Origin: Paludibacter sp.
GTDB lineage: Bacteria; Bacteroidota; Bacteroidia; Bacteroidales; Paludibacteraceae
Assembly: GCF_009712605.1 (NCBI RefSeq)
Contig: NZ_WASO01000003.1
Location: 176,523-240,522 of the forward strand
Direction: 5' to 3'
DNA: 64,000 nucleotides
Below, piece after piece: positions 1 through 64,000 of this stretch; within the stretch, counting starts at the first letter, position 1, and every line of letters starts with the position of its first letter. A program made the translations under genes and the position numbers. The notes under the pieces were generated by a model. The model ran no database searches, had not been told where the DNA came from, and saw nothing but the letters and a program-made list of their open reading frames with translations.

Positions 1-671
1 TCGCTGTTTTCAACGGTTACGCTTACGGATAAATTATGATTCTCAACGGCAAATGCGTCAACCGAAGGTTTGGTGAGTGTTCCTTTCAGCCCGTTTGCAG
101 CAAGATAAGCAGCCAGGTCGCGGGCTACACCGAAGTGTGATGCAGCATCCACACGGTTGGGAGTGATGTCGACTTCCAGCACATAGTCGTCTTTGACGTT
201 GTAATATTCTTTGGCGGGTGTGCCCACAACCGCGTCGGCAGGCAGTACGATGATACCGTCGTGGCTGGTTCCGATGCCGATTTCATCTTCGGCACAGATC
301 ATGCCGAACGACTCTTCGCCGCGGATCTTTGAACGTTTGATGGTAAACGACTCTTCGCCCGAATAAAGTACGGTGCCGATAGTGGCAACCACAACCTTCT
401 GACCAGCCGCTACATTAGGCGCGCCGCAAACGATTTTCAGCGGTTCAGCTGCACCCACATTGACGGTGGTTACGTGCAGGTGGTCTGAATTCGGGTGCTC
501 ATCACAAGTGAGCACTTCGCCGATAACCAGCCCTTCGAGGCCGCCTTTGATGGTTTGTACTTTTTCAATGCCACCGGTTTCGAGTCCAATGGAAGTTAAC
601 GCTTTGGATAACTCTTCGGGAGTTAAATCAGTATCAATGTATTGTTTTAGCCAGTTGTAAGAAATGTTCAT
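1..671 (-). CDS. pheT: Phenylalanyl-tRNA synthetase beta subunit, N-terminal part (partial)
   Basis: PheT pairs with PheS to charge tRNA-Phe in the cytoplasm. The window holds the first 223 codons of a protein that is normally about 800 residues; the rest runs off the left edge. The translation starts MNISYNWLKQYIDTDLTPEE, the usual PheT opening. From about residue 45 to 150 it shows the EMAP/OB-fold tRNA-binding domain, with VIGEVLTCDEHPNSDHL and KIRGEESFGMICAEDE. The start is the ATG whose complement ends at 671; no longer in-frame start is needed. The gene is divergent from dut, so the 310 bases between them hold both promoters. Identification is firm because the N-terminal domain is highly conserved. 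Confidence 0.96.
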   Translation of the reverse strand, partial: MNISYNWLKQYIDTDLTPEELSKALTSIGLETGGIEKVQTIKGGLEGLVIGEVLTCDEHPNSDHLHVTTVNVGAAEPLKIVCGAPNVAAGQKVVVATIGTVLYSGEESFTIKRSKIRGEESFGMICAEDEIGIGTSHDGIIVLPADAVVGTPAKEYYNVKDDYVLEVDITPNRVDAASHFGVARDLAAYLAANGLKGTLTKPSVDAFAVENHNLSVSVTVENS

Positions 672-777
672 TGCAAAAACTATGCTTATAAATGTGGTTT
701 ATTTCTCATTATATCAAACGAATAGTGTTTTCCTTAGAGAAATAAAAGGTGATTTGTGATTTTTTTAAATGGAACTG

Positions 778-785
778 CAAATGTA
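778..785 (-). promoter_or_regulatory. Candidate -7 box upstream of pheT
   Basis: On the minus strand this reads TACATTTG, a match to the Bacteroidetes -7 consensus TAnnTTTG. It lies about 107 bases before the pheT start. No convincing -33 TTTG was found at the expected distance. The rest of the 672-981 gap shows no gene; an AT-rich 68-codon open frame there has no recognisable features. Confidence 0.35.
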
Positions 786-919
786 CATTTTTTGCACTAA
801 AAACCGGAAGATTTTGTGTGAAAAACGCTGACAAATACGATTTTGGTGAGTTTAGCCTCTGTTTTTTCATTGCTTTTTTGCAGTTTAGTGGTTTGGCTGC
901 GATGCTATAAGTCAATGGA

Positions 920-953
920 TTGTCGCTCGTTCACAAAAAAACTCGTATCTTCG
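920..953 (+). promoter_or_regulatory. Candidate promoter of dut
   Basis: TTG at 920-922 and TATCTTCG at 946-953 resemble the Bacteroidetes -33/-7 pair, with one mismatch in the -7 box (C for T) and a rather long 23-base spacer. The dut start lies 28 bases downstream. This is a modest match. Confidence 0.35.
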
Positions 954-981
954 TAGCTCAAAACCGAACCTCTTACAGACT

Positions 982-1416
982 ATGAAAATTAAGATCGTAA
1001 ATCAATCGAAACATCCTTTGCCTCAGTATGCTACCTCCCTTTCTGCCGGAGTAGATCTCCGCGCTAATCTTGACGAACCGGTTACCATGCTTCCGCTGGA
1101 ACGCAAATTGATTCCTACCGGATTGTTCATAGAATTGCCCGAAGGTTATGAGGCTCAGATTCGTCCGCGCAGTGGTTTGGCTATCAAAAAAGGGATTACT
1201 GTATTGAACTCACCGGGTACGATTGATGCCGATTACCGTGGCGAAATTTGTGTGATTCTGGTTAATCTTTCTAACGAACCGTTTGTAATCGAAGACGGCG
1301 AGCGTATCTGCCAGATGGTGATTGCTGCTCACGAACAAGCCGAATGGATCGAAGCTGAAGAACTTTCGGAAACAGATCGTGGTGCCGGAGGTTTCGGACA
1401 TACAGGGAAACATTAA
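982..1416 (+). CDS. dut: Deoxyuridine 5'-triphosphate nucleotidohydrolase (dUTPase)
   Basis: Trimeric cytoplasmic enzyme that splits dUTP to dUMP and pyrophosphate, keeping uracil out of DNA and feeding dTMP synthesis. At 144 residues it has the normal length for the family. All five dUTPase motifs are visible in order: AGVDLRA (22-28), [11 protein letters not shown] (61-71), [11 protein letters not shown] (79-89), RICQMVI (108-114) and the glycine-rich C-terminal lid [10 protein letters not shown] (133-142). It starts at the ATG at 982, just after a promoter-like site. It is followed on the same strand by the AlbA_2 gene after 88 bases. Nothing unusual. Confidence 0.97.
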
Positions 1417-1442
1417 CAAATCCCAGAATCTAAAAGTTCCAC

Positions 1443-1496
1443 AATTCCAGGCAAGCTTAGTTTCGTTTGGGATGTTGAAATACTGAACCTTGAAAT
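1443..1496 (+). repeat. Left copy of a 54-bp imperfect direct repeat
   Basis: This stretch aligns without gaps to 2853-2906, with 39 of 54 bases identical by hand count. The best conserved parts are AATTCCAG at its start, GTTTGG, and TGAAATACTGAAC near its end. The two copies flank the AlbA_2 gene, each ending just before the start codon of the next gene. Origin unknown; it may mark an insertion or belong to a family of spacer sequences in this genome. Confidence 0.7.
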
Positions 1497-1504
1497 AGAC
1501 AGGA

Positions 1505-2851
1505 ATGCCAGAATCGAACAGGATAGAATACAAACTGGAACTTACCGATAATTTGGAGAAAGAGGTGGTTGCCTTTCTGAATTACCGGGAGGGAGGCTTT
1601 ATCTATCTTGGCGTCGACGATTCGGGCAATTCCATTGGATTGAAAGACATTGACGGAGACCAGCTCAAGGTGAAAGACAGGCTGAAAAATAACATCTTAC
1701 CATCCTGTATGGGTCTGTTTGATGTGGTTGTTGAAAAAAGAGCTGGCGTTGATATCCTGAAAATTATTGTGGCCGGAGGCAGCGAGAAACCTTACTTTCT
1801 GAAAAAATACGGCATGACCGAAAAAGGATGCTTTATCCGTACGGGCAGTGCTGCCGAGCCTATGCCTCAACAGATGATAGAGGAATTGTTTTCGCGCCGG
1901 ACTCGCAATTCTATTGGCAAAATTGTCTCCAACCGTCAGGATCTGAGTTTTGAGCAATTGAAGATATATTACGAGAGTAAGGGCATTGTATTGAATGACA
2001 AGTTTGCCCGGAATCTGGAATTGCTGACGGCAGATGGTAAACTGAATTACGTGGCTTATCTGATGTCTGACGAAAACGGATTGTCCATAAAAGTGGCAAA
2101 ATATGCCGGTACGGATCGCGTAAACTTAATTGAAAATAACGAATATGGCTATTGTTCTCTAATCAAGGCGACAAAGCAAGTGCTTGATAAATTGGAACTT
2201 GAAAACAGGACAGCTGCTAAAATCACATCAAAGGAACGACTTGAATCCCGTTTGTGGGATCCCATTGCCATTCGCGAAGCAGTTGTTAATGCGATGGTGC
2301 ATAACGATTATTCGGGAGAAATTCCACCGAAATTCGAGATTTTCTCCGATAGATTGGAGATTACTTTTGCCGGTAGTTTGCCGGAAGGAATTGACCGTGA
2401 AGAGTTTTTTGAAGGGATTTCCGTGCCACGCAATAAAGAGATCATGCGGATATACAAAGACCTTGAAATGGTGGAACAGTTGGGCTCAGGAGTTCCCCGT
2501 ATTTTGCAGGCGTATCCGAAAGATTGCTTCAAATTTACCTCTCATTTTCTTCGCATGACATTTCCTGTTGTAGGTGGACAGAAAGGTGGACAGAAAATCT
2601 TGTCAGATAGGCAACAAACTATATTATCCCTTATTTCCGAAAATTCTCATATTACCCGCAAGGAACTATCTGTACAGTTAAATATCAATGAGTCTGTTGT
2701 TTCAAAGCATATTAATACTTTGAAATCGTATGGTTTATTGAGGCGGGAGGGTACGTTTAATGGTTATTGGGTGGTGTCTGATTCACCTGCGGAAGATGTT
2801 GCAGGTGGACAAACAGGTGGACAAACAGGTGGACAAACAGACAAACATTAA
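1505..2851 (+). CDS. AlbA_2 (Schlafen AAA_4-type) regulator with C-terminal winged helix
   Basis: Putative ATP- or nucleic-acid-binding transcriptional regulator, 448 residues. Residues about 5-130 match the AlbA_2 domain, with an EYK..E opening, LNYREGGFIYLGVDDSGNSIG (spread over 25-45) and a following acidic region. Around 255-275 is AIREAVVNAMVHNDYS, the HATPase_c_4-like part usual in this family. Residues about 385-440 look like a winged helix-turn-helix (ITRKELSVQLNINESVV). Two glutamine-rich repeats interrupt the end: GGQKGGQK before the wHTH and GGQTGGQTGGQT at the very C-terminus, encoded by exact 12-bp DNA repeats. Members occur as stand-alone regulators and sometimes near defence genes; the target is unknown. 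It sits between housekeeping genes and is flanked by direct repeats, which hints at later insertion. Confidence 0.85.
   Translation: MPESNRIEYKLELTDNLEKEVVAFLNYREGGFIYLGVDDSGNSIGLKDIDGDQLKVKDRLKNNILPSCMGLFDVVVEKRAGVDILKIIVAGGSEKPYFLKKYGMTEKGCFIRTGSAAEPMPQQMIEELFSRRTRNSIGKIVSNRQDLSFEQLKIYYESKGIVLNDKFARNLELLTADGKLNYVAYLMSDENGLSIKVAKYAGTDRVNLIENNEYGYCSLIKATKQVLDKLELENRTAAKITSKERLESRLWDPIAIREAVVNAMVHNDYSGEIPPKFEIFSDRLEITFAGSLPEGIDREEFFEGISVPRNKEIMRIYKDLEMVEQLGSGVPRILQAYPKDCFKFTSHFLRMTFPVVGGQKGGQKILSDRQQTILSLISENSHITRKELSVQLNINESVVSKHINTLKSYGLLRREGTFNGYWVVSDSPAEDVAGGQTGGQTGGQTDKH
2573..2596 (+). repeat. Two tandem 12-bp units inside the AlbA_2 gene
   Basis: GGTGGACAGAAA occurs twice back to back and encodes GGQKGGQK between the HATPase-like part and the winged helix. 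It resembles the units at the end of the same gene. Confidence 0.85.
2802..2837 (+). repeat. Three tandem 12-bp units at the 3' end of the AlbA_2 gene
   Basis: CAGGTGGACAAA is repeated exactly three times and then decays. It encodes GGQTGGQTGGQT just before the stop. Because the unit is 12 bp, copy-number change would keep the frame and only alter tail length. Confidence 0.9.
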
Positions 2852-2852
2852 A

Positions 2853-2906
2853 AATTCCAGACTGAATCGATCTTGTTTGGAATACTGAAATACTGAACTT
2901 TGGAAT
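2853..2906 (+). repeat. Right copy of the 54-bp imperfect direct repeat
   Basis: Partner of 1443-1496 (39 of 54 bases shared, no gaps). It fills nearly all of the gap between the AlbA_2 stop and the kdsB start and ends one base before the kdsB ATG. Confidence 0.7.
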
Positions 2907-2907
2907 T

Positions 2908-3678
2908 ATGAATTTAAATTTCATCGGAATCATTCCGGCACGATACGCCTCGACGCGTTTTCCGGGCAAGCCGCTTGCCGATATTGCCGGCAAAAGCATG
3001 ATTCAACGGGTGTACGAGCAGACCTCGCTGGCGCTCGATGCGGTGGTGGTGGCTACCGACGATCAACGAATTTTCGATGCTGTGCTTGCTTTCGGTGGTA
3101 AAGCGGTGATGACGTCCGACCAGCACAAAAGCGGTACCGATCGTTGCTACGAAGCACTGACCAAAGCGGAAGGCGAATTTGACGTGGTAATCAATATTCA
3201 GGGCGACGAGCCGTTTGTGAAACCCGAACAGATTGAAGAGCTGAAAGCCTGCTTCAATGATGCTTCGACCCAGATTGCCACGTTGGTGAAACCTTTCTCT
3301 GCCGATGACGATTTTGAGGTGCTGTTCAATGCAAATTCTCCGAAGGTGGTCTTCAATGCCAATCGCGAGGCGCTTTATTTCAGCCGTTCCGTTATTCCAT
3401 ACTATCGCAATGCTCCGCATACCGAATGGTTAAAGAAGCAAACTTATTACAAACATATTGGCATGTATGCTTATCGTGCGCAGGTGTTGGGCGCAGTAAC
3501 AAAATTGCCGCAATCACCGCTCGAACTGGCCGAATCGCTCGAACAACTCCGCTGGCTCGAAAACGGTTACCGGATTAAGGTCGGCATCACCGACACTGAA
3601 ACCATTGCCATCGATACTCCCGAGGATTTGAAACGGGCTAACGAGTGGTTTTTGAATAGAGCAAAGAGCCAAGAATAA
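2908..3678 (+). CDS. kdsB: 3-deoxy-manno-octulosonate cytidylyltransferase (CMP-KDO synthetase)
   Basis: Activates KDO with CTP to CMP-KDO for the inner core of lipopolysaccharide; cytoplasmic. At 256 residues it has the family's usual length. The N-terminus carries the nucleotide-binding pattern IIPARYASTRFPGKPLADI (8-26). VVVATDDQRIF follows, and NIQGDEPFVKPEQIE (about 96-110) is the conserved metal and CMP-binding region. The C-terminal LAESLEQLRWLENG is also typical. The last residues, NRAKSQE, are encoded by the first unit of a near-repeat (AAAGAGCCAAGA twice at about 3663-3688) that continues into the spacer, so the tail may have been set by spacer DNA. It is followed by purB after 77 bases. 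Confidence 0.96.
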   Translation: MNLNFIGIIPARYASTRFPGKPLADIAGKSMIQRVYEQTSLALDAVVVATDDQRIFDAVLAFGGKAVMTSDQHKSGTDRCYEALTKAEGEFDVVINIQGDEPFVKPEQIEELKACFNDASTQIATLVKPFSADDDFEVLFNANSPKVVFNANREALYFSRSVIPYYRNAPHTEWLKKQTYYKHIGMYAYRAQVLGAVTKLPQSPLELAESLEQLRWLENGYRIKVGITDTETIAIDTPEDLKRANEWFLNRAKSQE

Positions 3679-3710
3679 AGAGCCAAGACATCCCGCTCGT
3701 AACTTAAATT

Positions 3711-3738
3711 GTAAATTGTAACCCCGATAGCTATCGGG
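3711..3738 (+). repeat. Compound spacer element: GTAAAT-type string plus palindrome
   Basis: GTAAATTGTAAC is joined directly to the perfect 16-bp palindrome CCCGATAGCTATCGGG (3723-3738). The same 28 bases, with one difference, recur inverted at 35589-35616 upstream of polA. It lies 17 bases before the purB start codon. It could form a hairpin in RNA or be a protein site; no T-run follows, so it is not a terminator. Confidence 0.85.
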
Positions 3739-3755
3739 AAAATCGTAAATATAAA

Positions 3756-5099
3756 ATGACATTATCTCCTCTTTTTGCCATCTCACCTGTCGATGGCCGT
3801 TATCGTTCGAAAGCAGAACCGTATGCTGCTTATTTTTCAGAGTATGCCCTGATCCGTTACCGCGTTCGGGTGGAAGTAGAATATTTCATCGCGCTTTGCA
3901 AATTGCCGCTGGAACAGCTGAAGGATGTAGATGCTTCCGTTTTTCCTGCGTTGCAGAAGATATACACCGACTTTACCGAAGAGGATGCACAACGCATCAA
4001 AACCATCGAGCAGACCACCAACCACGACGTGAAAGCGGTGGAATATTTCTTGAAAGAGAAATTCGACCTGTTGGGACTTCAGGATCATAAAGAGTTTATC
4101 CACTTCGGATTGACTTCGCAGGATATTAACAACACATCGGTGCCGCTTTCGGTAAAAGAGGCGCTCGAAAATGTCTTTTATCCCGAAGCCGAAAAGGTGG
4201 TTGCCACTTTGCAAAAAATGGCCGACGACTGGAAAGATATTTCAATGCTGGCCAAGACTCACGGTCAACCGGCATCACCTACACGTTTGGGCAAAGAGAT
4301 CATGGTGTTTGTGTACCGCCTCGAAGAACAGTTGAAACAATTGAAGGCTGTACCTCTGTCGGCAAAGTTCGGCGGCGCAACCGGTAACCTCAACGCACAC
4401 CACGTGGCTTATCCTCACCACGACTGGAAAGCCTTCGGTAATAAGTTTGTAAGCGAATCACTCGGTTTGCAGCGTGAACAATGGACAACCCAGATCTCTA
4501 ACTACGATAATCTGGCAGCCGTGTTCGACGGCGTGAAGCGTTTCAATACCATTCTGCTCGACTTGTGCCGCGATATCTGGACCTATGTTTCGATGGAATA
4601 TTTCAAACAACGTATCAAGGCCGGAGAAGTTGGTTCGTCGGCTATGCCGCACAAGGTGAACCCGATCGACTTTGAAAACGCCGAAGGAAATCTGGGCATC
4701 GCCAATGCTATTCTGGAACATTTGTCGGTGAAATTGCCGGTGTCCCGTTTGCAGCGTGACCTGACCGACTCTACTGTGTTGCGCAACGTGGGTGTACCTT
4801 TTGCTCACTCGATGATTGCCACTCAAAGTATTCTGAAGGGATTGGGTAAACTGTTGCTGAACGAAGATGCGCTTCACCGCGATCTGGAACACAACTGGGC
4901 GGTAGTGGCCGAAGGTATTCAGACGATTTTGCGCCGCGAGGCTTATCCTTCCCCCTACGAAGCGTTGAAAGCACTTACCCGTACCAACGAAGCCATCACC
5001 GAAAGTTCTATCAAGGCGTTTATCGAAACGCTTGACGTGAACGAAGCGGTGAAAAGTGAGTTGCGGGCCATTACCCCGTTCAATTATACGGGAGTATGA
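3756..5099 (+). CDS. purB: Adenylosuccinate lyase
   Basis: Catalyses two purine steps: cleavage of SAICAR to AICAR and of adenylosuccinate to AMP, each releasing fumarate. It works as a cytoplasmic homotetramer. The 447-residue protein begins SPVDGRYRSKAEPYAAYFSE, typical of the PurB type found in E. coli. HFGLTSQDINNTS (about 111-123), KTHGQPASPT (about 168-177) and the mobile signature loop SSAMPHKVNPIDFENAEGN (about 293-311) are the three conserved regions forming the composite active site; the His after HFG and the loop Ser are the acid/base pair known for the family. The start is the ATG at 3756. The gene is complete and ordinary. Confidence 0.97.
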   Translation: MTLSPLFAISPVDGRYRSKAEPYAAYFSEYALIRYRVRVEVEYFIALCKLPLEQLKDVDASVFPALQKIYTDFTEEDAQRIKTIEQTTNHDVKAVEYFLKEKFDLLGLQDHKEFIHFGLTSQDINNTSVPLSVKEALENVFYPEAEKVVATLQKMADDWKDISMLAKTHGQPASPTRLGKEIMVFVYRLEEQLKQLKAVPLSAKFGGATGNLNAHHVAYPHHDWKAFGNKFVSESLGLQREQWTTQISNYDNLAAVFDGVKRFNTILLDLCRDIWTYVSMEYFKQRIKAGEVGSSAMPHKVNPIDFENAEGNLGIANAILEHLSVKLPVSRLQRDLTDSTVLRNVGVPFAHSMIATQSILKGLGKLLLNEDALHRDLEHNWAVVAEGIQTILRREAYPSPYEALKALTRTNEAITESSIKAFIETLDVNEAVKSELRAITPFNYTGV

Positions 5100-5129
5100 T
5101 TTTGATTATCAAATACAAACAATACATCT

Positions 5130-6968
5130 GTGAATAAATTTCTTCAAATTCTTATCCGGTTTATACCCCCGTATAAGAAATATGTAGTGGGCAGTATCGG
5201 GAGTAACTTTCTTTCGGCGCTGTTTACTTTGTTTTCTTTCGGTGCAATTATACCTATCCTGCAAATTCTTTTCGGGATCGAAAGCGCTACTTACTCTTAC
5301 AAAGCATGGAGCTTTAATAATTCCATGAGCGAAATAGGAGCAGCGCTGAAGAATAACGTTTTCTGGTATATATCGGATACGATTCAGAGACAGGGAGCTA
5401 TTACAACCCTTGCTTTTCTGGGCTTGTTCTTAATCATCGCAACCATGCTGAAGACCGGTTTTTCGTTTTTGGCAAGTTACTATACAGTACCTATTCGTAC
5501 AGGGGTTTTGCGTGATTTACGCCGCGATATTTATGCCAAGATACTAAGTCTTCCCATTGGGTTCTTTTCTGAAGAACGCAAAGGAGATATTATGTCTCGT
5601 ATGACAGGCGATGTGGGTGAAATTGAGAACTCGGTGATCAGTTCGCTCGACATGATCTTCAAGAATCCGATTTTGATACTGGTTTATGTTGTTACTCTGT
5701 TTTCTCTCAGCTGGGAGTTAACCCTGTTTGTAATGGTGCTGTTGCCGATAAGTGGCTATTTGATTGGTATGGTGGGGAAAAAGCTGAAAGCCAGGTCACT
5801 GGTCGGGCAACAACAATTAGGGCAGTTGCTTTCACAGATAGAAGAAACTCTTGGTGGTTTGCGTATTATCAAAGCGTTCAATGCCGAAGATAAGGTGAAA
5901 GCACGGTTTGCTCAGATCAACGAAGCGTTGCGACATACCAATCTTCGCATCAACAGTCGCTATTTATTGGCACACCCCATGAGCGAATTTTTGGGAACAG
6001 TAGTGATTGCTATCCTGCTTTGGTTTGGCGGTATGTTGATCTTGACGCACCATAGCAGTATTACAGCACCGACTTTTATTTACTATCTGGTTGTTTTTTA
6101 CAGTATTATCAATCCGGCAAAAGATCTGTCGAAAGCAGTTTATAGTATTCAGAAAGGGTTGGCATCGCTGGAGCGTGTGGATAAAATCCTCAAAGCTGAA
6201 AACACGATGAAGGAAGCCACCGAACCTAAAAAGCTGGATGCATTTCGGGATAAAGTTGAATATAAAAATGTATGGTTCAAATATAAGAATGACTGGGTAC
6301 TGCAGGAAATTAATGTTACAGTAGAAAAAGGAAAAACCGTAGCGTTGGTTGGACAGTCGGGTTCTGGTAAGTCTACTTTCGTCGACCTTTTGCCCCGTTT
6401 TTATGATGTAGATAAAGGCGATATCATGATCGACGGAGTAAACATTAAAGATACCAGCTTGTACAACTTGCGGGCATTGATGGGTAACGTGAATCAGGAG
6501 GCTATTCTGTTTAACGATACTTTCTTCAACAATATCACATTCGGGGTGGAGAATGCTACGATGGAGCAGGTGATTGAAGCTGCCAAAATTGCCAATGCTC
6601 ACGAATTTATAATGGCTACAGAAAAAGGCTATGATACCAACATTGGAGATCGGGGAGGGCGGCTTTCCGGAGGACAGCGCCAACGTGTCAGCATTGCCCG
6701 GGCTATTCTGAAAAATCCGCCGATTCTTATTTTGGATGAGGCTACCTCTGCTCTCGATACCGAATCGGAACGCCTGGTGCAGGATGCCATCGAGAACCTG
6801 ATGAAGAATCGTACGTCTATTGTGATTGCTCACCGCTTGTCAACAATTAAGCGTGCCGACGAAATTTGCGTGATGCACGAAGGGCGCATCGTGGAGCGCG
6901 GCAAGCACGACGAACTGATCGTTCTCGACGGTTATTACAAAAAGCTGTGTGATATGCAGTCGTTCTGA
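5130..6968 (+). CDS. ABC transporter, exporter type (MsbA-like, fused membrane and ATPase domains)
   Basis: Inner-membrane half-transporter of 612 residues; homodimers of this type flip lipids, lipid A precursors or drugs. Residues 1 to about 340 are the six-helix membrane domain, with hydrophobic stretches near 20-45, 88-110, 178-205 and 280-310. The ATPase half carries Walker A GQSGSGKST (about 407-415), the signature LSGGQRQR (about 511), Walker B ILILDEATSALD and the switch His in IAHRLST. It starts with GTG at 5130, 30 bases after purB; no better ATG lies nearby. Kinship with MsbA fits the nearby kdsB but the substrate cannot be read from sequence. A strong terminator follows. Confidence 0.9.
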   Translation: MNKFLQILIRFIPPYKKYVVGSIGSNFLSALFTLFSFGAIIPILQILFGIESATYSYKAWSFNNSMSEIGAALKNNVFWYISDTIQRQGAITTLAFLGLFLIIATMLKTGFSFLASYYTVPIRTGVLRDLRRDIYAKILSLPIGFFSEERKGDIMSRMTGDVGEIENSVISSLDMIFKNPILILVYVVTLFSLSWELTLFVMVLLPISGYLIGMVGKKLKARSLVGQQQLGQLLSQIEETLGGLRIIKAFNAEDKVKARFAQINEALRHTNLRINSRYLLAHPMSEFLGTVVIAILLWFGGMLILTHHSSITAPTFIYYLVVFYSIINPAKDLSKAVYSIQKGLASLERVDKILKAENTMKEATEPKKLDAFRDKVEYKNVWFKYKNDWVLQEINVTVEKGKTVALVGQSGSGKSTFVDLLPRFYDVDKGDIMIDGVNIKDTSLYNLRALMGNVNQEAILFNDTFFNNITFGVENATMEQVIEAAKIANAHEFIMATEKGYDTNIGDRGGRLSGGQRQRVSIARAILKNPPILILDEATSALDTESERLVQDAIENLMKNRTSIVIAHRLSTIKRADEICVMHEGRIVERGKHDELIVLDGYYKKLCDMQSF

Positions 6969-6990
6969 AAAAAAGCATGTTGATATACAT

Positions 6991-7038
6991 AACAAAGCTA
7001 TTATTTCACAAGGGAGTGAAATAATAGCTTTGTTTTTT
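6991..7038 (+). terminator. Rho-independent terminator after the ABC exporter
   Basis: A perfect 19-bp stem (6991-7009 with 7016-7034), a six-base loop and a run of T's to 7038. This is one of the strongest hairpins in the window and ends the dut-to-ABC run of plus-strand genes. Confidence 0.9.
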
Positions 7039-7041
7039 GTG

Positions 7042-7071
7042 TTGTTTTTAATTAAAAAACTACTATATTTG
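7042..7071 (+). promoter_or_regulatory. Promoter of the 7197 lipoprotein gene
   Basis: TTG at 7042-7044, a 19-base spacer, and TATATTTG at 7064-7071 fit the Bacteroidetes -33/-7 pattern exactly. The expected transcript start falls at the foot of a small hairpin, TTACTGAT (7078-7085) with ATCAGTAA (7094-7101), which would cap the 5' end of the roughly 120-base leader. Confidence 0.65.
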
Positions 7072-7196
7072 CATCGATTACTGATTGTTATCGATCAGTA
7101 AACCTTCCCATTCATCAAATTCCAAAAAACTATTTTACAAAGGGTAAGTTATGTCGTATTCGTACGATTGTTGTTTAATTTTAAAATATTGTGACC

Positions 7197-7700
7197 ATGA
7201 AGAAAATTGTTTTCTCTTATTTGTTGATTTGTTTGGGATTGCTTTCCTGTAGTAAAAACAGCGATGCTGATTTTCAGATTGCATCTCCTTTCAAGGCCAT
7301 GAAAGACAATAACGCTTGGCTTTCGACATCCAGTTGGGCTAACTTCAGTAAGAAGGATGGCACGTTTACAATTACCGGCAATAAGCATGGTCAGATATAC
7401 TATGATGACGAGCAGGTTAGTCTTACCTTTAAATCGTCATCCGTTCAATCGTCAGGCGATGTGAAAGATTTCTCTTCCGATTGGAAATATATTGTTGGTG
7501 GAGATGCAGTTGCTGATTCGTACACTATTGATCCGTCATTTGACAATCAGTTGAAAATAACTAAAATTGATGCCGAAAACAAAACAATTACAGGCACTTT
7601 CGTTGTCAGGATGGTTCGGGATGCACGCCAATCTTCCAAAGGAGAAACTCTTTTATTTAAAAGCGGACAATTCAATCTTTCTTACAGAGTAGTTGATTAA
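7197..7700 (+). CDS. Predicted lipoprotein of unknown function
   Basis: A 167-residue protein with a lipoprotein signal: MKKIVFSYLLICLGLLSC with the lipobox Cys at residue 18, so it is probably anchored in the inner or outer membrane facing the periplasm. I chose the ATG at 7197; a GTG two codons upstream is possible but would only add MT before the signal. The mature part is hydrophilic with short beta-like stretches (TFTITGN, VSLTFKSSSV, TITGTFVVRMVRD) and no cysteine. I do not recognise a family; DUF-type small lipoproteins of this kind are frequent in Bacteroidetes. It has its own promoter and shares a bidirectional terminator with the barrel gene that converges on it. Confidence 0.8.
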   Translation: MKKIVFSYLLICLGLLSCSKNSDADFQIASPFKAMKDNNAWLSTSSWANFSKKDGTFTITGNKHGQIYYDDEQVSLTFKSSSVQSSGDVKDFSSDWKYIVGGDAVADSYTIDPSFDNQLKITKIDAENKTITGTFVVRMVRDARQSSKGETLLFKSGQFNLSYRVVD

Positions 7701-7723
7701 CTCCGTTGATGTTGGCTCCATTT

Positions 7724-7770
7724 AAAAAGCAAGAGAATGTCTCGTTTTCGGGACATTCTCTTGCTTTTTT
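7724..7770. terminator. Bidirectional terminator between convergent genes
   Basis: An 18-bp stem (7724-7741 with 7752-7769) with a run of A's on the left arm and T's on the right. It can end transcription from the lipoprotein gene on the plus strand and the barrel gene on the minus strand. Confidence 0.85.
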
Positions 7771-7782
7771 ACGATAGCGTCA

Positions 7783-10224
7783 TCAATTTCCACTGCCGCC
7801 ACTGCTGCTACCTCCGCTTTTTACATCATCGTTCTGGATGCCCCGGCGGGCTTTCTTAACGTCCATTCCCATTTTCCCAAAATTGTAGGTTACGCTGCAT
7901 CGCAGGCTTCGGCTCGGATAGGTCGATTCACTGTGTTGCGTGTAGTTTGGATCGTTGTAGTTAGAGGAATATATCTGCATTTTTTTGAAGGGATTCGATA
8001 CCGACAGGTTTACCGACATTTTTTTGTCGAAGAACATTTGCGACATGCTGATACCACTGTAAGAATAGGTAGACGATTTTCCCTGCAACATAATACTCGG
8101 AGAGTAAATTCCGCCGTTGAAACTGATAGAGTTGCCTTTCCACAATACGAAGCGCGCTCCCAGATAATTACTGTAGGTGTACCCCTTATTAGTGATAGAG
8201 TAGCCATTGTTGGCTTGCATCTTTGTATAGCGTCCGCTACCATTGTAGTAAATATTGAATTTTTCGCTGGGGCGGTACGACACGTAGACGTTCAGACCGA
8301 CATTCATATCCGTTCCAATATTTTGGTAGGTTGTCGATTTTATTCCGTCTGTATTAATCGTGGACAAACTCTCGATGGAATTGTTGGTGAAGGCTCCTCT
8401 GCCAGTGAGACTGAAATTGAATTTCGGGGTGAACGTGCTGTATCCCAATTCGAACGAATGAGCAATCTCCGACTTAAGATGAGGATTACCGAAAGAGATA
8501 TTTTGAGGATCGGTGGTGTTTACATATGGATTCAGATACCAGATGCCGGGGCGATAGAGTCGTTGGGTATAAGATGCTTTAATGTTTCTCCCAGGCTTTA
8601 ACTGGAAGTTGAGCGTAATGTAAGGCACTACATTCTGAAGGTGATTGTTGAATTTAACTTCAGTAGCAGATGTAGAAGTCGCGTTGTTCCACGTGAACTC
8701 GGTTCTGACTCCTCCTTTGGCAGTTAATTTCTTTAGCTTTAATACATAACCGCCATATGCGCCGAGTATATATTGATTATAATCCAGTTCATTGCTTTTA
8801 GACTGGCTGTAATCCCAATTGCCGGTTTGAGAATTCAGCAGATAGGTATCCGAGTTGCTGTCGTTCTGGCGATAAATGGCTTTTACTCCGCATTCCATCT
8901 GATGTTTTGCCGACAGCGGATCGTAATAATCTATCTGAAGAGTTTGCTCCCGTGTCAAAGCGTCGGTTGAGGAGCGCTGCGAATAGGGAGAATAATTAAA
9001 GGTGTTTACGATGTCCGATTCATAGTTTGATTTGTTCGGATTATTGTCGAGTTTGTAGGATACGGTGAATGTTTTCTCCGGTTTTTTGAAACTGCGCTGG
9101 TAGTCTATATTGCCCGATAGTGTGTTGTAGTTGGTTTTGCCGTTGTTTACATTGTCGAAATATTGCGAACGGGAGTTATTGACGTCAAGGACATTGGTGG
9201 AGGAGAGCGAATTGGATCGGTAGTCATATCCGTATCCCCAAAACGATGCACTGATCAGATTTAGCGAATCGATGTCATAACTTGCTTCTCCCGAGAAATT
9301 GCCGGACGATCCGTTATAAGTCGAATTCCCTGATGAGTTGGTGGTGTGATAGGTGTCGCTCAAAAAGTTCGTTCTGTCGGAGGTGTATTTGTTTTCAGGC
9401 TCTTTGAAATGATTGTACGAGTATCTTCCGGAGAAACTGAATTTGTTGATTTTTGTTGCCAGATAAAGGCCTCCGTTGTATCCTCCTCTGGAGTCGAACC
9501 CTGCATTGATGCTTCCGTTATATCCGGCCATTTTCTTCTGGGTGGTGATGATATTGATGATACCGCCTACGCCTTCGGCATCGTATTTTGATGAGGGATT
9601 GGTGATTACTTCGATGTCTTTGATGCTATTTGCAGGAAGACTTTTGAGAATATCTTTCAGATTGTTCGACATCATGGATGAACTTTTGCCATTCACCAAC
9701 ACTTTAAAGTTGGATTGACCGTTGAGTGATATATTATCTTCGGAGTCGACTGTAATAAGAGGTATTTTGCGAAGCATTTCCAGTACATTGGAGGTTTTTG
9801 ATTCCGGATCGGCCTCCACGCTGTAGGTTAGTTTGTCCGGATCTACCTTTACCAGCGGTTTTTGGGCCACAATCGAAACTTCTTTCATTACAACCCCTTC
9901 TTCCATAGCTACTTTGCCGACGTCAGTTTTGGCCTCGGTCACGTTGGCGACCACTTTTGCCTCCTTGAATCCCATGAATGACAACACTACGGTGTATTTG
10001 CGTTTCTCTTTTACGGCGAACGAAAACTTTCCATTAATGTCGCTGCTGATCTTTTTTAAAACTTTTGCGCTGTCATTTTGCAGCGTAACGGTAGCATACG
10101 GGATAGTTTTCCCGTTGGAGGCTTCTACTGCCTGTCCGGCAATTTGGTACGGAAGATTCTTGTTTTCGGCATGTAGCATCAGGGCTCCGAAAAACAAGCA
10201 AAGAAGGGTGATTTTTTTATACAT
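7783..10224 (-). CDS. TonB-receptor-like outer membrane beta-barrel protein (OMP_b-brl_3 family)
   Basis: An 813-residue outer membrane protein. Residues 1-19 are a signal peptide (MYKKITLLCLFFGALMLHA). Residues about 26-110 are a CarboxypepD_reg-like beta domain (IAGQAVEASNGKTIPYATV). Residues about 115-230 form a plug domain with VLEMLRKIPLITVD and GGIINIITTQKK. The rest is an antiparallel barrel rich in Tyr, Asn and Ser, as in the OMP_b-brl_3 group. The C-terminus has a low-complexity tail SGGSSSGGSGN after KKARRGIQNDDV, unlike the usual terminal aromatic strand, so the last barrel strand is probably RCSVTYNFGKMGMD. There is no SusD-like partner next to it. Such proteins import or sense unknown ligands. 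It has its own promoter. Confidence 0.88.
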   Translation of the reverse strand: MYKKITLLCLFFGALMLHAENKNLPYQIAGQAVEASNGKTIPYATVTLQNDSAKVLKKISSDINGKFSFAVKEKRKYTVVLSFMGFKEAKVVANVTEAKTDVGKVAMEEGVVMKEVSIVAQKPLVKVDPDKLTYSVEADPESKTSNVLEMLRKIPLITVDSEDNISLNGQSNFKVLVNGKSSSMMSNNLKDILKSLPANSIKDIEVITNPSSKYDAEGVGGIINIITTQKKMAGYNGSINAGFDSRGGYNGGLYLATKINKFSFSGRYSYNHFKEPENKYTSDRTNFLSDTYHTTNSSGNSTYNGSSGNFSGEASYDIDSLNLISASFWGYGYDYRSNSLSSTNVLDVNNSRSQYFDNVNNGKTNYNTLSGNIDYQRSFKKPEKTFTVSYKLDNNPNKSNYESDIVNTFNYSPYSQRSSTDALTREQTLQIDYYDPLSAKHQMECGVKAIYRQNDSNSDTYLLNSQTGNWDYSQSKSNELDYNQYILGAYGGYVLKLKKLTAKGGVRTEFTWNNATSTSATEVKFNNHLQNVVPYITLNFQLKPGRNIKASYTQRLYRPGIWYLNPYVNTTDPQNISFGNPHLKSEIAHSFELGYSTFTPKFNFSLTGRGAFTNNSIESLSTINTDGIKSTTYQNIGTDMNVGLNVYVSYRPSEKFNIYYNGSGRYTKMQANNGYSITNKGYTYSNYLGARFVLWKGNSISFNGGIYSPSIMLQGKSSTYSYSGISMSQMFFDKKMSVNLSVSNPFKKMQIYSSNYNDPNYTQHSESTYPSRSLRCSVTYNFGKMGMDVKKARRGIQNDDVKSGGSSSGGSGN

Positions 10225-10244
10225 GGATTGATTTAATAAATGAA

Positions 10245-10273
10245 CAAAAATAATTTAACAGACTCTGTGCAAA
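10245..10273 (-). promoter_or_regulatory. Candidate promoter of the barrel gene
   Basis: On the minus strand: TTTG (10270-10273), a 17-base spacer, and TATTTTTG (10245-10252), matching the -7 consensus, 21 bases from the ATG at 10224. The spacer is slightly short. Confidence 0.5.
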
Positions 10274-10561
10274 CCTACGACAATTTCGTATTTACACAAC
10301 ACCATCAATTTTAATTTAAATATTTTTATTTGTTATGTTTTATATTAAAATGGAAGGTCTCCTCATCAATGCGGGCTTATGTATGGATGGAGAAATGAAA
10401 GGAATAAGGAATTTTAAAAAGCAGGAATGTTGTAAATGTTATTTTAATTCACGAATCGGATAAAATTTCGGGGCCGTTACGCCCCGAAATGATGATTTGT
10501 ATTGCCTTTCAGCAATTGCACTACTAGTCCCAAAGGAACATTTGGAGAAATGTGGTTGAAT
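10274..10561. other. Non-coding gap with one hairpin
   Basis: AT-rich sequence without a supported gene. The only structure is a 10-bp hairpin, ATTTCGGGGC (10465-10474) with GCCCCGAAAT (10481-10490). Read on the minus strand it is followed by four T's, so it may be a weak terminator for the operon that ends at 10562. Confidence 0.5.
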
Positions 10562-11218
10562 TTATTTCTTTTGTGCTATCCATTGTAAGGCATTGCCCCA
10601 AAGCTCTATCCTGGAATCAGGAGTGACAGTTTGAGAGATTTCACGGATATAGATTCCGGAAGAAAATGTTCCGCCACGAAGTGCAAGATTAAGTTTATTG
10701 ATCCGGCTGTATTCATCAAGAACTAAATGTCCATGATTACTGGCGGATACGTTCAGATAGTTGATTTTAGAATTGGAGATGCTTATCCCACAGAACTCTT
10801 TGGAGACATTCAGCTGCAAAGAATCCAGATCGAAATTAGATATTCGGCAGGATACTCTCCTGACAATAACTTGTTTGATCTTTGGCGTTATCAAGAGACC
10901 TTTAGCATTATGGCTGAAGCGAATAACCAATCCGGAATCGGTTGCTTGCCAATGTATATTCGGGTCATTTTCTAGCATCAGGACGTTGTCATTTCCTCTT
11001 TTAATGGAAAGAGAATCCTCGTTCCAGAGATCGGCGCTGTCGGGAGCAAAAACATACACGCGATCGAAGGTTTTATTGAGTTTGTGCTTTGTGAAATTGC
11101 GATACGGATCATTCCAGTTGGTATGGTCATACATTTTTTTGAGCCCGGCGGCGTTGATTGCAAAGCCAATTATAAACACAACTATGGTGCTTATTATGAT
11201 TATATTACTTGTTTTCAT
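10562..11218 (-). CDS. Membrane-anchored protein of unknown function, last gene of the GntR/ABC operon
   Basis: A 218-residue protein with an N-terminal hydrophobic helix (about 5-25, NIIIISTIVVFIIGFAINAA) and a long extracytoplasmic part. The C-terminal half (about 125-215) is made of short beta-like repeats (ISNFDLDSLQLNVS, ISISNSKINYLNVSASNHG, INKLNLALRGGTFSS), which resembles the DUF2807/GIN beta-helix proteins of Bacteroidetes; this is a fold-level guess. It lies 50 bases after the GntR gene on the same strand, so it is probably part of that operon and made under the same control. Confidence 0.7.
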   Translation of the reverse strand: MKTSNIIIISTIVVFIIGFAINAAGLKKMYDHTNWNDPYRNFTKHKLNKTFDRVYVFAPDSADLWNEDSLSIKRGNDNVLMLENDPNIHWQATDSGLVIRFSHNAKGLLITPKIKQVIVRRVSCRISNFDLDSLQLNVSKEFCGISISNSKINYLNVSASNHGHLVLDEYSRINKLNLALRGGTFSSGIYIREISQTVTPDSRIELWGNALQWIAQKK

Positions 11219-11268
11219 ATGCTTTTATATTACGTTTAGATACAACATGAAACATAAATGTCGGATGC

Positions 11269-11676
11269 TTACTCGTGCCCGGGAGCATCAACGTTCTTGT
11301 TTGTTTCGTTCTGGAAGCCGGCTTTATAGTGTTCAAAGCGAGCTGTAACGTCTTTGAAATCGATTTCCAGCAAGAGAATCGTCTTGAAAATCTCGGGTAG
11401 GGTATTCTCCAAAAAAGGATTTTGCAGCGTCTCCATTACTTTTTGTTTAGCATTGGCCGCAATGAAGTAGCCTATCCCCCGCCGGTTGTAGATGATCTCT
11501 TTTTGTTCCAGATATTCATAGGTGCGGATTACCGTGTTGGGATTTACTTCCAGTTCGATAGCCATTTCCCGGGTCGATGGAATTTTATCTTCTTCTTTGA
11601 AGGTTCCCAGCAGAATTTTCTCGCACACTCTGTCGGCTATCTGGATATATATCGAATGTTTATCTTTGAATTCCAT
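11269..11676 (-). CDS. GntR-family transcriptional regulator, YtrA type
   Basis: A 135-residue DNA-binding regulator. Residues about 8-75 form the GntR winged helix (IYIQIADRVCEKILLGTF, STREMAIELEVNPNTVIRTY, RRGIGYFIA). Only a short helical tail follows, with no effector-binding FCD or UTRA domain, which defines the YtrA subfamily; these usually repress their own ABC-transporter operon. It sits three bases after the permease stop. The order here (ATPase, permease, regulator) is unusual, since ytrA-type genes are often first. The likely operator is the imperfect palindrome at 13314-13337 before the ATPase gene. Confidence 0.92.
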   Translation of the reverse strand: MEFKDKHSIYIQIADRVCEKILLGTFKEEDKIPSTREMAIELEVNPNTVIRTYEYLEQKEIIYNRRGIGYFIAANAKQKVMETLQNPFLENTLPEIFKTILLLEIDFKDVTARFEHYKAGFQNETNKNVDAPGHE

Positions 11677-11679
11677 AGA

Positions 11680-12453
11680 TCAGAGTTGTTTTTCTTTCAT
11701 CTTGAAATAGAGTGCAAACCAACAAACATAAACCAAATAACTCGGCAGATAGAGAATTCCTTTGTAGACCATTTGACCGTATTCGTGGTTTCTCATGTAA
11801 GAAATAGTATCGAAGCTACCGTTTCTGAATCCCTCGATGGGAAGTATCCAGTTGAAAGTCACCCCGGGAAGTGCATAAAAGAATAGAAAGAACAAAATGA
11901 TGATTGCGATAAAGGTTTTAACTATGGCATATCGCTTGAAGGTGTGCATCCCAAGCAATATGAGCGCTTGCAAAGTGAGAAACACCAGAATGGCATCTTT
12001 CATTGTAGCTGCTTCATCCTTTGCAAATAGGGTGGTGGTTGTATGATAGAATGAGTCGTAGGCGGAATGCATTACCGGAACTGATATGGACAATGCAGCT
12101 CCAAATGCAATTAACATTACCGGAACCATAAACAGAAAAATGGCGGCCAGTTTCTCAAGGGTGCTTGTCGGTTGCGTGTAATAAGCAATTTGCTTGGTAT
12201 GTGTATTGATGATTCGGAAATAGGTCAGTAAAATAAAGACTGAGCAAACACCTAACGAAAGTATGTAGGCTGCTGAAATATTGAAATGAAAATAAGACGG
12301 TTTACGGTTTGCATCCCAGTCGTTATTTTGATACAGAACAAAGAAATCGAAAGCTACAAGGACAATGAATGACCCTATGAGCAGTAGATAATTCTCTAAC
12401 CACTGCTTGCGAACAAGCAACGCAAATCTTTTAGCGGAAAAAATATTATTCAT
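11680..12453 (-). CDS. ABC transporter permease of the GntR-linked operon
   Basis: A 257-residue integral membrane protein that should pair with the ATPase encoded just upstream. Six hydrophobic stretches are visible at roughly 20-38, 62-80, 103-123, 150-168, 175-195 and 232-250. The sequence has no strong signature; family assignment rests on topology and on position, seven bases after the ATPase stop and three bases before the GntR start. In Gram-positive bacteria the comparable YtrA operons export or protect against envelope-active compounds; the substrate here is not known. Confidence 0.8.
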   Translation of the reverse strand: MNNIFSAKRFALLVRKQWLENYLLLIGSFIVLVAFDFFVLYQNNDWDANRKPSYFHFNISAAYILSLGVCSVFILLTYFRIINTHTKQIAYYTQPTSTLEKLAAIFLFMVPVMLIAFGAALSISVPVMHSAYDSFYHTTTTLFAKDEAATMKDAILVFLTLQALILLGMHTFKRYAIVKTFIAIIILFFLFFYALPGVTFNWILPIEGFRNGSFDTISYMRNHEYGQMVYKGILYLPSYLVYVCWFALYFKMKEKQL

Positions 12454-12460
12454 CTTATGA

Positions 12461-13300
12461 TTAGTTTAAATTAAACAGGTGGTTTATCTTTTCGGGACAT
12501 TGTTGTACTCCGTTGAATAAAAGTTCCATGTCGAGCTGAGAATCTTCTTGCTCTGCATTTTTAAGCAGAATATTGTGGCCTTTCAATGAACTTTCAGAGT
12601 AAATAATGCCCTGGTCATTGCCGACTGTTTGTACGGTCTTGAAACAGAGCTTTTGAGTAATTACCCCGACATTTTCATTCAAAAGAATGTGGTTGTTGTG
12701 CAAGATAACCAAATGATCGATCAGAGTCTCCAGATCCCGCACCTGATGGGTGGAGATGATGATGCACTTATCTTCGTTGGCAATGGAGGCCATGATTCGC
12801 CGGAACTGTCTTTTGGAAGGAATATCGAGTCCGTTGGTGGGTTCGTCGAAAAGAAGAAGTTTAGTATTGGTGGCAATGCCGAACCCTATCATCACTTTCT
12901 TTTTTTCTCCGTACGACAGAGAACGCAGTCTGCTGTCAGGGTTAATTTCAAACTCGTCGAGGTAACGATGAAATTGGTTGAGATCGAACTCCGGATAGAA
13001 GGGAGCATTCAGACTAACGAATTTTTTGATCCGCATGTCGGGCATATAAAACTCTTCCGGCAAAAAGAACAGTTCGCGCATCAGCGACGGATTTTTGCGG
13101 GCAGCTTTCTCTCCCAGTGTTGTGCACGAGCCGGAGGAAGGGGTTGCCAAGCCGCACATCATTTTGAGCAGTGTGGTTTTTCCGGCTCCGTTTTTGCCCA
13201 GCAATCCATAGATGGAGCCCGGCTGAAGTGTCAGATTTAAATTGCTGAACACCTCCTTTTTCTTTGAATAAGCAAAGCTAACGTTGTTCAAGGTTATCAT
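12461..13300 (-). CDS. ABC transporter ATP-binding protein, first gene of the GntR-linked operon
   Basis: A 279-residue nucleotide-binding subunit. Walker A is GLLGKNGAGKTT (about 33-44), the signature is LSYGEKKKV (about 128-136), Walker B is LLLFDEPTNGLD (about 147-158) and the switch His is in ISTHQVRD. The C-terminal 70 residues are a family-specific extension without clear motif. It energises the permease encoded seven bases downstream. The transcript should start at the promoter at 13339-13370, with the palindrome 13314-13337 lying at the expected start of the RNA, a position suited to repression by the GntR protein of the same operon. Confidence 0.92.
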   Translation of the reverse strand: MITLNNVSFAYSKKKEVFSNLNLTLQPGSIYGLLGKNGAGKTTLLKMMCGLATPSSGSCTTLGEKAARKNPSLMRELFFLPEEFYMPDMRIKKFVSLNAPFYPEFDLNQFHRYLDEFEINPDSRLRSLSYGEKKKVMIGFGIATNTKLLLFDEPTNGLDIPSKRQFRRIMASIANEDKCIIISTHQVRDLETLIDHLVILHNNHILLNENVGVITQKLCFKTVQTVGNDQGIIYSESSLKGHNILLKNAEQEDSQLDMELLFNGVQQCPEKINHLFNLN

Positions 13301-13313
13301 ATTCTATTTATTT

Positions 13314-13337
13314 AGTGTTCTATATAACTAATACACT
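13314..13337 (-). promoter_or_regulatory. Likely GntR (YtrA-type) operator
   Basis: A 24-base imperfect palindrome, AGTGT at one end and ACACT at the other, with TA pairs at matching positions between them. It directly abuts the -7 box of the operon promoter on its downstream side. AGTGT/ACACT-type and GT-rich half-sites are usual for YtrA-like repressors; the link to the GntR gene at 11269-11676 is inference. Confidence 0.65.
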
Positions 13338-13338
13338 G

Positions 13339-13370
13339 CAAATATAGTGGCCTTATTATTTATTTCCAAA
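13339..13370 (-). promoter_or_regulatory. Promoter of the GntR/ABC operon
   Basis: On the minus strand TTTG (13367-13370), a 20-base spacer and TATATTTG (13339-13346). This is a textbook Bacteroidetes promoter and lies 39 bases from the start codon at 13300. Confidence 0.7.
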
Positions 13371-13430
13371 TATTTCCAGTAAAAAATTAGTTGTATTTTA
13401 AAATCAATCTAATAATCAGGCGTTTAAAAA

Positions 13431-13462
13431 TAAAAATCCCGAAACCGTCGGGCTTCGGGATT
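13431..13462 (-). terminator. Terminator after ftsE
   Basis: Read on the minus strand: AATCCCGAA (complement of 13454-13462), a ten-base loop, TTCGGGATT (complement of 13435-13443) and then a T-run. It separates ftsE from the GntR/ABC operon promoter. Confidence 0.75.
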
Positions 13463-13484
13463 ATCAAATATGCCTGTTCTACAT

Positions 13485-14315
13485 TTAATTTTCAGTCTTT
13501 TCTGGAGTCTCGCTGGTTGATTCGTCGCCGGCATCTTCTCCGATTTCGGCATTCAAATCAGCAATAACCTTCGGGAGTTCTTCTGCCGGAACGTTTATTT
13601 CTTCAATTTCCGATGAGGCTGATGTTGGTTCATCGCTATCATTTTTGTCTTCTTTCAGATGTTCCGTAACACAATGGAAAACACGTCCGGGAAACTCTTC
13701 CACCCAGCGCAGATTATGTGTCGCAATAATCACAGCGGTACCGGCTTTGTGGATTTCATAGAGCAATGAAATCAATTCATGTCCGTTTTCACTGTCGAGA
13801 TTTCCGGTTGGTTCGTCTGCCAGAATTAGTTCAGGAGAATTGAGCAGCGCTCTGGCAATTGCAATGCGCTGTTGTTCGCCACCCGATAACTGGTGTGTCC
13901 ACCTTTTGGCTTTCTTCTCCATTCCAACCTGTTCCAGAACCTGAATGACCTGATTTTCGATGGCTTCCTTATTTTTCCACCCGGTGGCTTTCAGTACAAA
14001 AGCGAGATTGTCGAACACGTTTCTGTCTGGCAACAGTTGAAAATCCTGAAAAATGATACCAATTTTTCTTCTCAGGAAAGGAATCTGAGTCCGTTTTATT
14101 TTACGAAGGTCGTAGTCGAATATGCGTGCTTCTCCCGATTCAACAGGTATTTCTGCATAAAGCGACTTCAGGAATGAACTTTTTCCGCTACCGACTTTGC
14201 CGAGAAGATAAATAAAATCACCCGGAGCAACCTTCAGATCTACGCTGCTCAGCACGGTTACATCATCATGACAAATATCAACGTCTTTGTACGAAATAAG
14301 TTCTTTGGATTCCAT
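13485..14315 (-). CDS. ftsE: Cell-division ATP-binding protein FtsE-like
   Basis: ATPase of the FtsEX type, which drives septal cell-wall hydrolases through the membrane partner FtsX. The core (about 1-215) carries Walker [12 protein letters not shown] (about 36-46), the Q-loop in [19 protein letters not shown], the signature LSGGEQQR (about 142-149), Walker [13 protein letters not shown] (about 161-172) and the switch His in IATHNLRW. FtsE is normally about 220-230 residues; here 276, because of an acidic, Glu/Ser/Thr-rich tail from about 222 on ([17 protein letters not shown]). No ftsX is present in the window. It lies 23 bases after the hydrogenase-like gene, so the two may share a transcript, which is an odd pairing. 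Confidence 0.85.
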
Positions 14316-14338
14316 TTCTGATATTGATTTATAAGCAA

Positions 14339-15775
14339 TTATTCTTTGATTTCTTCCATTGCTTTCTGGAAAATTCGGCGGCTTTTCGAACCGTCAATTT
14401 TGCCCGAAGGACCGGTGATACATCCATCTTCGCAGGCCATTACTTCAATGAAGTTGCCGGGCGCTTTTCCTTTGGCAAAAGCACGTAACAAAGCTACATT
14501 TTTTTTGTCAATATTGGCGACTAAAACGGGTTTTATCGACACGTCGGGATACATTCCCTGCACGGCAGCGGCGACTCCGCCTGAGCGTGCAAAACCTTTA
14601 CCCGGTTTGGGAGCATCACAGCACATTGCACCATCGCTTGATGGGGTAATTTCAATTTCCAATCCTTCAAACACGGAATCAAGCTCCTCAAATGTCCAAA
14701 CATAGTCAACGCTTTTGTTGTTGAACATCTCTTTGCGTTTGGCTACGCACGGCCCGATGAATACGATTTTTGCATCCGGATATTTCTGGCGTACGATTTC
14801 CGCCGTGTAGTACATGGGCGATTTTGTCGTGGAGACGAATGGTTTCATCTCCGGTACGTGCTTGTTGACCAATTCGGTGTATGCAGGGCAGCAGGAAGTG
14901 GTCATGAATTGCTGGCCTTCTTCCAGTTTTTCGCGTAACTCTTCGCCTTCGTTACGGGTAGTAACCATAGCTCCGTGTGCCACTTCTTCCACCGCATGAA
15001 ATCCGATTGATTTGATGGCTTCGAAAATATCTGCTATCGGGTTGGCATATTGAGACATGACAGATGGAGCCGGTATTGCCACCACTTGAGTACCGTTTTT
15101 GATAGCTGTCAGTACATCGAAAATTTCGGATACTTCAAAAATGGAGCCAAAAGGACAGGCGTTAATACATTTGCCGCAATAAATACATTTGGATTCGTCA
15201 ATCTTTTCAATGCCGTTTTCATCCTTTGAGATGGCCTTAACCGGACACACCTCTTCGCAAGGAATAGGTATATAGACAATCGAATGGTAGGGGCATGCTT
15301 CTTTGCAGATACCACAACTGATGCACTTTGAGTTTTCAATGCTTGCCTGTCCGTTTTCCCGGAAAGCAATTGCTCCTTTCGGGCAATTCATGGCGCATGG
15401 GCGGGCAACACATCCGCGACACAGGTTGGATACCACATAGTTAACTTTAACGCAAGATGTACATGCTTCGTCGACTACTGTGAGTATTCGTGGGTTTTGA
15501 GTACGGGGAGCCAATGCTTCGCGGGCATAATCCGAAAGAGGTCTCAGTTCATCTTCTTCCTGATCAATGCCAAAACCGAGGATTGGCAGCATTTTATATT
15601 TGATTACCGCACGTTCTTTGTGGATGCAGCAACGCCCTTTTGCGATACCGTGTTTGGGAGACATTTCAAGGGGAATACGGTCGATGCTCTCGATCATTTT
15701 ATTTTCTTTCCAGAGTTTAACAAGTCTGGAAATGAGCACTCTACGTACAATCATCGTGTTATTTGCAAATGCCAT
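14339..15775 (-). CDS. [FeFe]-hydrogenase-like iron-sulfur protein, probably group B
   Basis: A 478-residue protein with two 4Fe-4S ferredoxin motifs, Cys151/154/157/161 and Cys197/200/203/207, preceded by further cysteines (105, 108, 119, 122, 127, 131) that could hold another cluster. The C-terminal half contains the three H-cluster signatures: TSCCPAY (293-299), GPCVAKRKE (341-349) and EVMACEDGC (444-452). The four cysteines that bind the 4Fe part of the H-cluster (296, 343, 448, 452) and the proton-transfer Cys (295) are all present. GPC for MPC in the second motif and GPSG after the third fit group B enzymes of anaerobes. Whether it makes or oxidises H2 or acts as a sensor is unknown; hydEFG maturases are not in the window. 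Confidence 0.85.
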   Translation of the reverse strand: MAFANNTMIVRRVLISRLVKLWKENKMIESIDRIPLEMSPKHGIAKGRCCIHKERAVIKYKMLPILGFGIDQEEDELRPLSDYAREALAPRTQNPRILTVVDEACTSCVKVNYVVSNLCRGCVARPCAMNCPKGAIAFRENGQASIENSKCISCGICKEACPYHSIVYIPIPCEEVCPVKAISKDENGIEKIDESKCIYCGKCINACPFGSIFEVSEIFDVLTAIKNGTQVVAIPAPSVMSQYANPIADIFEAIKSIGFHAVEEVAHGAMVTTRNEGEELREKLEEGQQFMTTSCCPAYTELVNKHVPEMKPFVSTTKSPMYYTAEIVRQKYPDAKIVFIGPCVAKRKEMFNNKSVDYVWTFEELDSVFEGLEIEITPSSDGAMCCDAPKPGKGFARSGGVAAAVQGMYPDVSIKPVLVANIDKKNVALLRAFAKGKAPGNFIEVMACEDGCITGPSGKIDGSKSRRIFQKAMEEIKE

Positions 15776-15876
15776 TTATCAAAAGTATTTGTGTGATTTT
15801 TTCTTTTTAATGCTTAATTCGGGTGTGCCAAAAGGATAGTTTAAGGTTGCACGGAGAGAGGTTTGTTTTCGAGTTG

Positions 15877-15884
15877 CAAAGGTA
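15877..15884 (-). promoter_or_regulatory. -7 box upstream of the hydrogenase-like gene
   Basis: Minus-strand TACCTTTG, matching TAnnTTTG, about 100 bases before the start at 15775. No clear -33 TTTG accompanies it. Confidence 0.45.
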
Positions 15885-15955
15885 ATACTTTTCGTTTAAT
15901 TACGGGAAATGAAAAATTATCTTGCGTTCGAAAGTTCTGAATTGTCGTTTTTTCG

Positions 15956-15986
15956 TTGTTATTTTGATGAGAAAGAGATACTTTTG
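15956..15986 (+). promoter_or_regulatory. Promoter of the CPBP protease gene
   Basis: TTG (15956-15958), a 20-base spacer and TACTTTTG (15979-15986), ending 16 bases before the ATG at 16003. The leader would be very short. Confidence 0.6.
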
Positions 15987-16002
15987 TTAAAAAAACGGAT
16001 TT

Positions 16003-16917
16003 ATGTCAAATGTAGATAATTACAAGGATCAACAGACCGGAAAGAAAATGTTTATTCTTATAGGGAGTTCTGTCGGCCTCACATTGTTGACCAGTTTGGT
16101 TATATCGGTCATTTTGTTGTTTAAGACGATGGCAAACGGAGGCAACCTGAACGAAATTAGACCCGATATCACGTTCCTGAAAATTTCTCAGCTGATAGTA
16201 ACGGTTGTTACTTTCCTTGTGCCGGTTTTGCTACTGTCTAAGATAAGCAGAGTTAAAAGTAAGATTTTTGTGAGGGCCGATAAAGGGCTTTCTTTTGTTC
16301 CTTTTTTGCTTGCCGTTTTATTGATGTTAGCTATACAGCCTTTAATGAACGCGACTGCCGATTGGTTTTCAAACTGGTCGTTGCCTTCTTCGTTTGCATG
16401 GCTTGAGCATTGGCTGAAGAATATGGAAAAACAAAACCTTGAGTTAGTTCGGAACTTTCTGGATGTGAATTCGGCCGGAGGTTTGCTCTTTAATATTCTG
16501 GTAGTAGCAATTGCACCTGCCATTTGCGAAGAATTCTTTTTTCGGGGAGGCTTGCAGCAGGTTTTCTATGCCCGGATGAATAAGCATGTCGCTATATGGC
16601 TGGCTGCGGCGGTGTTTAGTGCCGTACATATGGAAGTGAGCGGCTTTTTACCCAGAATGGTGCTTGGCGCAAGTTTTGGGTATTTGTTTATCTGGACCGG
16701 CTCAATCTGGGCGCCGGTGATTGCTCACTTTGTCAACAACCTTTGCGGAGTGGTTACGGAATATCTGATATTCAACCATATGATTGATAAAAATATTGAG
16801 AAGGTAGGAACCGGAGATACTCTTTGGGCAACAGTGCTGGGGTCGGCGGTTTTTCTCGCTTCTTTGTGGCTTGTCTATCGACTTCATAAGAGTGATTTAT
16901 CAGAATCGAATACCTGA
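16003..16917 (+). CDS. CPBP-family intramembrane glutamic protease (CAAX-like)
   Basis: A 304-residue polytopic inner-membrane protein of the CPBP/Abi family. The three family motifs are visible: ICEEFFFRGGLQQVF (EExxxR, about 171-185), FSAVHMEVSGF (FxxxH, about 204-214) and the late HFVNN (about 244-248). At least seven hydrophobic segments occur, the first at about 18-42. Family members cleave or bind membrane peptides; in bacteria they are linked to bacteriocin immunity or stress, but the substrate here is unknown. It has its own promoter and is followed by comF after 83 bases. Confidence 0.92.
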   Translation: MSNVDNYKDQQTGKKMFILIGSSVGLTLLTSLVISVILLFKTMANGGNLNEIRPDITFLKISQLIVTVVTFLVPVLLLSKISRVKSKIFVRADKGLSFVPFLLAVLLMLAIQPLMNATADWFSNWSLPSSFAWLEHWLKNMEKQNLELVRNFLDVNSAGGLLFNILVVAIAPAICEEFFFRGGLQQVFYARMNKHVAIWLAAAVFSAVHMEVSGFLPRMVLGASFGYLFIWTGSIWAPVIAHFVNNLCGVVTEYLIFNHMIDKNIEKVGTGDTLWATVLGSAVFLASLWLVYRLHKSDLSESNT

Positions 16918-17000
16918 ACCCGCTTCCAGTAATTGATAAAGCTGTCGCTCAATGCGATTGTTCCGAATTAATATCAGACATAAAAGCAGTTTATTGACAC

Positions 17001-17684
17001 ATGAAGCTTCTGCAACATTTGGTGAATCTCATTTTTCCCAATCTCTGTCTGGCATGTGACGAAAGTCTTGTTAGTGGAGAAGATTCTGTATGCCTTTCAT
17101 GTTTGGCAGATTTGCCATACACCAATTTCCATCTCCGACAGGCCAATGATATTGAAAAGCGATTTTGGGGTAAATTTTCGGTTGAAAATGCCACGGCGCT
17201 TTATTTCTATAAGAAGGCAACTACCGGACAGCATTTGCTTCATGCGCTAAAATACCGAGGAGAAAAACAGCTTGGAATAATACTTGGGCGTCAATTAGGC
17301 AGCAATCTCATACAATCGTCATTTTATAGCGATATTGATCTGATTGTGCCTGTCCCGCTTCATCCTAAAAAGTACCGCAAGCGCGGTTATAATCAAAGCG
17401 AATGTATTTGCGAGGGTATCTCGGAAGCCATGCAGGTTCCCGTTAATTTCACCAATCTTGTCAGGTTGATTGAGAATCCGACACAAACACGCAAAGGTGT
17501 TTACGAGCGTTGGGAAAATACCAAGGGAATCTTTGGGTTGGTTGACGTTTCCGTATTTGCAGGAAAACATATTTTGCTTGTAGACGATGTACTGACCACC
17601 GGTTCAACTCTTGAAGCCTGTGCGTCAGCTCTTCTACAAGCCGAAAATGTTAGAATAAGTGTGGCAACTATCGCGGTTGCCTGA
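17001..17684 (+). CDS. comF: ComF-family phosphoribosyltransferase-like protein
   Basis: ComF proteins take part in DNA uptake by natural transformation in several bacteria. The 227-residue protein starts with two CxxC pairs (CLACDESL and CLSCLADL, about 12-34), likely a zinc knuckle. The C-terminal half is a phosphoribosyltransferase fold with LIVPVPLHPKKYRKRGYNQS (about 114-133) and the PRPP-binding loop ILLVDDVLTTGST (about 191-203). Its length is normal. It runs toward psd, with only five bases between the two stop codons. Competence itself cannot be concluded from this gene alone. Confidence 0.92.
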   Translation: MKLLQHLVNLIFPNLCLACDESLVSGEDSVCLSCLADLPYTNFHLRQANDIEKRFWGKFSVENATALYFYKKATTGQHLLHALKYRGEKQLGIILGRQLGSNLIQSSFYSDIDLIVPVPLHPKKYRKRGYNQSECICEGISEAMQVPVNFTNLVRLIENPTQTRKGVYERWENTKGIFGLVDVSVFAGKHILLVDDVLTTGSTLEACASALLQAENVRISVATIAVA

Positions 17685-17689
17685 CGGTT

Positions 17690-18364
17690 TTACTCGTTAA
17701 GACGTGCGATGATTGTTTCGTTACCAACCGTTTTTTCGCCGTGTGTTACGTAAACTTCAGCATCCAGCGGTAAAAAGATGTCGACACGTGAACCGAATTT
17801 GATGAATCCGAGATGTTCATTGAGATGACATGCTTTGCTGGGTACGGCGTAAGTTACAATACGACGGGCAAGCAATCCTGCAATCTGACGCACCAAGACC
17901 TGAGTCTTCATCGGCGACTCGATCACTACGGTAGTCCGTTCGTTTTCGGTGCTTGACTTAGGAAGATAAGCAGCAAGGTAACGACCATTATGGTGTTTGG
18001 TATATTTCACCGTGCCGGCAATAGGATACCAGTTGGCATGAACGTTGAATACCGACATGAAAATGGATATCTGTATGCGTTTATCTTTGAAATATTCGTG
18101 TTCAACTGTAGGTTCCACTACCACCACAGTACCATCGGCCGGAGCAATAATCAGACTCGGATCGTCAATATCCCCGGGACGTGAAGGATTACGGAAAAAA
18201 TAGGTAAAGAACATGAACGTTACCAGAGAAAGCAGGATATTCACAAACCATATGAGTTGGGAAAATTCGAAATAAACCATCAGGTTTATAACGAGCAGTA
18301 TTACAAATACTCCCAATAATATCCACCGTCCTTCTTTATGAATTTTCATTCTCCCTTTCTTCAT
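17690..18364 (-). CDS. psd: Phosphatidylserine decarboxylase
   Basis: Converts phosphatidylserine to phosphatidylethanolamine at the inner membrane. The 224-residue protein is the short bacterial type, with two hydrophobic helices near the N-terminus (about 14-32 and 37-57) and the catalytic domain behind them. VFNVHANWYPIAGTV carries the conserved His; KFGSRVDIFLP (about 190-200) contains the Gly-Ser at which the proenzyme cuts itself to form the pyruvoyl group. A start six codons in (MKIHKEG) is also possible. It is the last gene of the rsfS-ftsH-cdsA-psd group, a common order in Bacteroidetes, joining phospholipid synthesis steps. Confidence 0.94.
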   Translation of the reverse strand: MKKGRMKIHKEGRWILLGVFVILLVINLMVYFEFSQLIWFVNILLSLVTFMFFTYFFRNPSRPGDIDDPSLIIAPADGTVVVVEPTVEHEYFKDKRIQISIFMSVFNVHANWYPIAGTVKYTKHHNGRYLAAYLPKSSTENERTTVVIESPMKTQVLVRQIAGLLARRIVTYAVPSKACHLNEHLGFIKFGSRVDIFLPLDAEVYVTHGEKTVGNETIIARLNE

Positions 18365-18417
18365 TGTTTTTTAGCGCTTTTCGTTTATAATTAAACGAGT
18401 AATTTTTAGTCTGATGA

Positions 18418-19245
18418 TTAAATGAAGCAGTTCTCACCGATGAGAATTGCTAGATAAATTAAGATAACCGGGGTGGCAAACAGCAAACTGTCGAAACGGT
18501 CGAGCATTCCGCCATGTCCCGGTAGTATATTTCCCGAATCTTTTATGTTGAATGTGCGTTTGAGCAATGATTCGGCCAAATCTCCGAATGTTCCGAATAC
18601 AACCACCAGAGCTGCAAATCCAATCCATCCAAAGACCGACAAAGATGAGGAAAAATGTGCAAATATCAAAGCTGCCACACAAGCTGCTAAAAAACCTCCG
18701 ATTGCACCTTCCCAGGATTTCTTGGGGGAAATACGTTCAAACAGTCGGTGTTTACCCAAAGTGACGCCAAAAAGATACGCTCCCGAATCGTACGTCCAGA
18801 TCAGCACAAACAGCGCCAAAAGGAACTCCGGTTCAAAGGAGTGGTTCAGGATATTCAGCATTGAAAAAGGAACAACTACATAAATCTGGCCGAGAAAGAA
18901 ATAGGCCCAATTATGTAAAGGATTGCCATCTTTTCTGAATAATTCATAGATAACAATGCCAAAGCAAAAGAGCACATAAACTGCCAGACATATGATTCCT
19001 ATTTGAGCAGAAACCTGATTCCAAAGCAATGTGGAAAGATACAAAAATGCACTTGCCAGAGTGGCAAATTGTCTGTTGATCTGAGCGCTGCCTTTCGTGT
19101 TGATCAATGTGTAAAGTTCCCATTGAGTGAGAACGGTTACCCAGAAAAAAAGGCTTGCAAACGCAATTTTACCCAGAAAAACAGATCCGACGATAGCACC
19201 AACAAAAAGGACTCCTGTGATTGCTCGCTGTATTAAATTCTTCAT
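18418..19245 (-). CDS. cdsA: Phosphatidate cytidylyltransferase (CDP-diglyceride synthase)
   Basis: Makes CDP-diacylglycerol from phosphatidate and CTP in the inner membrane, the branch point for phospholipids. The 275-residue protein has about eight hydrophobic segments. The C-terminal family signature is complete: SLLKRTFNIKDSGNILPGHG (about 232-251) followed by GMLDRFDS. It starts 27 bases after ftsH ends and is followed by psd after 53 bases, consistent with one operon. Ordinary in length and sequence. Confidence 0.95.
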   Translation of the reverse strand: MKNLIQRAITGVLFVGAIVGSVFLGKIAFASLFFWVTVLTQWELYTLINTKGSAQINRQFATLASAFLYLSTLLWNQVSAQIGIICLAVYVLFCFGIVIYELFRKDGNPLHNWAYFFLGQIYVVVPFSMLNILNHSFEPEFLLALFVLIWTYDSGAYLFGVTLGKHRLFERISPKKSWEGAIGGFLAACVAALIFAHFSSSLSVFGWIGFAALVVVFGTFGDLAESLLKRTFNIKDSGNILPGHGGMLDRFDSLLFATPVILIYLAILIGENCFI

Positions 19246-19272
19246 CTCAAGTACGTTTCCTATATGCTATCG

Positions 19273-21342
19273 TTATGCAAGTTCTTCCGTTTGTTCGGAA
19301 GCAGTTGCGGGCTCGTCTTCATTTTTTTGCTCATCTACAATAGCCTGTTCAGTAGGTTCTGTCGTATTTTCAGACCCTGTTTCAGACATCAGTTCTTCGG
19401 CGCGCGAAGTCCATGGGCGTTTTCCGAAAATTCCTTCCACATCTTCTGTAAAGATCACTTCCTGGTCGATAAGCAATTCTGCCAGTTGGTGGTGTCCTTC
19501 TACGTGTTCCTTCAAGATGGCTTTGGCTCTTTCAAACTGTTCGTTGACGATATTTTTAGCTTCGGCATCAATCAGGTCGGCTGTTCTGTCGCTGTATGGT
19601 TTTGTAAAGCCGTATTCGTAAGCACCTGTCGAATCATAGAAACTGATGTTTGAGAGTTTGTCGCTCATGCCGTAATAGGCAACCATGGCGTAAGCCTGTT
19701 TGGTAACACGTTCCAGATCGTTCAATGCACCGGTCGAAGGCGTTTCAAAGAACAGTTCTTCTGCTGCGCGTCCGCCCAATGTGGCGCACATTTCGTCCAG
19801 AATGTGTTCTTTGGTGGTCAGCTTTCTTTCTTCCGGAAGATACCATGCAGCACCTAATGCTTCGCCGCGGGGAACGATTGTCACTTTTACCAATGGATTT
19901 GCATAACGCAACATCCAGCTAACGGTAGCGTGACCGGCTTCGTGGAAAGCAATCGATTTTTTCTCAGCCAACGTGGTGAGTGTGGTTTTGCGTTCCAGGC
20001 CACCCACGATACGGTCGACAGCATCTACGAAATCTTGCTTTTCAACAATTGTTTTATTCTTGCGGGCAGCAATCAAAGCTGCTTCGTTACATACATTGGC
20101 AATATCGGCACCCGAAAAACCTGGAGTTTGTCGGGCCAGAAAATCGATATCCAGAGCCGGATCGATTTTGATGGGTCGCAGGTGTACCTTGAAAATGGCG
20201 ATACGTTCGTGCAGGTCGGGCAGTTCGACGTGAATTTGTCTGTCAAAACGTCCGGCACGAAGCAGGGCTTTGTCCAGAATGTCGGCACGGTTAGTAGCTG
20301 CCAGAATAATGACACCACTGTTTGATCCGAAACCGTCCATTTCTGTCAGCAACTGGTTCAACGTATTTTCGCGTTCGTCGTTAGCGCCCATATTAGGATT
20401 CTTTCCACGGGCACGTCCTACCGCATCAATTTCGTCAATGAAGATAATACACGGTGCTTTTTCTTTTGCCTGACGGAAAAGGTCGCGCACACGTGATGCT
20501 CCCACACCAACGAACATTTCCACGAAATCGGAACCCGACATGGAGAAGAACGGAACATCGGCTTCGCCAGCCACCGCTTTTGCCAAAAGTGTTTTACCTG
20601 TACCCGGAGGGCCAACAAGCAAAGCTCCTTTAGGGATCTTACCTCCCAGTTCGGTATATTTTGACGGGTTTTTCAGGAACGCCACAATTTCTTCCACCTC
20701 CTGTTTGGCGCCGTCAAGTCCGGCAACATCTTTAAAGGTTACTTTGATTTCACCGTTTGTTTTGTCGAAGAGCTGAGCCTTGGATTTTCCTACAGAGAAA
20801 ATATTACCGGGGCCGCCACCTGATCCACCGCTCATCCGTCGTGACAAGAATACGAAGAATGCAATCATCAGGACGATGGGTAGAATAGAATAGAGGAAAG
20901 TATTGAAGTAATCGTTTTCCTTCTGGTAGAACACCTCTCCTGTAAATTGTTTGTTTTCTCTTACCTGAGAAAGAAAGCGCTGTGTCTCTTCTACAGATCC
21001 GAACTTAACCGTGATGACGGGATTTTGCTGAAATTTGGCAGAGTCGTTTCCGAATACAGGGGTCATCTTCCCTTTTTTGATAGTCACCAGAGCATAGTTC
21101 TGGTTGGATACGACAGTTATTTTGTCAACATAGTTGTTCTTAACATAGCCTTCAAAATCGGAAAAAGAGACATCCTTTGGATTCCCGGTTTGGGCAAAGA
21201 AGGTCATACCTACCAAAACTATACCAATCAGGGCATAGATCCAGTAGAGGTAATTCTGGCGGTTATTTTGACGTTTCCGCTGAGGATTCCCCGAATCCTG
21301 ATTTTGAGAACGCTTGAATTTATTGCTTGAATCTGGTTCCAT
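19273..21342 (-). CDS. ftsH: ATP-dependent zinc metalloprotease FtsH
   Basis: Membrane-bound hexameric AAA+ protease that removes misfolded membrane proteins and short-lived regulators. The 689-residue protein has two transmembrane helices (about 31-50 and 150-167) around a periplasmic domain, then the AAA domain with Walker A GPPGTGKT (244-251), Walker B FIDEIDA (301-307) and the second region of homology with [18 protein letters not shown]. The zinc site is HEAGH at 467-471. After the protease domain comes a Glu/Thr-rich tail (about 650-689), somewhat longer than in E. coli. An Arg/Gln/Asn-rich N-terminus precedes the first helix. It lies between rsfS (75 bases) and cdsA (27 bases). Confidence 0.97.
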
Positions 21343-21417
21343 ATATAATTAATGTATAGACAAAATTAAATTTAGAAACACGACTTAAATACAAGGCTGA
21401 ATTTTTATTGCCTGACT

Positions 21418-21774
21418 TTAGTCGAGATCAGGGATTTCTGTAATATCGGCATCAGCCCACAAATGTTCGATGTCGTAAAAATTGCGGGGCTCGCGCTGGA
21501 ACACATGAACGATTACCTGTAGATAGTCCATGGCAACCCAAAGCGAGTTTTCCAGTCCATCCGTGGCAACCGGTTTGGTTTTTGCATGAGTACGGACATA
21601 ATCTCTCACCGAGCCTGCAATAGCGTTGACGTGGGTGTTTGAATCACCTTCGCAGATGACAAAGTAACTACACCCTGCGCTGTCAAATTTCTTTAGATCA
21701 ACAACTACAATGCGTTTGCCTTTCTTTTCCTGTATTCCTTCTACAATGGTACGAACTAAAATATTATCTGTCAT
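21418..21774 (-). CDS. rsfS: Ribosomal silencing factor RsfS
   Basis: Binds ribosomal protein L14 (uL14) and blocks joining of the subunits when nutrients are short. The 118-residue protein has the family length and the typical blocks VVVDLKKFDSAGCSYFVICE (about 23-42), SNTHVNAIAGSVRD and the C-terminal DYLQVIVHVFQREPRNFYDI (about 88-107). It is first in the rsfS-ftsH-cdsA-psd group and has a good promoter at 21880-21911, giving a leader of about 100 bases. Confidence 0.95.
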   Translation of the reverse strand: MTDNILVRTIVEGIQEKKGKRIVVVDLKKFDSAGCSYFVICEGDSNTHVNAIAGSVRDYVRTHAKTKPVATDGLENSLWVAMDYLQVIVHVFQREPRNFYDIEHLWADADITEIPDLD

Positions 21775-21879
21775 GTAATAAATGAATGATTCCTGGTGAA
21801 ACTATTTTGAAAATTAGATATTGGTGGGAAACAGCTTATTATCTGCTTGAAGTATAAGCGGAGACTTCCTAATAATTTG

Positions 21880-21911
21880 CAAAGATAGTGTTAAATTGCA
21901 ATATTACCCAA
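21880..21911 (-). promoter_or_regulatory. Promoter of rsfS
   Basis: Minus strand: TTG (21909-21911), 21-base spacer, TATCTTTG (21880-21887). It faces away from the rplM promoter; the region between the two (about 21912-22020) shows nothing else. Confidence 0.6.
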
Positions 21912-22020
21912 CATGTTGAAGCAAACGGGAGTTTCCGTCACAGCAGGGTATTCCCTGTATTCAATCAAAAAGCGTGCCATAAAACGTTAGTGTCTGACAC
22001 AAAAAAAGTTGTTGAAAAGT

Positions 22021-22050
22021 TTTGTACTTGGAAAATTTAGCGTACTTTTG
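22021..22050 (+). promoter_or_regulatory. Promoter of the rplM-rpsI operon
   Basis: TTTG (22021-22024), 18-base spacer, TACTTTTG (22043-22050). The transcript would start near 22057, leaving a leader of about 178 bases before rplM. Confidence 0.65.
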
Positions 22051-22056
22051 CAGTCC

Positions 22057-22234
22057 GAATTATTATCCCGTGAAGGAAAAAGTGTGCAGAGTTGTTAATG
22101 GGGTGAAATCAAACGGATTAGCCTACGGTTGAGAAGTAGCTTTTAATGACTGTGCACGAAGTTATTATTCAAAAATTAATCATCACGCCCTTTTTTCGTA
22201 TGGTGAACGAAAAACCGGTGTACAAATTATTCGT
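22057..22234 (+). promoter_or_regulatory. Structured 5' leader of rplM, candidate ribosomal-protein autoregulatory leader
   Basis: Within the leader GTGTGCAG pairs with CTGTGCAC over 8 bp (two G-U pairs), closing a domain of about 80 bases. Inside it TTAA on each side can extend the stem after an internal loop. L13 operons of several bacteria are controlled by leader RNAs, but I cannot assign this to a known class. Confidence 0.45.
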
Positions 22235-22690
22235 ATGAATACTTTAAGTTATAAAACCATCTCTGCCAACAAGGCAACTGTTCAGAAAGAATGGGTGGTA
22301 GTTGACGCTACCGATTTGGTATTGGGACGTATGGGTTCGAAGGTTGCAAAACTTCTTCGTGGCAAATATAAACCCAGTTTTACTCCGCACGTGGATTGCG
22401 GTGACAACGTGATTGTGATTAATGCCGAAAAAGTGCAATTGACGGGAAATAAATGGAATGACCGCGTTTACTTGCGCTATACCGGTTATCCCGGCGGCCA
22501 ACGCGAAATCACTCCTGCTAAATTGATGGCAAAAAGTCCGGACAAACTGATCCGTAAAGTGGTAAAAGGTATGCTTCCTAAGAACCGTCTTGGTGCTCAG
22601 TTGTTGCGTAACCTGCACGTTTATGCTGGTGCCGAACACCCACACGAAGCACAACAACCCAAAGTTATTGATTTAAACTCACTTAAATAA
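22235..22690 (+). CDS. rplM: 50S ribosomal protein L13
   Basis: Large-subunit protein (uL13) needed early in 50S assembly. The 151-residue sequence shows the family blocks WVVVDATDLVLGRMGSKVAK (about 20-39), GDNVIVINAEKVQLTGNKW and the signature region VVKGMLPKNRLG (about 109-120) followed by LHVYAGAEHPHEAQQP. The start is the ATG at 22235 after the long leader. It is co-transcribed with rpsI, five bases downstream, the nearly universal pairing of these two genes. Confidence 0.98.
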   Translation: MNTLSYKTISANKATVQKEWVVVDATDLVLGRMGSKVAKLLRGKYKPSFTPHVDCGDNVIVINAEKVQLTGNKWNDRVYLRYTGYPGGQREITPAKLMAKSPDKLIRKVVKGMLPKNRLGAQLLRNLHVYAGAEHPHEAQQPKVIDLNSLK

Positions 22691-22695
22691 GAGAT

Positions 22696-23082
22696 ATGGA
22701 AATAGTAAATGCCATAGGAAGAAGAAAAGCTGCTGTTGCACGCGTTTTCGTTACCCCGGGAAAAGGTGAAATCACCGTAAACAAGCGTGAGCTTGGCGTA
22801 TATTTCCCATCGAGCATTCTTCAATATGTTGTGAAACAGCCTTTAACAAAACTTGGCGTTGCCGAACAATACGATATCAAGGTAAACCTTGACGGTGGCG
22901 GTTTCAAAGGTCAGGCTGAAGCGCTGCGTATGGCTATTGCTCGTGCATTAGTAAAGATCGATGCAGCAAACAAACCTGCTTTGAAAGCAGAAGGCTTCAT
23001 GACCCGTGACCCACGCGAAGTGGAACGTAAAAAACCGGGTCGTCCTAAAGCACGTAAGAGATTCCAGTTCAGCAAACGTTAA
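22696..23082 (+). CDS. rpsI: 30S ribosomal protein S9
   Basis: Small-subunit protein (uS9) whose basic C-terminal tail reaches the P-site tRNA. The 128-residue sequence opens NAIGRRKAAVARVFVTPGKG and has GGGFKGQAEALRMAIARAL (about 66-84), the family signature. It ends in the required tail RPKARKRFQFSKR, with terminal Lys-Arg. It sits five bases after rplM. The 164 bases to rpsB carry a chain of small hairpins. Confidence 0.98.
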   Translation: MEIVNAIGRRKAAVARVFVTPGKGEITVNKRELGVYFPSSILQYVVKQPLTKLGVAEQYDIKVNLDGGGFKGQAEALRMAIARALVKIDAANKPALKAEGFMTRDPREVERKKPGRPKARKRFQFSKR

Positions 23083-23246
23083 TATTGCCTATGGTTGGGT
23101 GGTTTCACCCGACCGGCTATTATTCGTTACTGGCGGATCTATACGAAGTTTAGTATCTAAACCGGAAAGACTTTCCTTCCAGTCTTATTGGAAACTACTT
23201 GCCGGTTGAGTACCTCAGAATGTAAACTTATTAAAAAAACAAACAA
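23083..23246 (+). promoter_or_regulatory. Structured leader between rpsI and rpsB
   Basis: Several hairpins follow one another. GGTTGGGTG pairs with CACCCGACC (9 bp with one G-U) near 23094-23114. Then come GTTTAG/CTAAAC (23148-23162), GGAAA/TTTCC (23164-23176) and TTCCA/TGGAA (23177-23193). A competing 6-bp helix, AAGACT (23167-23172) with AGTCTT (23181-23186), would break the last two. Such mutually exclusive helices are typical of control leaders; rpsB-tsf is autoregulated by S2 in E. coli. Confidence 0.5.
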
Positions 23247-24083
23247 ATGCCTACAACAAAATTCGAAGACTTATTGGAAGCAGGTTGCCACTTTGGTCAC
23301 CTGAAACGTAAATGGAATCCTGCAATGGCTCCCTACATTTTCATGGAAAGCAACGGAATCCACATTATTGATTTGCACAAAACAGCTGTTAAAATTGACG
23401 AAGCTGCTGCTGCTCTGAAACAAATTGCAAAATCAGGCCGTAAAATCCTGTTCGTTGCAACAAAAAAACAGGCTAAAGAAGTAGTTGCTGAAGCTGCTCA
23501 GGCAATCAGTATGCCTTACGTTACAGAACGCTGGCCGGGTGGTATGTTGACAAACTTCCCAACAATCCGTAAAGCGATTAAAAAAATGAGTACCATTGAC
23601 AAAATGGCAACTGACGGAACTTTCGATAATCTTTCGAAACGCGAAAAATTGCAAATCACACGTCAACGCGCTAAACTTGAAAAGAACCTTGGTAGTATTG
23701 CCGACCTCGTTCGCATGCCATCGGCTCTGTTCGTAGTTGACGTATTGAAAGAACAAATCGCTGTTCGTGAAGCAAAACGCCTCGGTATTCCTGTTTTCGG
23801 TATTGTTGATACCAACTCAAATCCTGGTGAAATCGACTTCGTGATCCCGGCTAATGATGATGCTACAAAATCTATTGATATCATCCTCAAAGCTATGGTT
23901 GCTGCAGTTCAGGAAGGTTTGCAGGAATTGAAAATCGAAAAGGTAGAAGCTGAAAATGCAGAAGAACCTCAAACTCACGACAAACGAGTTCGCGGCGCTA
24001 AAAAAGTTCGTATTCACAAAGAAGATGAAGTTGCTTTGAATGCCAAGGTAGCTGACAAATTTTTGAAAAATACTGAAGAATAA
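23247..24083 (+). CDS. rpsB: 30S ribosomal protein S2
   Basis: Small-subunit protein (uS2). The 278-residue sequence begins TTKFEDLLEAGCHFGHLKRK, then KWNPAMAPYIFMESNGIHII and RWPGGMLTNFPTIRK (about 92-106), all typical. VVDVLKEQIAVREAKRLGIP and DTNSNPGEIDFVIPANDDA follow. The C-terminal extension (about 235-278, EEPQTHDKRVRGAKKVRIHK) is longer than in E. coli, as often in Bacteroidetes. It precedes tsf in the classical rpsB-tsf pairing, with a 146-base gap that holds a possible attenuator. Confidence 0.98.
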   Translation: MPTTKFEDLLEAGCHFGHLKRKWNPAMAPYIFMESNGIHIIDLHKTAVKIDEAAAALKQIAKSGRKILFVATKKQAKEVVAEAAQAISMPYVTERWPGGMLTNFPTIRKAIKKMSTIDKMATDGTFDNLSKREKLQITRQRAKLEKNLGSIADLVRMPSALFVVDVLKEQIAVREAKRLGIPVFGIVDTNSNPGEIDFVIPANDDATKSIDIILKAMVAAVQEGLQELKIEKVEAENAEEPQTHDKRVRGAKKVRIHKEDEVALNAKVADKFLKNTEE

Positions 24084-24104
24084 TATTCGGACTTAGTATA
24101 AAAG

Positions 24105-24151
24105 ATGCGTTACTGACTTGGGATTTTCTTAGGTTCGTGGCGCATTTTTTT
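24105..24151 (+). terminator. Possible attenuator between rpsB and tsf
   Basis: ATGCG (24105-24109) pairs with CGCAT (24141-24145), which runs into seven T's. The stem is short with a long loop, so any termination would be partial, which would suit unequal output of S2 and EF-Ts. The following bases up to 24186 are a string of the type AACCTTGAACCTTGAG found in other spacers here. Confidence 0.4.
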
Positions 24152-24229
24152 AGTTTAAGGTTCAATCTTAAACCTTGAACCTTGAGCAATAAACAAAATC
24201 AAATATAAATCACTTAAAATAAAAATATT

Positions 24230-25228
24230 ATGGCAGTAACAATGGCAGAAATTTCGAAATTGCGTACCATGACCGGTGCCGGTATGATGGACTGTAAGAA
24301 TGCTTTGACAGAAGCAAACGGCGATTTCGATGCAGCAGTTGAAATTATTCGTAAAAAAGGTCAGGCTGTCGCTGCAAAACGTAGCGATCGCGAAGCTTCT
24401 GAAGGTTGTGTTTTGGCAGGAACAAACGGTGGCTTTGCCGCTACTTTGGCTCTGAAATGCGAAACTGACTTCGTTGCTAAAAATGCTGACTTCGTTGCTT
24501 TGACTCAAGCGATCCTCAATAAGGCGTTGGAAGCAAAACCTAAAACTCAGGACGAATTGTTGGCGTTGGCTATTGATGGTCGTTCTATCGCTGAACACAT
24601 TACCGAACGTACCGGTATCACAGGCGAAAAAACAGAGTTGGATTACTATGAATTTGTAGAAGGTGGAACAGTAACAACTTACATCCATCCGGGTAACAAA
24701 TTGGCTACTATCGTTGCTTTTGCTGAAAAAGATGCTGAATACGAAACCATGCACGGTATAGCAATGCATATCGCAGCAATGTCGCCTGTGGCTATCGATG
24801 AATCTGCAGTTCCTCAAAAGGTAAAAGATAACGAATTGGCCGTAGCTATCGAAAAAACCAAAAACGAACTTGTTGCAAAAGAAGTTGAAGTTGCGTTGAA
24901 AAAAGCAGGCATCAATCCCGCTCATGTTGATAGCGAAGACCACATTGAATCGAACATGGCAAAAGGCTGGATCACTGCAGAAGATGCAGCAAAAGCCCGC
25001 GAAATCAAGACAACGGTTGCTGCAGAAAAATCAGCAACTCTGCCAGAACAGAAAGTAAACAATATTGCCGCAGGTCGTATGGCAAAATTCTTCAAAGAAT
25101 ATACCCTTGTAGAACAAAAATATGAAGGTGGTGGCGAAGGAGCAGGCAAAATAACAGTAAAAGAACTGCTTGCCAAAAAACAGTTGACCTGCGTTGCATT
25201 CAAACGTGTAACTTTGAACCAGGAATAA
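24230..25228 (+). CDS. tsf: Translation elongation factor Ts
   Basis: Exchanges GDP for GTP on EF-Tu. The 332-residue protein starts MAVTMAEISKLRTMTGAGMM, and residues about 15-40 contain the UBA-like domain with DCKNALTEANGDFDAAVEII. ALKCETDFVAKNADFV (about 75-90) is the second signature and touches EF-Tu. The dimerisation domains follow, and KFFKEYTLVEQ lies near the end. Longer than E. coli EF-Ts (283) through inserts in the middle, as in other Bacteroidetes. A strong terminator ends the rplM-rpsI-rpsB-tsf run. Confidence 0.97.
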   Translation: MAVTMAEISKLRTMTGAGMMDCKNALTEANGDFDAAVEIIRKKGQAVAAKRSDREASEGCVLAGTNGGFAATLALKCETDFVAKNADFVALTQAILNKALEAKPKTQDELLALAIDGRSIAEHITERTGITGEKTELDYYEFVEGGTVTTYIHPGNKLATIVAFAEKDAEYETMHGIAMHIAAMSPVAIDESAVPQKVKDNELAVAIEKTKNELVAKEVEVALKKAGINPAHVDSEDHIESNMAKGWITAEDAAKAREIKTTVAAEKSATLPEQKVNNIAAGRMAKFFKEYTLVEQKYEGGGEGAGKITVKELLAKKQLTCVAFKRVTLNQE

Positions 25229-25250
25229 TTGTTTCAGCCAATTAAATACG

Positions 25251-25282
25251 AACAGCCGGCCTTTAAGACCGGCTGTTTTTTT
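25251..25282 (+). terminator. Terminator after tsf
   Basis: Perfect 9-bp GC-rich stem (25251-25259 with 25269-25277), nine-base loop, then a T-run. Confidence 0.88.
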
Positions 25283-25354
25283 GTAACTTTGTGAAGCAAA
25301 AGTCCTGGTATGTAATGACGATTCATCTTCTTGGTGATGGATGGCGTGGGCTGC

Positions 25355-25389
25355 AATTGTAAATCGTAAATGTCTAAATTGTAAATAAA
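25355..25389 (+). repeat. Spacer string of the AATTGTAAATCGTAAAT type
   Basis: AATTGTAAATCGTAAAT is followed by a partial second copy, AAATTGTAAATAAA, ending one base before the start codon at 25391. Related strings occur at 3706-3721, 3742-3750, 30807-30823 and (inverted) 35605-35622, always between genes. Confidence 0.6.
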
Positions 25390-25390
25390 A

Positions 25391-25912
25391 ATGGCTATTA
25401 TAAAATCTGTCAGAGGATTTACCCCAAAAATCGGGAAAGATTGTTTTATTGCAGATAATGCAGTGATTGTAGGTGATGTGGAAATTGGCGACGGTTGCAG
25501 CATTTGGTTCGGAGCCGTTATTCGTGGCGATGTCAACTCTATCCGTATCGGTAATCATGTTAACATTCAGGATGGCGCGGTACTGCATACTTTATACGAG
25601 AAATCGACTATCGAGCTGGGAGACTACGTTTCTGTAGGACACAATGTCACTATTCACGGGGCAAAAGTAAACGATTATGCTCTGGTGGGAATGGGATCAA
25701 CGGTGCTCGACCATGCGGTAGTGGGCGAAGGTGCCATTGTGGCAGCCGGTGCTTTGGTTCTCAGCAAGACTCAGATTGAACCGAACACAATATGGGCAGG
25801 CGTTCCTGCTAAGTTCGTAAAGCAAATGGACGAAAAGCAATCGAAAGAGATCAACCAGCGCATAGCACACAATTACGAGATGTACGCCGGCTGGTATAAG
25901 GAAAACGATTAA
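25391..25912 (+). CDS. Gamma-carbonic-anhydrase-like hexapeptide protein
   Basis: A 173-residue left-handed beta-helix protein of the YrdA/PaaY/gamma carbonic anhydrase family. Hexapeptide turns run through residues about 20-140 (VIVGDVEIGDGCSIWFGAVI, IRGDVNSIRIGNHVNIQDG). Metal-binding histidines expected in gamma enzymes can be placed at HTLYEKS (about 67) and in GHNVTIHGAKV (about 85-91). Many relatives lack activity, so the reaction is uncertain. It overlaps the convergent mlaE by four bases at the stop codons. Confidence 0.85.
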   Translation: MAIIKSVRGFTPKIGKDCFIADNAVIVGDVEIGDGCSIWFGAVIRGDVNSIRIGNHVNIQDGAVLHTLYEKSTIELGDYVSVGHNVTIHGAKVNDYALVGMGSTVLDHAVVGEGAIVAAGALVLSKTQIEPNTIWAGVPAKFVKQMDEKQSKEINQRIAHNYEMYAGWYKEND

Positions 25913-26649
25913 GCCAGCATGATGTTTGTTATCAGGATGTTGAAAAGCAGAATGATAACGCTGCTGTGAACAACGGCATTGGTACTGGCCACACCCACAT
26001 CGAGTGCGCCTCCGTAGGCATAATACCCGTAATAGGAAGACACAGAGGTGATAATATAGGCGAAAAAGAGGGATTTAGTCAGTGAGTAAGTGACGTAAAA
26101 CGGATTAAAAGCATATTGTATCCCGTACACAAAATCGGAGACGGTAATTATATTCGAAAACATACCTACGCCGTAGCCTCCCAGAATACCAAGCGCCATG
26201 CTAAAAATAACCAAAAAAGGCATCATCAGAACAAAAGCTACTATTTTGGGTAATATCAGGTAGTTGGCCGAATTGACACCCATTATTTCGAGAGCATCGA
26301 TTTGTTCGGTAATACGCATGGTGCCAATCTCGGAAGCAATATTCGATCCTACTTTGCCGGCAAGAATCAGGCAAAGAATGGTGGATGAAAATTCCAGTAA
26401 AAGCGTATCGCGGGTTACCAATCCGGTGGAATACCGGGGCAGGAGCGGATTAGAAGTGTTCAACTTTGTTTGAATGGTCATAATCGCTCCGATGAATATG
26501 GAGATAATCACTACAATACCCAGTGACCGCAAGCCCAGCTTTTCCATTTCCAAAGGGAGTTGACGGAAAAACATACGCCAGTTGTCCGGACGGGTAAAAA
26601 CCTTCGTCATCAAAAGACAATACTTGCCAATTTGTTGAAATAACTTCAT
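25909..26649 (-). CDS. mlaE: MlaE-family ABC transporter permease
   Basis: Inner-membrane permease of the Mla/Mce system that moves phospholipids between the two membranes. The 246-residue protein has about five hydrophobic segments and the family-specific stretch LILAGKVGSNIASEIGTMRI (about 95-114) followed by TEQIDALEIMGVN, the coupling region that contacts the ATPase. The start is the ATG at 26649. Unlike the usual arrangement no mlaF ATPase follows, since the next gene is convergent; its partners must be elsewhere. Confidence 0.93.
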   Translation of the reverse strand: MKLFQQIGKYCLLMTKVFTRPDNWRMFFRQLPLEMEKLGLRSLGIVVIISIFIGAIMTIQTKLNTSNPLLPRYSTGLVTRDTLLLEFSSTILCLILAGKVGSNIASEIGTMRITEQIDALEIMGVNSANYLILPKIVAFVLMMPFLVIFSMALGILGGYGVGMFSNIITVSDFVYGIQYAFNPFYVTYSLTKSLFFAYIITSVSSYYGYYAYGGALDVGVASTNAVVHSSVIILLFNILITNIMLA

Positions 26650-26669
26650 TCAGATACTTTTTAGGAGTA

Positions 26670-26677
26670 CAAAGATA
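26670..26677 (-). promoter_or_regulatory. -7 box of mlaE
   Basis: Minus-strand TATCTTTG, an exact match to TAnnTTTG, 21 bases before the start codon. No -33 box at the usual distance was found. Confidence 0.5.
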
Positions 26678-26748
26678 AAGAAAAAAATCCAAGCGGTTTT
26701 AGTCTGAATACTCGTTTCATTGTAAATCCTGTTCAGTCATCTTACCAG

Positions 26749-26795
26749 AAAGGTAGATATGATGCTTTTCAAAAAAGAGAATCATATCTACCTTT
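26749..26795 (-). terminator. Long inverted repeat after the dioxygenase gene
   Basis: AAAGGTAGATATGAT (26749-26763) is exactly complementary to 26781-26795; the loop has 17 bases. On the minus strand it lies downstream of the dioxygenase stop at 26845, so it may be its terminator, though the T-run is poor. Confidence 0.5.
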
Positions 26796-26844
26796 GTCTT
26801 TACCCTGCTAATTAATTCAACCAGAAAGAAGAGTAAAGTGTAAT

Positions 26845-27669
26845 TCATCCGATTCTTACAGATGTCATACTTAGTGAGCCGGCAACCGTTTTGTCGTTGA
26901 AAATGGAAATATCATCATTAGATTCTTTCAACGCCATGGCATAGATTAGAGGAATGTAATGCTCCGGCGTTGGAATTGACATCTCAAAAGCCGAGCCTTG
27001 TTTCCGATAATTTACCAGAGACTGCAAATCTCCTGACAAAATGAATTTTTTCGTTTTTTCATTAGTCTCTTCAGCCCAGTCGTATGCAAATTCGCTATTG
27101 ATTTTGTACCAATCAAGTGTTCGTAAATTGTGAACAATATTTCCGCTACCGACTATCAAAACTCCTTTGTGTCTTAATGCTGCAAGTTCTTTTGCCAAAT
27201 CAAAATGATACTGTGCATCTTTTGTATGGTCTATGCTCAACTGAATGACCGGCACGTCAGCTTCCGGATACATATGTTTAACAATGCTCCATGTGCCATG
27301 ATCGAGACCCCAGTTATAATCCAGACCAACTTCTGACTTGGTCACCATTTGCCGGACTTCCTGAGCCAGTTCGGGACTGCCGGGGGCCGGATACTGAACT
27401 GCAAAAAGCTCTTTTGGAAACCCTCCAAAATCATGAATAGTTTGTGGTTTTTCCATTGCAGTCACTTGCGAGCCTTTGGTCTCCCAATGGGCCGATACAC
27501 ATACTATTGCGTTAGGTTTTTCCATCGCGTCCCCAAGTCTTCTGAATTCTGAAACAAATTCATTTTCTTCGATAGCGATCATCGGACTTCCATGTCCTAC
27601 AAAAAGGACGGGCATTTTAGGAGAATGACCTAACCCGGATGTCAGTTGGTTGAATTCGTGTGATTTCAT
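26845..27669 (-). CDS. ygiD: 4,5-DOPA-type extradiol dioxygenase (YgiD/LigB family)
   Basis: A 274-residue zinc-type class III extradiol ring-cleaving dioxygenase relative. VLFVGHGSPMIAIEE (about 21-35), CVSAHWETKG (about 57-66) and LDHGTWSIVKHMYPEADVPV (about 121-140) carry the conserved histidines that hold the metal. The E. coli relative YgiD opens DOPA in vitro, but the natural substrate in anaerobes is unclear. The start at 27669 is fixed by the duplicated leader: the same sequence precedes the start codon of the next upstream gene. Confidence 0.92.
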   Translation of the reverse strand: MKSHEFNQLTSGLGHSPKMPVLFVGHGSPMIAIEENEFVSEFRRLGDAMEKPNAIVCVSAHWETKGSQVTAMEKPQTIHDFGGFPKELFAVQYPAPGSPELAQEVRQMVTKSEVGLDYNWGLDHGTWSIVKHMYPEADVPVIQLSIDHTKDAQYHFDLAKELAALRHKGVLIVGSGNIVHNLRTLDWYKINSEFAYDWAEETNEKTKKFILSGDLQSLVNYRKQGSAFEMSIPTPEHYIPLIYAMALKESNDDISIFNDKTVAGSLSMTSVRIG

Positions 27670-27768
27670 ACTATAATAATTTTTTCATCTAAGGAAGTAT
27701 GGAACTCCATGTTGCTGGTAATTATTACATTCCTCTCGGTTGTTGTGACGCAACATGTTCGTTTCATA
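27670..27768 (-). promoter_or_regulatory. Duplicated leader, copy 1 (before the dioxygenase gene)
   Basis: Two blocks are shared with 28445-28555. Block 1 runs from the start codon to 27717 and includes GGAAGTATGGAAC and CCATGTTGCTG (27693-27717, one difference in 25 bases). Block 2 is 27742-27768, identical over 27 bases, and contains GTTGTGACGCAAC. CATGTTGC in block 1 is complementary to GCAACATG in block 2, so the blocks can pair. No promoter match was found before this copy. Confidence 0.85.
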
Positions 27769-27780
27769 TTTGTATAAATA

Positions 27781-27810
27781 AATGGTGCCGTTATTTTTAG
27801 CGGCACCATT
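27781..27810 (-). terminator. Terminator between the SnoaL-like and dioxygenase genes
   Basis: Perfect 10-bp stem, AATGGTGCCG (27781-27790) with CGGCACCATT (27801-27810), and TTATTTAT after it on the minus strand. It stands directly before leader copy 1, so the dioxygenase may depend on read-through. Confidence 0.7.
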
Positions 27811-27886
27811 ATTGATTATGAGATATGTACTTTGTTTTCAGTTTCTATAATCAGGAATACTGAGATTTGTTCAGTAATTGTGGGTT

Positions 27887-28444
27887 TTAGTTTGCTAACC
27901 CGATTTGTTTCATGAAGGCAAGATTGTCCCAGAATAACTGTTCTTCAATCATTACCCCGTCTTTCCAGATTCCGATTGTACACATCGGTAATTTAAATGA
28001 TTTCCCGGTTGGTTGAATGGTTGTCCCATTTGGGAGTTGCATCGGTTTTGTGAATGTACCTTCAATCACGCCTGTTACTGCAGTGTAGTTACCTGATCCG
28101 AACCGGTAGGGATGTACTTTGATTTTAGTGTCAGGAGCAAAAGTGAACATTGGGGCCAATTGTTTGATGTGCTCTTCCAACCCATAGGTTACACTTCCAT
28201 CAGGATATGTTACCTTGATATTTTGTGCATGCGATTCGTGCAGACGTTGCCATTGTTGTTTGCTATAGACTACAAAGTCTAATGTGTCGAACTTAACCAG
28301 ATTTTGTTCAATCTGTTTGTTGGCTTTCAAAATTTGAGACAGTTGTTTTTTTGCATCCGACAACTCTTTATTTGATTGTGCATTTGCCATAAAAAATGTG
28401 CTAACCAGCATCATTGCACCGATAAAAAATTTCATTGTTTTCAT
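27887..28444 (-). CDS. Secreted SnoaL-like (NTF2 fold) protein
   Basis: A 185-residue protein with a signal peptide, MKTMKFFIGAMMLVSTFFMANAQ, probably exported to the periplasm. The body resembles the SnoaL/ester-cyclase type NTF2 fold: DFVVYSKQQWQRLHESHAQN, YPDGSVTYGLEEHIKQLAPM, GVIEGTFTKPMQLPNG and IGIWKDGVMIEEQLFWDN. Proteins of this shape bind small hydrophobic molecules or act as isomerases; the ligand is unknown. The frame stays open upstream to 28615, but I start at 28444 because the upstream codons cross the -7 box and the duplicated leader and do not look like protein. Confidence 0.82.
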   Translation of the reverse strand: MKTMKFFIGAMMLVSTFFMANAQSNKELSDAKKQLSQILKANKQIEQNLVKFDTLDFVVYSKQQWQRLHESHAQNIKVTYPDGSVTYGLEEHIKQLAPMFTFAPDTKIKVHPYRFGSGNYTAVTGVIEGTFTKPMQLPNGTTIQPTGKSFKLPMCTIGIWKDGVMIEEQLFWDNLAFMKQIGLAN

Positions 28445-28555
28445 ACTATAAAAATTTGTTTTTAATGGAAGTATGGAACACCATGTTGCTGTAAAGAACT
28501 TTCCGATAGCTATCGGGAACTCTTGAACGTTGTGACGCAACATGTTCGTTTCATA
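28445..28555 (-). promoter_or_regulatory. Duplicated leader, copy 2 (before the SnoaL-like gene)
   Basis: Matches copy 1: block 1 at 28445-28491 and block 2 at 28529-28555 (27 of 27 bases identical). The stretch between blocks is 37 bases here against 24 in copy 1, and contains the palindrome at 28503-28516. It lies inside the expected transcript of the promoter at 28580-28587. Confidence 0.85.
28503..28516 (+). repeat. Dispersed palindrome, copy 2
   Basis: CCGATAGCTATCGG, the 14-bp core of the CCCGATAGCTATCGGG family; the outer base pair is broken on the left. It sits in the loop between the two blocks of leader copy 2. Confidence 0.85.
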
Positions 28556-28579
28556 ATAGTTTGTTTGATTGTTATGATG

Positions 28580-28587
28580 CAAAGGTA
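28580..28587 (-). promoter_or_regulatory. -7 box of the SnoaL-like gene
   Basis: Minus-strand TACCTTTG. The transcript would begin near 28573 and carry a leader of about 130 bases including both shared blocks. The -33 region is weak. Confidence 0.5.
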
Positions 28588-28803
28588 CTATGTCGGAGAA
28601 GGCTAGAGGTAACATAATTCAGTAGAATAGTTGCACATTTAAGCAATCATCGGTTTTGACTTGTTTTTTGTATTTAATTCGGGAGATGCAGAGTTCTTTT
28701 TGCTGATCCGACGTGTGTGATAGGTTAAGGATTAATGACACTATTCTATTCATTGCTGGCAAAGTTTTACGAAATGGCACTGCATCCTGTAGTCGAAAAT
28801 CGC

Positions 28804-28811
28804 TATCTTTG
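28804..28811 (+). promoter_or_regulatory. -7 box of dnaG
   Basis: TATCTTTG, an exact consensus match, 29 bases before the ATG at 28841. The -33 region has no good TTTG. The sequence from 28588 to 28800 shows no supported gene. Confidence 0.5.
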
Positions 28812-28840
28812 TAAGCTTGTCCGTTTCGTTCAGATAAACA

Positions 28841-30817
28841 ATGATTGACCAAATTACAGTAGACAAAATTATCAATGCTGCCCAGATAGTTGAGGTGGTA
28901 TCCGATTTTGTGACCCTGCGTAAACGTGGGGTTAACTACCTTGGCTTGTGTCCGTTTCATGACGAACGAACGCCTTCGTTTAGTGTTTCTCCGGCCAAAG
29001 GTATTTGCAAATGTTTCAGTTGTGGTAAGGGTGGCAATGCAGTCAACTTTATCATGGAGCATGAGCAGTTGTCGTACTATGAAGCGCTGAAATATCTTGC
29101 AAAGAAGTACCATATCGAGGTTATCGAAAAGGAACTTTCTGCCGAAGAGATTGCTCAGAAGAACGACAGGGAGAGTATGCTGGCGCTCAATAAATATGCC
29201 CAGGGATATTTCTCAAATATTCTGCATCATTCGCCTGAAGGTAAAAATGTGGGGATGTCCTATTTTCACGAGCGTGGCTTTAGAGAAGATATTATCAAGA
29301 AATTCCAGCTCGGATATAGCCTCGACCAGCGGGATGCTTTTTCGGCAGAGGCTTTGGGTAAAGGCTACAAGAAGGAGTTTCTGGTAAAAACGGGACTTTC
29401 TATTGAACGGGACGGTGGCAAAATATATGACCGCTTTTGGGGCAGGGTGATGTTTCCTGTACATACACTTTCGGGAAATGTCATCGCTTTTGGAGGGCGT
29501 ATTCTCAAGAAAGACGAGAAGGCTGCCAAATATGTCAATTCGCCGGAATCGGAGATTTACCATAAGAGTAACGAGCTTTATGGTATTTTCTTTGCCAAGC
29601 AGTCGATTGTGAAGCATGATCGCTGTTTTTTGGTGGAAGGCTATACTGACGTGATTTCGATGCACCAGTCGGGCGTGGAGAATGTGGTGGCATCTTCGGG
29701 TACCTCATTGACCAAGGGACAGATTCGTATGATTCATCGTTTCACAGAAAACGTGACGGTGATTTACGACGGCGACGCAGCCGGTATCAAAGCCTCGATT
29801 CGTGGTATCGACATGCTGCTTGAAGAAGGCTTGAATATCAAAGTGGTACTGTTGCCTCCGGGCGAAGACCCCGACTCATTTGCCAAAAGTCAGAATGCTT
29901 CCGATTTTATCGCTTACATAGATGCTCATCAGTCCGATTTTATTCGCTTTAAGACCGGACTTCTGCTTGAAGAGGCAGGAAAAGATCCTATAAAACGTGC
30001 AGCATTGATTGGTGATCTGGTACGCAGTATTGCCATCATTCCCAACAGCATTATTCGTTCGGTATATGTAAAAGAGTGCAGCAGCCTGTTGGATGTGGAC
30101 GAGAAACTGCTTTACGCCGAAATAGGAAAGGTTCATCTTGCAAAACAGGAGCGGGAAGCGGTAGCGCCTGCGCGTGAAACTTCAACTCCAGCTCCTTCTC
30201 CGGATGCAGAGTCGATGCCAAATACGGGCAATGAGACTCAGAAACCGGTAAGCTATAAGAATCAGGATGAAGAACGCAACATTATTCGCTATTTGGTACG
30301 CTATGGAGATCAGGTGCTCTATTATCTGAAGCCGGATGAAGAAAGTGCAGAAGTGCCGGTCACGGTGGGTCAGTATGTGCTTGATGAGCTTGCGCGGGAT
30401 AACCTGAAGTTTGAGCATCCGCTCTATGTGAAACTACTTGAGCTATTCGAAAATAACGCTTCCAATCCTGGATTTGTGGCCGAACATTTTTTTGGGCAGC
30501 ATCCGGATCCGCAGGTAAGTCGTCTGGCAACGGACATGTTGGCTGATAAATACGTGCTAAGTAAGATTCATAGTAAAATGTCCAAGATCGAGGAAGAATC
30601 GGATCGCCTGATAGAACTGGTACCTCGCGTGATGTTCGAGTATAAGAATAAATTGCTGCTGGAGACAATGAAAGCTAAAATGTCGGAGCTGAAAAAGGCC
30701 AACGAACAGAACGACATTCCGTTGCAGGATAAGTTGATGCAGGAGATTGGAACGTTGAACATTATAAAATCACAGTTGGCCAAGACCTTGGGAGAGAGAA
30801 TTATTCTAAAATTGTAA
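28841..30817 (+). CDS. dnaG: DNA primase
   Basis: Makes RNA primers at the replication fork with the DnaB helicase. The 658-residue protein has the CHC2 zinc site C37-H40-C58-C61 ([20 protein letters not shown]), the catalytic core with the RNA-polymerase basic motif region ([20 protein letters not shown]), and a Toprim domain with [14 protein letters not shown] (about 266-279) and [11 protein letters not shown] (about 308-318). A Pro/Thr-rich linker (about 440-465) leads to the C-terminal helicase-interacting domain. Its length is typical. rsgA follows after eight bases. Confidence 0.97.
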
Positions 30818-30825
30818 ATAAATCA

Positions 30826-31752
30826 ATGGAAGGATTGGTAATTAAAAGTACGGGCAGTTCGTATTGGGTGCTTCCTGATGACGGATCGGATGTGTTGGAA
30901 TGTAAGATTAAAGGTACGTTTCGCACAAAAGGCATCCGCACTACTAATCCGGTAGTGGTGGGCGACAGGGTAGTGGTGGAGGAGAAAGATGGCATTCTTG
31001 CGCTGATTACCGGCATTTGCGACCGTAAGAATGTGATTATCCGCCGTGCTTCCAATCTCTCCAAGCAAGGCCATATTCTGGCAGCCAATGTCGATCTGGC
31101 TGCTCTGATCATTACTATTAAGCTTCCCGAAACTTCCACGATTTTTATCGACCGGTTTTTAGCTGCCGCTGAATCTTACAGAGTTCCGTCCGTGTTGGTT
31201 TTCAACAAAACCGATCTCTATGGGGAGGACGATCTTCGATACCTTGATGCGCTGATTGCTTTGTATGAAAATATCGGGTACAAATGTTTCCGCATTTCGG
31301 CGCTGAACCGGGAAGGAATTGAGGAATTGAAGTCGGAACTGCAAGGCAGGATCACTCTGCTTTCAGGAAATTCGGGCGTGGGAAAATCAACACTTTTGAA
31401 CGTGTTACAGCCCGATGTAGAGGTGAAAACCGGTGATATTTCGGGGTATCATAACAAGGGAATGCATACCACCACGTTTTCCGAAATGTTGCCATTGCCC
31501 GAAGGTGGTTTTATTATCGATACTCCGGGGATCAAAGGTTTTGGTTTGCTGGAGGTTACACCCGAAGAGGCCGGACACTATTTTCGTGAAATCTTCGAGA
31601 CCTCTCAACATTGCAAATTCTACAACTGTACCCATACACACGAGCCGGGCTGCGCTGTTATTGAGGCAGTAGAAAATCTGGCTATTAATCCCTCACGTTA
31701 TCATAGTTATCTGAGTATTATCGAGGAAATTACGCAGGGGAAGTATCGGTAA
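30826..31752 (+). CDS. rsgA: Ribosome small subunit-dependent GTPase A
   Basis: Circularly permuted GTPase that checks late 30S maturation. The 308-residue protein has an N-terminal OB fold (about 1-70), then the G motifs in permuted order: FNKTD (G4, about 126), GNSGVGKST (G1, about 182-190) and DTPG (G3, about 228). The C-terminal zinc domain is [19 protein letters not shown] (about 263-281). It is probably co-transcribed with dnaG. The stop codon is only four bases from that of the convergent esterase gene. Confidence 0.97.
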
Positions 31753-31756
31753 CCAA

Positions 31757-32725
31757 TCAATTCGACGGCTTGAAATTGGCTCCGATATAATCACCGATTC
31801 CGAATTTTTTCTTCATCACCGGTTTGTCGGTTTGCCGTACCTGTTTGTGGATTTCAAGCGGTTGTTTCTTTTGCACCATATTGGTAAGGAACTCTTCTAT
31901 TTCTCCAATATTTGAAGTCATAGGTGTCTGGGCAATTTCATGCGCGGCATTCTCAACATCGTAGAAATAATAAGGACTTTTCAGTTTGTCAAACTGTTCC
32001 GCCAGATTTTTCGACCCGTAGAAACCAAATTTGAGAATTCGTACTTTGTTGTAAGGTACATTGCTGTCCGCATCTCCGTGAAAGAACTGTATGGGAGACG
32101 GCTGCTTGTCCCAGTGTAAAGCTCCTTTGGTACTGAAGATGGCTCCGGCAAAGGAGATCACGCCAGCATACCGAAAATTTTCCGGAAGCTTTTTAATTAA
32201 TTCGTTCCCCGAACAGAGGTAATATTCGGCCTGGAGAACAGAAACGGCTCCGGCGCTAGATCCGTTGATAACGATGTTGTTAGGTTCAATTTTCCAGTCG
32301 TTGGACTTGTTCAAAATAAACCGGGTGGCGTCATAAAGATCGGCAACTGCCGTATCAATCGCATTTTCGAGAAGGTGCGGGAATTCCAATTTCCTTACCT
32401 TTTCTCCTTTACGCATACGCTCGGCGACGGGTTTCAACCCCAGACGATAGTCAATGGAAAAAACAGAATAGCCTTTTTCTGCCATTTTTTCAAAATAAGC
32501 GGTATATCCTTTCCAATCGCGATGACCGCCGACAAACCCACCTCCAAACATGAAAAGCAGACAGGGTTTGTTACTCTTTGAACTGTCCTGTATCGCCTCG
32601 TAGCGATCAAGACGTAGGGTATCGGCACCTTTGATGGCATAAACAAAGGTAGTCTTCGTTACCAGAGCAAAAGCCGTTGCAGTGAAGAATAACGAAACGA
32701 TTGAGACAAAGAAAATACGTTTCAT
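31757..32725 (-). CDS. Secreted alpha/beta-hydrolase (esterase-like)
   Basis: A 322-residue alpha/beta-hydrolase with a signal peptide (MKRIFFVSIVSLFFTATAFA). The oxyanion-hole motif is LFMFGGGFVGG (about 56-66) and the nucleophile elbow is NGSSAGAVSV (about 156-165, Ser in GSSAG). A late Asp (FHGDADSNVPY) and His (ENAAHEIAQTP) complete a plausible triad. This resembles the hormone-sensitive-lipase/acetyl-esterase group. I start at the ATG at 32725; a TTG two codons earlier is less likely. It lies 18 bases after polA on the same strand. The substrate is unknown. Confidence 0.88.
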   Translation of the reverse strand: MKRIFFVSIVSLFFTATAFALVTKTTFVYAIKGADTLRLDRYEAIQDSSKSNKPCLLFMFGGGFVGGHRDWKGYTAYFEKMAEKGYSVFSIDYRLGLKPVAERMRKGEKVRKLEFPHLLENAIDTAVADLYDATRFILNKSNDWKIEPNNIVINGSSAGAVSVLQAEYYLCSGNELIKKLPENFRYAGVISFAGAIFSTKGALHWDKQPSPIQFFHGDADSNVPYNKVRILKFGFYGSKNLAEQFDKLKSPYYFYDVENAAHEIAQTPMTSNIGEIEEFLTNMVQKKQPLEIHKQVRQTDKPVMKKKFGIGDYIGANFKPSN

Positions 32726-32743
32726 AGGCAAAAGATTAATTAA

Positions 32744-35563
32744 TCAATGCGCTTCCAGCCAGTTTTGTCCGACGCCAACATCCACTTTCAGAGGAACGGA
32801 AAGTGATAAGGCGCTTTCCATTTCGCGGGTCACGATGCTTTTTACGATGTACAGTTCATCGTGTACCACGTTGAAGTTCAATTCGTCATGTACTTGCAGA
32901 ATCATCTTCGAGCGTAGTTGTTCTTCACGGAACCGACGACTGATATTGACCATTGCAATTTTGATGATGTCGGCAGCTGTTCCCTGAATCGGCGCATTGA
33001 CGGCATTTCGCTCGGCAAAACCACGCACGTTGGCGTTGTGCGAATTGATATCCGGCAAATAGCGTTTGCGGTGTAGCAAGGTTTCTACCCAGCCGTCCAC
33101 ACGAGCCTTCGCGATGCAATTATCCATGTACTCTTTTACTTGAGGATAAGTGGCAAAATAACCGTCAATCAGCTCTTTGGCTTCGCCGCGGGGAATGCCC
33201 AGGCGGTCGGAAAGACCGAAAACGGAAATGCCGTAAATGATTCCGAAATTGGCAGTCTTGGCTTTACGACGCATGTCGGAAGTAACCTCCTCCAGCGGAA
33301 GATGATATATTTTGGCTGCGGTTGCCGCATGAATATCTTGTCCTGATTTGAACGCGTCAATCATATTGGCATCCTGACTCAGATGCGCCATAATGCGGAG
33401 TTCGATCTGTGAATAGTCGGCAGATAAGAAATGGCAATCGGGTTCGGCGATGAAAGCCTTTCGGATCTCTTTACCCTGCTCATCGCGGATAGGAATGTTT
33501 TGCAGGTTCGGATTGCTCGAACTGAGGCGTCCGGTAGCAGCTACAGCTTGGTTGAAAGACGTGTGAACCTTGCCTGTTTTCGGGCATATAAGAGCCGGTA
33601 GAGCATCGATATAGGTGCTCAGTAGCTTTTTTAGGCCGCGATATTCAAGGATTTTCTCCACAACAGGGTGCTTCCCTCTCAACGATTCCAGAATCTCTTC
33701 ATTGGTAGAGTATTGTCCTGTTTTAGTCTTCTTGGCTTTTTCGATTATCTTCAGACGGTCAAACAACACTTCGCCCACCTGTTTGGCCGAGCTAATATTG
33801 AACTCCATCCCGGCCATGGTGTGCACCTCTTTCTCAATGTTCAGCATGTCGTTCGTCAGAATTTCGGACGACTGTCTCAATGCAACATCATCGAGTAGTA
33901 CACCGTTTTGTTCCATTTCCGCCAGCACCCGCATCAAAGGCATCTCAATATCGAAGAGCAAGGATTCCAGACCGTTTTCTTTTATTTTCGGTTCGAGTTG
34001 TTGTTTCAGACGGAAAGTGATGTCGGCATCTTCGGCAGCGTAATCGGTAATCTTTTCGAGAGGAACCTGACGCATAGTGAGCTGATTTTTTCCTTTAGGG
34101 CCAATCAGTTCGTCAATATGGATGGTTTTGTAGGAGAGCATAATCTCCGCCAGATAGTCCATGTTGTGGCGCAACTCAGGTTGCAACAGGTAATGGGCAA
34201 TCATGGTGTCGAAAAGCTTCCCTTTGATCTCAACGCCGTAGTTGGCCAGCACCAGCAGGTCGAATTTCATGTTTTGCCCGATCTTCTCAATCGCTTCATT
34301 GGCAAAGAAAGACTTGAATTCATCCACTATTTGCTGCGCCTCTTGCTGGTCGGCCGGTACGGGCACGTAGTATGCTTCGCCCTCTTTCCAGGCAAACGAC
34401 ATGCCCACCAGTTTGGCAGAGAACACATCCAGCGAATCGGTTTCGGTATCGAAGCAGACGGAGCTTTGTTGTGAAAGATTCTTTATCAAAGCATAACGTT
34501 CCTCAGCCGTAGAAGCTGACTGGTACGTATGGGGGGTATTTGCAATCGTTGCCAGATGACTGTAAGCCGATGCAGTTACTTCAATTTCATGTGTTTCTGG
34601 ATTTACGTCGCCGAAGAGAGACGTCTGTTGCGTGTCTACTTTGGGGGTATTTTTGCTTGTTGGTGTTTGGGTCGCCGATAAATTTTTGCGGGTAAGGAGT
34701 GTCCTGAATTCAAGATCAGCATAGAGTGCTGCGAGTTTTTCTTCGTCAGGTTCTTCCAGCACCAGCGATTCCTCGTGCAGTTCAATAGGCACATCTATTT
34801 TGATAGTTGCCAGAAAGCGAGAAAATTCGATCTGTTCTTTATTGTTTTCAATTTTGTCTTTGATTGCACCTTTCAGCTTATCTGTATTTTGAAGCAGGTT
34901 TTCAATACTACCGAATTCCTTGAGCAGTTTTACGGCCGTTTTTTCTCCTACGCCCGGGCATCCGGGAATATTGTCCGAAGCATCGCCCATCAGACCGAGC
35001 AAGTCGATGACTTGTTCATGACTGTCGAGGTCGAATTTTGCTTTCACTTCTTCAGGTCCCATGGTTTCAAATCCTCCCGAATGTTTTGGGCGGTACATGA
35101 AAATATGGTCAGACACCAGCTGTCCATAATCTTTGTCAGGAGTCATCATAAATACATCGTACCCGGCAATTTCTGCTTTCTTTGCAAGTGTACCGATCAC
35201 GTCATCGGCCTCAAAACCGGCCACCTGAAGAACCGGAATGCGGTAGGCTTCGACGATTTCTTTGATAATGGGAACGGCTTTGCGAATGTCTTCCGGGGTC
35301 TCTTCCCGTTGTGCTTTGTAGTGTTCATAGGCTTCGTGGCGAAAAGTTGGTCCCGACGGATCGAACACAACGGCTATATGCGAAGGAGTTTCGCGTTTCA
35401 ACACATCTTCCAGTGTATTGACAAATCCCAGGATGGCAGAGGTGTTCATTCCTTTGGAATTGAAACGCGGGTTTTTGATAAAAGCGTAATATGCTCTGTA
35501 TATTAGTGCGTAAGCGTCGAGAAGGAATAGGCGCTTTGACGTATCGTTAGGGTTGTTTTCCAT
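32744..35563 (-). CDS. polA: DNA polymerase I
   Basis: Repair and Okazaki-fragment polymerase. All three parts are present in the 939-residue protein: the 5' nuclease (about 1-290, with DAYALIYRAYYAF and GFEADDVIGTLA), the 3'-5' proofreading domain (VCFDTETDSLD at about 368-378, with the Asp/Glu pair intact), and the polymerase with motif A DYSQIELRIMAHLS (about 713), motif B RRKAKTANFGIIYG and motif C QVHDE (about 886). Proofreading residues are lost in many PolA proteins but kept here. The compound palindrome element lies 26 bases before the start. Confidence 0.97.
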   Translation of the reverse strand: MENNPNDTSKRLFLLDAYALIYRAYYAFIKNPRFNSKGMNTSAILGFVNTLEDVLKRETPSHIAVVFDPSGPTFRHEAYEHYKAQREETPEDIRKAVPIIKEIVEAYRIPVLQVAGFEADDVIGTLAKKAEIAGYDVFMMTPDKDYGQLVSDHIFMYRPKHSGGFETMGPEEVKAKFDLDSHEQVIDLLGLMGDASDNIPGCPGVGEKTAVKLLKEFGSIENLLQNTDKLKGAIKDKIENNKEQIEFSRFLATIKIDVPIELHEESLVLEEPDEEKLAALYADLEFRTLLTRKNLSATQTPTSKNTPKVDTQQTSLFGDVNPETHEIEVTASAYSHLATIANTPHTYQSASTAEERYALIKNLSQQSSVCFDTETDSLDVFSAKLVGMSFAWKEGEAYYVPVPADQQEAQQIVDEFKSFFANEAIEKIGQNMKFDLLVLANYGVEIKGKLFDTMIAHYLLQPELRHNMDYLAEIMLSYKTIHIDELIGPKGKNQLTMRQVPLEKITDYAAEDADITFRLKQQLEPKIKENGLESLLFDIEMPLMRVLAEMEQNGVLLDDVALRQSSEILTNDMLNIEKEVHTMAGMEFNISSAKQVGEVLFDRLKIIEKAKKTKTGQYSTNEEILESLRGKHPVVEKILEYRGLKKLLSTYIDALPALICPKTGKVHTSFNQAVAATGRLSSSNPNLQNIPIRDEQGKEIRKAFIAEPDCHFLSADYSQIELRIMAHLSQDANMIDAFKSGQDIHAATAAKIYHLPLEEVTSDMRRKAKTANFGIIYGISVFGLSDRLGIPRGEAKELIDGYFATYPQVKEYMDNCIAKARVDGWVETLLHRKRYLPDINSHNANVRGFAERNAVNAPIQGTAADIIKIAMVNISRRFREEQLRSKMILQVHDELNFNVVHDELYIVKSIVTREMESALSLSVPLKVDVGVGQNWLEAH

Positions 35564-35588
35564 GTGTGGAGTTATAATTATAATTTAT

Positions 35589-35616
35589 CCCGATAGCTAT
35601 CGGGGTTACGATTTAC
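35589..35616 (-). repeat. Compound palindrome element upstream of polA
   Basis: Inverted copy of 3711-3738: palindrome CCCGATAGCTATCGGG at 35589-35604 next to GTTACGATTTAC. On the minus strand it reads GTAAATCGTAAC then the palindrome, and so points toward polA just as the other copy points toward purB. Confidence 0.85.
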
Positions 35617-35662
35617 GATTGAAACCTGTTGTTACAGATTCCATTTTCAAATCTTCAAATGA

Positions 35663-36676
35663 TCAAGGTTTGTATCCCGACTGTTCCAGTATTTCCTGAT
35701 AGTTGTTGTTGGCCATCAGTTCGGGAAGCGTTACTTTGGTGTGACGGTCCATGTATTGCTTTATGACTTGCCAGCCTATCCAGATTCCCACACGTCCCGG
35801 CGATTCCTGCGAAACGGCGGAGGTAAACGGAGCATCGTTCAGGTAAGCAGTAGAAAGCATCGGGTCGGAGCTGAACAGTTGACGGTTGTCCATAATGTTG
35901 AGCCACATCGATTTTTCGTTGTCCTTGCACCATTGCATCTGGGCTTTGGTGTAACCCATCAACACGTCAGGCTGTTCGTTGGGCATCAGCACCGAAAGCA
36001 CGAACATGATTTTTCCACGGGATAGCATGTTGTCCAGAAATTTATCGGAGTAAGGTTGCTGGAATTCAGTCATCAGGAAAGCCGTTACGAAGTCGGGAGC
36101 TACCTTTTCGCGACGCATGTTATAGCGAAGATAATCGTACACGCCGGCTTTTTGGTAACCATAGTATTTTTCTCCAAGATAATTATCAACGCTCAGCGAA
36201 ATGATGTTTTCATCCACCACCAACGATTGGTTGAACATGGATACGTGCAGGTAGAGTTGCGGAATTTTCTTATCAGGGAAAAAGTAGTGAATGCGCTTGA
36301 AGGCATCGGTTACTTTGGCCTGAATATCAGAAATATCTGCATATTGCCTGAGCGATTCGCGAAATACACCTCTCACGACCGTATCCTTCAGAAACATTTT
36401 GGACAGTGCAAGCATCTGGTCGTTATCACCCTTGTTGAGCTGCATGATTTTGCTGAAATAAAGATCAACGTAGGCCGATCCGTATTTTTGTTTCAGGCTC
36501 TCAATGGCTTCTTTTACATGTGTAGTGTCCTGTGCATACAGATCCTTGTCAAAGCGGTGGATAGGCACATTGAGAGAAATTTTATCGACATCTACGTCGA
36601 ACCGTCCATGATGTTTGCACCCGGTGAGCACTAATATTGCACAAATAAAGGGGATCAATAATTTATAACGATGCAT
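35663..36676 (-). CDS. gldB: Gliding motility-type lipoprotein GldB
   Basis: A 337-residue lipoprotein (signal ending LVLTGC, Cys20). Family blocks include RFDKDLYAQD (about 43-52), the region with IPQLYLHVSMFNQSLVVDEN and ISLSVDNYLGEKYYGY, DFVTAFLMTEFQQPYSDKFL, MPNEQPDVLMGYT, and GVGI-type RVGIWIGWQVIKQYM near the end. GldB was found through gliding in Flavobacterium but is present in many non-gliding Bacteroidetes, so motility should not be inferred. It lies at the end of the rhomboid-rhomboid-EEP-gldB run, an arrangement common in the phylum. Confidence 0.92.
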   Translation of the reverse strand: MHRYKLLIPFICAILVLTGCKHHGRFDVDVDKISLNVPIHRFDKDLYAQDTTHVKEAIESLKQKYGSAYVDLYFSKIMQLNKGDNDQMLALSKMFLKDTVVRGVFRESLRQYADISDIQAKVTDAFKRIHYFFPDKKIPQLYLHVSMFNQSLVVDENIISLSVDNYLGEKYYGYQKAGVYDYLRYNMRREKVAPDFVTAFLMTEFQQPYSDKFLDNMLSRGKIMFVLSVLMPNEQPDVLMGYTKAQMQWCKDNEKSMWLNIMDNRQLFSSDPMLSTAYLNDAPFTSAVSQESPGRVGIWIGWQVIKQYMDRHTKVTLPELMANNNYQEILEQSGYKP

Positions 36677-36712
36677 GATAGAATGAACTTTTAATCGTTT
36701 AAGTGTTCGTTT

Positions 36713-37807
36713 TTATGGAAGTGCCACTTCTGCTATAACGGGATAGTGGTCTGAATATTTTACATGAGCAACCCGCGATGAGATAGGGCGGAAAGATGGA
36801 TCCACCATGATGTAATCGATACGGAATGGAAACAACTTGTGGCTGTAGGTGTTGCCATATCCGGTTCCCACGGTGGCATATGTGTCCAGCAAATCTTTTT
36901 TGATTTTAGTGTAGGTATACGATACCGGTACGTCATTAAAATCGCCGCAAACCACAACAGGGTAGGGCGATTCGGCGATTGTTTTTGCCACGATGTCGGC
37001 TTGTTTTGCCCGGACATTATAGGCTTCGTTCATTTTAGAGGAGAACTTCAGAACAACATCCCGGAACAGGTGTGAATTGAAGTCTCCCACAAGATCTTCA
37101 TAGTGCTTTCGTTCGTCCATCGTAAACTTATACGATTCCATATGATGGTTGAAAATGCGTATTGTTTTGGAATTAACGGTTATATCGGCATAAATTGTCA
37201 TGTAGTAACCTTTCGAAAACTGGCAAATTCCTTTGTAATCGATAGGATACTTTGAGAAAATGGCAAGACCTTCGCCAAAAGTCTCTTCCGAAACAGAATA
37301 ATGAATGAAATGATAGGGGTATTTCCGGAGTCCTTTCAGCACGTTCTTTTCGGTGGTTTTTCCCGACTTGTTGTAAACATAAAACTCCTGAAAACAAACA
37401 ACATCCGGATTCTTTCTGTTTACAAAATTAAGCAGGCTGTCCATCGTACTTTTTTTGGAAGGAGAGAACTGGCGGAATGCGTCAATATTGTAGGTCATTA
37501 CCTTGAGTTTGGTGACTTCCTCATTTACTGAAGGCTTGATCAGGTGAATCGGGAACGTATTGCATATGTTGTTGATACAAAGAAAACTGGCTACTAAAGA
37601 GATGAAAAGAGCTTTCCATTTTCTGCAAAACAGCCAGAAGAGCATGAAAGCGAAGTTAACAGCCAGAATGAAAGGGAAGAAAAGCCCGAAATAAGCGAAT
37701 ACCAACCAGTGAGCGGGACTCACCATGGTAGTCAGTTTGCCGAGCAGCATGGCAGCAGCGGCAATAACGTTTAAAGTAACAAATAGTATTTTGATGCTTT
37801 GTCTCAT
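36713..37807 (-). CDS. Endonuclease/exonuclease/phosphatase-family membrane protein
   Basis: A 364-residue protein with three hydrophobic N-terminal helices (about 8-25, 33-60 and 68-82), followed by an EEP-fold catalytic domain (about 105-364). Catalytic motifs are VCFQEFY (Glu), the His in IFNHHMES, VVCGDFNDVP (Asp and Asn) and the terminal SDHYPVIAEV (Asp-His). The domain faces the periplasm if the helices insert in the usual way, which would favour a phosphoesterase acting on lipids or sugars rather than DNA. It is encoded 36 bases upstream of gldB on the same strand. Confidence 0.88.
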   Translation of the reverse strand: MRQSIKILFVTLNVIAAAAMLLGKLTTMVSPAHWLVFAYFGLFFPFILAVNFAFMLFWLFCRKWKALFISLVASFLCINNICNTFPIHLIKPSVNEEVTKLKVMTYNIDAFRQFSPSKKSTMDSLLNFVNRKNPDVVCFQEFYVYNKSGKTTEKNVLKGLRKYPYHFIHYSVSEETFGEGLAIFSKYPIDYKGICQFSKGYYMTIYADITVNSKTIRIFNHHMESYKFTMDERKHYEDLVGDFNSHLFRDVVLKFSSKMNEAYNVRAKQADIVAKTIAESPYPVVVCGDFNDVPVSYTYTKIKKDLLDTYATVGTGYGNTYSHKLFPFRIDYIMVDPSFRPISSRVAHVKYSDHYPVIAEVALP

Positions 37808-37935
37808 GAAATCGGCAATTGTTCAAACGGGGAATTGTTGAAGCTGGATAATCTGAAGTTTAAAGAGTAATTACCCTCTGTTTTTACATTCTCAAATTAG
37901 CTCCGCTGAAAGTTGTTTCCCACATTTTCAAATTG

Positions 37936-38814
37936 TTATTTGTTACTGCGGTCGAATAAAGTCTTTTTTTCGTCGCCGGAAAGGCTGCCGTATCCCGAAC
38001 GCTTTATCTTCTCGAGAATGCGGTTCAGTTCTGCGTCGTTATCCCGTTTCTCCTGACGGTATTCTTTATCTGTTTTTGGACGGGTGCCTGTCACTTTGAA
38101 CTTGCGGGGTTTCCGTTCGAACAGCGAAATTATTCTGTCAATAAAAAGATTGAACTGCCGTGTGATATCTTTGCCGGCTCTCATTCTTTTTGCAAACCCA
38201 AAACCGAGCAAAGCGCCTCCGATATGAGCAAGTTCTCCGCCGGCATTGTTTCCTGTAACACTCAGTAAACTAATTAGAAAAGTGATGATGGCAATGTATT
38301 TCAGCTTTATTCTACCCAGTAGAAACAAAGATACAACGTAATCAGGAGAATATGTAGCCACAGCAACGATAATTGCCATAATAGAAGCGGAGGCTCCCAA
38401 TAAAAGAGTACTATCCTTTACCAGAGCAAAATACGGGAACAAATTGAATGCTGCTATGTACACAACAGCACCGGCAATACCTCCGAAGATATAAACTCCG
38501 AACAATTGTTTGGGAGAAAAACACAAGAGAAACAGTTGGCCAAATCCGAACAGACACAACATATTAAACAGGATATGCAGAATATCCGTATGCAAAAACA
38601 TGTAGGTGATTACTGTCCAGGGGCGAATGGCCAGCGCGGTCAGGTTTGAAGGAAGTTCGAGAAACGACAGCCATACAGGAGCTTCAACCGCGCACAATTT
38701 CAATACGATAAGTGCCAGTTGGACAACAATGAAAGTGCCAACGTTGACGTAAATCAGTTTTTTCAGCATGGTAGCCTGCTGAAATGAACGGTTAAAATCG
38801 TTTATCAGGGACAT
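37936..38814 (-). CDS. Rhomboid-family intramembrane serine protease, long form
   Basis: A 292-residue polytopic protein. The first conserved loop is HTDILHILFNMLCLF (about 75-89). The catalytic Ser is in GASAS (about 140-144, Ser142) and the His in AHIGG (His197). Six helices are visible, followed by a basic cytoplasmic tail (about 210-292) rich in Lys, Arg and Asp. GASAS rather than GASG around the Ser is a mild departure from the usual motif, but Ser and His are kept. It begins two bases after the other rhomboid gene stops, so the pair is coupled. Confidence 0.9.
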   Translation of the reverse strand: MSLINDFNRSFQQATMLKKLIYVNVGTFIVVQLALIVLKLCAVEAPVWLSFLELPSNLTALAIRPWTVITYMFLHTDILHILFNMLCLFGFGQLFLLCFSPKQLFGVYIFGGIAGAVVYIAAFNLFPYFALVKDSTLLLGASASIMAIIVAVATYSPDYVVSLFLLGRIKLKYIAIITFLISLLSVTGNNAGGELAHIGGALLGFGFAKRMRAGKDITRQFNLFIDRIISLFERKPRKFKVTGTRPKTDKEYRQEKRDNDAELNRILEKIKRSGYGSLSGDEKKTLFDRSNK

Positions 38815-38816
38815 GG

Positions 38817-39500
38817 TTAGAAAAAATTATTTCTGTTTCGTGCCGACCGTTTCCACACCAGAATCAGTATCAGTCCAAATAAGGCACCTCCAAGGTGGGC
38901 AAAGTGTGCCACATTATCGCCTGAAAAACTGGCAACGCCCATAAATAGTTCAATAAGAGCATATACGGGAACAAAATACTTTGCTTTGATAGGTATCGGT
39001 AGGAAGAGCAACATCATCTTTGCATCGGGAAATACCATGGCAAAAGCAAGCAGGATACCGAAAATAGCTCCTGAAGCCCCTACAGTTAAGGGTTCAATGC
39101 CTCCAAAGTTTATATTTGTGATGGCACTTCCTATTTGTGGGTAGATACTCAGACTCCACATCACTTCCTGAGTGAGTGCCGCCCCTATTCCTGTAAAAAT
39201 GTAAAAAAACAAAAAACGTTTGCTACCCCATACCTGTTCCAATACCGGACCGAACATGAAAAGACCGAACATGTTAAAAAAGATATGATCGAACGATGCA
39301 TGCTGGAACATGTAGGTGAGTAGTTGGTATGCATGAAAGTCTTTCGATTGCCAGTAATGCAGGCCCAATGCCGTGTTTACATCGATGTTTGCAGCGCCCG
39401 GAAGTACTACACTGGCAAGCCAAAATAAGAAATTTATGACCAGTAAATTGAGAATTACCGGCGGAAATGAAGGCGAAATGGACGATTTATAGTCTGTCAT
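38817..39500 (-). CDS. Rhomboid-family intramembrane serine protease
   Basis: A 227-residue six-helix protease of the standard GlpG-like type. Motifs: HASFDHIFFNMFGLFMFG (about 67-84), GASGAIFG with Ser143, and AHLGGALFG with His202. These residues form the Ser-His dyad inside the membrane. It is the first gene of the rhomboid-rhomboid-EEP-gldB group and has a -7 box just upstream. Natural substrates are unknown. Confidence 0.94.
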   Translation of the reverse strand: MTDYKSSISPSFPPVILNLLVINFLFWLASVVLPGAANIDVNTALGLHYWQSKDFHAYQLLTYMFQHASFDHIFFNMFGLFMFGPVLEQVWGSKRFLFFYIFTGIGAALTQEVMWSLSIYPQIGSAITNINFGGIEPLTVGASGAIFGILLAFAMVFPDAKMMLLFLPIPIKAKYFVPVYALIELFMGVASFSGDNVAHFAHLGGALFGLILILVWKRSARNRNNFF

Positions 39501-39516
39501 AATAGAAAATTTGGAA

Positions 39517-39524
39517 CAAAAATA
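39517..39524 (-). promoter_or_regulatory. -7 box of the rhomboid-gldB group
   Basis: Minus-strand TATTTTTG, 17 bases before the start at 39500; the -33 region is weak. Confidence 0.4.
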
Positions 39525-39606
39525 GAGAAAAATGAGCCCCTTTTATGCTTTTAAACATGTTTTTTGGATAAACTCAATCTTTTTTTGTAAAAAAAAGGTT
39601 GTTGAG

Positions 39607-39636
39607 TTGTTTTGTTAAGGGAATGTTTTATCTTTG
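39607..39636 (+). promoter_or_regulatory. Promoter of the HU gene
   Basis: TTG (39607-39609), 19-base spacer, TATCTTTG (39629-39636). The RNA would start near 39643, giving a leader of about 50 bases. This promoter lies inside the longer open frame that begins at 39599, which argues against that start. Confidence 0.65.
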
Positions 39637-39691
39637 CAAACAATATTTGGGATTTGACCCGCTGTTTTCTAACCATTTTAAAACTACAAGT

Positions 39692-39964
39692 ATGAATAAA
39701 GGTGAATTAGTTAATGCTATTGCTGCTGAAGCCGGCTTAACAAAAGCTGATGCTAAAAAAGCATTGGATGCAACTGTTGGTGCTATTACCGCTGCTTTAA
39801 AAGGTGGTGACAAAGTTAGCCTGGTAGGTTTTGGAACTTTCTCTATTGTTCAAAAGGAAGCTCGCAAGGGAATCAATCCAGCTACTAAAAAACCTATTGA
39901 CATTGCAGCTAAAAAAGTTGCTAAATTCAAAGCCGGTGCTGAATTGGCTGAAGCAGTTCAATAG
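39692..39964 (+). CDS. HU-family DNA-binding protein
   Basis: Small nucleoid protein that bends DNA; works as a dimer. The 90-residue sequence is a full-length HU: MNKGELVNAIAAEAGLTKAD, the core VSLVGFGTFS (about 45-54), the DNA-binding arm with GINPATKKPIDI (about 62-73) and KFKAGAELAEAV at the end. The frame is open further upstream to 39599, but that part overlaps the promoter and is not HU-like, so I start at 39692. A hairpin terminator follows. Confidence 0.96.
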   Translation: MNKGELVNAIAAEAGLTKADAKKALDATVGAITAALKGGDKVSLVGFGTFSIVQKEARKGINPATKKPIDIAAKKVAKFKAGAELAEAVQ

Positions 39965-39987
39965 TCTTTACCGAAAACTTACAATAG

Positions 39988-40026
39988 AGGCTGGCCGATA
40001 TGTATCGGACAGCCTTTATTTTTTTC
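39988..40026 (+). terminator. Terminator after the HU gene
   Basis: AGGCTG/CAGCCT outer stem (39988-39993, 40010-40015) and CCGATA/TATCGG inner stem, one mismatch between, followed by TTATTTTTTT. Confidence 0.8.
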
Positions 40027-40063
40027 GTTACCTGCTCTATTCTACAAGTAAAAATGGTGTCAT

Positions 40064-41398
40064 TTAGTGAAAGAACGCATCCAGTTTTCGCACTGAATCA
40101 CTCATACAGAATACTATAACGTGGTCATTCGCCTGAATGGTGGTATTCCCGTTTACGGTAATTCCTTTGCCATCACGGATAAGACCGCCAATATTCACAT
40201 TGTTTGGCAAATCAAGATCTTTTACGCTGCTCTGCGTCACTTTCGATCCCTCTTTGACGACAAATTCCATTACGACAGCTTCCACGTTTGTCAGACATTT
40301 CACATTCGAAATATTGGCATTCAGTGTAAGCTGGTATATATGACTTGCCGTGAGCAGTTTCTTGTTGAGAATGGCGCCAATGTCCAGACTTTCAGACATG
40401 GGGATGTATTCGATATTCTCAATTTCCGCAATCGTTTTTTTGATGCCGAAACGTTTTGCTACAGAACAAGCCAGAATGTTTGTCTCTGAGTTATCAGTCA
40501 GCGCAACAAAGGCATCCATATCTTCAATATCTTCTTCCTTCAGAAGTTCCACATCACGGCCATCACCATTGATGACCAATATGTTGTTCAGTCTCTCTCC
40601 AAGTGCGTGACTTTTGTCTTTGTCAATCTCTATCAGTTTCACGCGCATGTGATCTGGTAGTTGAGCGGCCGTACATTCAGCAATGCGGCTTCCTCCCATT
40701 ATCATGATGTTCTGAACTTCATATTCCACTTTCCCTGCCTGTTTGCGTACAAAATCGAGTTCTTCGGGCGAGGTAATGAAGTACACTAAATCGTTTGGCA
40801 GAACCTGATCGCTTCCTTTTGGAATAATGGTTTGATCCGGGCGTTTGATGGCAACTACCCGGTAACGGGCGTGATCGAAATATCCGGACGAGAACTGTTT
40901 GTTAACAATTTCCGCATTCGAGCGTACCTTGATTCCAACCAGTAACATAGTTCCGTTCTCAAAAGCCATGTATTCACGAAGCCAGGTTGCTTTCAGAGCG
41001 TTAATGATCTCTGCGGCAGCCAGATGCTCAGGATAAATCATGGAACTGATTCCGAGTTTATGGAAGAAATCTTTGTTTTCCGGTAGCAAATATTCACTGT
41101 TGTCAATACGCGACAATGTCTTTTTTGCACCCAGTTCGGAGGCTAACACGCAAGCCGTTATATTTTCCGTTTCGGAAGGAGTAACAGCCACAAAAAGATC
41201 CGCGTTTTCCACTCCGCTTTCTTTCAAACTGGCAATTGAGATGGCTTTCCCCGCTACTGTTTTAATATTTAATGCGGTTTTGAGTTGCTTCAGCTTTGCT
41301 TCATTGGCATCCAGTACCGTTATGTCCTGACTCTCCTGAGAGAGAATCTTGGAGAGATGGGAACCGGTTTCTCCAGCGCCTGCAATGACTATTTTCAT
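40064..41398 (-). CDS. trkA: Trk potassium uptake regulatory subunit TrkA
   Basis: Cytoplasmic NAD-binding gating subunit of the TrkH potassium channel. The 444-residue protein has two tandem RCK units: RCK_N with IVIAGAGETGSHLSKIL (3-19), an RCK_C around 145-220, then a second RCK_N with IMIMGGSRIAECTAAQL (about 232-248) and a second RCK_C at the end. The first Rossmann motif has the full GxGxxG; the second is degenerate (GGSRIA), common in TrkA. No trkH is next to it. Its promoter lies inside the 3' end of gmhB. Confidence 0.95.
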   Translation of the reverse strand: MKIVIAGAGETGSHLSKILSQESQDITVLDANEAKLKQLKTALNIKTVAGKAISIASLKESGVENADLFVAVTPSETENITACVLASELGAKKTLSRIDNSEYLLPENKDFFHKLGISSMIYPEHLAAAEIINALKATWLREYMAFENGTMLLVGIKVRSNAEIVNKQFSSGYFDHARYRVVAIKRPDQTIIPKGSDQVLPNDLVYFITSPEELDFVRKQAGKVEYEVQNIMIMGGSRIAECTAAQLPDHMRVKLIEIDKDKSHALGERLNNILVINGDGRDVELLKEEDIEDMDAFVALTDNSETNILACSVAKRFGIKKTIAEIENIEYIPMSESLDIGAILNKKLLTASHIYQLTLNANISNVKCLTNVEAVVMEFVVKEGSKVTQSSVKDLDLPNNVNIGGLIRDGKGITVNGNTTIQANDHVIVFCMSDSVRKLDAFFH

Positions 41399-41512
41399 AG
41401 TGTAATGTGGTTTGAATGTCGGAGTTTACATCTAAGCATCTTTTCTTCTCAATGAAGAGAGGTGGAAAAATGTAATGCCGAATCAATGGTTATTTTGGTT
41501 AGGTATTGGCTA

Positions 41513-41544
41513 CAAAGTTACTCATTTTCCACGCTTAATGCAAA
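41513..41544 (-). promoter_or_regulatory. Promoter of trkA
   Basis: Minus strand: TTTG (41541-41544), 20-base spacer, TAACTTTG (41513-41520). It overlaps the last codons of gmhB and gives a leader of about 108 bases. Confidence 0.55.
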
Positions 41545-42069
41545 ATCGATGAGAGAAGGATATGCGAAATCGGCAAGTGAAGCATAGGCTGGAGATTCTT
41601 TTTTTATTAGCACAGTGGTCATGCCCAGCTGTTTGCCAAATTCGATGTCACTTTTGCTATCGCCAGCCATGATGCTCTGAGAAAAATCTATTTCCGGGAA
41701 ATCTTGTTTTGCCTGCAAAGCCATTCCTCCGTTGGGTTTTCGACAGGGATGATCCTCATGCAGCGCTGTGCAGTAATAGATCGCGTCGATGTGTCCTCCA
41801 TGTTCTTTGATACCGGATAGCATAAATTCGTGAATCGCGTGCAGGGTCTCTTCGTTCAGCTTGCCTTTGCTCACGCCCCGCTGATTGGTAACGATAATGA
41901 TGCGATTGAATCGTTTCGAAAGTATGGCCAACGCTTCGGACACTCCCGGCAGAAACTCGAACTCGTCTATGTTTTTTACATAGTCATTGGGACGGTGAAC
42001 ATTGATTACACCATCCCGGTCGAGAAACAGAAATTGCTTCTCTTTTAATTTATTGCCGGTATTTCCCAT
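41518..42069 (-). CDS. gmhB: D-glycero-D-manno-heptose 1,7-bisphosphate 7-phosphatase
   Basis: HAD-family phosphatase that removes the 7-phosphate in heptose activation. The 183-residue protein has motif I FLDRDGVINV (about 15-24), motif II VTNQRGVSKG (about 60-69) and the late GDSKSDIEFGKQLGM (about 137-151). The zinc loop of E. coli GmhB is shortened to CTALHEDHPCRKPNGG. In this setting the alpha-anomer, leading to a GDP-type sugar, is the likely substrate (inference from neighbours). Its start overlaps the hddC end by 25 bases, showing translational coupling. Confidence 0.92.
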   Translation of the reverse strand: MGNTGNKLKEKQFLFLDRDGVINVHRPNDYVKNIDEFEFLPGVSEALAILSKRFNRIIIVTNQRGVSKGKLNEETLHAIHEFMLSGIKEHGGHIDAIYYCTALHEDHPCRKPNGGMALQAKQDFPEIDFSQSIMAGDSKSDIEFGKQLGMTTVLIKKESPAYASLADFAYPSLIDFALSVENE

Positions 42070-42731
42070 TGTGCTTTTTCATAATCGGAAGGAATTCCGA
42101 TGTCGATGAAGTAGGCATCTTCGACATATCCTCCAACGTTGTTTTTATTGGCTTCAACGACAAGGTAATCCTGTTCGAGAGAAAATTTATCAGGCATCTT
42201 TTTAAGAGCCTCTTTGTTCAACACGAACACACCTCCGTTGATGAGCCCGTTTGTACAAAATTGTTTTTCGCGGAATGCGGTAATATATTTTCCATCCAGC
42301 GTTACGCTTCCATAGCGGTCGAAATCATACATTGGTTTCAGGCCAAGTGTAACGGAACAACCGCTTTCCTGATGAGTCTTGAATAACTCACGTATATTTA
42401 ACGAGAAAAGCGTGTCGCCGTTAACTACCAGTGCTTTATTATCAGTGACTTTCTCCAAGGCAAATTTAACTCCACCTCCTGTTCCGAGCGGTTCTTCCTC
42501 AACGACAATTTCAACTTCCAGCGGCGTACTGAAGGAGTGCAACCACTCTTCTACCAGTTCGTGTCTGTAGCCGAGCGATAGAATCACTTTGCTGATACCA
42601 CCTTTATGCAGATAGTCGAACAGGTAGGCCAGAAAGGGAAGTTCCCGTATCGGAGCCAGACATTTAGGCCGGTCGTTGACCACGCTTTGTAACCGGGTAC
42701 CAAATCCGCCGGCAAGGATTATACATTCCAT
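42045..42731 (-). CDS. hddC: Heptose-1-phosphate nucleotidyltransferase (HddC type)
   Basis: Attaches a nucleotide to D-glycero-alpha-D-manno-heptose 1-phosphate, giving probably GDP-heptose. The 228-residue protein is a standard sugar nucleotidyltransferase: MECIILAGGFGTRLQSVV at the N-terminus with the GGxGTRL loop, RPKCLAPI with the substrate Lys (about 22-29), and VVNGDTLFSLNI with the metal Asp (about 101-112). YVEDAYFIDIGIPSDYEKA at the end is typical for HddC/WcbM-type enzymes. The choice of GTP rather than ATP comes from the presence of hddA and not from the sequence. Confidence 0.88.
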   Translation of the reverse strand: MECIILAGGFGTRLQSVVNDRPKCLAPIRELPFLAYLFDYLHKGGISKVILSLGYRHELVEEWLHSFSTPLEVEIVVEEEPLGTGGGVKFALEKVTDNKALVVNGDTLFSLNIRELFKTHQESGCSVTLGLKPMYDFDRYGSVTLDGKYITAFREKQFCTNGLINGGVFVLNKEALKKMPDKFSLEQDYLVVEANKNNVGGYVEDAYFIDIGIPSDYEKAQWEIPAIN

Positions 42732-42818
42732 AATATTGAGTCGACAGTAGTCGATGACTGTTGATTTCGAAAAATGATTATTTGTTGAATCAGATACAAT
42801 TTCATTTGCACTTTGTTT

Positions 42819-43391
42819 CTATCCGAAAAGTTGCTCTTCAACTAACTGGCAAATGATGTGTCCAACTGTGATATGAGCCTCCTGAATGCGCGGAGTGTCA
42901 TTGCTCGGAACCCCAATCCAAAAATCGGACAGAGGAGCCATTTTTCCTCCTTTTTCGCCGGTTAGTCCAACTGTGGTTACCCCTTTTTGACGGCAAACCT
43001 CAAATGCCTTGACAATGTTTTCGGAACTCCCCGAAGTGGAAATGCCTACCAGCACATCTCCAGTGGCAAACGAACTGGCAATTCGCGCGTAGGCCTCGTT
43101 GTATCCGTAGTCGTTCGCAACGGCGGTGAGGTAAGAGGTGTTGCAGTGCAAGGCTTCCGATGGAAGGATAGGGCGGTCTATGTAAAACCGGCCGGAGAAC
43201 TCTGCAGCCAAATGTTGCGCGTCGGCGGCGCTGCCTCCATTGCCACAAAAATAGACACGGTTGCCATTTCGGAAGGCCTCGGTCATTATTCCGGCTATCC
43301 GGACGATGGCATCCGTTATTACCGCATCATCCGCAATCGCTTCTTTGACCCTGGCAGAGGTCTGTAATATATGTTGTATTTTAGAAATCAT
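42819..43391 (-). CDS. gmhA: Sedoheptulose-7-phosphate isomerase
   Basis: First step of heptose synthesis: sedoheptulose 7-phosphate to D-glycero-D-manno-heptose 7-phosphate. The 190-residue SIS-domain protein has VYFCGNGGSAADAQHLAAEF (about 46-65), LTAVANDYGYNEAYAR, GISTSGSSENIVKAFEV (about 115-131) and a late His in HITVGHIICQLVE, the residues that bind phosphate and catalyse enolisation in GmhA. It lies between hddA (72 bases) and hddC (87 bases) in the same direction. Confidence 0.95.
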   Translation of the reverse strand: MISKIQHILQTSARVKEAIADDAVITDAIVRIAGIMTEAFRNGNRVYFCGNGGSAADAQHLAAEFSGRFYIDRPILPSEALHCNTSYLTAVANDYGYNEAYARIASSFATGDVLVGISTSGSSENIVKAFEVCRQKGVTTVGLTGEKGGKMAPLSDFWIGVPSNDTPRIQEAHITVGHIICQLVEEQLFG

Positions 43392-43463
43392 TTTTGTTAT
43401 TTATCCTTCCTACTCTCAACTCTTAACTCTTAACTCATTTATAATTCACCATTAATAATTATC

Positions 43464-44486
43464 TCAGATGCTCCATGTATAGAGGCCATCATCAACAAAT
43501 GTATAACGCACGATATGACCTTCAAACTTGTTCAATACTTTTTCTACGCCGTATTTGGCATTGTCGGGACAGTAGAACATCATAAAGCCGCCACCACCCG
43601 CACCTGATATTTTTCCTCCCAAAGCGCCTGCTTTTTTGGCTTCCGTGTAAAGCTCTTCTATCATCGGGGTGCTGATGCCGTGTGCCATCTGTCGCTTATA
43701 GGCAAAACCCTCGTCTAAGATATGGCCAATGTCGTGTATTTTGCCCGTCAGCAGGGCATTTTTCATGTCCAGCGCTTGTTGTTTCAGCTTGTGCATAGCT
43801 TCGACGGAGTGTTTATTATTACTTTTGACGTTCTTTTGCTGTTCTTCGATGATCGCTGACGAATAACGGCTTTGGGCAGTATAATAGAGCAACATGTTGT
43901 GTTCCAGTTCGCGCAGGTATTTGTGCCCGATGCGCAGGGGATTCACAATGACCTTATCATCGGCAAAAAACTCCATGTAGTTAACGCCTCCGAAAGTAGC
44001 GGCGTACTGATCCTGCTTGCCACCTGCCATTCCCAGATCGACGCGTTCTATATCGTAGGCCAGACGGGCAATCTCGTAACTCCCCAACGGTAGCTTGAAC
44101 CATTCGACGAAAGCTCCGATAATGGCCACGGCCAGCGTTGACGACGTACCTAAGCCCGACCCCGCGGGAGCATCCACAAAAGTGCTGAGCCGGAATCCGT
44201 GATGCTGGCGCATAAAATCCTTGCGGATACGTTTGTAAATGCCTTTGTGTAATGGAAGCAGGCTGTCAATTACAATTTCGTCATCAAGGCTCAGTTCCAC
44301 GTATTCATTACGGTCGAGGGCTTCCAGAATAACTTTTGGCTGCTTGAGGGGTTCTACCGTGGCGTGAGCGTAAAGAGAAATGGTGGCATTCAGGATTGCG
44401 CCTCCGAACAGATCAGAGTAGGGACTTACGTCGGTACCTCCTCCGGCCAGACCGAGACGAAGAGGTGCTTTAGAGCGATGGAGCAT
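43464..44486 (-). CDS. hddA: D-glycero-D-manno-heptose 7-phosphate kinase (GHMP family)
   Basis: Phosphorylates the anomeric position to give the 1,7-bisphosphate, the alpha form in the HddA pathway. The 340-residue protein begins RSKAPLRLGLAGGGTDVSPY (GHMP motif 1), has motif 2 DAPAGSGLGTSSTLAVAIIG (about 105-124) and motif 3 KISGAGGGGFMMFY (about 294-307). HddA-type GHMP kinases mark the GDP-heptose route, as opposed to the bifunctional HldE of the ADP route. First gene of the heptose group; an inverted repeat covers its promoter. Confidence 0.92.
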   Translation of the reverse strand: MLHRSKAPLRLGLAGGGTDVSPYSDLFGGAILNATISLYAHATVEPLKQPKVILEALDRNEYVELSLDDEIVIDSLLPLHKGIYKRIRKDFMRQHHGFRLSTFVDAPAGSGLGTSSTLAVAIIGAFVEWFKLPLGSYEIARLAYDIERVDLGMAGGKQDQYAATFGGVNYMEFFADDKVIVNPLRIGHKYLRELEHNMLLYYTAQSRYSSAIIEEQQKNVKSNNKHSVEAMHKLKQQALDMKNALLTGKIHDIGHILDEGFAYKRQMAHGISTPMIEELYTEAKKAGALGGKISGAGGGGFMMFYCPDNAKYGVEKVLNKFEGHIVRYTFVDDGLYTWSI

Positions 44487-44501
44487 AGAGAATAAATAAA
44501 A

Positions 44502-44541
44502 TGTGCCTTAGAGATATTGTTTAATAATATTCTAAGGCACA
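44502..44541. promoter_or_regulatory. Inverted repeat at the hddA promoter
   Basis: TGTGCCTTAGA (44502-44512) pairs perfectly with TCTAAGGCACA (44531-44541); after a one-base bulge ATATT/AATAT adds five pairs. It overlaps the -7 box. It may be an operator or, on the minus strand, an attenuator since T-rich sequence follows it before the start codon. Confidence 0.65.
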
Positions 44542-44547
44542 AAAATA
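44540..44547 (-). promoter_or_regulatory. -7 box of the heptose operon
   Basis: Minus-strand TATTTTTG, matching TAnnTTTG, 54 bases before the hddA start. The rest of the gap to 44776 shows nothing recognisable. Confidence 0.45.
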
Positions 44548-44776
44548 GGGAAAATATCTTCAGGTTTGTTATGTCGTATTTATTTAAAAGAACATCAGTT
44601 TTTTGTCCCAGAGAGACTAATGATTAAGAGTCCCGCATGCAGAGTAGGAAAATTATGCAACCAATCCTGAACAAGGAATCAACGGTCAACGACCAAAGGA
44701 GTTAACAGGACGAAGAGACGATAAGACATCTTAATGAATAACTAAACAGCCATTCCTTCAGAAAATTATGTTGTTT

Positions 44777-46186
44777 TTAGTAGTGGGTCAGAATCCCCCG
44801 TTTGCGGAGGGTGATCATACAGCTGGTGGAGTTGCCGTAAAGCTTTCCGAAGTCTGCTGCCAGAGAACAACCTGCCTCCAGCCCGTAGAAACGGGGGAAC
44901 GATTTGTGTACTTCTAGTAGCAGAGAAGTATTTCTGATCATGGAAGGGAAAGGGGCGTAATAAGCTCCGTAGTTCTTACTGAAGGAGGCCAACAGCAGAT
45001 AGCTGTATCCAGACAGTTCTCCTTCAGCTCCGAAATGATGTACCTGCACCCGGCTGTTCAATGTATAAATCATACCGTTTTGGTTATAAAAAGGAGAAGA
45101 TATAAAAGGTGTTCCGATTGTCCGGTTAAAATAGTTCCACCCCGATTGATAAAGAAAATTCGCAAAATAATCATCACTACCACCATATACGATTCCATCT
45201 TTATCATGAAAAGGACCTGACTGGTCGGTGGTCCGGAGGTACTCATAAAGAATACCCTTTAGGAAACGGAACCGTTCTGTTCGCAATGTAACCCCCCACA
45301 ATCCGTCCGGGGCATTCATCGTAGTGCCGATTAATTCAATGGGACCGTCTTCCGAAATATTTTGCCAATAGGCACTTAAATTGACCACTCCCAGTCGGGC
45401 TTCCAACTTCAGATTTTGTGAAATAATGTGGTTGCCGAGGGCATTTATCCGATCTCCTTCATTTGCTGTCGCTCCACCACTCTCACCAGTTACTATTCGG
45501 ATAAAATCACCGAATCCCTCCGGTTGTCTTCCCTGATCGGCGTTGTAACCGCCCCATTGTGCCACATGATCGATGCCGTATGAAACATGTATTGGCAACC
45601 GGCCTCCGACCCTGAAGTATCCGTAGAGGTGGTGCAGGTAAACTCCCTTCATATAGGTGTTGTCGGTAAACCAACCGTGGGCAATAGCCCCTTTCACCTC
45701 CAGCAATCCGAAAGTGTAGGGTAGGGGAGTGAAGTGTTCTATGCCGGCCGTTATTTTTGGCATGGGGCGTGCATTCTTTGAAAAGAGGATTCCACCGCAC
45801 GACAATACCGAATCCTGACAGCCCGGGTATTCTTCCCTTTGGCCGAACACCAGGTCTAATGCCGACAGTTTTCCCTGCACATAAAGTTCCTGAAACCGGG
45901 CATCGGTTTGTTTGTAGTCGGTTTGCAGTAACAAGGTCGCTTTGTAGCCGTATTTTAATAGTTGCGGAGCATTACCCGGTTCTTTGCAGACTCCGACAAG
46001 AATGTTGGTGCTATTAGGAGAAGAGAGCACTGAGCCGTATCGGATACTTTGTTGCCAGAAAGGAGCATACTTACCGGACGAAGTGAGAGTCATCAGTTGT
46101 AGATCGTACTGCAGGCTATCCTTTTGCGCAAATAAAGGAGTGATAGCGTATAAAATAAAAAGCAGAAAGCTAAGTCGTTGTTGCAT
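44777..46186 (-). CDS. wzi: Wzi-family capsule assembly protein
   Basis: A 469-residue outer membrane beta-barrel of the Caps_assemb_Wzi family, which in E. coli binds capsule polysaccharide at the cell surface. The signal peptide is MQQRLSFLLFILYAITPLFA; I start at this ATG (46186) since the upstream extension begins with TTG. The body shows family-like strands: LQELYVQGKLSALDLVFGQREEY (cut by the signature GQRE), VKGAIAHGWF, YLHHLYGYFRVG, and YGIDHVAQWGG (about 207-217). It stands between the heptose genes and the polysaccharide export genes, so it probably helps to hold the product of the cluster. Confidence 0.9.
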   Translation of the reverse strand: MQQRLSFLLFILYAITPLFAQKDSLQYDLQLMTLTSSGKYAPFWQQSIRYGSVLSSPNSTNILVGVCKEPGNAPQLLKYGYKATLLLQTDYKQTDARFQELYVQGKLSALDLVFGQREEYPGCQDSVLSCGGILFSKNARPMPKITAGIEHFTPLPYTFGLLEVKGAIAHGWFTDNTYMKGVYLHHLYGYFRVGGRLPIHVSYGIDHVAQWGGYNADQGRQPEGFGDFIRIVTGESGGATANEGDRINALGNHIISQNLKLEARLGVVNLSAYWQNISEDGPIELIGTTMNAPDGLWGVTLRTERFRFLKGILYEYLRTTDQSGPFHDKDGIVYGGSDDYFANFLYQSGWNYFNRTIGTPFISSPFYNQNGMIYTLNSRVQVHHFGAEGELSGYSYLLLASFSKNYGAYYAPFPSMIRNTSLLLEVHKSFPRFYGLEAGCSLAADFGKLYGNSTSCMITLRKRGILTHY

Positions 46187-46254
46187 TTGAGTAATTAGTA
46201 ACAATAAGTACCAGGTATTTTACCTGCATAAGCAGCTTGTACTCTTTCCCGTCG

Positions 46255-47250
46255 TTATGGTGTAAAGCTCCAGAAGCTGTTCACCAGTCCGTTATCATCT
46301 TCTCCAAGTCCCAGATAAACGGTTCCGTTGATGGTAAATGCCACTGCGTTCTCCCTTTTTCCGTTGGGTATCTCTCCCCGGTCGATCCACTGGTTTGCAG
46401 ACGGATCATACTCTTTTACATCTGCCCGGAGATATTGGTTGGCGGTAACCGAACCTCTCCAGTAACGACCGGCACACACGAAATAACGATCGCCTACCGC
46501 AATGGCAAGGGTATTTTGTCGTCCATGGTCGGGCATGGGTTGTCGTTGTTTCCAGCTATCGGTCCCAGGGGAATATTCCCACCAGTCGTTATAACTCTTG
46601 CATTGGTATCCGGTTCCGAAATAGCAATGGTTGTCTCCGTTACAGGCTACTGCTATTTCACGGCTTTCGCCCATAAACATATTGAGGGGCATCCATCGGT
46701 CTTCTGCAGGGAGATATTTCCAGAACTTACAGGTAGAGCCATTACCGTTGAATCCCGAACCGACATAAATTTCATTGTTATAGACAAAGCTGGCGCAGGC
46801 ATCCGTAAATTTACTCGGGAAGTCTGCCTTACGCGTCCATTGGTCGTAATTCGGATCATATTGCCAGAAGTCGGTAGCATAGTTAGCGCTGTCTGCATAT
46901 CCTCCTGCTAAACCTAAGTATCCCAGTCCAATATAAGCATATCCGTTTGCTACAGCTGCAATCGCTTTGACCCGTGCTTTACCGGGAAAACTGTTTCTTT
47001 TCGTCCAGTTATTGGTTGCCGGATCGTATTGCCAGCAATCGTTGAGGAAAGAGCCGTTGCGGTTGCGTCCTAATGCGACATATCCTTTGCCAGCTATTGC
47101 AAAGGCGATGGCCGAGGCTCTCCCGCCATCGGGAATGGTGTTTTTTTGTATGTAAGTGAACGGCATTCTTTCTAATAGCTTTTCATTGTTACAGGCAATG
47201 AAAAGCAGGATGGGAATGGCGATATATATAGATAGTCTGAGAAATTTCAT
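46255..47250 (-). CDS. Kelch-repeat lipoprotein
   Basis: A 331-residue lipoprotein (lipobox LLFIAC, Cys20) that folds as a beta-propeller. Five to six kelch units are visible, each with a pattern like FWQYDPNYDQWTRKADFP or WWEYSPGTDSWKQRQPMP, and preceded by glycine-rich GYVALGRN or EIYVGSGFN strands. Such proteins bind glycans or proteins at the surface; relatives such as N-acetylneuraminate epimerase carry the same fold. It follows the AT-rich cassette and precedes wzi, and shares their strand. Its exact role is unknown. Confidence 0.88.
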   Translation of the reverse strand: MKFLRLSIYIAIPILLFIACNNEKLLERMPFTYIQKNTIPDGGRASAIAFAIAGKGYVALGRNRNGSFLNDCWQYDPATNNWTKRNSFPGKARVKAIAAVANGYAYIGLGYLGLAGGYADSANYATDFWQYDPNYDQWTRKADFPSKFTDACASFVYNNEIYVGSGFNGNGSTCKFWKYLPAEDRWMPLNMFMGESREIAVACNGDNHCYFGTGYQCKSYNDWWEYSPGTDSWKQRQPMPDHGRQNTLAIAVGDRYFVCAGRYWRGSVTANQYLRADVKEYDPSANQWIDRGEIPNGKRENAVAFTINGTVYLGLGEDDNGLVNSFWSFTP

Positions 47251-47371
47251 TTTGACACTAATGATAAATAATGGTCAGGATCTAGGGATTATGAACTGGA
47301 AATCAGAAGGCAAACATCAATAGAGCAACCAAAGTACTAAAAACTGTGTACTGAATCCTGAATACTCTTCC

Positions 47372-47620
47372 TCATCTCAGGTTCTGATGTCCTGCCAACA
47401 GCCATTCCCGAATCTCCGATTTTTGTTTCCTGGATTCCTCTTTCATGCTGACTTTGAAAAACAACCAGAAATTGAGAGCGGCAAACCAAAGAATAGCCAG
47501 AAGCCCACCGGCAAAGCCTCTCATCAGGCTGCCCTTGGTTTTTCCCAGATGTTGTTTTTCGAGAGGATAGGTGGGTGTGTCGATTCCTTCACTCCCGTAC
47601 TTGGTATCAGTTGTATCCAT
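47372..47620 (-). pseudogene. Duplicated 3' fragment of wzz
   Basis: An 82-codon frame whose residues 14-59 match the C-terminus of the full Wzz at 51100-52251: 34 of 46 residues are identical, from IDTPTYPLEKQ through ILWFAALNFW to FKVS. Only the conserved Pro-rich turn and the last transmembrane helix remain; the N-terminal helix and periplasmic domain are gone. The first 13 residues (MDTTDTKYG) and last 20 have no counterpart. It overlaps the end of the sulfatase-like gene by 14 bases. Most likely a remnant left when the cassette upstream was inserted; a small functional membrane peptide cannot be excluded. Confidence 0.75.
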
Positions 47621-49007
47621 TTATCAAACTCCCCAAATCTTGAACTGAATGGAGCTTTTTAATATCATTTTTATCAAAGCCATAAAAGGCCGTAAAAGTA
47701 TAATGTGGATCGATGCTCGGGCATCCTCTATAACCATGATCACCAGTCAGAATAATTCGATATTTATGTAAGCTTGCAATCACGTTTAGAAGAGAAGATA
47801 ACTTGATATTTGTAAATTTCCAATATGCAAGATAGTGTTTTGGGTTATTGTCTTGATCTTTGAATTTAATTATCGGACTAAATACCATTGGACCATGTGG
47901 CATAAGAAGGTGAACATAAACAAATTGTTTCTTTTGAAGATTTGCCCGTAATGTATCAATAAGCGTGTTTAAAATATATTTATTATGATGCTCTACAGGG
48001 TTAAAACTTAAAGCTTCAAGGCTTAAGGGCCTGCCTTGTATAGCAGGATATATGGTTTTGTTGACCAGTAATTCTGTAAATGTCTTGGGATAAATATAGA
48101 ACAGTCTATTGATAGGCTTGCTCTTGCCAAAGTCAAAAATTCCATAATTAATAATGCTAGTGTTTTTTTTACTAAGGCTATCTGCCAGGGTACATTTGAT
48201 TAGTTTTTCGGTGCCAATCACATTTATTGACATTTTAGAAAAATTTTTCTCATTCGATAAATTGAAATTAAACAGAGAACTCAGGCTGGATATTGTCGAA
48301 ATCTCGTGTGAAAAAAAATGATTTTTTACGATCCAACCTTTCTTTTTTAAGTTGTTTGAAAAATAATAAAGGCTGCTGTCTTTGAATATTTTGACAAGGC
48401 CGTCAGGAGAGTTGTACTCGTCTGTGATAATTAATATTGTTGGTTTATATTCAGAGCAAGCAGATTTAATAGGGATGCATCGATTGGAGATACTGGTTAT
48501 TTCTTTCGAATGACTGCTGTTTGTGAAAAAAATAAAGATAATTACACAAAAGAGGATGGCAAAAAAAGTATTCTGAATGAATATGTTTTTCCCCCTTTTC
48601 AACGCCACTAAAAATTCAAGAGAAAACACAATCAGGCTGACTATTAGTAAAATTACTCGCCCCCTGATTATCACGCTATGAAATTTTTCGTTTTGCCATC
48701 GAACTACAAAATCTTCCACATAATACCCAAACCAAAATATAATAAAAGAACTGACAATAAAAATCGAGATTATCTTTAGAAGTAAGTAATTGCTTCGGTA
48801 TAATTTACTGACGAGCCACTGAATTATCAAAAGTAAGATAACAAATGCAGTGAACTTAATATTGTTGAAGTAGGGAGAACTATATATGTCACCCCAGTTA
48901 AACGCAAAATAAGCAAACGTGATGAAGATAACAGAAGGTATATTCTTATCAAACAATTCTGCAAAGAGTTTTGCAACACTCTTTTTTAACCAACGTTCTT
49001 TTTCCAT
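47607..49007 (-). CDS. Membrane-bound sulfatase-like protein (alkaline phosphatase superfamily)
   Basis: A 466-residue protein with five hydrophobic helices (about 24-38, 51-68, 76-95, 117-135, 144-161) and a periplasmic catalytic domain. Features of the phosphoethanolamine/LTA-synthase branch are IITDEYNSPDG (metal-binding Asp196-Glu197), STISSLSSLF (about 238-247, Thr239 a possible nucleophile), HLLMPHGP (366-373), TGDHGYRG (421-428) and DPH (433-435). It probably transfers or removes a phospho- or sulfo-group on a glycan, but the substrate is not known. Its start overlaps the methyltransferase gene by 22 bases. Very AT-rich compared with wzi or wza. Confidence 0.75.
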   Translation of the reverse strand: MEKERWLKKSVAKLFAELFDKNIPSVIFITFAYFAFNWGDIYSSPYFNNIKFTAFVILLLIIQWLVSKLYRSNYLLLKIISIFIVSSFIIFWFGYYVEDFVVRWQNEKFHSVIIRGRVILLIVSLIVFSLEFLVALKRGKNIFIQNTFFAILFCVIIFIFFTNSSHSKEITSISNRCIPIKSACSEYKPTILIITDEYNSPDGLVKIFKDSSLYYFSNNLKKKGWIVKNHFFSHEISTISSLSSLFNFNLSNEKNFSKMSINVIGTEKLIKCTLADSLSKKNTSIINYGIFDFGKSKPINRLFYIYPKTFTELLVNKTIYPAIQGRPLSLEALSFNPVEHHNKYILNTLIDTLRANLQKKQFVYVHLLMPHGPMVFSPIIKFKDQDNNPKHYLAYWKFTNIKLSSLLNVIASLHKYRIILTGDHGYRGCPSIDPHYTFTAFYGFDKNDIKKLHSVQDLGSLINGYN

Positions 49008-50362
49008 AAATATAAAATTCTTTTGGAACCAGGAATAACAGTCTTGTCCATCATTTCAAAGGACTCATTAAATGTTTGAACAAAATTCTCCTCCGTGTAA
49101 TCATTAAATGTTGATTCTCTGCCCGACATTAATATTTTTACTTTTTCGTCATCACGTGGAATAAATTCAATGATGACGTATTTGCTGCTAAACTTCGATA
49201 GCATCTCCGATACCTGATCCATGCTCATATAGCTGCTGATACACAAATGGTGTATTAATGCCAAACATAATACCACATCACATTGAGTGCGTTCAAATAG
49301 AGAATCTAACTCTTTGTTCAAAATCCCTAATGATGGGGTCGGTTCGGATAACTCTCCGACAAGGACATTGATATTTTTAATATTTTCATCTACAGTCATT
49401 TTTTCAATTAAGTCAACACAGTGTTGATCGCTTTCAATTGCAATAACTTCTTCTGCGAGTTTGGATGAAATTTTGCTAAATTTGCCGGTATTGGCTCCTA
49501 AATCCAATACTTTTGTAGGATTGCAATTTGTTAGCCATTGTCTAACGATATTTTCCTTTTCCAGTAAGTATTGTTCAGACTCTATCGTGTTTTTGTAATA
49601 GCCCGACCAATGATCGTTATAAGTATAAGGCGTCTCCCATTTTCTAACATTCGATTGGATTAATCTAAATAGTATTTGTAGTTTTGTTGAGTTAAATACT
49701 CTTGAGTCAGAAGTCTTATTGTTGATTTTTTGATAGTCAAATTTCGCATGCATGTGTAAGTGCATAAGGCATGTTGTGTTAAACCATGATCGAATTGGCA
49801 ATTGCTTGCTAACAAAGGCCAATGGTAATCCATGCATATGAGTTTGATACAATCTAGCCCATCTCTGTCCTGAGAAATACATTAAGGCAAAAGGGGCTAA
49901 TAATTCTTCACAAAACTGTCTGTATGCAATCCAATTATCTCCATCGTTAAAAGAGATAAACGAGCTGGTATCCAATAAAATTGCTCTTCCTTCTTTTAAA
50001 TAAAAGTTAAATGGAGTAGCATCTTTTAGTATCATGCCATACTGTAAAGCTATGTGGTTTATCTCAAGGCATGTCAGTACTACTTTTCTCCATTGGGAAT
50101 AAGACCATTCAAAAGGAAAACTTTGAAAGTTAATTTGTTCTGGTAGCAACCGCTTATAAACCGTTGAATCATCCACATCAATCATTACTTCATCGTGAGG
50201 GATAAGCAGTCCTTTCTTTATCAATACATGATATAGTCCGGATAGCATGAGTACATCGTAGTCTTTTTTGTACGCTTGAAAAATATACCTGTAGTAAATT
50301 CCATTTTTTTCAACGACTCTAGATGTCTTATCCCTATGTGATTTATAATTGGGTTTAATCAT
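48986..50362 (-). CDS. Kinase-like/SAM-dependent methyltransferase fusion (NoeA-like)
   Basis: A 458-residue two-part protein. The N-terminal half resembles a degenerate small-molecule kinase: LKDATPFNF (112-120) stands where a catalytic loop would be and ILLDTSSF (128-135) where the metal-binding Asp would be. The C-terminal half is a class I methyltransferase with motif I VLDLGANTGKFS (285-296), an acidic residue after IAIES, and CLALIHHL as motif IV. This layout recalls the NoeA-type proteins of rhizobial nodulation and glycan clusters. Target unknown. Its start codon overlaps the stop of the small upstream gene by eight bases. Confidence 0.78.
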   Translation of the reverse strand: MIKPNYKSHRDKTSRVVEKNGIYYRYIFQAYKKDYDVLMLSGLYHVLIKKGLLIPHDEVMIDVDDSTVYKRLLPEQINFQSFPFEWSYSQWRKVVLTCLEINHIALQYGMILKDATPFNFYLKEGRAILLDTSSFISFNDGDNWIAYRQFCEELLAPFALMYFSGQRWARLYQTHMHGLPLAFVSKQLPIRSWFNTTCLMHLHMHAKFDYQKINNKTSDSRVFNSTKLQILFRLIQSNVRKWETPYTYNDHWSGYYKNTIESEQYLLEKENIVRQWLTNCNPTKVLDLGANTGKFSKISSKLAEEVIAIESDQHCVDLIEKMTVDENIKNINVLVGELSEPTPSLGILNKELDSLFERTQCDVVLCLALIHHLCISSYMSMDQVSEMLSKFSSKYVIIEFIPRDDEKVKILMSGRESTFNDYTEENFVQTFNESFEMMDKTVIPGSKRILYLWKKNVG

Positions 50363-50525
50363 GATTTTTAGAGTCGGAATTAATGGACTCTTTTTTCTGT
50401 TTTGTGAATACGCTTTTGACTAAGAAAACTATCTTTTTAAAGAAAACCAAAAAAGTTAAAAGGCCTGATAATAGTGCTTGAAATAGTAAACTCCCGGATC
50501 CAGGGTCGATATATAAAAATTTCAT
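50355..50525 (-). CDS. 56-residue membrane protein with YIDPGSGS motif
   Basis: A short gene that begins with ATG at 50525 and ends with TAA at 50355, inside the start of the next gene: its last eight bases, ATGATTAA, are also the first eight of the methyltransferase gene. The product starts MKFLYIDPGSGSLLFQALLS, has one hydrophobic helix (about 12-40) and ends in a charged tail (TKQKKESINSDSKNHD). The overlap means the two are translated together. From memory, small proteins with YIDPGTGS-like starts occur beside sulfatase-like and methyltransferase genes in other glycan clusters; I cannot check this here. Function unknown, perhaps an assembly partner in the membrane. Confidence 0.8.
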   Translation of the reverse strand: MKFLYIDPGSGSLLFQALLSGLLTFLVFFKKIVFLVKSVFTKQKKESINSDSKNHD

Positions 50526-50724
50526 TTTATGATATATTTGAAAGTATTGATGCAGATATGCTTCTGATATAATTAATTTGCAGTTTTTGTGTTAATAATA
50601 CGAGCAGTTTTTTTACTGTTGCAGTAATGTAGTCCAATTTTGTAGAAATTGTCAGTAGGGCATGAGTCCCCTAACTATACCATTACCACTCTGCTTCACC
50701 CAAAGTGAATAATCATTATCGTAT

Positions 50725-50754
50725 TTTGACTTCGTAAATTTCACTCTATCTTTG
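50725..50754 (+). promoter_or_regulatory. Orphan plus-strand promoter
   Basis: TTTG (50725-50728), 18-base spacer and TATCTTTG (50747-50754). No plus-strand gene follows, so it could drive a small or antisense RNA running toward wzz, or be a chance match. Confidence 0.35.
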
Positions 50755-50985
50755 TTTTATTTTCTTTACGTTTTACTTTATTCCCTTTGTAGTAAAAGAT
50801 ATTACCACGAAGTACGCAAAGGTAGTCACAAAGTGCATGAAGCATTAAATCAGTATATTATGTTAACTAAACTGTTTTTATTTTTTATAATGTTGCTCTT
50901 ACGGAGCTTTTGATTTATAAAAATGATGTTTACTACCATAATTAAGCTTCTAAAGGGAGCATTCGTGAGGCTTCAGGGGAGCAAT

Positions 50986-51003
50986 TCCCGATAGCTATCG
51001 GGA
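50986..51003 (+). repeat. Dispersed palindrome, longest copy
   Basis: TCCCGATAGCTATCGGGA, an 18-bp perfect palindrome, the longest version of the family seen at 3723, 28503 and 35589. It lies about 100 bases after the stop of wzz. Confidence 0.9.
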
Positions 51004-51099
51004 GGTAAAATGAATTATCATATTCTTTTAGAGCTCCATGGGAGCGAAATAATATTGTATATAAAGAGTCAAGATGGTTTTGCGGTAATTTTCAATCAG

Positions 51100-52251
51100 T
51101 TATTCTTTTTTTTGTTCGGTTTCTTCTTTGGTTTCTGGTGTTAAGCTGACTTTGAAAAGCGACCAGAAATAGAGAGCTGCAAACCAAAGGATAGCTAAAA
51201 ATCCACCGGTAAAGCCTCCTATAAGGATGCCTTTGGCTTTACCCAGACGTTGCTTCTCCAGGGGATAAACGGGAGCATCGATTACCTGTACCAGCGGCGT
51301 CTCCTGATTGATGGTCATTTTCATCACTTCCAGGTTCTTAATCATCTCCGCATAGGTAGCGCCTGCCACCTGCACATTGCTTTGCGAACGAACCACCCCA
51401 ACACTGGCCACCTGGCGAACCGCGTTTGGTACGGCATCGGCCTGTGAGGCACGGGCTGCGACCGCTCCGTTGAAGATGGCTTTTACCGAGTCGGCCTGGT
51501 GGAGCAGCTTCAAGTAATTATCGCGCGACACTTTGGTTTTGGTATATACATAAAAGTCAGTTGTCTCGTGTATAAGATTCTCCACAAATAGTTTGGAGAG
51601 ATCTTCATTTTCGGATACAAAGGAAATGTCACCGATACTCAGCTTTTTGCCACGCTGGGCTACGGTTAGCATGGGCTTCTTTGTAATGGTGGTATAAATG
51701 GATTGAAGAATGCTGTCCTGAGCCCGCGTGTAACTTTTTCTATCCTGACTAAGTGGAAAGGCCATTTTTTGAATTTCTGGTTTTGAGCTTTTGCTCCACC
51801 CTTCTCGCAACTTGTAAGTGTCTATATAGAGGTTCAGCAGGTTGGTTGTTTTGCCGTTAATGGTTGTCGGGCAGAGCAGTGTTTGTTCTACTAAACGGCG
51901 GGAGGTAAAGAGTTCGTAGAGATTGTCTCCTCCAAATGCGCTGCTGGCACCACCTACGCTTACACCGAACTGACTCGCAAGACTGGCGAGTCCCGACATG
52001 CCTCCGCCTTTTTCGTCCTGTAAGGCAAAAGAGAGTTTGGCGGTATAAGTCGGTTTGGTAAGAACAGATTTAGTAAGTCCGATTCCTGCTCCTATAACAG
52101 CAATAACAATTACGATCCATTTCTTGTTCCAGATCTTTTTCTTGATTGTCGTAAGATGCAGGAGCATCTCTTGTAAGGATATTTCGTCTGACGATGTCGT
52201 TCCGTTGTTATTCTGCGATGACATGTTTATATTGTTTTGTTCTGAACTCAT
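51100..52251 (-). CDS. wzz: Wzz-type polysaccharide chain-length protein
   Basis: Inner-membrane protein that sets polymer length together with Wzy and contacts Wza. The 383-residue protein has a Wzz N-terminal domain with a first helix at about 44-60 (IVIVIAVIGAGIGLTKSVL), a long periplasmic part, and a C-terminal helix at about 343-366 preceded by the Pro-rich turn VIDAPVYPLEKQRLG (about 326-340). It lacks the tyrosine-kinase domain of Wzc, and no separate kinase is in the window. The C-terminal part has a degraded duplicate at 47372-47620. It lies 265 bases after wza. Confidence 0.9.
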   Translation of the reverse strand: MSSEQNNINMSSQNNNGTTSSDEISLQEMLLHLTTIKKKIWNKKWIVIVIAVIGAGIGLTKSVLTKPTYTAKLSFALQDEKGGGMSGLASLASQFGVSVGGASSAFGGDNLYELFTSRRLVEQTLLCPTTINGKTTNLLNLYIDTYKLREGWSKSSKPEIQKMAFPLSQDRKSYTRAQDSILQSIYTTITKKPMLTVAQRGKKLSIGDISFVSENEDLSKLFVENLIHETTDFYVYTKTKVSRDNYLKLLHQADSVKAIFNGAVAARASQADAVPNAVRQVASVGVVRSQSNVQVAGATYAEMIKNLEVMKMTINQETPLVQVIDAPVYPLEKQRLGKAKGILIGGFTGGFLAILWFAALYFWSLFKVSLTPETKEETEQKKE

Positions 52252-52516
52252 TGTTTATAGAATCCTTTCTGAATTTTTATTTTATGCTAAGTTGAACATT
52301 TTTTCCCCTTTGGAAATTCTTTTAGCGTTTCCGACAACAACAAAATCTGAGATTAACCGCAAAGAAAAGCCAAGACTGTGCTAAGTACTCAAAGGTTTGA
52401 TAAAGTCCAAGGTACAAGTGATTTCTTATGAATTAATCATTAATCCTTAACAATTAACCGTTATCTCTAATTTAATTCATGTCAATCCGTGTTCGTCCGT
52501 GGACTATAGATTGTCA
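52252..52516. other. Spacer between wza and wzz with repeat-like strings
   Basis: No gene or promoter match. It contains ATTAACCGCAAAGAAAAG (near 52351-52370), ATTAATCCTTAACAATTAACC (cut in two around 52438-52458) and GTCAATCCGTGTTCGTCCGT (52480-52499). These look like members of spacer families common in Bacteroidetes. Confidence 0.55.
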
Positions 52517-54964
52517 TTATAACGCTTTGATCAATGTTACGATCAATGCTGCCATGGAAACGATACTGGAAGTAAGACCAATTGTTTCAGCCGTGCTCAT
52601 TCCTTTCTTTTCCGGTTTTAACGGGACGACAATACTTGCTCCCGGTTTCACTTTCGGATAGACCCGGAATCCTAAGAAGTGCGAAGTGGCGTCCACCGAT
52701 CCGTTCGGATAAACCACGTATGTTTTCCCAGCCAACGCTTTGGCACTGAATCCTCCCGCATTGGCAATATAGTATCCCAGCGAGCGTCCGCTTTGGTAAC
52801 GTACCGAAGCACTGCGGAGCACCTCACCCGATACATTCACCGTTTCCAGTTGTTTTGGGATAGAGAGAACATCACCCTCTTCCAGTTGCAGATCGTATTT
52901 TGATCCCGGATGTTTCATAATCTTTTCCAACCGGATGTCGACAATATCAGATGTCATAGCATCTTGTTTTTCTACCAGCATCGAGTCGATAGCGTTGGTT
53001 TTGCTTTTTACTTTTAAGGCTGCGTCTTTTTTAATGACCTCCATTGCTTTTTGATCTACAGCTTCCTTTTTGTGTTGACGAGTCAGGAAAGCTCCTTGTG
53101 GATAAGCATAGGCAGAGAGACCTCCTGCCTGACCAAGAAGATCGGAGATGCGTTGCTTCTTCGAGGTCAATACATAGTTGCCCGGAGCAATTACTTCGCC
53201 TTCTATCGTTACCTCTTTCATATCTTCAGCGCCGAAGATAGGACGAACTACCACGCGATCCTCCCGTTTGAGTTTGAAAGTGGCGGCTTCTCCGCTTTCC
53301 AGATCAGAGCTCATTTTAATCTTGAAAGATTCAGCTTTGGTTACGTTCTCGTTCAGTGTTTTTACGTCTGTAATCTGGCGATAAACTTCTATTTCGCCTA
53401 CGTTGGCCCTGTTTTTAAAGCCGTTGGCAAGAAGAATGATGTCTTTCAGTGTCATGCCTTCGCCGAACGGATATTTGTTCGGTTTCATCACTTCTCCCGA
53501 AATATAGACAAAGTCACTCTCTTTCATATCGAGAACAGAACCGATATAGATGCTGTCTTCCCGTTGAAGCATGATGTCATTTTGTCCGTTTAGTACCTCT
53601 TTCGGGCTAAAAGAAGCAACTTCTGTGATGCCCACGTTGTTTTTGCGGAAGATCACGGCACTGTTGGCAAAAGCATCTTCTTTCAAGCCCTCGGCCAATT
53701 GAATCAGGTCTTTGGCTTTCATTCCTTCCTTCAAAGCATACACTCCCGGACGATAAACAGCTCCGGCAATTTGTACACGATTCACAAAACGATTCAGTAG
53801 TTTTCCCACCGTATATTCGTCTCCGGGTTCCGTTTGGAAGCTCTTGAAATCTCCGTTACTGATGCTTACCACACTCCTTTCTTTCAGGGTGTTGCGGTAG
53901 CCGGTGATGCTTTCTCGGTATGCTTTTTCGGTAAATCCACCGGCAAAGGTAATCAGATCCTGCAGGGTCTCTCCTTTCTTCATTTCGAAAATGGCAGGTG
54001 TCTTTACTTCACCGGTCAGTGTGACCCGGTTTTTATAGGGAAGTACTTTGATTACATCCTGATCCTGCAAACGGAAATCATGCTGCTTGCCATATACCAG
54101 AAAATCGTAGAGATCGAGGGTGCGGATTACCGAATTGTTACGGATCACCTGAATATCACGGAACGAACCGGTCTCTTTCGGGCCTCCCGATTGATACAGG
54201 GCGTTGAACACTGTGGCTAAAGACGGAATGGTAAAACTTCCCGGATGTGCCACTTCACCAATCACGTGTACCGTAATGCTGCGTATATTGCCCAGATTGA
54301 TGCTAACAGATGTATTTCCGGAAGCTAAGCCTTTGTAGGTGGATGTCATGCGGTTTTTAATGACCCGTCGTGCCTCGGCAATGGTCAGCCCGCTTACATT
54401 TACCACACCAACGAGGGGAATGCGGATGTTTCCTTCCGGACTAACGTATAATTTGTGAGAAGCTTCGGATAACCCGGTAATGTCTATCAACACTTCGTCA
54501 TCCGGCCCCAGTACATAGTCCTGCGGTGTAGCCAAGCGCAGGTTAGGCTCAAAACTCATGGCTGCGTTTTTAAAAATAGAGGTTCCGAATACCTTAGGTT
54601 TGGCGGCTCTAACAGAATCCCGTTTCCATTGGTCGGGTTCGAACCCGTTTTGAGCTTCGTCTCCAGCCATGTTAAATTCGTTATCTGATTCCGGATACCT
54701 GTTTCCTGGTTTTACCTCATGCCCGGAATATTGCACGATACGTGCTTTCAATTTCTGTGCTTGTTCCTGCGAAGCACCTTTCGCAGCGGCATATTGGTCT
54801 ATTTGATTAACGGATACTCCCTGAACTTGCATCTGCTGCTTCAATTGCCCAATTTGGGCTTCACTGAGGTTGTCTACATTGATGTTTTGAAGGCTGGATA
54901 ATGACTGAGAATAAGAGATAATTCCTATTAAAATTCCAATACAAATAAGGATAATTCGTTTCAT
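52517..54964 (-). CDS. wza: Wza-like polysaccharide export protein with SLBB repeats
   Basis: Outer-membrane/periplasmic export channel protein. I start at the ATG at 54964 (815 residues); a TTG five codons upstream is possible. The signal peptide is MKRIILICIGILIGIISYSQ. A Poly_export domain (about 150-230, with YVLGPDDEVLIDITGLSEAS and EGNIRIPLVGVVNVSGLT) is followed by six or more SLBB-type repeats, each with a pattern like VTLTGEVKTPAIFEMKKGET or VTIEGEVIAPGNYVLTSK. A hydrophobic segment near the C-terminus (ETIGLTSSIVSMAALIVTL) could anchor it. The long multi-SLBB form is typical of Bacteroidetes. Confidence 0.92.
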   Translation of the reverse strand: MKRIILICIGILIGIISYSQSLSSLQNINVDNLSEAQIGQLKQQMQVQGVSVNQIDQYAAAKGASQEQAQKLKARIVQYSGHEVKPGNRYPESDNEFNMAGDEAQNGFEPDQWKRDSVRAAKPKVFGTSIFKNAAMSFEPNLRLATPQDYVLGPDDEVLIDITGLSEASHKLYVSPEGNIRIPLVGVVNVSGLTIAEARRVIKNRMTSTYKGLASGNTSVSINLGNIRSITVHVIGEVAHPGSFTIPSLATVFNALYQSGGPKETGSFRDIQVIRNNSVIRTLDLYDFLVYGKQHDFRLQDQDVIKVLPYKNRVTLTGEVKTPAIFEMKKGETLQDLITFAGGFTEKAYRESITGYRNTLKERSVVSISNGDFKSFQTEPGDEYTVGKLLNRFVNRVQIAGAVYRPGVYALKEGMKAKDLIQLAEGLKEDAFANSAVIFRKNNVGITEVASFSPKEVLNGQNDIMLQREDSIYIGSVLDMKESDFVYISGEVMKPNKYPFGEGMTLKDIILLANGFKNRANVGEIEVYRQITDVKTLNENVTKAESFKIKMSSDLESGEAATFKLKREDRVVVRPIFGAEDMKEVTIEGEVIAPGNYVLTSKKQRISDLLGQAGGLSAYAYPQGAFLTRQHKKEAVDQKAMEVIKKDAALKVKSKTNAIDSMLVEKQDAMTSDIVDIRLEKIMKHPGSKYDLQLEEGDVLSIPKQLETVNVSGEVLRSASVRYQSGRSLGYYIANAGGFSAKALAGKTYVVYPNGSVDATSHFLGFRVYPKVKPGASIVVPLKPEKKGMSTAETIGLTSSIVSMAALIVTLIKAL

Positions 54965-54987
54965 TTTTTTATTATTCAAATATTTTG

Positions 54988-54995
54988 CAAAAATA
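54988..54995 (-). promoter_or_regulatory. -7 box upstream of wza
   Basis: Minus-strand TATTTTTG, 23 bases before the ATG; the -33 region is weak. It would allow wza to be expressed apart from the glycosyltransferase genes. Confidence 0.35.
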
Positions 54996-55002
54996 CAACT
55001 TT

Positions 55003-56391
55003 TTAATTATTGCCGGCCTTTAAAATAACACCGAAAGTGGCAAGAATTATTTTGGCATCTAACCGAATGGACCAGTTATCAATATACTCCAAATCCATGT
55101 GAATCCACTCTTCAAAACTTACATTATGACGCCCCCACACTTGCCAGGTACAGGTAATCCCGGGCTTCATGCTAAGCCGCCGGAGTTGGTGAGCCTCATA
55201 TTGTTCTACTTCGGAAAGGAGTGGTGGACGTGGCCCAACTATAGACATATTACCCAAGACTACATTGATAAATTGAGGCAATTCGTCCAAAGATGTTTTG
55301 CGCAGAAATTTCCCGATTTTTGTTACCCGTGGGTCATCTTTTATTTTAAAGGCAGGGCCATCTGCTTCATTCAGCGCTGCTAATTGCTTTTTTAGATCTT
55401 CGGCATTGGGCACCATAGAACGAAATTTGTAACACATAAACCGTCTTCCATTCCTTCCAATCCGTTCCTGCTTAAAAAAAACCGGACCGCCATCCATTTT
55501 GATCAAAATAGCAATGAACAATGTCACTGGAGCCGAAGCCACGATTACGGTAAGACTAAAAAATAGGTCGAACAGATCTTTGATTTTCAATCGGAGATAT
55601 TTGTCGGTTACAGTCTGGTAAGTGATAAACTGTTCGTTAAACTCTGTTTTAAGCGCATATCGCCCGTGTATATTTTGTTCCGAGTGTTGCATAATGTGCA
55701 ATGTAACGCCTATGGTATTGCACAGGTCAATCAAGCTTTGTATATTGATGTTGTTGATAGGCAGGCAATAGAATATGTCGTCTACCGGATGTTGGAGAAT
55801 AAAGTCTCTTGCTTCAGTTGTAGGGTAGATTTTTTGTTTTGGAAACCGGGAAAGTAACTCCGGGTCGTCGCTAAATATTCCTGCCAGCTTATACCCCCAG
55901 TCTTTTACTCTGTCGAAAGTAGATAGAAACATACAGTTGTTAGTATTGGCGATTATAATTATTTGCCTGGAGTTAAACCCCTTTCTGCGAATAAGGCGCA
56001 TGCCCCTATAGAAGGCATATTTAAAAAGGATAAGGAGTAAGAAATTGCTTAGACCAAAGATCAAACAAAAATAAATTGAATCGAGACGTGTTGTCATCCA
56101 CGGGTAAAGGATGGCTACGGTAATCAGACAGCATACACCGATAAGCACAACGCTGGCATAACCGCGTATCATTGACATAAATGCCAATTCACGGAAAATA
56201 ATTCCCAATCTGAGGCGAAACAAAAAGTAGAACCATACACTTATTAAAATGGCAGAAATAATTATGCCATGTGCTATGGTAAACCGCTCCGGCTGTATTG
56301 TATACAGCGGAATAAATAATAGCATCGCAGATAGAAGAGTCTGCAATGTTACCATAATAAAGGATAGCGTAGATTCTCTTTTTGTAAGCAT
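55003..56391 (-). CDS. Undecaprenyl-phosphate sugar-1-phosphate transferase (WbaP/CpsE type)
   Basis: Starts polysaccharide repeat synthesis by moving a sugar 1-phosphate to the lipid carrier. The 462-residue protein has four N-terminal helices, a CoA-binding-like central domain (NSRQIIIIANTNNC) and the catalytic C-terminus with a further helix (about 275-297, DLFFSLTVIVASAPVTLFI), FKQERIGRNGRRFMCYKFRS (about 312-331) and TSLDELPQFINVVLGNMSIV followed by GPRPP (about 367-391). The first sugar cannot be told. It lies 38 bases before wza on the same strand. Confidence 0.93.
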   Translation of the reverse strand: MLTKRESTLSFIMVTLQTLLSAMLLFIPLYTIQPERFTIAHGIIISAILISVWFYFLFRLRLGIIFRELAFMSMIRGYASVVLIGVCCLITVAILYPWMTTRLDSIYFCLIFGLSNFLLLILFKYAFYRGMRLIRRKGFNSRQIIIIANTNNCMFLSTFDRVKDWGYKLAGIFSDDPELLSRFPKQKIYPTTEARDFILQHPVDDIFYCLPINNINIQSLIDLCNTIGVTLHIMQHSEQNIHGRYALKTEFNEQFITYQTVTDKYLRLKIKDLFDLFFSLTVIVASAPVTLFIAILIKMDGGPVFFKQERIGRNGRRFMCYKFRSMVPNAEDLKKQLAALNEADGPAFKIKDDPRVTKIGKFLRKTSLDELPQFINVVLGNMSIVGPRPPLLSEVEQYEAHQLRRLSMKPGITCTWQVWGRHNVSFEEWIHMDLEYIDNWSIRLDAKIILATFGVILKAGNN

Positions 56392-56427
56392 ATTGCGGTA
56401 TAAATTTGTACAGGTAATGAATAAACT

Positions 56428-57132
56428 TTATAATCTGTATTTTTCTTTGAATATTGCAAAGATAAACTTTAAGTTACCGATTAAATAGCGTCTCCACATT
56501 CTTCTGGGTTCTTTGATTAATCTAAATAGCCATTCTAATCCAGAATTGATCATCCATTGAGGTGCTCTTTTTACCGTTCCTGCATAAAAATCGAATACCG
56601 CCCCTATGCAACACACATGCCCGACCTGCAATTCATTAAAATGATCAAAAGCCCATTTTTCTTGTTTTGGGGCAGTCATTCCAATAAACAAAACATCAGG
56701 ATGGAAATCATTAATAGCGTTTATTATTTGATTGTTATCTTCTTTCGAGAAAATATCTTTATATGGAGGCGAATATGTAGCTAATGTCACCGAAGGAAAT
56801 TCAAAAGAAGCTCTGCGATATATCTTTTCTAAAACTTCATTACTACTACCTAAGAAAAAGCCTTTACCTTTAATGTATTGTAAATATTGCATTTCATAAT
56901 CAAAAAGATCATTACCAGCAATCTTTTTTAATTTTTTTCCACCAAGTAATTTCATTCCTAACACAATACTAATTCCATCAGGAAGAACAATATTACTGCT
57001 ATTGATAGCATGTCTAAAATCAATATCCTCTAAATATATATTATAAGAATGAGCATTTATCGTACTTATTAATAGTTTCGTTGAGGGTAGAATATCTAAA
57101 GAAGCGTTGAAAATTGGTACTTTGCTCAGCAT
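56428..57132 (-). CDS. WecG/TagA/CpsF-family glycosyltransferase
   Basis: A 234-residue GT26-type enzyme that adds a sugar, often N-acetylmannosamine or its uronic acid, to a lipid-linked acceptor. Family motifs are visible: LPDGISIVLGMKLLG (about 50-64), KGFFLGSSNEVLEKI (about 90-104), and GMTAPKQEKWAFDH (about 154-167) near the membrane-binding C-terminus with WLFRLIKEPRRMWRRY. It overlaps the preceding gene by one base (TAATG), so it is translated with it. It probably adds the second sugar of the repeat unit. Confidence 0.93.
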   Translation of the reverse strand: MLSKVPIFNASLDILPSTKLLISTINAHSYNIYLEDIDFRHAINSSNIVLPDGISIVLGMKLLGGKKLKKIAGNDLFDYEMQYLQYIKGKGFFLGSSNEVLEKIYRRASFEFPSVTLATYSPPYKDIFSKEDNNQIINAINDFHPDVLFIGMTAPKQEKWAFDHFNELQVGHVCCIGAVFDFYAGTVKRAPQWMINSGLEWLFRLIKEPRRMWRRYLIGNLKFIFAIFKEKYRL

Positions 57133-58031
57133 TATTGCAAGTTATTTAGTTTGAATTTATGGGATAAATATGATTTGATATATTTTACGATTAAATGAAT
57201 GTTTACCGATTGGTATTTTACTTTTAAATCTGGGTTTATAAAAATACGTTGAAACCCTCTGTTTCTGATATCTTGGCAAAACGCAAAATGTTCGCATCGT
57301 ACCTCAACTTCAGGGTTGTTATTTTGTATAATTCTATATGTTAATGACTCAATAGCGTCAAATCGGTAGATAGCTAAACCTCCATATGCCGAATAAACCG
57401 GCATTAAAGGCATTCCCTTTTTTAAGAACCCCCATTTATAAGCATTCTCCCTTATTGAAATTTCTGATTGAGGTATTGATTCCTTATAAAGCTCGACTAA
57501 TGCATATGAGTCATGATATCTTTTAGTTAACTTTGGAGATAATGAATATCCATTTGCGCAAACGACATCCCATTGTTCAACAATTCCAAACGAGTGAAAA
57601 ATGCCTTCCAAATATATTTTAGATACATCTAAATCTACGATCATTACAAAATCAGGATTGAAATCGATATGTTGTAGCTTGTCTAAATAATTATTTCGAT
57701 ATTCCACCATCTTTGAAATTCGATCACTTGAAAAATACTTATTGACCCCTGTTTGATTAAAATTAGGGATTGTGTTAGTTTTATAATTCACACATTCAAT
57801 GTATGTATTAGATGAATTTTGACGCCAACCTTTCAATGTCTCTTTTGTGTCATCAGTACTATCATTCTCAAATACAATAACAACACTTGATTTAAAGTAA
57901 GACCTTATTTCTTCAATAATAGGAATGTTCTTTTTTAGATTTGTGCTGCAATCTCTTACGATAGAGCAGATTGCTATATTGTAATTTTTTGCTAGCCCTT
58001 TTCCGTTGCTTTGCGTTTTTATTCTGTTCAT
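57132..58031 (-). CDS. Putative glycosyltransferase, GT69-like
   Basis: A 299-residue protein with a GT-A-like layout. It opens YNIAICSIVRDCSTNLKKNI (about 18-37), then VVIVFENDSTDDT (about 51-63), and VMIVDLDVSKIY (about 130-141) carries the Asp-rich metal motif as DLD. AYGGLAIYRFDAIESL (about 222-237) follows. This pattern recalls the alpha-1,3-mannosyltransferase CMT1 family (GT69) of fungi; the assignment is tentative and the sugar unknown. One-base overlap with the TagA-type gene. Confidence 0.7.
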   Translation of the reverse strand: MNRIKTQSNGKGLAKNYNIAICSIVRDCSTNLKKNIPIIEEIRSYFKSSVVIVFENDSTDDTKETLKGWRQNSSNTYIECVNYKTNTIPNFNQTGVNKYFSSDRISKMVEYRNNYLDKLQHIDFNPDFVMIVDLDVSKIYLEGIFHSFGIVEQWDVVCANGYSLSPKLTKRYHDSYALVELYKESIPQSEISIRENAYKWGFLKKGMPLMPVYSAYGGLAIYRFDAIESLTYRIIQNNNPEVEVRCEHFAFCQDIRNRGFQRIFINPDLKVKYQSVNIHLIVKYIKSYLSHKFKLNNLQ

Positions 58032-58105
58032 TTGACCGATAGTATTCGTAAAATAGTTAAGATATAGGGATTTAAGAAATGCGATGATTTTACTTTCATA
58101 TTTAT

Positions 58106-59200
58106 TTAGGTCACAATGCGATCATATTCAATTGCAATTTGTGCCCATCTAAATTGATGTTTTAATTTTGTCGATTCAGAAAGAATTTTTTCATATAGAT
58201 TTGGAGACTCGAATAGAATATCAAATATTTGAGGCAACTCTTCTATTTTGTTATAAATAAAACCATTTTTCGAACTTTCAATTATATCTTTAGCAATTCC
58301 AACAGGTTTGGATAATACCAAACAATTCATAATAATTGGTTCCACGATACAAAACCCAAATGTTTCTGATTTAGAGGCTATAATTGCAATATGTGAATCA
58401 TTATAATACCTCGTTAATTGAGTAATGTTCAAATGTCCTGGAAATACAACAGAATCCTGAACATTTAATTGCTTCGATAATTGAATGCATTTATTTAAAT
58501 TATCGCCATCTCCAGGTAAAATTAATTCTACTTTTTTGGGGGATAAAGAATTATACTTTGCAATGATTCTTATTAATTTATCTTGATCTTTACCTTCTCT
58601 AAATTGAGCAGGATAAATAGCTACAATTTTATTACCTATAAATCTATGTTTTTTTGCATTAATGAAATAAATATCATCAACTCCAAAAAGAAGTTTTTGC
58701 AATCGATCCCTTAAAATAGAAAAAGAGTCTTTTACATACGTCGTGGCAAATAGTACTTTATCAACAGTAACAAACAAAACAAGCCCAAGAAATAACCTGA
58801 ATAATTCTCGGATAAGAATATTCTTATTGTTTCTGAACCCATGCACAGTATAAAAAATTTTGAATTTTCGAAATGAAAGTAATTTTACAATAATAGCAAT
58901 TGCCAATTGCCAATTATTCTGTACATGCAAAATATGTGGATTAAACTCATTAACTAGTGATGTGAAAATCCTTACCAATCTCCTGAATTCTCTATGATAT
59001 TCTAACCCTTCTACTTTTCTATAAGGAATATTCTCGACATCTAACTGATTAAACAAGCCATTCTCCTTTTCGCTGTTACCAGAAATAAATAAAAAATCTA
59101 TATTTTCAATCTTATTAAATGCTAACGTTTGTTGCGTCAAAAATGTACTAATGCCATAATCGCGCTCACAAATAAAGAACATTACTCTCCTTTTTTTCAT
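58106..59200 (-). CDS. Glycosyltransferase family 4
   Basis: A 364-residue GT-B retaining glycosyltransferase. The N-terminal half has HILHVQNNWQLAIAIIVKLL and FYTVHGFRNN; the C-terminal half has the nucleotide-sugar site with VVFPGHLNITQLTRYYNDSH (about 250-269) and SKSETFGFCIVEPIIMNCLV (about 275-294), including the E-x7-E pattern of GT4. The acceptor is unknown. AT-rich and in line with the neighbouring glycan genes. Confidence 0.9.
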   Translation of the reverse strand: MKKRRVMFFICERDYGISTFLTQQTLAFNKIENIDFLFISGNSEKENGLFNQLDVENIPYRKVEGLEYHREFRRLVRIFTSLVNEFNPHILHVQNNWQLAIAIIVKLLSFRKFKIFYTVHGFRNNKNILIRELFRLFLGLVLFVTVDKVLFATTYVKDSFSILRDRLQKLLFGVDDIYFINAKKHRFIGNKIVAIYPAQFREGKDQDKLIRIIAKYNSLSPKKVELILPGDGDNLNKCIQLSKQLNVQDSVVFPGHLNITQLTRYYNDSHIAIIASKSETFGFCIVEPIIMNCLVLSKPVGIAKDIIESSKNGFIYNKIEELPQIFDILFESPNLYEKILSESTKLKHQFRWAQIAIEYDRIVT

Positions 59201-59252
59201 AAATGCTTATCATATTAGTTCTGTAAATACACAAATAATTCTTAGAATTCAA

Positions 59253-60449
59253 TTAACTATCAAGTTTGCCGTTCAATACATAAAATGGATAAGCATTTAA
59301 TAGTGCCAAATAGAAAGTTACAGAACCTGAAGGAAATAAGTGACCAGCAGTAGAGGAAATAACTAAAAATACTATATTTAAAACTAGTACAATAGCAAAC
59401 TCTTTTATTTTGTACCTTCTATAATGGTGTAAACAAAGATAACTGATCCATAAAAAGGGAATATAAACAACGATAAAACCTACTAAACCGGATATTTTAA
59501 GAATGTCTATAAAATCAATCTCAGAACTACCTCCCACACCATTATCCTCATTAACAAATCTATACGATCCAATGCCGATTGCTTTCTCTAAGAATGTGAA
59601 TTTTACAAAGTAATCATTTGTTCCCTTGACAAACCGGTCTTCCCTCCCACTTAGCAAAGCATTAGATTCATCTTGATCCATTTGGTCTATTACTTTCGAA
59701 ACCTGCCCTGTTTCTTGAATTACTCCCCAATTCAGCATAATCAATACAGCGCCTAAACCAACCACAAGTGGTAAATATTTTCTTTGCCTGTCATAAAATG
59801 CAATTAGTGCAATAATAACAGAGCCAATAATGGCCGTCTTGGTTGCAAATGAAAATCCAATAATTAATGTCAAAATGGCAAACGATAGCAACTTAATATT
59901 TGATATTGAGTTTCGACGATACATATAAATTATTGCAGAAACTATTAACAAAACGATACCAGTAGCATTATGTTCGAAGAAGAAGCCTGATGTGCCAACT
60001 GGGATTCCATTGACCATATATGTAGCTTTCCCAAAGCCAAGAATGCCAAAAATTTGGTTAATAATTATCACAACATACGTAAACAAAGCAATGTTATATA
60101 GAGTTCTATTATTAATAACATTTCTCTTCGAAAGAAATGTCAGGTAATAGAAAAATGTGATAAACATTAAAAATTTTGACGCATTAATGATGTTTGTTGG
60201 AATAGTACTTATGTCAGACAATAATGAAGAAAAGAGTGTTGTTGTATAAAGTAATATATTGACAACCATTACCAACGGATTGAGCCTCGGCATGAAATAA
60301 AAAAGCAAGATCAACAACAAAAGCTTATAAAAGATACCTGGTGTAAAATTTAAATCAGGATTGGCAATTAACTGATAACCCGTCATCATATCGACAAGTA
60401 CCATTCCATACATTAAGGCAATCATGACACGATTTAAATTCAAATACAT
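59253..60449 (-). CDS. wzy: O-antigen polymerase-like membrane protein (Wzy)
   Basis: A 398-residue polytopic protein with about ten hydrophobic segments and a longer loop near residues 265-325 (LLSGREDRFVKGTNDYFVK), as usual in Wzy/O-antigen ligase proteins. It would join repeat units at the outer face of the inner membrane, in step with Wzx and Wzz in the same cluster. Wzy sequences are poorly conserved; the call rests on topology, the loop with LSGREDR, and context. Confidence 0.82.
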   Translation of the reverse strand: MYLNLNRVMIALMYGMVLVDMMTGYQLIANPDLNFTPGIFYKLLLLILLFYFMPRLNPLVMVVNILLYTTTLFSSLLSDISTIPTNIINASKFLMFITFFYYLTFLSKRNVINNRTLYNIALFTYVVIIINQIFGILGFGKATYMVNGIPVGTSGFFFEHNATGIVLLIVSAIIYMYRRNSISNIKLLSFAILTLIIGFSFATKTAIIGSVIIALIAFYDRQRKYLPLVVGLGAVLIMLNWGVIQETGQVSKVIDQMDQDESNALLSGREDRFVKGTNDYFVKFTFLEKAIGIGSYRFVNEDNGVGGSSEIDFIDILKISGLVGFIVVYIPFLWISYLCLHHYRRYKIKEFAIVLVLNIVFLVISSTAGHLFPSGSVTFYLALLNAYPFYVLNGKLDS

Positions 60450-60520
60450 ATTTTTACAGCTTATGGTTTAATTCCTAATTTAGTCAATATGTTAAGTTTC
60501 TTAGATGATAAAATCATAAT

Positions 60521-61309
60521 TCAATCCTTAGTATCGATTATACCTTTATTATCATATATATATATACTTTGAACATTTTTACGATAGTGTTGTGCAATAT
60601 TTTCTTCAATGCAATGTGAACGAATCCTGTACATATTGGTTCGTAAGATTTTAGCTGGAATCCCTCCTATAACCATATTCTCAACATCGTTTTTTGAAAA
60701 ATCTTTATTTACCATTGAATTAGATGCTATTGTTGTATAATTCTTAGTTATTGTTCCTGGCATTATACATACAGAACTGGCTATCCAATTTTCACAACCA
60801 ATTTTTATTGGTTGTCTAAAAGGGTGAACTTCTTTGGTATTTAAATTAACCAATGGATGGAAATTTGTGTCCATAATAGATGTTTGGAAAGACGCATCAA
60901 CATCATCTCCTAATTCAATTAAGCAGTCGCATAGGATTTTAGAATTAGATCCGATATTACAATTATTCCCCACTATTAATGTTCCATTAATTCTCAACAA
61001 AGTTCCCATTCCGATATCAGCTTTTCCCTTAAATATGATTAATCCCTCTTTTAGTAAAGCAATTGTTGTAGATTTATCGTAACCAGAAAGGCTTGCTCTA
61101 TTTGAGCCTATTTTTATCATTTTGGTAAATATTTGACCTTCAATCTTCACTTTTCCTTCCAATGAATAGAATTGAACTTTTCCATATAGAACTACTGGTA
61201 ATTTTATGGCCTGTTGAAAAGGCAAAAAGTTAAAGTTGAATAATATCGTCCTTAACAGATTAACTTGAGGCATGTCAATTCGTTTAAATATACGGGTTAT
61301 AAATTTCAT
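60521..61309 (-). CDS. Hexapeptide-repeat acyltransferase
   Basis: A 262-residue left-handed beta-helix protein. Hexapeptide turns run from about 70 to 220 (LIFKGKADIGMGTLLRINGT, LIVGNNCNIGSNSKILCD, IKIGCENWIASSVCIMPGT). The His in MDTNFHPLVN is a candidate catalytic residue, as in acetyltransferases of glycan clusters. It likely adds an acetyl group to a sugar of the repeat. It overlaps the flippase gene by four bases (ATGA). Confidence 0.88.
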   Translation of the reverse strand: MKFITRIFKRIDMPQVNLLRTILFNFNFLPFQQAIKLPVVLYGKVQFYSLEGKVKIEGQIFTKMIKIGSNRASLSGYDKSTTIALLKEGLIIFKGKADIGMGTLLRINGTLIVGNNCNIGSNSKILCDCLIELGDDVDASFQTSIMDTNFHPLVNLNTKEVHPFRQPIKIGCENWIASSVCIMPGTITKNYTTIASNSMVNKDFSKNDVENMVIGGIPAKILRTNMYRIRSHCIEENIAQHYRKNVQSIYIYDNKGIIDTKD

Positions 61310-62778
61310 TTCTTTATTCTACTTATTAATGAATTTATTATATCAGTGCGCTTATTTAAATGAATCCAACAATACAAACAAACAATACCCACGCACAAAA
61401 TTTCCAACAAAATAAGCCATGAATAATTTTGTTTCAGAATTTCAAGGGACAATATTGTAAGAGAAAAAATAATTAATATTGCAAATATGCGAAAAAAATC
61501 TTTATGAAAACTGATTGTATATATTTTTCTATAAAGTACATATGCAATACAGGCATAAATAAAAGTCGTAAGTGCATTACCTATTGCAATCCCCTTAAGC
61601 CCCCAAAACAGATAGAAGGGGATTTGAATTAACAATTTCGAAATAGCATAGATTATACTCATATATAAAAAACGTTTAGTATGTCCATAAGCAAGTGGAA
61701 TATAATACAAACACCATGATATTGACATAAATATAGAACCAGATAAGATCCAATATAAAAAACTGGAAATGCTACTAAATTCCTTAGAAAGAAATAATTG
61801 AATAAGCACAGGAGCTGCAACTATCATTACATTTAGAATAGGAACCATTAATAAAACAGTAATAACAGCCTGAGTATTAAATGCATTGTTAAACCCAACT
61901 TTATCATTACAAAAGCTGGCTAATCTGGGATAGTAATCATTTGCTATTGCAGCAAAAACTAAATTGATAGACATATTGGTAATTTGCATTGCCCCTTGAT
62001 ATAACCCGACTTGAGCTAGAGATCCTTTCTTTACAATGACGATATTGGTAATATTTATAACAAAGTATTCAATCAAAGAAGAAATGACTAGCATTATGCC
62101 GAGTACAACCATAGGCTTTGCTTCCTTGATTGTTTCTCGTATTGATATTTTTACTGTAGATGTATTAACGGTTTTCTTTGTATAAAAAAAGTTCAAGGCA
62201 AGAATACTTAAAGCATTTAAGGCTATAGTAACGGGTATTGCCTTGGCTCCCCAAAAATAAAACATTATTAATGAGATCAAAATATTCCCGATTGATGAAT
62301 ACAAAGAAATTAAAGCAATATTCTTGATTGCCCTAAATCCTTTAAGACATGCATCATATCCTGTCGAGAGGATACTAAAGAAAACCGCAAAAGATATTAT
62401 ACAAAAGCCAATTATGTAGTTATTGCTTCCAAACATTAATTTGCTAAGAGGGAATGAGCATATTAATGTTACAATTACACCAATTACAGCTAAATAGAGG
62501 ACTAAATTTTGCGTAATTTTAGCTACTCTTATTTTACCAATTTTCTGATGTTCTTTAGCAATCTCCCTGATAGCACTTGAACCAATACCTAATCCAATGA
62601 CACTACCTAACATTAACAAGATGTTGTTGTAGACTGCAGAAATCCCAACACCTGTAGGTCCAATAAGAATTGCTACAATCTTAGATTTAATCAGACCAGA
62701 CAAAATGACCACAATCTGAGTACCTCCAAATACACCAGTCGATTTTAGGATTTCTTTATATTCATTTTTGCTAGTCAT
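61306..62778 (-). CDS. wzx: Polysaccharide flippase (Wzx, MOP superfamily)
   Basis: A 490-residue membrane protein with about 12-14 hydrophobic segments. The N-terminus has the typical STGVFGGTQIVVILSGLIKS and LIGPTGVGISAVYN. It moves lipid-linked repeat units across the inner membrane. It overlaps both neighbours by four bases, which shows tight translational coupling from the GT10 gene through the acyltransferase gene. Confidence 0.92.
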   Translation of the reverse strand: MTSKNEYKEILKSTGVFGGTQIVVILSGLIKSKIVAILIGPTGVGISAVYNNILLMLGSVIGLGIGSSAIREIAKEHQKIGKIRVAKITQNLVLYLAVIGVIVTLICSFPLSKLMFGSNNYIIGFCIISFAVFFSILSTGYDACLKGFRAIKNIALISLYSSIGNILISLIMFYFWGAKAIPVTIALNALSILALNFFYTKKTVNTSTVKISIRETIKEAKPMVVLGIMLVISSLIEYFVINITNIVIVKKGSLAQVGLYQGAMQITNMSINLVFAAIANDYYPRLASFCNDKVGFNNAFNTQAVITVLLMVPILNVMIVAAPVLIQLFLSKEFSSISSFLYWILSGSIFMSISWCLYYIPLAYGHTKRFLYMSIIYAISKLLIQIPFYLFWGLKGIAIGNALTTFIYACIAYVLYRKIYTISFHKDFFRIFAILIIFSLTILSLEILKQNYSWLILLEILCVGIVCLYCWIHLNKRTDIINSLISRIKK

Positions 62779-63785
62779 GGGTACATTAATCTGATAATCT
62801 TTTGCTTTACACTATCCAATATGGAGAAATGAATCGGATTGAAATTTGAAAGCATTGTCTTTGATTCTGGATGTTTGATTTTATCAATACAAGAAATAAT
62901 AATAGAGAAGGTATTATATTGATTTAATACTTTTAACTTTGCCTCGTTAAGAGAAGAAATTGAATCATGATACAAAGAGCTACCTAAAATTTCTTTGATC
63001 AGATTTAATGCGTATTGAAAGTTATTGATGTTAATTATCTTTATTTCGTTATCGGAAAAATAGTCCCCTATATTAGGGGCTCCATAATAGATAGGAAAAC
63101 TTCCAGCCAGATAAGTATCTGCTAATTTTTCAGTCCAATAATTAGGATATGAACAGTTTTCAATAACAATCGAATATTTGTATTTTGATTGAATAGTGAA
63201 CTTATCTGAAATATTAGTAAATCCATTGCCAAAAATATCCACTTTATCCGGTAATGCGTGCTTTAATTTTAAAGCAAAATCTACTCGATCTCGATGACCC
63301 TTAGTGATTTTTTTGTTTGATGTAATAATGCACACTTTATCTAGACGGTCCAGATTAGAGTAGCTTGAGAAATCATCATAATTCATATGTTTAGTGTTGC
63401 TAAACATATGTGAGTTTTCTTTGAGAGAACAACCTGTCATCCATGGTAAAGGAGGTATTGTAGAATAGGCATTGGATCTTTTAAGAATAGCCTTTTGACA
63501 AGTAAAAATGGAACCAAATTGATCTAAATATTTTGTTGGATATATTTTGATGTATGGCGGCTCTCCTGTAAATAATATCATCCTGTCTTTAGGATAATTT
63601 AATTCAATAGATTCTTTATAGTCATCTAAAACTACCAAGAAATCAAATTTATCTATATTTTGCTCAAATTCACTTGTGAATGTATTAATTTCGAAAATAT
63701 ACTTTTCCTTTACAGGCATTCCATTTTTACTAATTTGTCTATATAATGGATTATTTGAGGAGGTCAATATTAAAATATTTCTCAT
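62775..63785 (-). CDS. Glycosyltransferase family 10 (fucosyltransferase-like)
   Basis: A 336-residue protein with the GT10 alpha-1,3/4-fucosyltransferase motif TEKLADTYLAGSFPIYYGAP (218-237), preceded by YKYSIVIENC (202-211). DRMILFTGEPPYIKIYP (68-84) matches the N-terminal acceptor region. GDP-fucose is the usual donor, but related enzymes use other sugars, and no fucose-synthesis genes are in the window. Four-base overlap with wzx. Confidence 0.88.
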   Translation of the reverse strand: MRNILILTSSNNPLYRQISKNGMPVKEKYIFEINTFTSEFEQNIDKFDFLVVLDDYKESIELNYPKDRMILFTGEPPYIKIYPTKYLDQFGSIFTCQKAILKRSNAYSTIPPLPWMTGCSLKENSHMFSNTKHMNYDDFSSYSNLDRLDKVCIITSNKKITKGHRDRVDFALKLKHALPDKVDIFGNGFTNISDKFTIQSKYKYSIVIENCSYPNYWTEKLADTYLAGSFPIYYGAPNIGDYFSDNEIKIININNFQYALNLIKEILGSSLYHDSISSLNEAKLKVLNQYNTFSIIISCIDKIKHPESKTMLSNFNPIHFSILDSVKQKIIRLMYP

Positions 63786-63790
63786 TAAGT

Positions 63791-64000
63791 CTATTTATTA
63801 TATAAATGTAGCATTCTAATGATATATTTAAGAAAAAAAGATGTTGGTGACAATGTAAATAACAAACGCAAAATTCTCAAGCTATATAAAGGAATAGAAT
63901 CTTTCTTATGACGACGAACAAGCTCGTTGTAGATGTTGAATACCCTAAGCCGAGTGATCCCTTTTTTATTCTCTTTTCCTGCAATACGCTTTAAATATTT
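63791..64000 (-). CDS. C-terminal end of a probable glycosyltransferase (partial)
   Basis: The last 69 codons of a gene that enters from the right edge and stops at 63791, five bases before the GT10 start. The fragment (KRIAGKENKKGITRLRVFNI at the start, RILRLLFTLSPTSFFLKYII later) is basic and ends in an amphipathic stretch, as is common at the C-terminus of GT2 enzymes. Too little is present for a firm call. Confidence 0.6.
   Translation of the reverse strand, partial: KYLKRIAGKENKKGITRLRVFNIYNELVRRHKKDSIPLYSLRILRLLFTLSPTSFFLKYIIRMLHLYNK

Follow-up and report, generated by a model that had tools for sequence, protein, structure and literature searches.

A small YIDPG-motif membrane protein gene that recurs beside NoeA-type kinase-methyltransferases

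The locus and its genes

The stretch of DNA analysed here (the window, 64,000 nucleotides of a Paludibacter contig) carries three overlapping genes on its reverse strand (Table 1). The first begins with an ATG at 50525, encodes 56 amino acids (MKFLYIDPGSGSLLFQALLSGLLTFLVFFKKIVFLVKSVFTKQKKESINSDSKNHD) and ends with a TAA stop at 50357-50355. Residues 5-12 of its product form the motif YIDPGSGS; the protein is predicted to cross the membrane with a single helix, and its tail is basic. The second gene, which encodes a kinase-methyltransferase, has its ATG at 50362, inside the 3' end of the first, so that the two genes share 8 nt (ATGATTAA), and the start of the third, sulfatase-like gene overlaps the end of the second by 22 nt. 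The initial annotation had read the small frame, with its ATG, motif, single helix and charged tail, from the letters of the DNA, and the frame is borne out at exactly these coordinates, as are the bases shared with the next gene.

Table 1. Features of the locus, in window coordinates
Feature	Position	Strand	Basis
Small membrane protein gene	50355..50525	-	ORF coordinates, family alignment A2, AlphaFold2 helix
Bases shared by small-gene stop and next-gene start	50355..50362	-	ATGATTAA, 8-nt overlap
NoeA-family kinase-methyltransferase, 458 aa	48986..50362	-	Profiles, AlphaFold2, tblastn, Foldseek, PMC9758233
NoeB-like alkaline-phosphatase-superfamily enzyme, 466 aa	47607..49007	-	Pfam Sulfatase 2.2e-07, conserved residues
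Second copy of wzz 3' end, one cassette flank	47447..47585		80% identity over 139 bases to 51145-51283
wzz 3' end, other cassette flank	51145..51283		Uninterrupted site in L232

The small gene had also been called unannotated. This is only partly right: one Novosphingobium and three Sinorhizobium/Ensifer records list homologues under the label "hypothetical protein". The window protein has no Pfam match, and its best NCBIfam match is weak and MscL-like (E 0.052). Among 96 members of the family, no Pfam or NCBIfam model fits more than one member at E 0.01. The MscL-like match and single-member matches such as AtpR are taken as membrane-helix artefacts. In the papers searched, the motif led to no description of the family, the sole one with "YIDPG" having it inside an unrelated phospholipase sequence, and a search by terms for such a module found none.

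The three genes have a GC content of 30-34%, compared with 46-48% in the neighbouring genes, and a copy of the wzz 3' end lies on either side of them. In a genome of the same genus (L232) the site is uninterrupted, the counterparts of window positions 45930-47585 and 51145-52191 adjoining each other, and no kinase-methyltransferase was found at E 1e-20 in 60 relatives. Taken together, the low GC, the wzz flanks, the uninterrupted site and the absence from relatives make it most likely that the three genes arrived together, and by these sequence features the cassette is a horizontal gain at the wzz 3' end.

The two enzymes

The kinase-methyltransferase consists of a kinase-like region (about residues 14-240) and a methyltransferase (about residues 263-455) that ends the chain. 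In alignment A3, which joins the window protein to 59 of 78 full-length kinase-methyltransferases, the kinase residues R25, D114, N119 and D131 and the class I SAM methyltransferase residues G289, N291, D312, H371 and H372 are invariant (60/60 each), and 35 of the 60 members match Methyltransf_23. The kinase residues given for NoeA/Lani_1194 in PMC9758233 are an arginine that replaces PKA K72 and the equivalents of D166, N171 and D184. The window enzyme has all of them, the residue equivalence being our reading of the alignment and the paper. Its AlphaFold2 model has a mean pLDDT of 93.8, and WbdD tops both the Foldseek list and the profile search of solved structures (E 4e-4, query 285-407). 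There is no kinase-only structure among the best 50 Foldseek rows listed, and the kinase reading therefore draws on the conserved residues and on PMC9758233. A tblastn search matched records annotated noeA (29.5% identity, E 4e-49), which upholds the proposed link to NoeA; a tblastn search with this enzyme matched no phage record.

The NoeB-like enzyme has a hydrophobic N-terminal part and a probable catalytic Thr238. Formylglycine (S1) sulfatases use a Cys or Ser nucleophile within a C/S-x-P-x-R motif, and enzymes of the LtaS/EptA/BcsG type are phosphotransferases of the alkaline phosphatase superfamily with a Thr nucleophile. Alignment A4 comprises the window enzyme and 42 of 46 sulfatase-like stretches. 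Among its 43 members, the nucleophile column holds Thr in 42 and Ser in 1, never Cys, and D196 (41), H371 (43), D423 (43) and H424 (41) are similarly conserved, the roles of nucleophile and metal ligand being assigned from the alignment. The C/S-x-P-x-R motif of S1 sulfatases is not found in the aligned stretch of the members shown, and the Thr with its putative metal ligands would fit the LtaS/EptA/BcsG type. Its profile matches 19 solved structures, every one of them named a sulfatase (best E 2.2e-07). Given the Thr at the nucleophile position, the enzyme is better read as a phosphotransferase or phosphodiesterase type than as a sulfatase. What had been described as a sulfatase-like membrane enzyme is thus a recurrent companion of the small gene (see below), but one for which another activity is preferred.

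A conserved family of small genes

A 23-base degenerate pattern for YIDPG[ST]G[ST], run on 395 genomes of the phylum including the window's own, matched in 7, and the pattern read backward matched in none. Five of the seven matches are small ORFs of the same build; those in L011 and L015 are not. A longer pattern, for which about 0.3 chance matches are expected by a hand estimate, found at least 118 loci in the genome collection. In all 118 listed loci, the motif lies within a small ORF and is followed by 29-67 residues up to the stop or contig end, several loci being cut by a contig or tile end. They share a short N-terminus or signal-peptide-like stretch, the motif, a hydrophobic stretch and a basic tail, the last two judged by eye for the 118 loci and measured on the 96 members of alignment A2. 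This alignment contains the window protein and 95 of 111 usable listed loci; left out of the 118 were L026 and L050, with fewer than 39 residues left, and five without a usable start codon. By record title, the listed loci belong to Bacteroidota, Chloroflexi, Acidobacteria, Omnitrophota, Patescibacteria, Verrucomicrobiota, Armatimonadota, Planctomycetota and Actinomycetota, among others, together with a Pelagibacteraceae and one Altiarchaeales archaeon. In this last assembly (Candidatus Altiarchaeales, L112), the small gene, a kinase-methyltransferase and two sulfatase-like stretches lie on a contig binned as archaeal, which could be due to gene transfer or to a mistake in binning. No match to the motif was found in viral contigs.

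Selection on the protein sequence was estimated from 13 pairs of relatives with unsaturated dS (0.35-1.25), in which dN/dS is 0.04-0.67 with a median of 0.21; the pairs are non-independent, many further pairs are saturated, and the window copy itself has no close relative. A chance ORF or unconserved artefact might have been suspected, as no homologue was found in the 60 relatives searched. At least 118 loci of the same build speak against it, horizontal gain explains the absence in relatives, and the same-genus genome has an uninterrupted site, so that we regard this explanation as virtually discounted. The small gene is confirmed as real. In a protein search of 61 relatives, the window protein gave only weak matches apart from its own copy, and the loci of the four other genomes concerned (E 0.02-0.08) have no match to the small-family profile. 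Its own genome holds a weak second match (L002, E 0.5), at a place where the ORF list has no frame of this build.

Topology and the outward cap

The upstream part of the small ORFs was considered in 196 rows, namely the 118 listed motif loci and 78 loci anchored on the kinase-methyltransferase, some loci being counted twice. In 91 of these, the motif comes immediately after a signal-peptide-like stretch whose last residue (-1) is A, G or S. Another 46 have an open frame of fewer than 17 codons ahead of the motif, and the remaining 59 fit neither the signal-peptide nor the short-form rule; among these are the short form of the window protein itself and a form from Chloroflexi whose N-terminus is hydrophobic. 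When the start codon lies 2-9 residues before the motif, the motif begins 4-8 residues in for 52 of 55 members. AlphaFold2 models the window protein as a single helix (residues 8-54, mean pLDDT 81.6, and 93-98 over residues 11-40). The first 20 residues of the tail have a mean net charge of +3.3, which is at least +2 in 79 of the 96 A2 members, and this charge suggests an N-out/C-in orientation. The motif probably faces outward, because the signal-peptide-like stretch so often ends directly before it. We infer that the motif caps the mature protein at or close to its N-terminus, on the outer side of the inner membrane, and that the tail is cytosolic.

The cap is also the most conserved part of the protein. 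In 75 distinct members anchored on the kinase-methyltransferase, Y is found in 74, D in 75, P in 72, G at position 7 in 72, S at position 8 in 70 and Q in 75. The motif was located with an expression that favours Y-x-D and Q, which bears on these counts, and one anchored match (L229) has no motif. Of the 75, 8 have A, N or F at position 6, and 5 have A or I at position 8. These features could be explained if the small protein were itself a substrate or carrier, with an exposed YIDPG cap as the site of phosphorylation, methylation or charging before the outward enzyme passes it on. The near-invariant Y and D, the placement of the motif directly after a signal-peptide-like stretch or a few residues from a short start, and the cases in which the small protein has the outward enzyme for company although the search found no kinase-methyltransferase would all suit such a role. 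The kinase and methyltransferase are, however, expected in the cytosol and the cap is predicted outside, and the substitutions at positions 6 and 8 indicate that Ser/Thr are not obligatory acceptors; we hold this explanation to be unlikely. The narrower idea of a Ser/Thr phosphopeptide is weakened by the A, N or F at these motif positions.

Genomic company of the small gene

Neighbours were sought with profiles, since the first gene calling lost or shortened some of them (for example in an 852-base gap in L060). Among the 118 listed loci, the kinase-methyltransferase was found in 104, the sulfatase-like gene in 69, with many stretches too short to show the latter, and either of them in 109. 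The recurring company of the two enzymes that the initial annotation had supposed is thereby supported. The kinase-methyltransferase match begins near its own start and between -150 and +400 bases from the small-gene stop in 91 of the 118. It lies downstream on the same strand in 94, upstream in 9 and on the other strand in 1. In the 94 downstream pairs, with spacing extrapolated to the start of the kinase-methyltransferase profile, the enzyme gene starts no further than 88 bases past the small gene in 91, and at 460-1725 bases in the remaining 3. Overlap, or a gap of no more than 14 nt, is seen in 64 of 71 downstream-adjacent pairs from loci other than the window's; the first possible start codon was taken here, which makes this an upper bound on overlap.

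The tight overlap in many loci is suggestive of translational coupling, but the claim that translation must be coupled was too strong, given the 3 of 94 downstream pairs that lie 460-1725 bases apart. The same overlap would suit an ORF that acts only as a leader for the gene that follows, or couples its translation, without a protein function of its own. Such a role is at odds with the conservation at the protein level, with dN/dS below 1 in the 13 unsaturated pairs, with the shared topology and with the loci in which the small gene lies after or far from the kinase-methyltransferase, and it appears highly improbable.

The association was also followed in the other direction. Loci anchored on the kinase-methyltransferase have the small gene within about 1.5 kb in 79 of 84 cases across four phyla, a proportion that may overstate the link for distant subfamilies, as the kinase-methyltransferase profile owes 59 of its 60 rows to loci that were reached by way of the small gene. 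By phylum, the counts are 12/14 in the window's own, 13/15 in that of G455, 29/30 in that of G456 (Acidobacteriota) and 25/25 in that of G457 (Chloroflexi). The enzyme itself occurs in 14 of 395, 15 of 45, 38 of 199 and 25 of 201 genomes of these phyla, respectively; in the phylum of G456, 30 loci were taken from the 38 genomes and 8 genomes gave no locus. The small gene was found in 0 of 84 reversed-DNA decoys and 0 of 15 unrelated loci. Three of the five exceptions have the small gene elsewhere in the genome (in G313, 1.7 kb upstream on the same contig). The other two, G282 and G479, have no small-gene match in the genome, and their kinase-methyltransferases are the lowest-scoring of the 84 (E 1e-57 and 1.6e-44).

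Conversely, 14 genomes have a motif locus without a kinase-methyltransferase, several of these loci being cut at the small gene. Seven of the genomes carry the enzyme elsewhere or beyond the stretch, and in the other seven none was found at E 1e-20, one of these assemblies being only 0.7 Mb and the completeness of the assemblies not being given. Probably, then, the small protein exists without the kinase-methyltransferase in some genomes. The position of the small gene before the enzyme, which had been called fixed, is accordingly the usual one but not fixed, considering these 7 of 14 checked genomes and the 10 listed loci with the enzyme upstream or on the other strand. In L133, the sulfatase-like gene follows 2 bases after the small gene, and in L075 and L116 the two are about 4.6 kb apart; no kinase-methyltransferase was found in these three genomes. 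Together with the conservation centred on the predicted outward side, these cases are what would be expected if the small protein served the outward enzyme alone, as an activator, chaperone or presenter of a lipid carrier, with the kinase-methyltransferase a mere neighbour in the pathway. Against this stands the stronger link to the kinase-methyltransferase in the listed loci (104 versus 69), with the caveat on stretch length given above, and we think this role unlikely. An opposite-strand family beside L038, L070, L074, L084 and L107 was set aside, as it covers the place of the kinase-methyltransferase found by profile.

The wider neighbourhood is mixed. Among 89 sampled same-strand neighbours, glycosyltransferase group 1 occurs in 4, glycosyltransferase family 2 in 3 and GDP-mannose dehydratase in 3. 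In 20 loci (L024, L025, L032, L036, L047, L053, L062, L068 and 12 more), the gene directly upstream of the small gene belongs to a cluster whose member in L024 is an M42 aminopeptidase; by title, these loci are mostly Chitinophagaceae and other Bacteroidota, and they form a steady non-glycan neighbourhood. In L048, L064, L081, L110, L115 and L133, a neighbour at or near the small gene comes from a cluster whose member in L081 is the insertase YidC, a juxtaposition with a small N-out membrane protein that may carry meaning or may be fortuitous. Because glycosyltransferases are few and the M42 and YidC clusters recur, a glycan context occurs but is not general. The proposal that the system modifies glycans is plausible from the polysaccharide locus in the window, but it is unproven, with glycosyltransferases a minority of the neighbours and the M42-type aminopeptidase in 20 loci.

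The Sinorhizobium nodL-noeA-noeB operon

By profile and tblastn scores, the two window enzymes correspond to the NoeA/NoeB pair of Sinorhizobium: noeA matches the kinase-methyltransferase profile at 1.4e-138 and noeB the sulfatase-like profile at 1.3e-17. The tblastn search with the window kinase-methyltransferase matched 65 plasmid records, 57 of them from Sinorhizobium, and among the 60 rows listed, those Sinorhizobium/Ensifer rows with a named feature name noeA. On pSymA of S. meliloti 1021 (L148, 3522-3771), an ORF of the small family lies directly before noeA (profile E 8.6e-15), with a signal-peptide-like stretch that ends in PAHA and is followed by YLDPGTGS. Six Sinorhizobium/Ensifer records were examined out of the 65 matching records. 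A small gene of 71 aa precedes noeA in all six, and the three with gene tables list a "hypothetical protein" between nodL and noeA. A small-family match likewise accompanies the kinase-methyltransferase on four further plasmids, those of Singulisphaera, Deltaproteobacteria Smac51, Gemmatirosa and Novosphingobium; in Smac51 it follows the enzyme gene.

Mutants of noeA or noeB, studied by Ardourel et al. in 1995, reportedly had an unchanged Nod factor structure, which would indicate another target. In the published descriptions drawn on here, NoeA and NoeB influence which Medicago S. meliloti nodulates, and a strain with a truncated noeA failed to nodulate 17 of 27 M. truncatula genotypes, with noeA suggested by the authors as the cause. 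The genes named there for the nod box n5 operon are nodL, noeA and noeB; the pSymA small gene before noeA is absent from these three.

The enzyme pair itself has been described as Lani_1194/Lani_1195, a kinase-methyltransferase with a phosphatase-fold partner, and homologues of Lani_1194 have two conserved immediate neighbours in 65% and 38% of 816 neighbourhoods (PMC9758233). The 65% neighbour is Lani_1193, whose nature is not stated where that paper treats the pair, and it may be a member of the small-protein family. The enzyme pair is thus known, and what the present analysis would add is the small protein as an unnamed subunit of the NoeA-NoeB module.

Likeness to WbdD and to BcsEFG

Two characterized systems offer comparisons. 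For WbdD we know of no small partner. Like the window enzyme, WbdD unites kinase and methyltransferase in one protein. In E. coli O9a it phosphorylates the glycan end and then methylates the phosphate (PMC3482155). The order of domains differs, since WbdD has the methyltransferase first, then the kinase and a C-terminal coiled coil (PMC3482155), whereas the window enzyme begins with the kinase-like region and closes with the methyltransferase instead of a coiled coil. In the comparisons made in PMC9758233, WbdD is placed beside Lcin_0519 as a clearly different, remotely related family, with Lani_1194 treated separately.

In the BcsEFG operon, one gene encodes a cytosolic protein, another a phosphoethanolamine transferase, and a third a peptide that crosses the inner membrane once and has an amphipathic tail in the cytosol (PMC11470070). 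The window module, known from genes and predictions, resembles it in this three-part build, and the small protein is BcsF-like in its predicted single membrane helix and its basic, putatively cytosolic tail. No match to the BcsF family model was found among the 96 small-protein members at E 0.01, and BcsE, unlike the window enzyme, is not a kinase-methyltransferase. According to PMC11470070, neither BcsE nor BcsF is in direct contact with BcsG. The window module would be analogous to BcsEFG rather than a member of it.

A possible role for the small protein

The small gene belongs to a conserved family, is a near-constant neighbour of NoeA-type kinase-methyltransferases and, in the window, lies with both enzyme genes in one gained stretch. 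The reading we tentatively prefer, with somewhat less than even confidence, is that the small protein is a membrane subunit of a NoeA-NoeB-type envelope-modification module and couples the two enzymes. In the manner of WbdD, the kinase-methyltransferase would add a phosphate and a methyl group to a glycan that is lipid-linked or on the cell surface. The small protein would insert N-out/C-in, with the YIDPG[ST]GS cap outside and the basic tail in the cytosol, and would span the membrane so as to join the cytosolic kinase-methyltransferase to the outward phosphotransferase acting on the same product, a role somewhat like that of the single-pass BcsF in the cellulose machinery. For the invariant cap, the docking partner might be the outward enzyme or the lipid carrier. 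In this scheme the topology is predicted, and the interaction and the substrate are inferred.

The two-way association, the topology, the conservation of the motif, the dN/dS values, the joint cassette, the kinase residues and the WbdD matches support this coupling role. It is weakened by the seven genomes without a kinase-methyltransferase and by the often non-glycan neighbours. Moreover, conservation peaks in the predicted outward cap and not in the tail, which is odd for a protein that holds a cytosolic enzyme. The outward conservation and the genomes without the enzyme leave room for the cap as acceptor or for a partner of the NoeB-like enzyme alone, as set out above.

A bolder version of the coupling role is that the small protein is a near-obligatory third subunit of NoeA modules throughout bacteria, and in at least one archaeon-binned assembly, and the product of an overlooked gene of nodL-noeA-noeB. 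Its outward cap would be the conserved part that does the work, docking the phosphotransferase on a lipid-linked glycan or being itself modified. We consider this possible but doubtful; if true, it would be a new way of handing a modification across the membrane. If the small gene of that operon encodes a working subunit, it would give a direct handle on the substrate of NoeA and NoeB. The module is found in many phyla by record title, so that an answer in one laboratory strain would bear on genes whose only labels at present are "SAM-dependent methyltransferase", "sulfatase-like" and "hypothetical protein".
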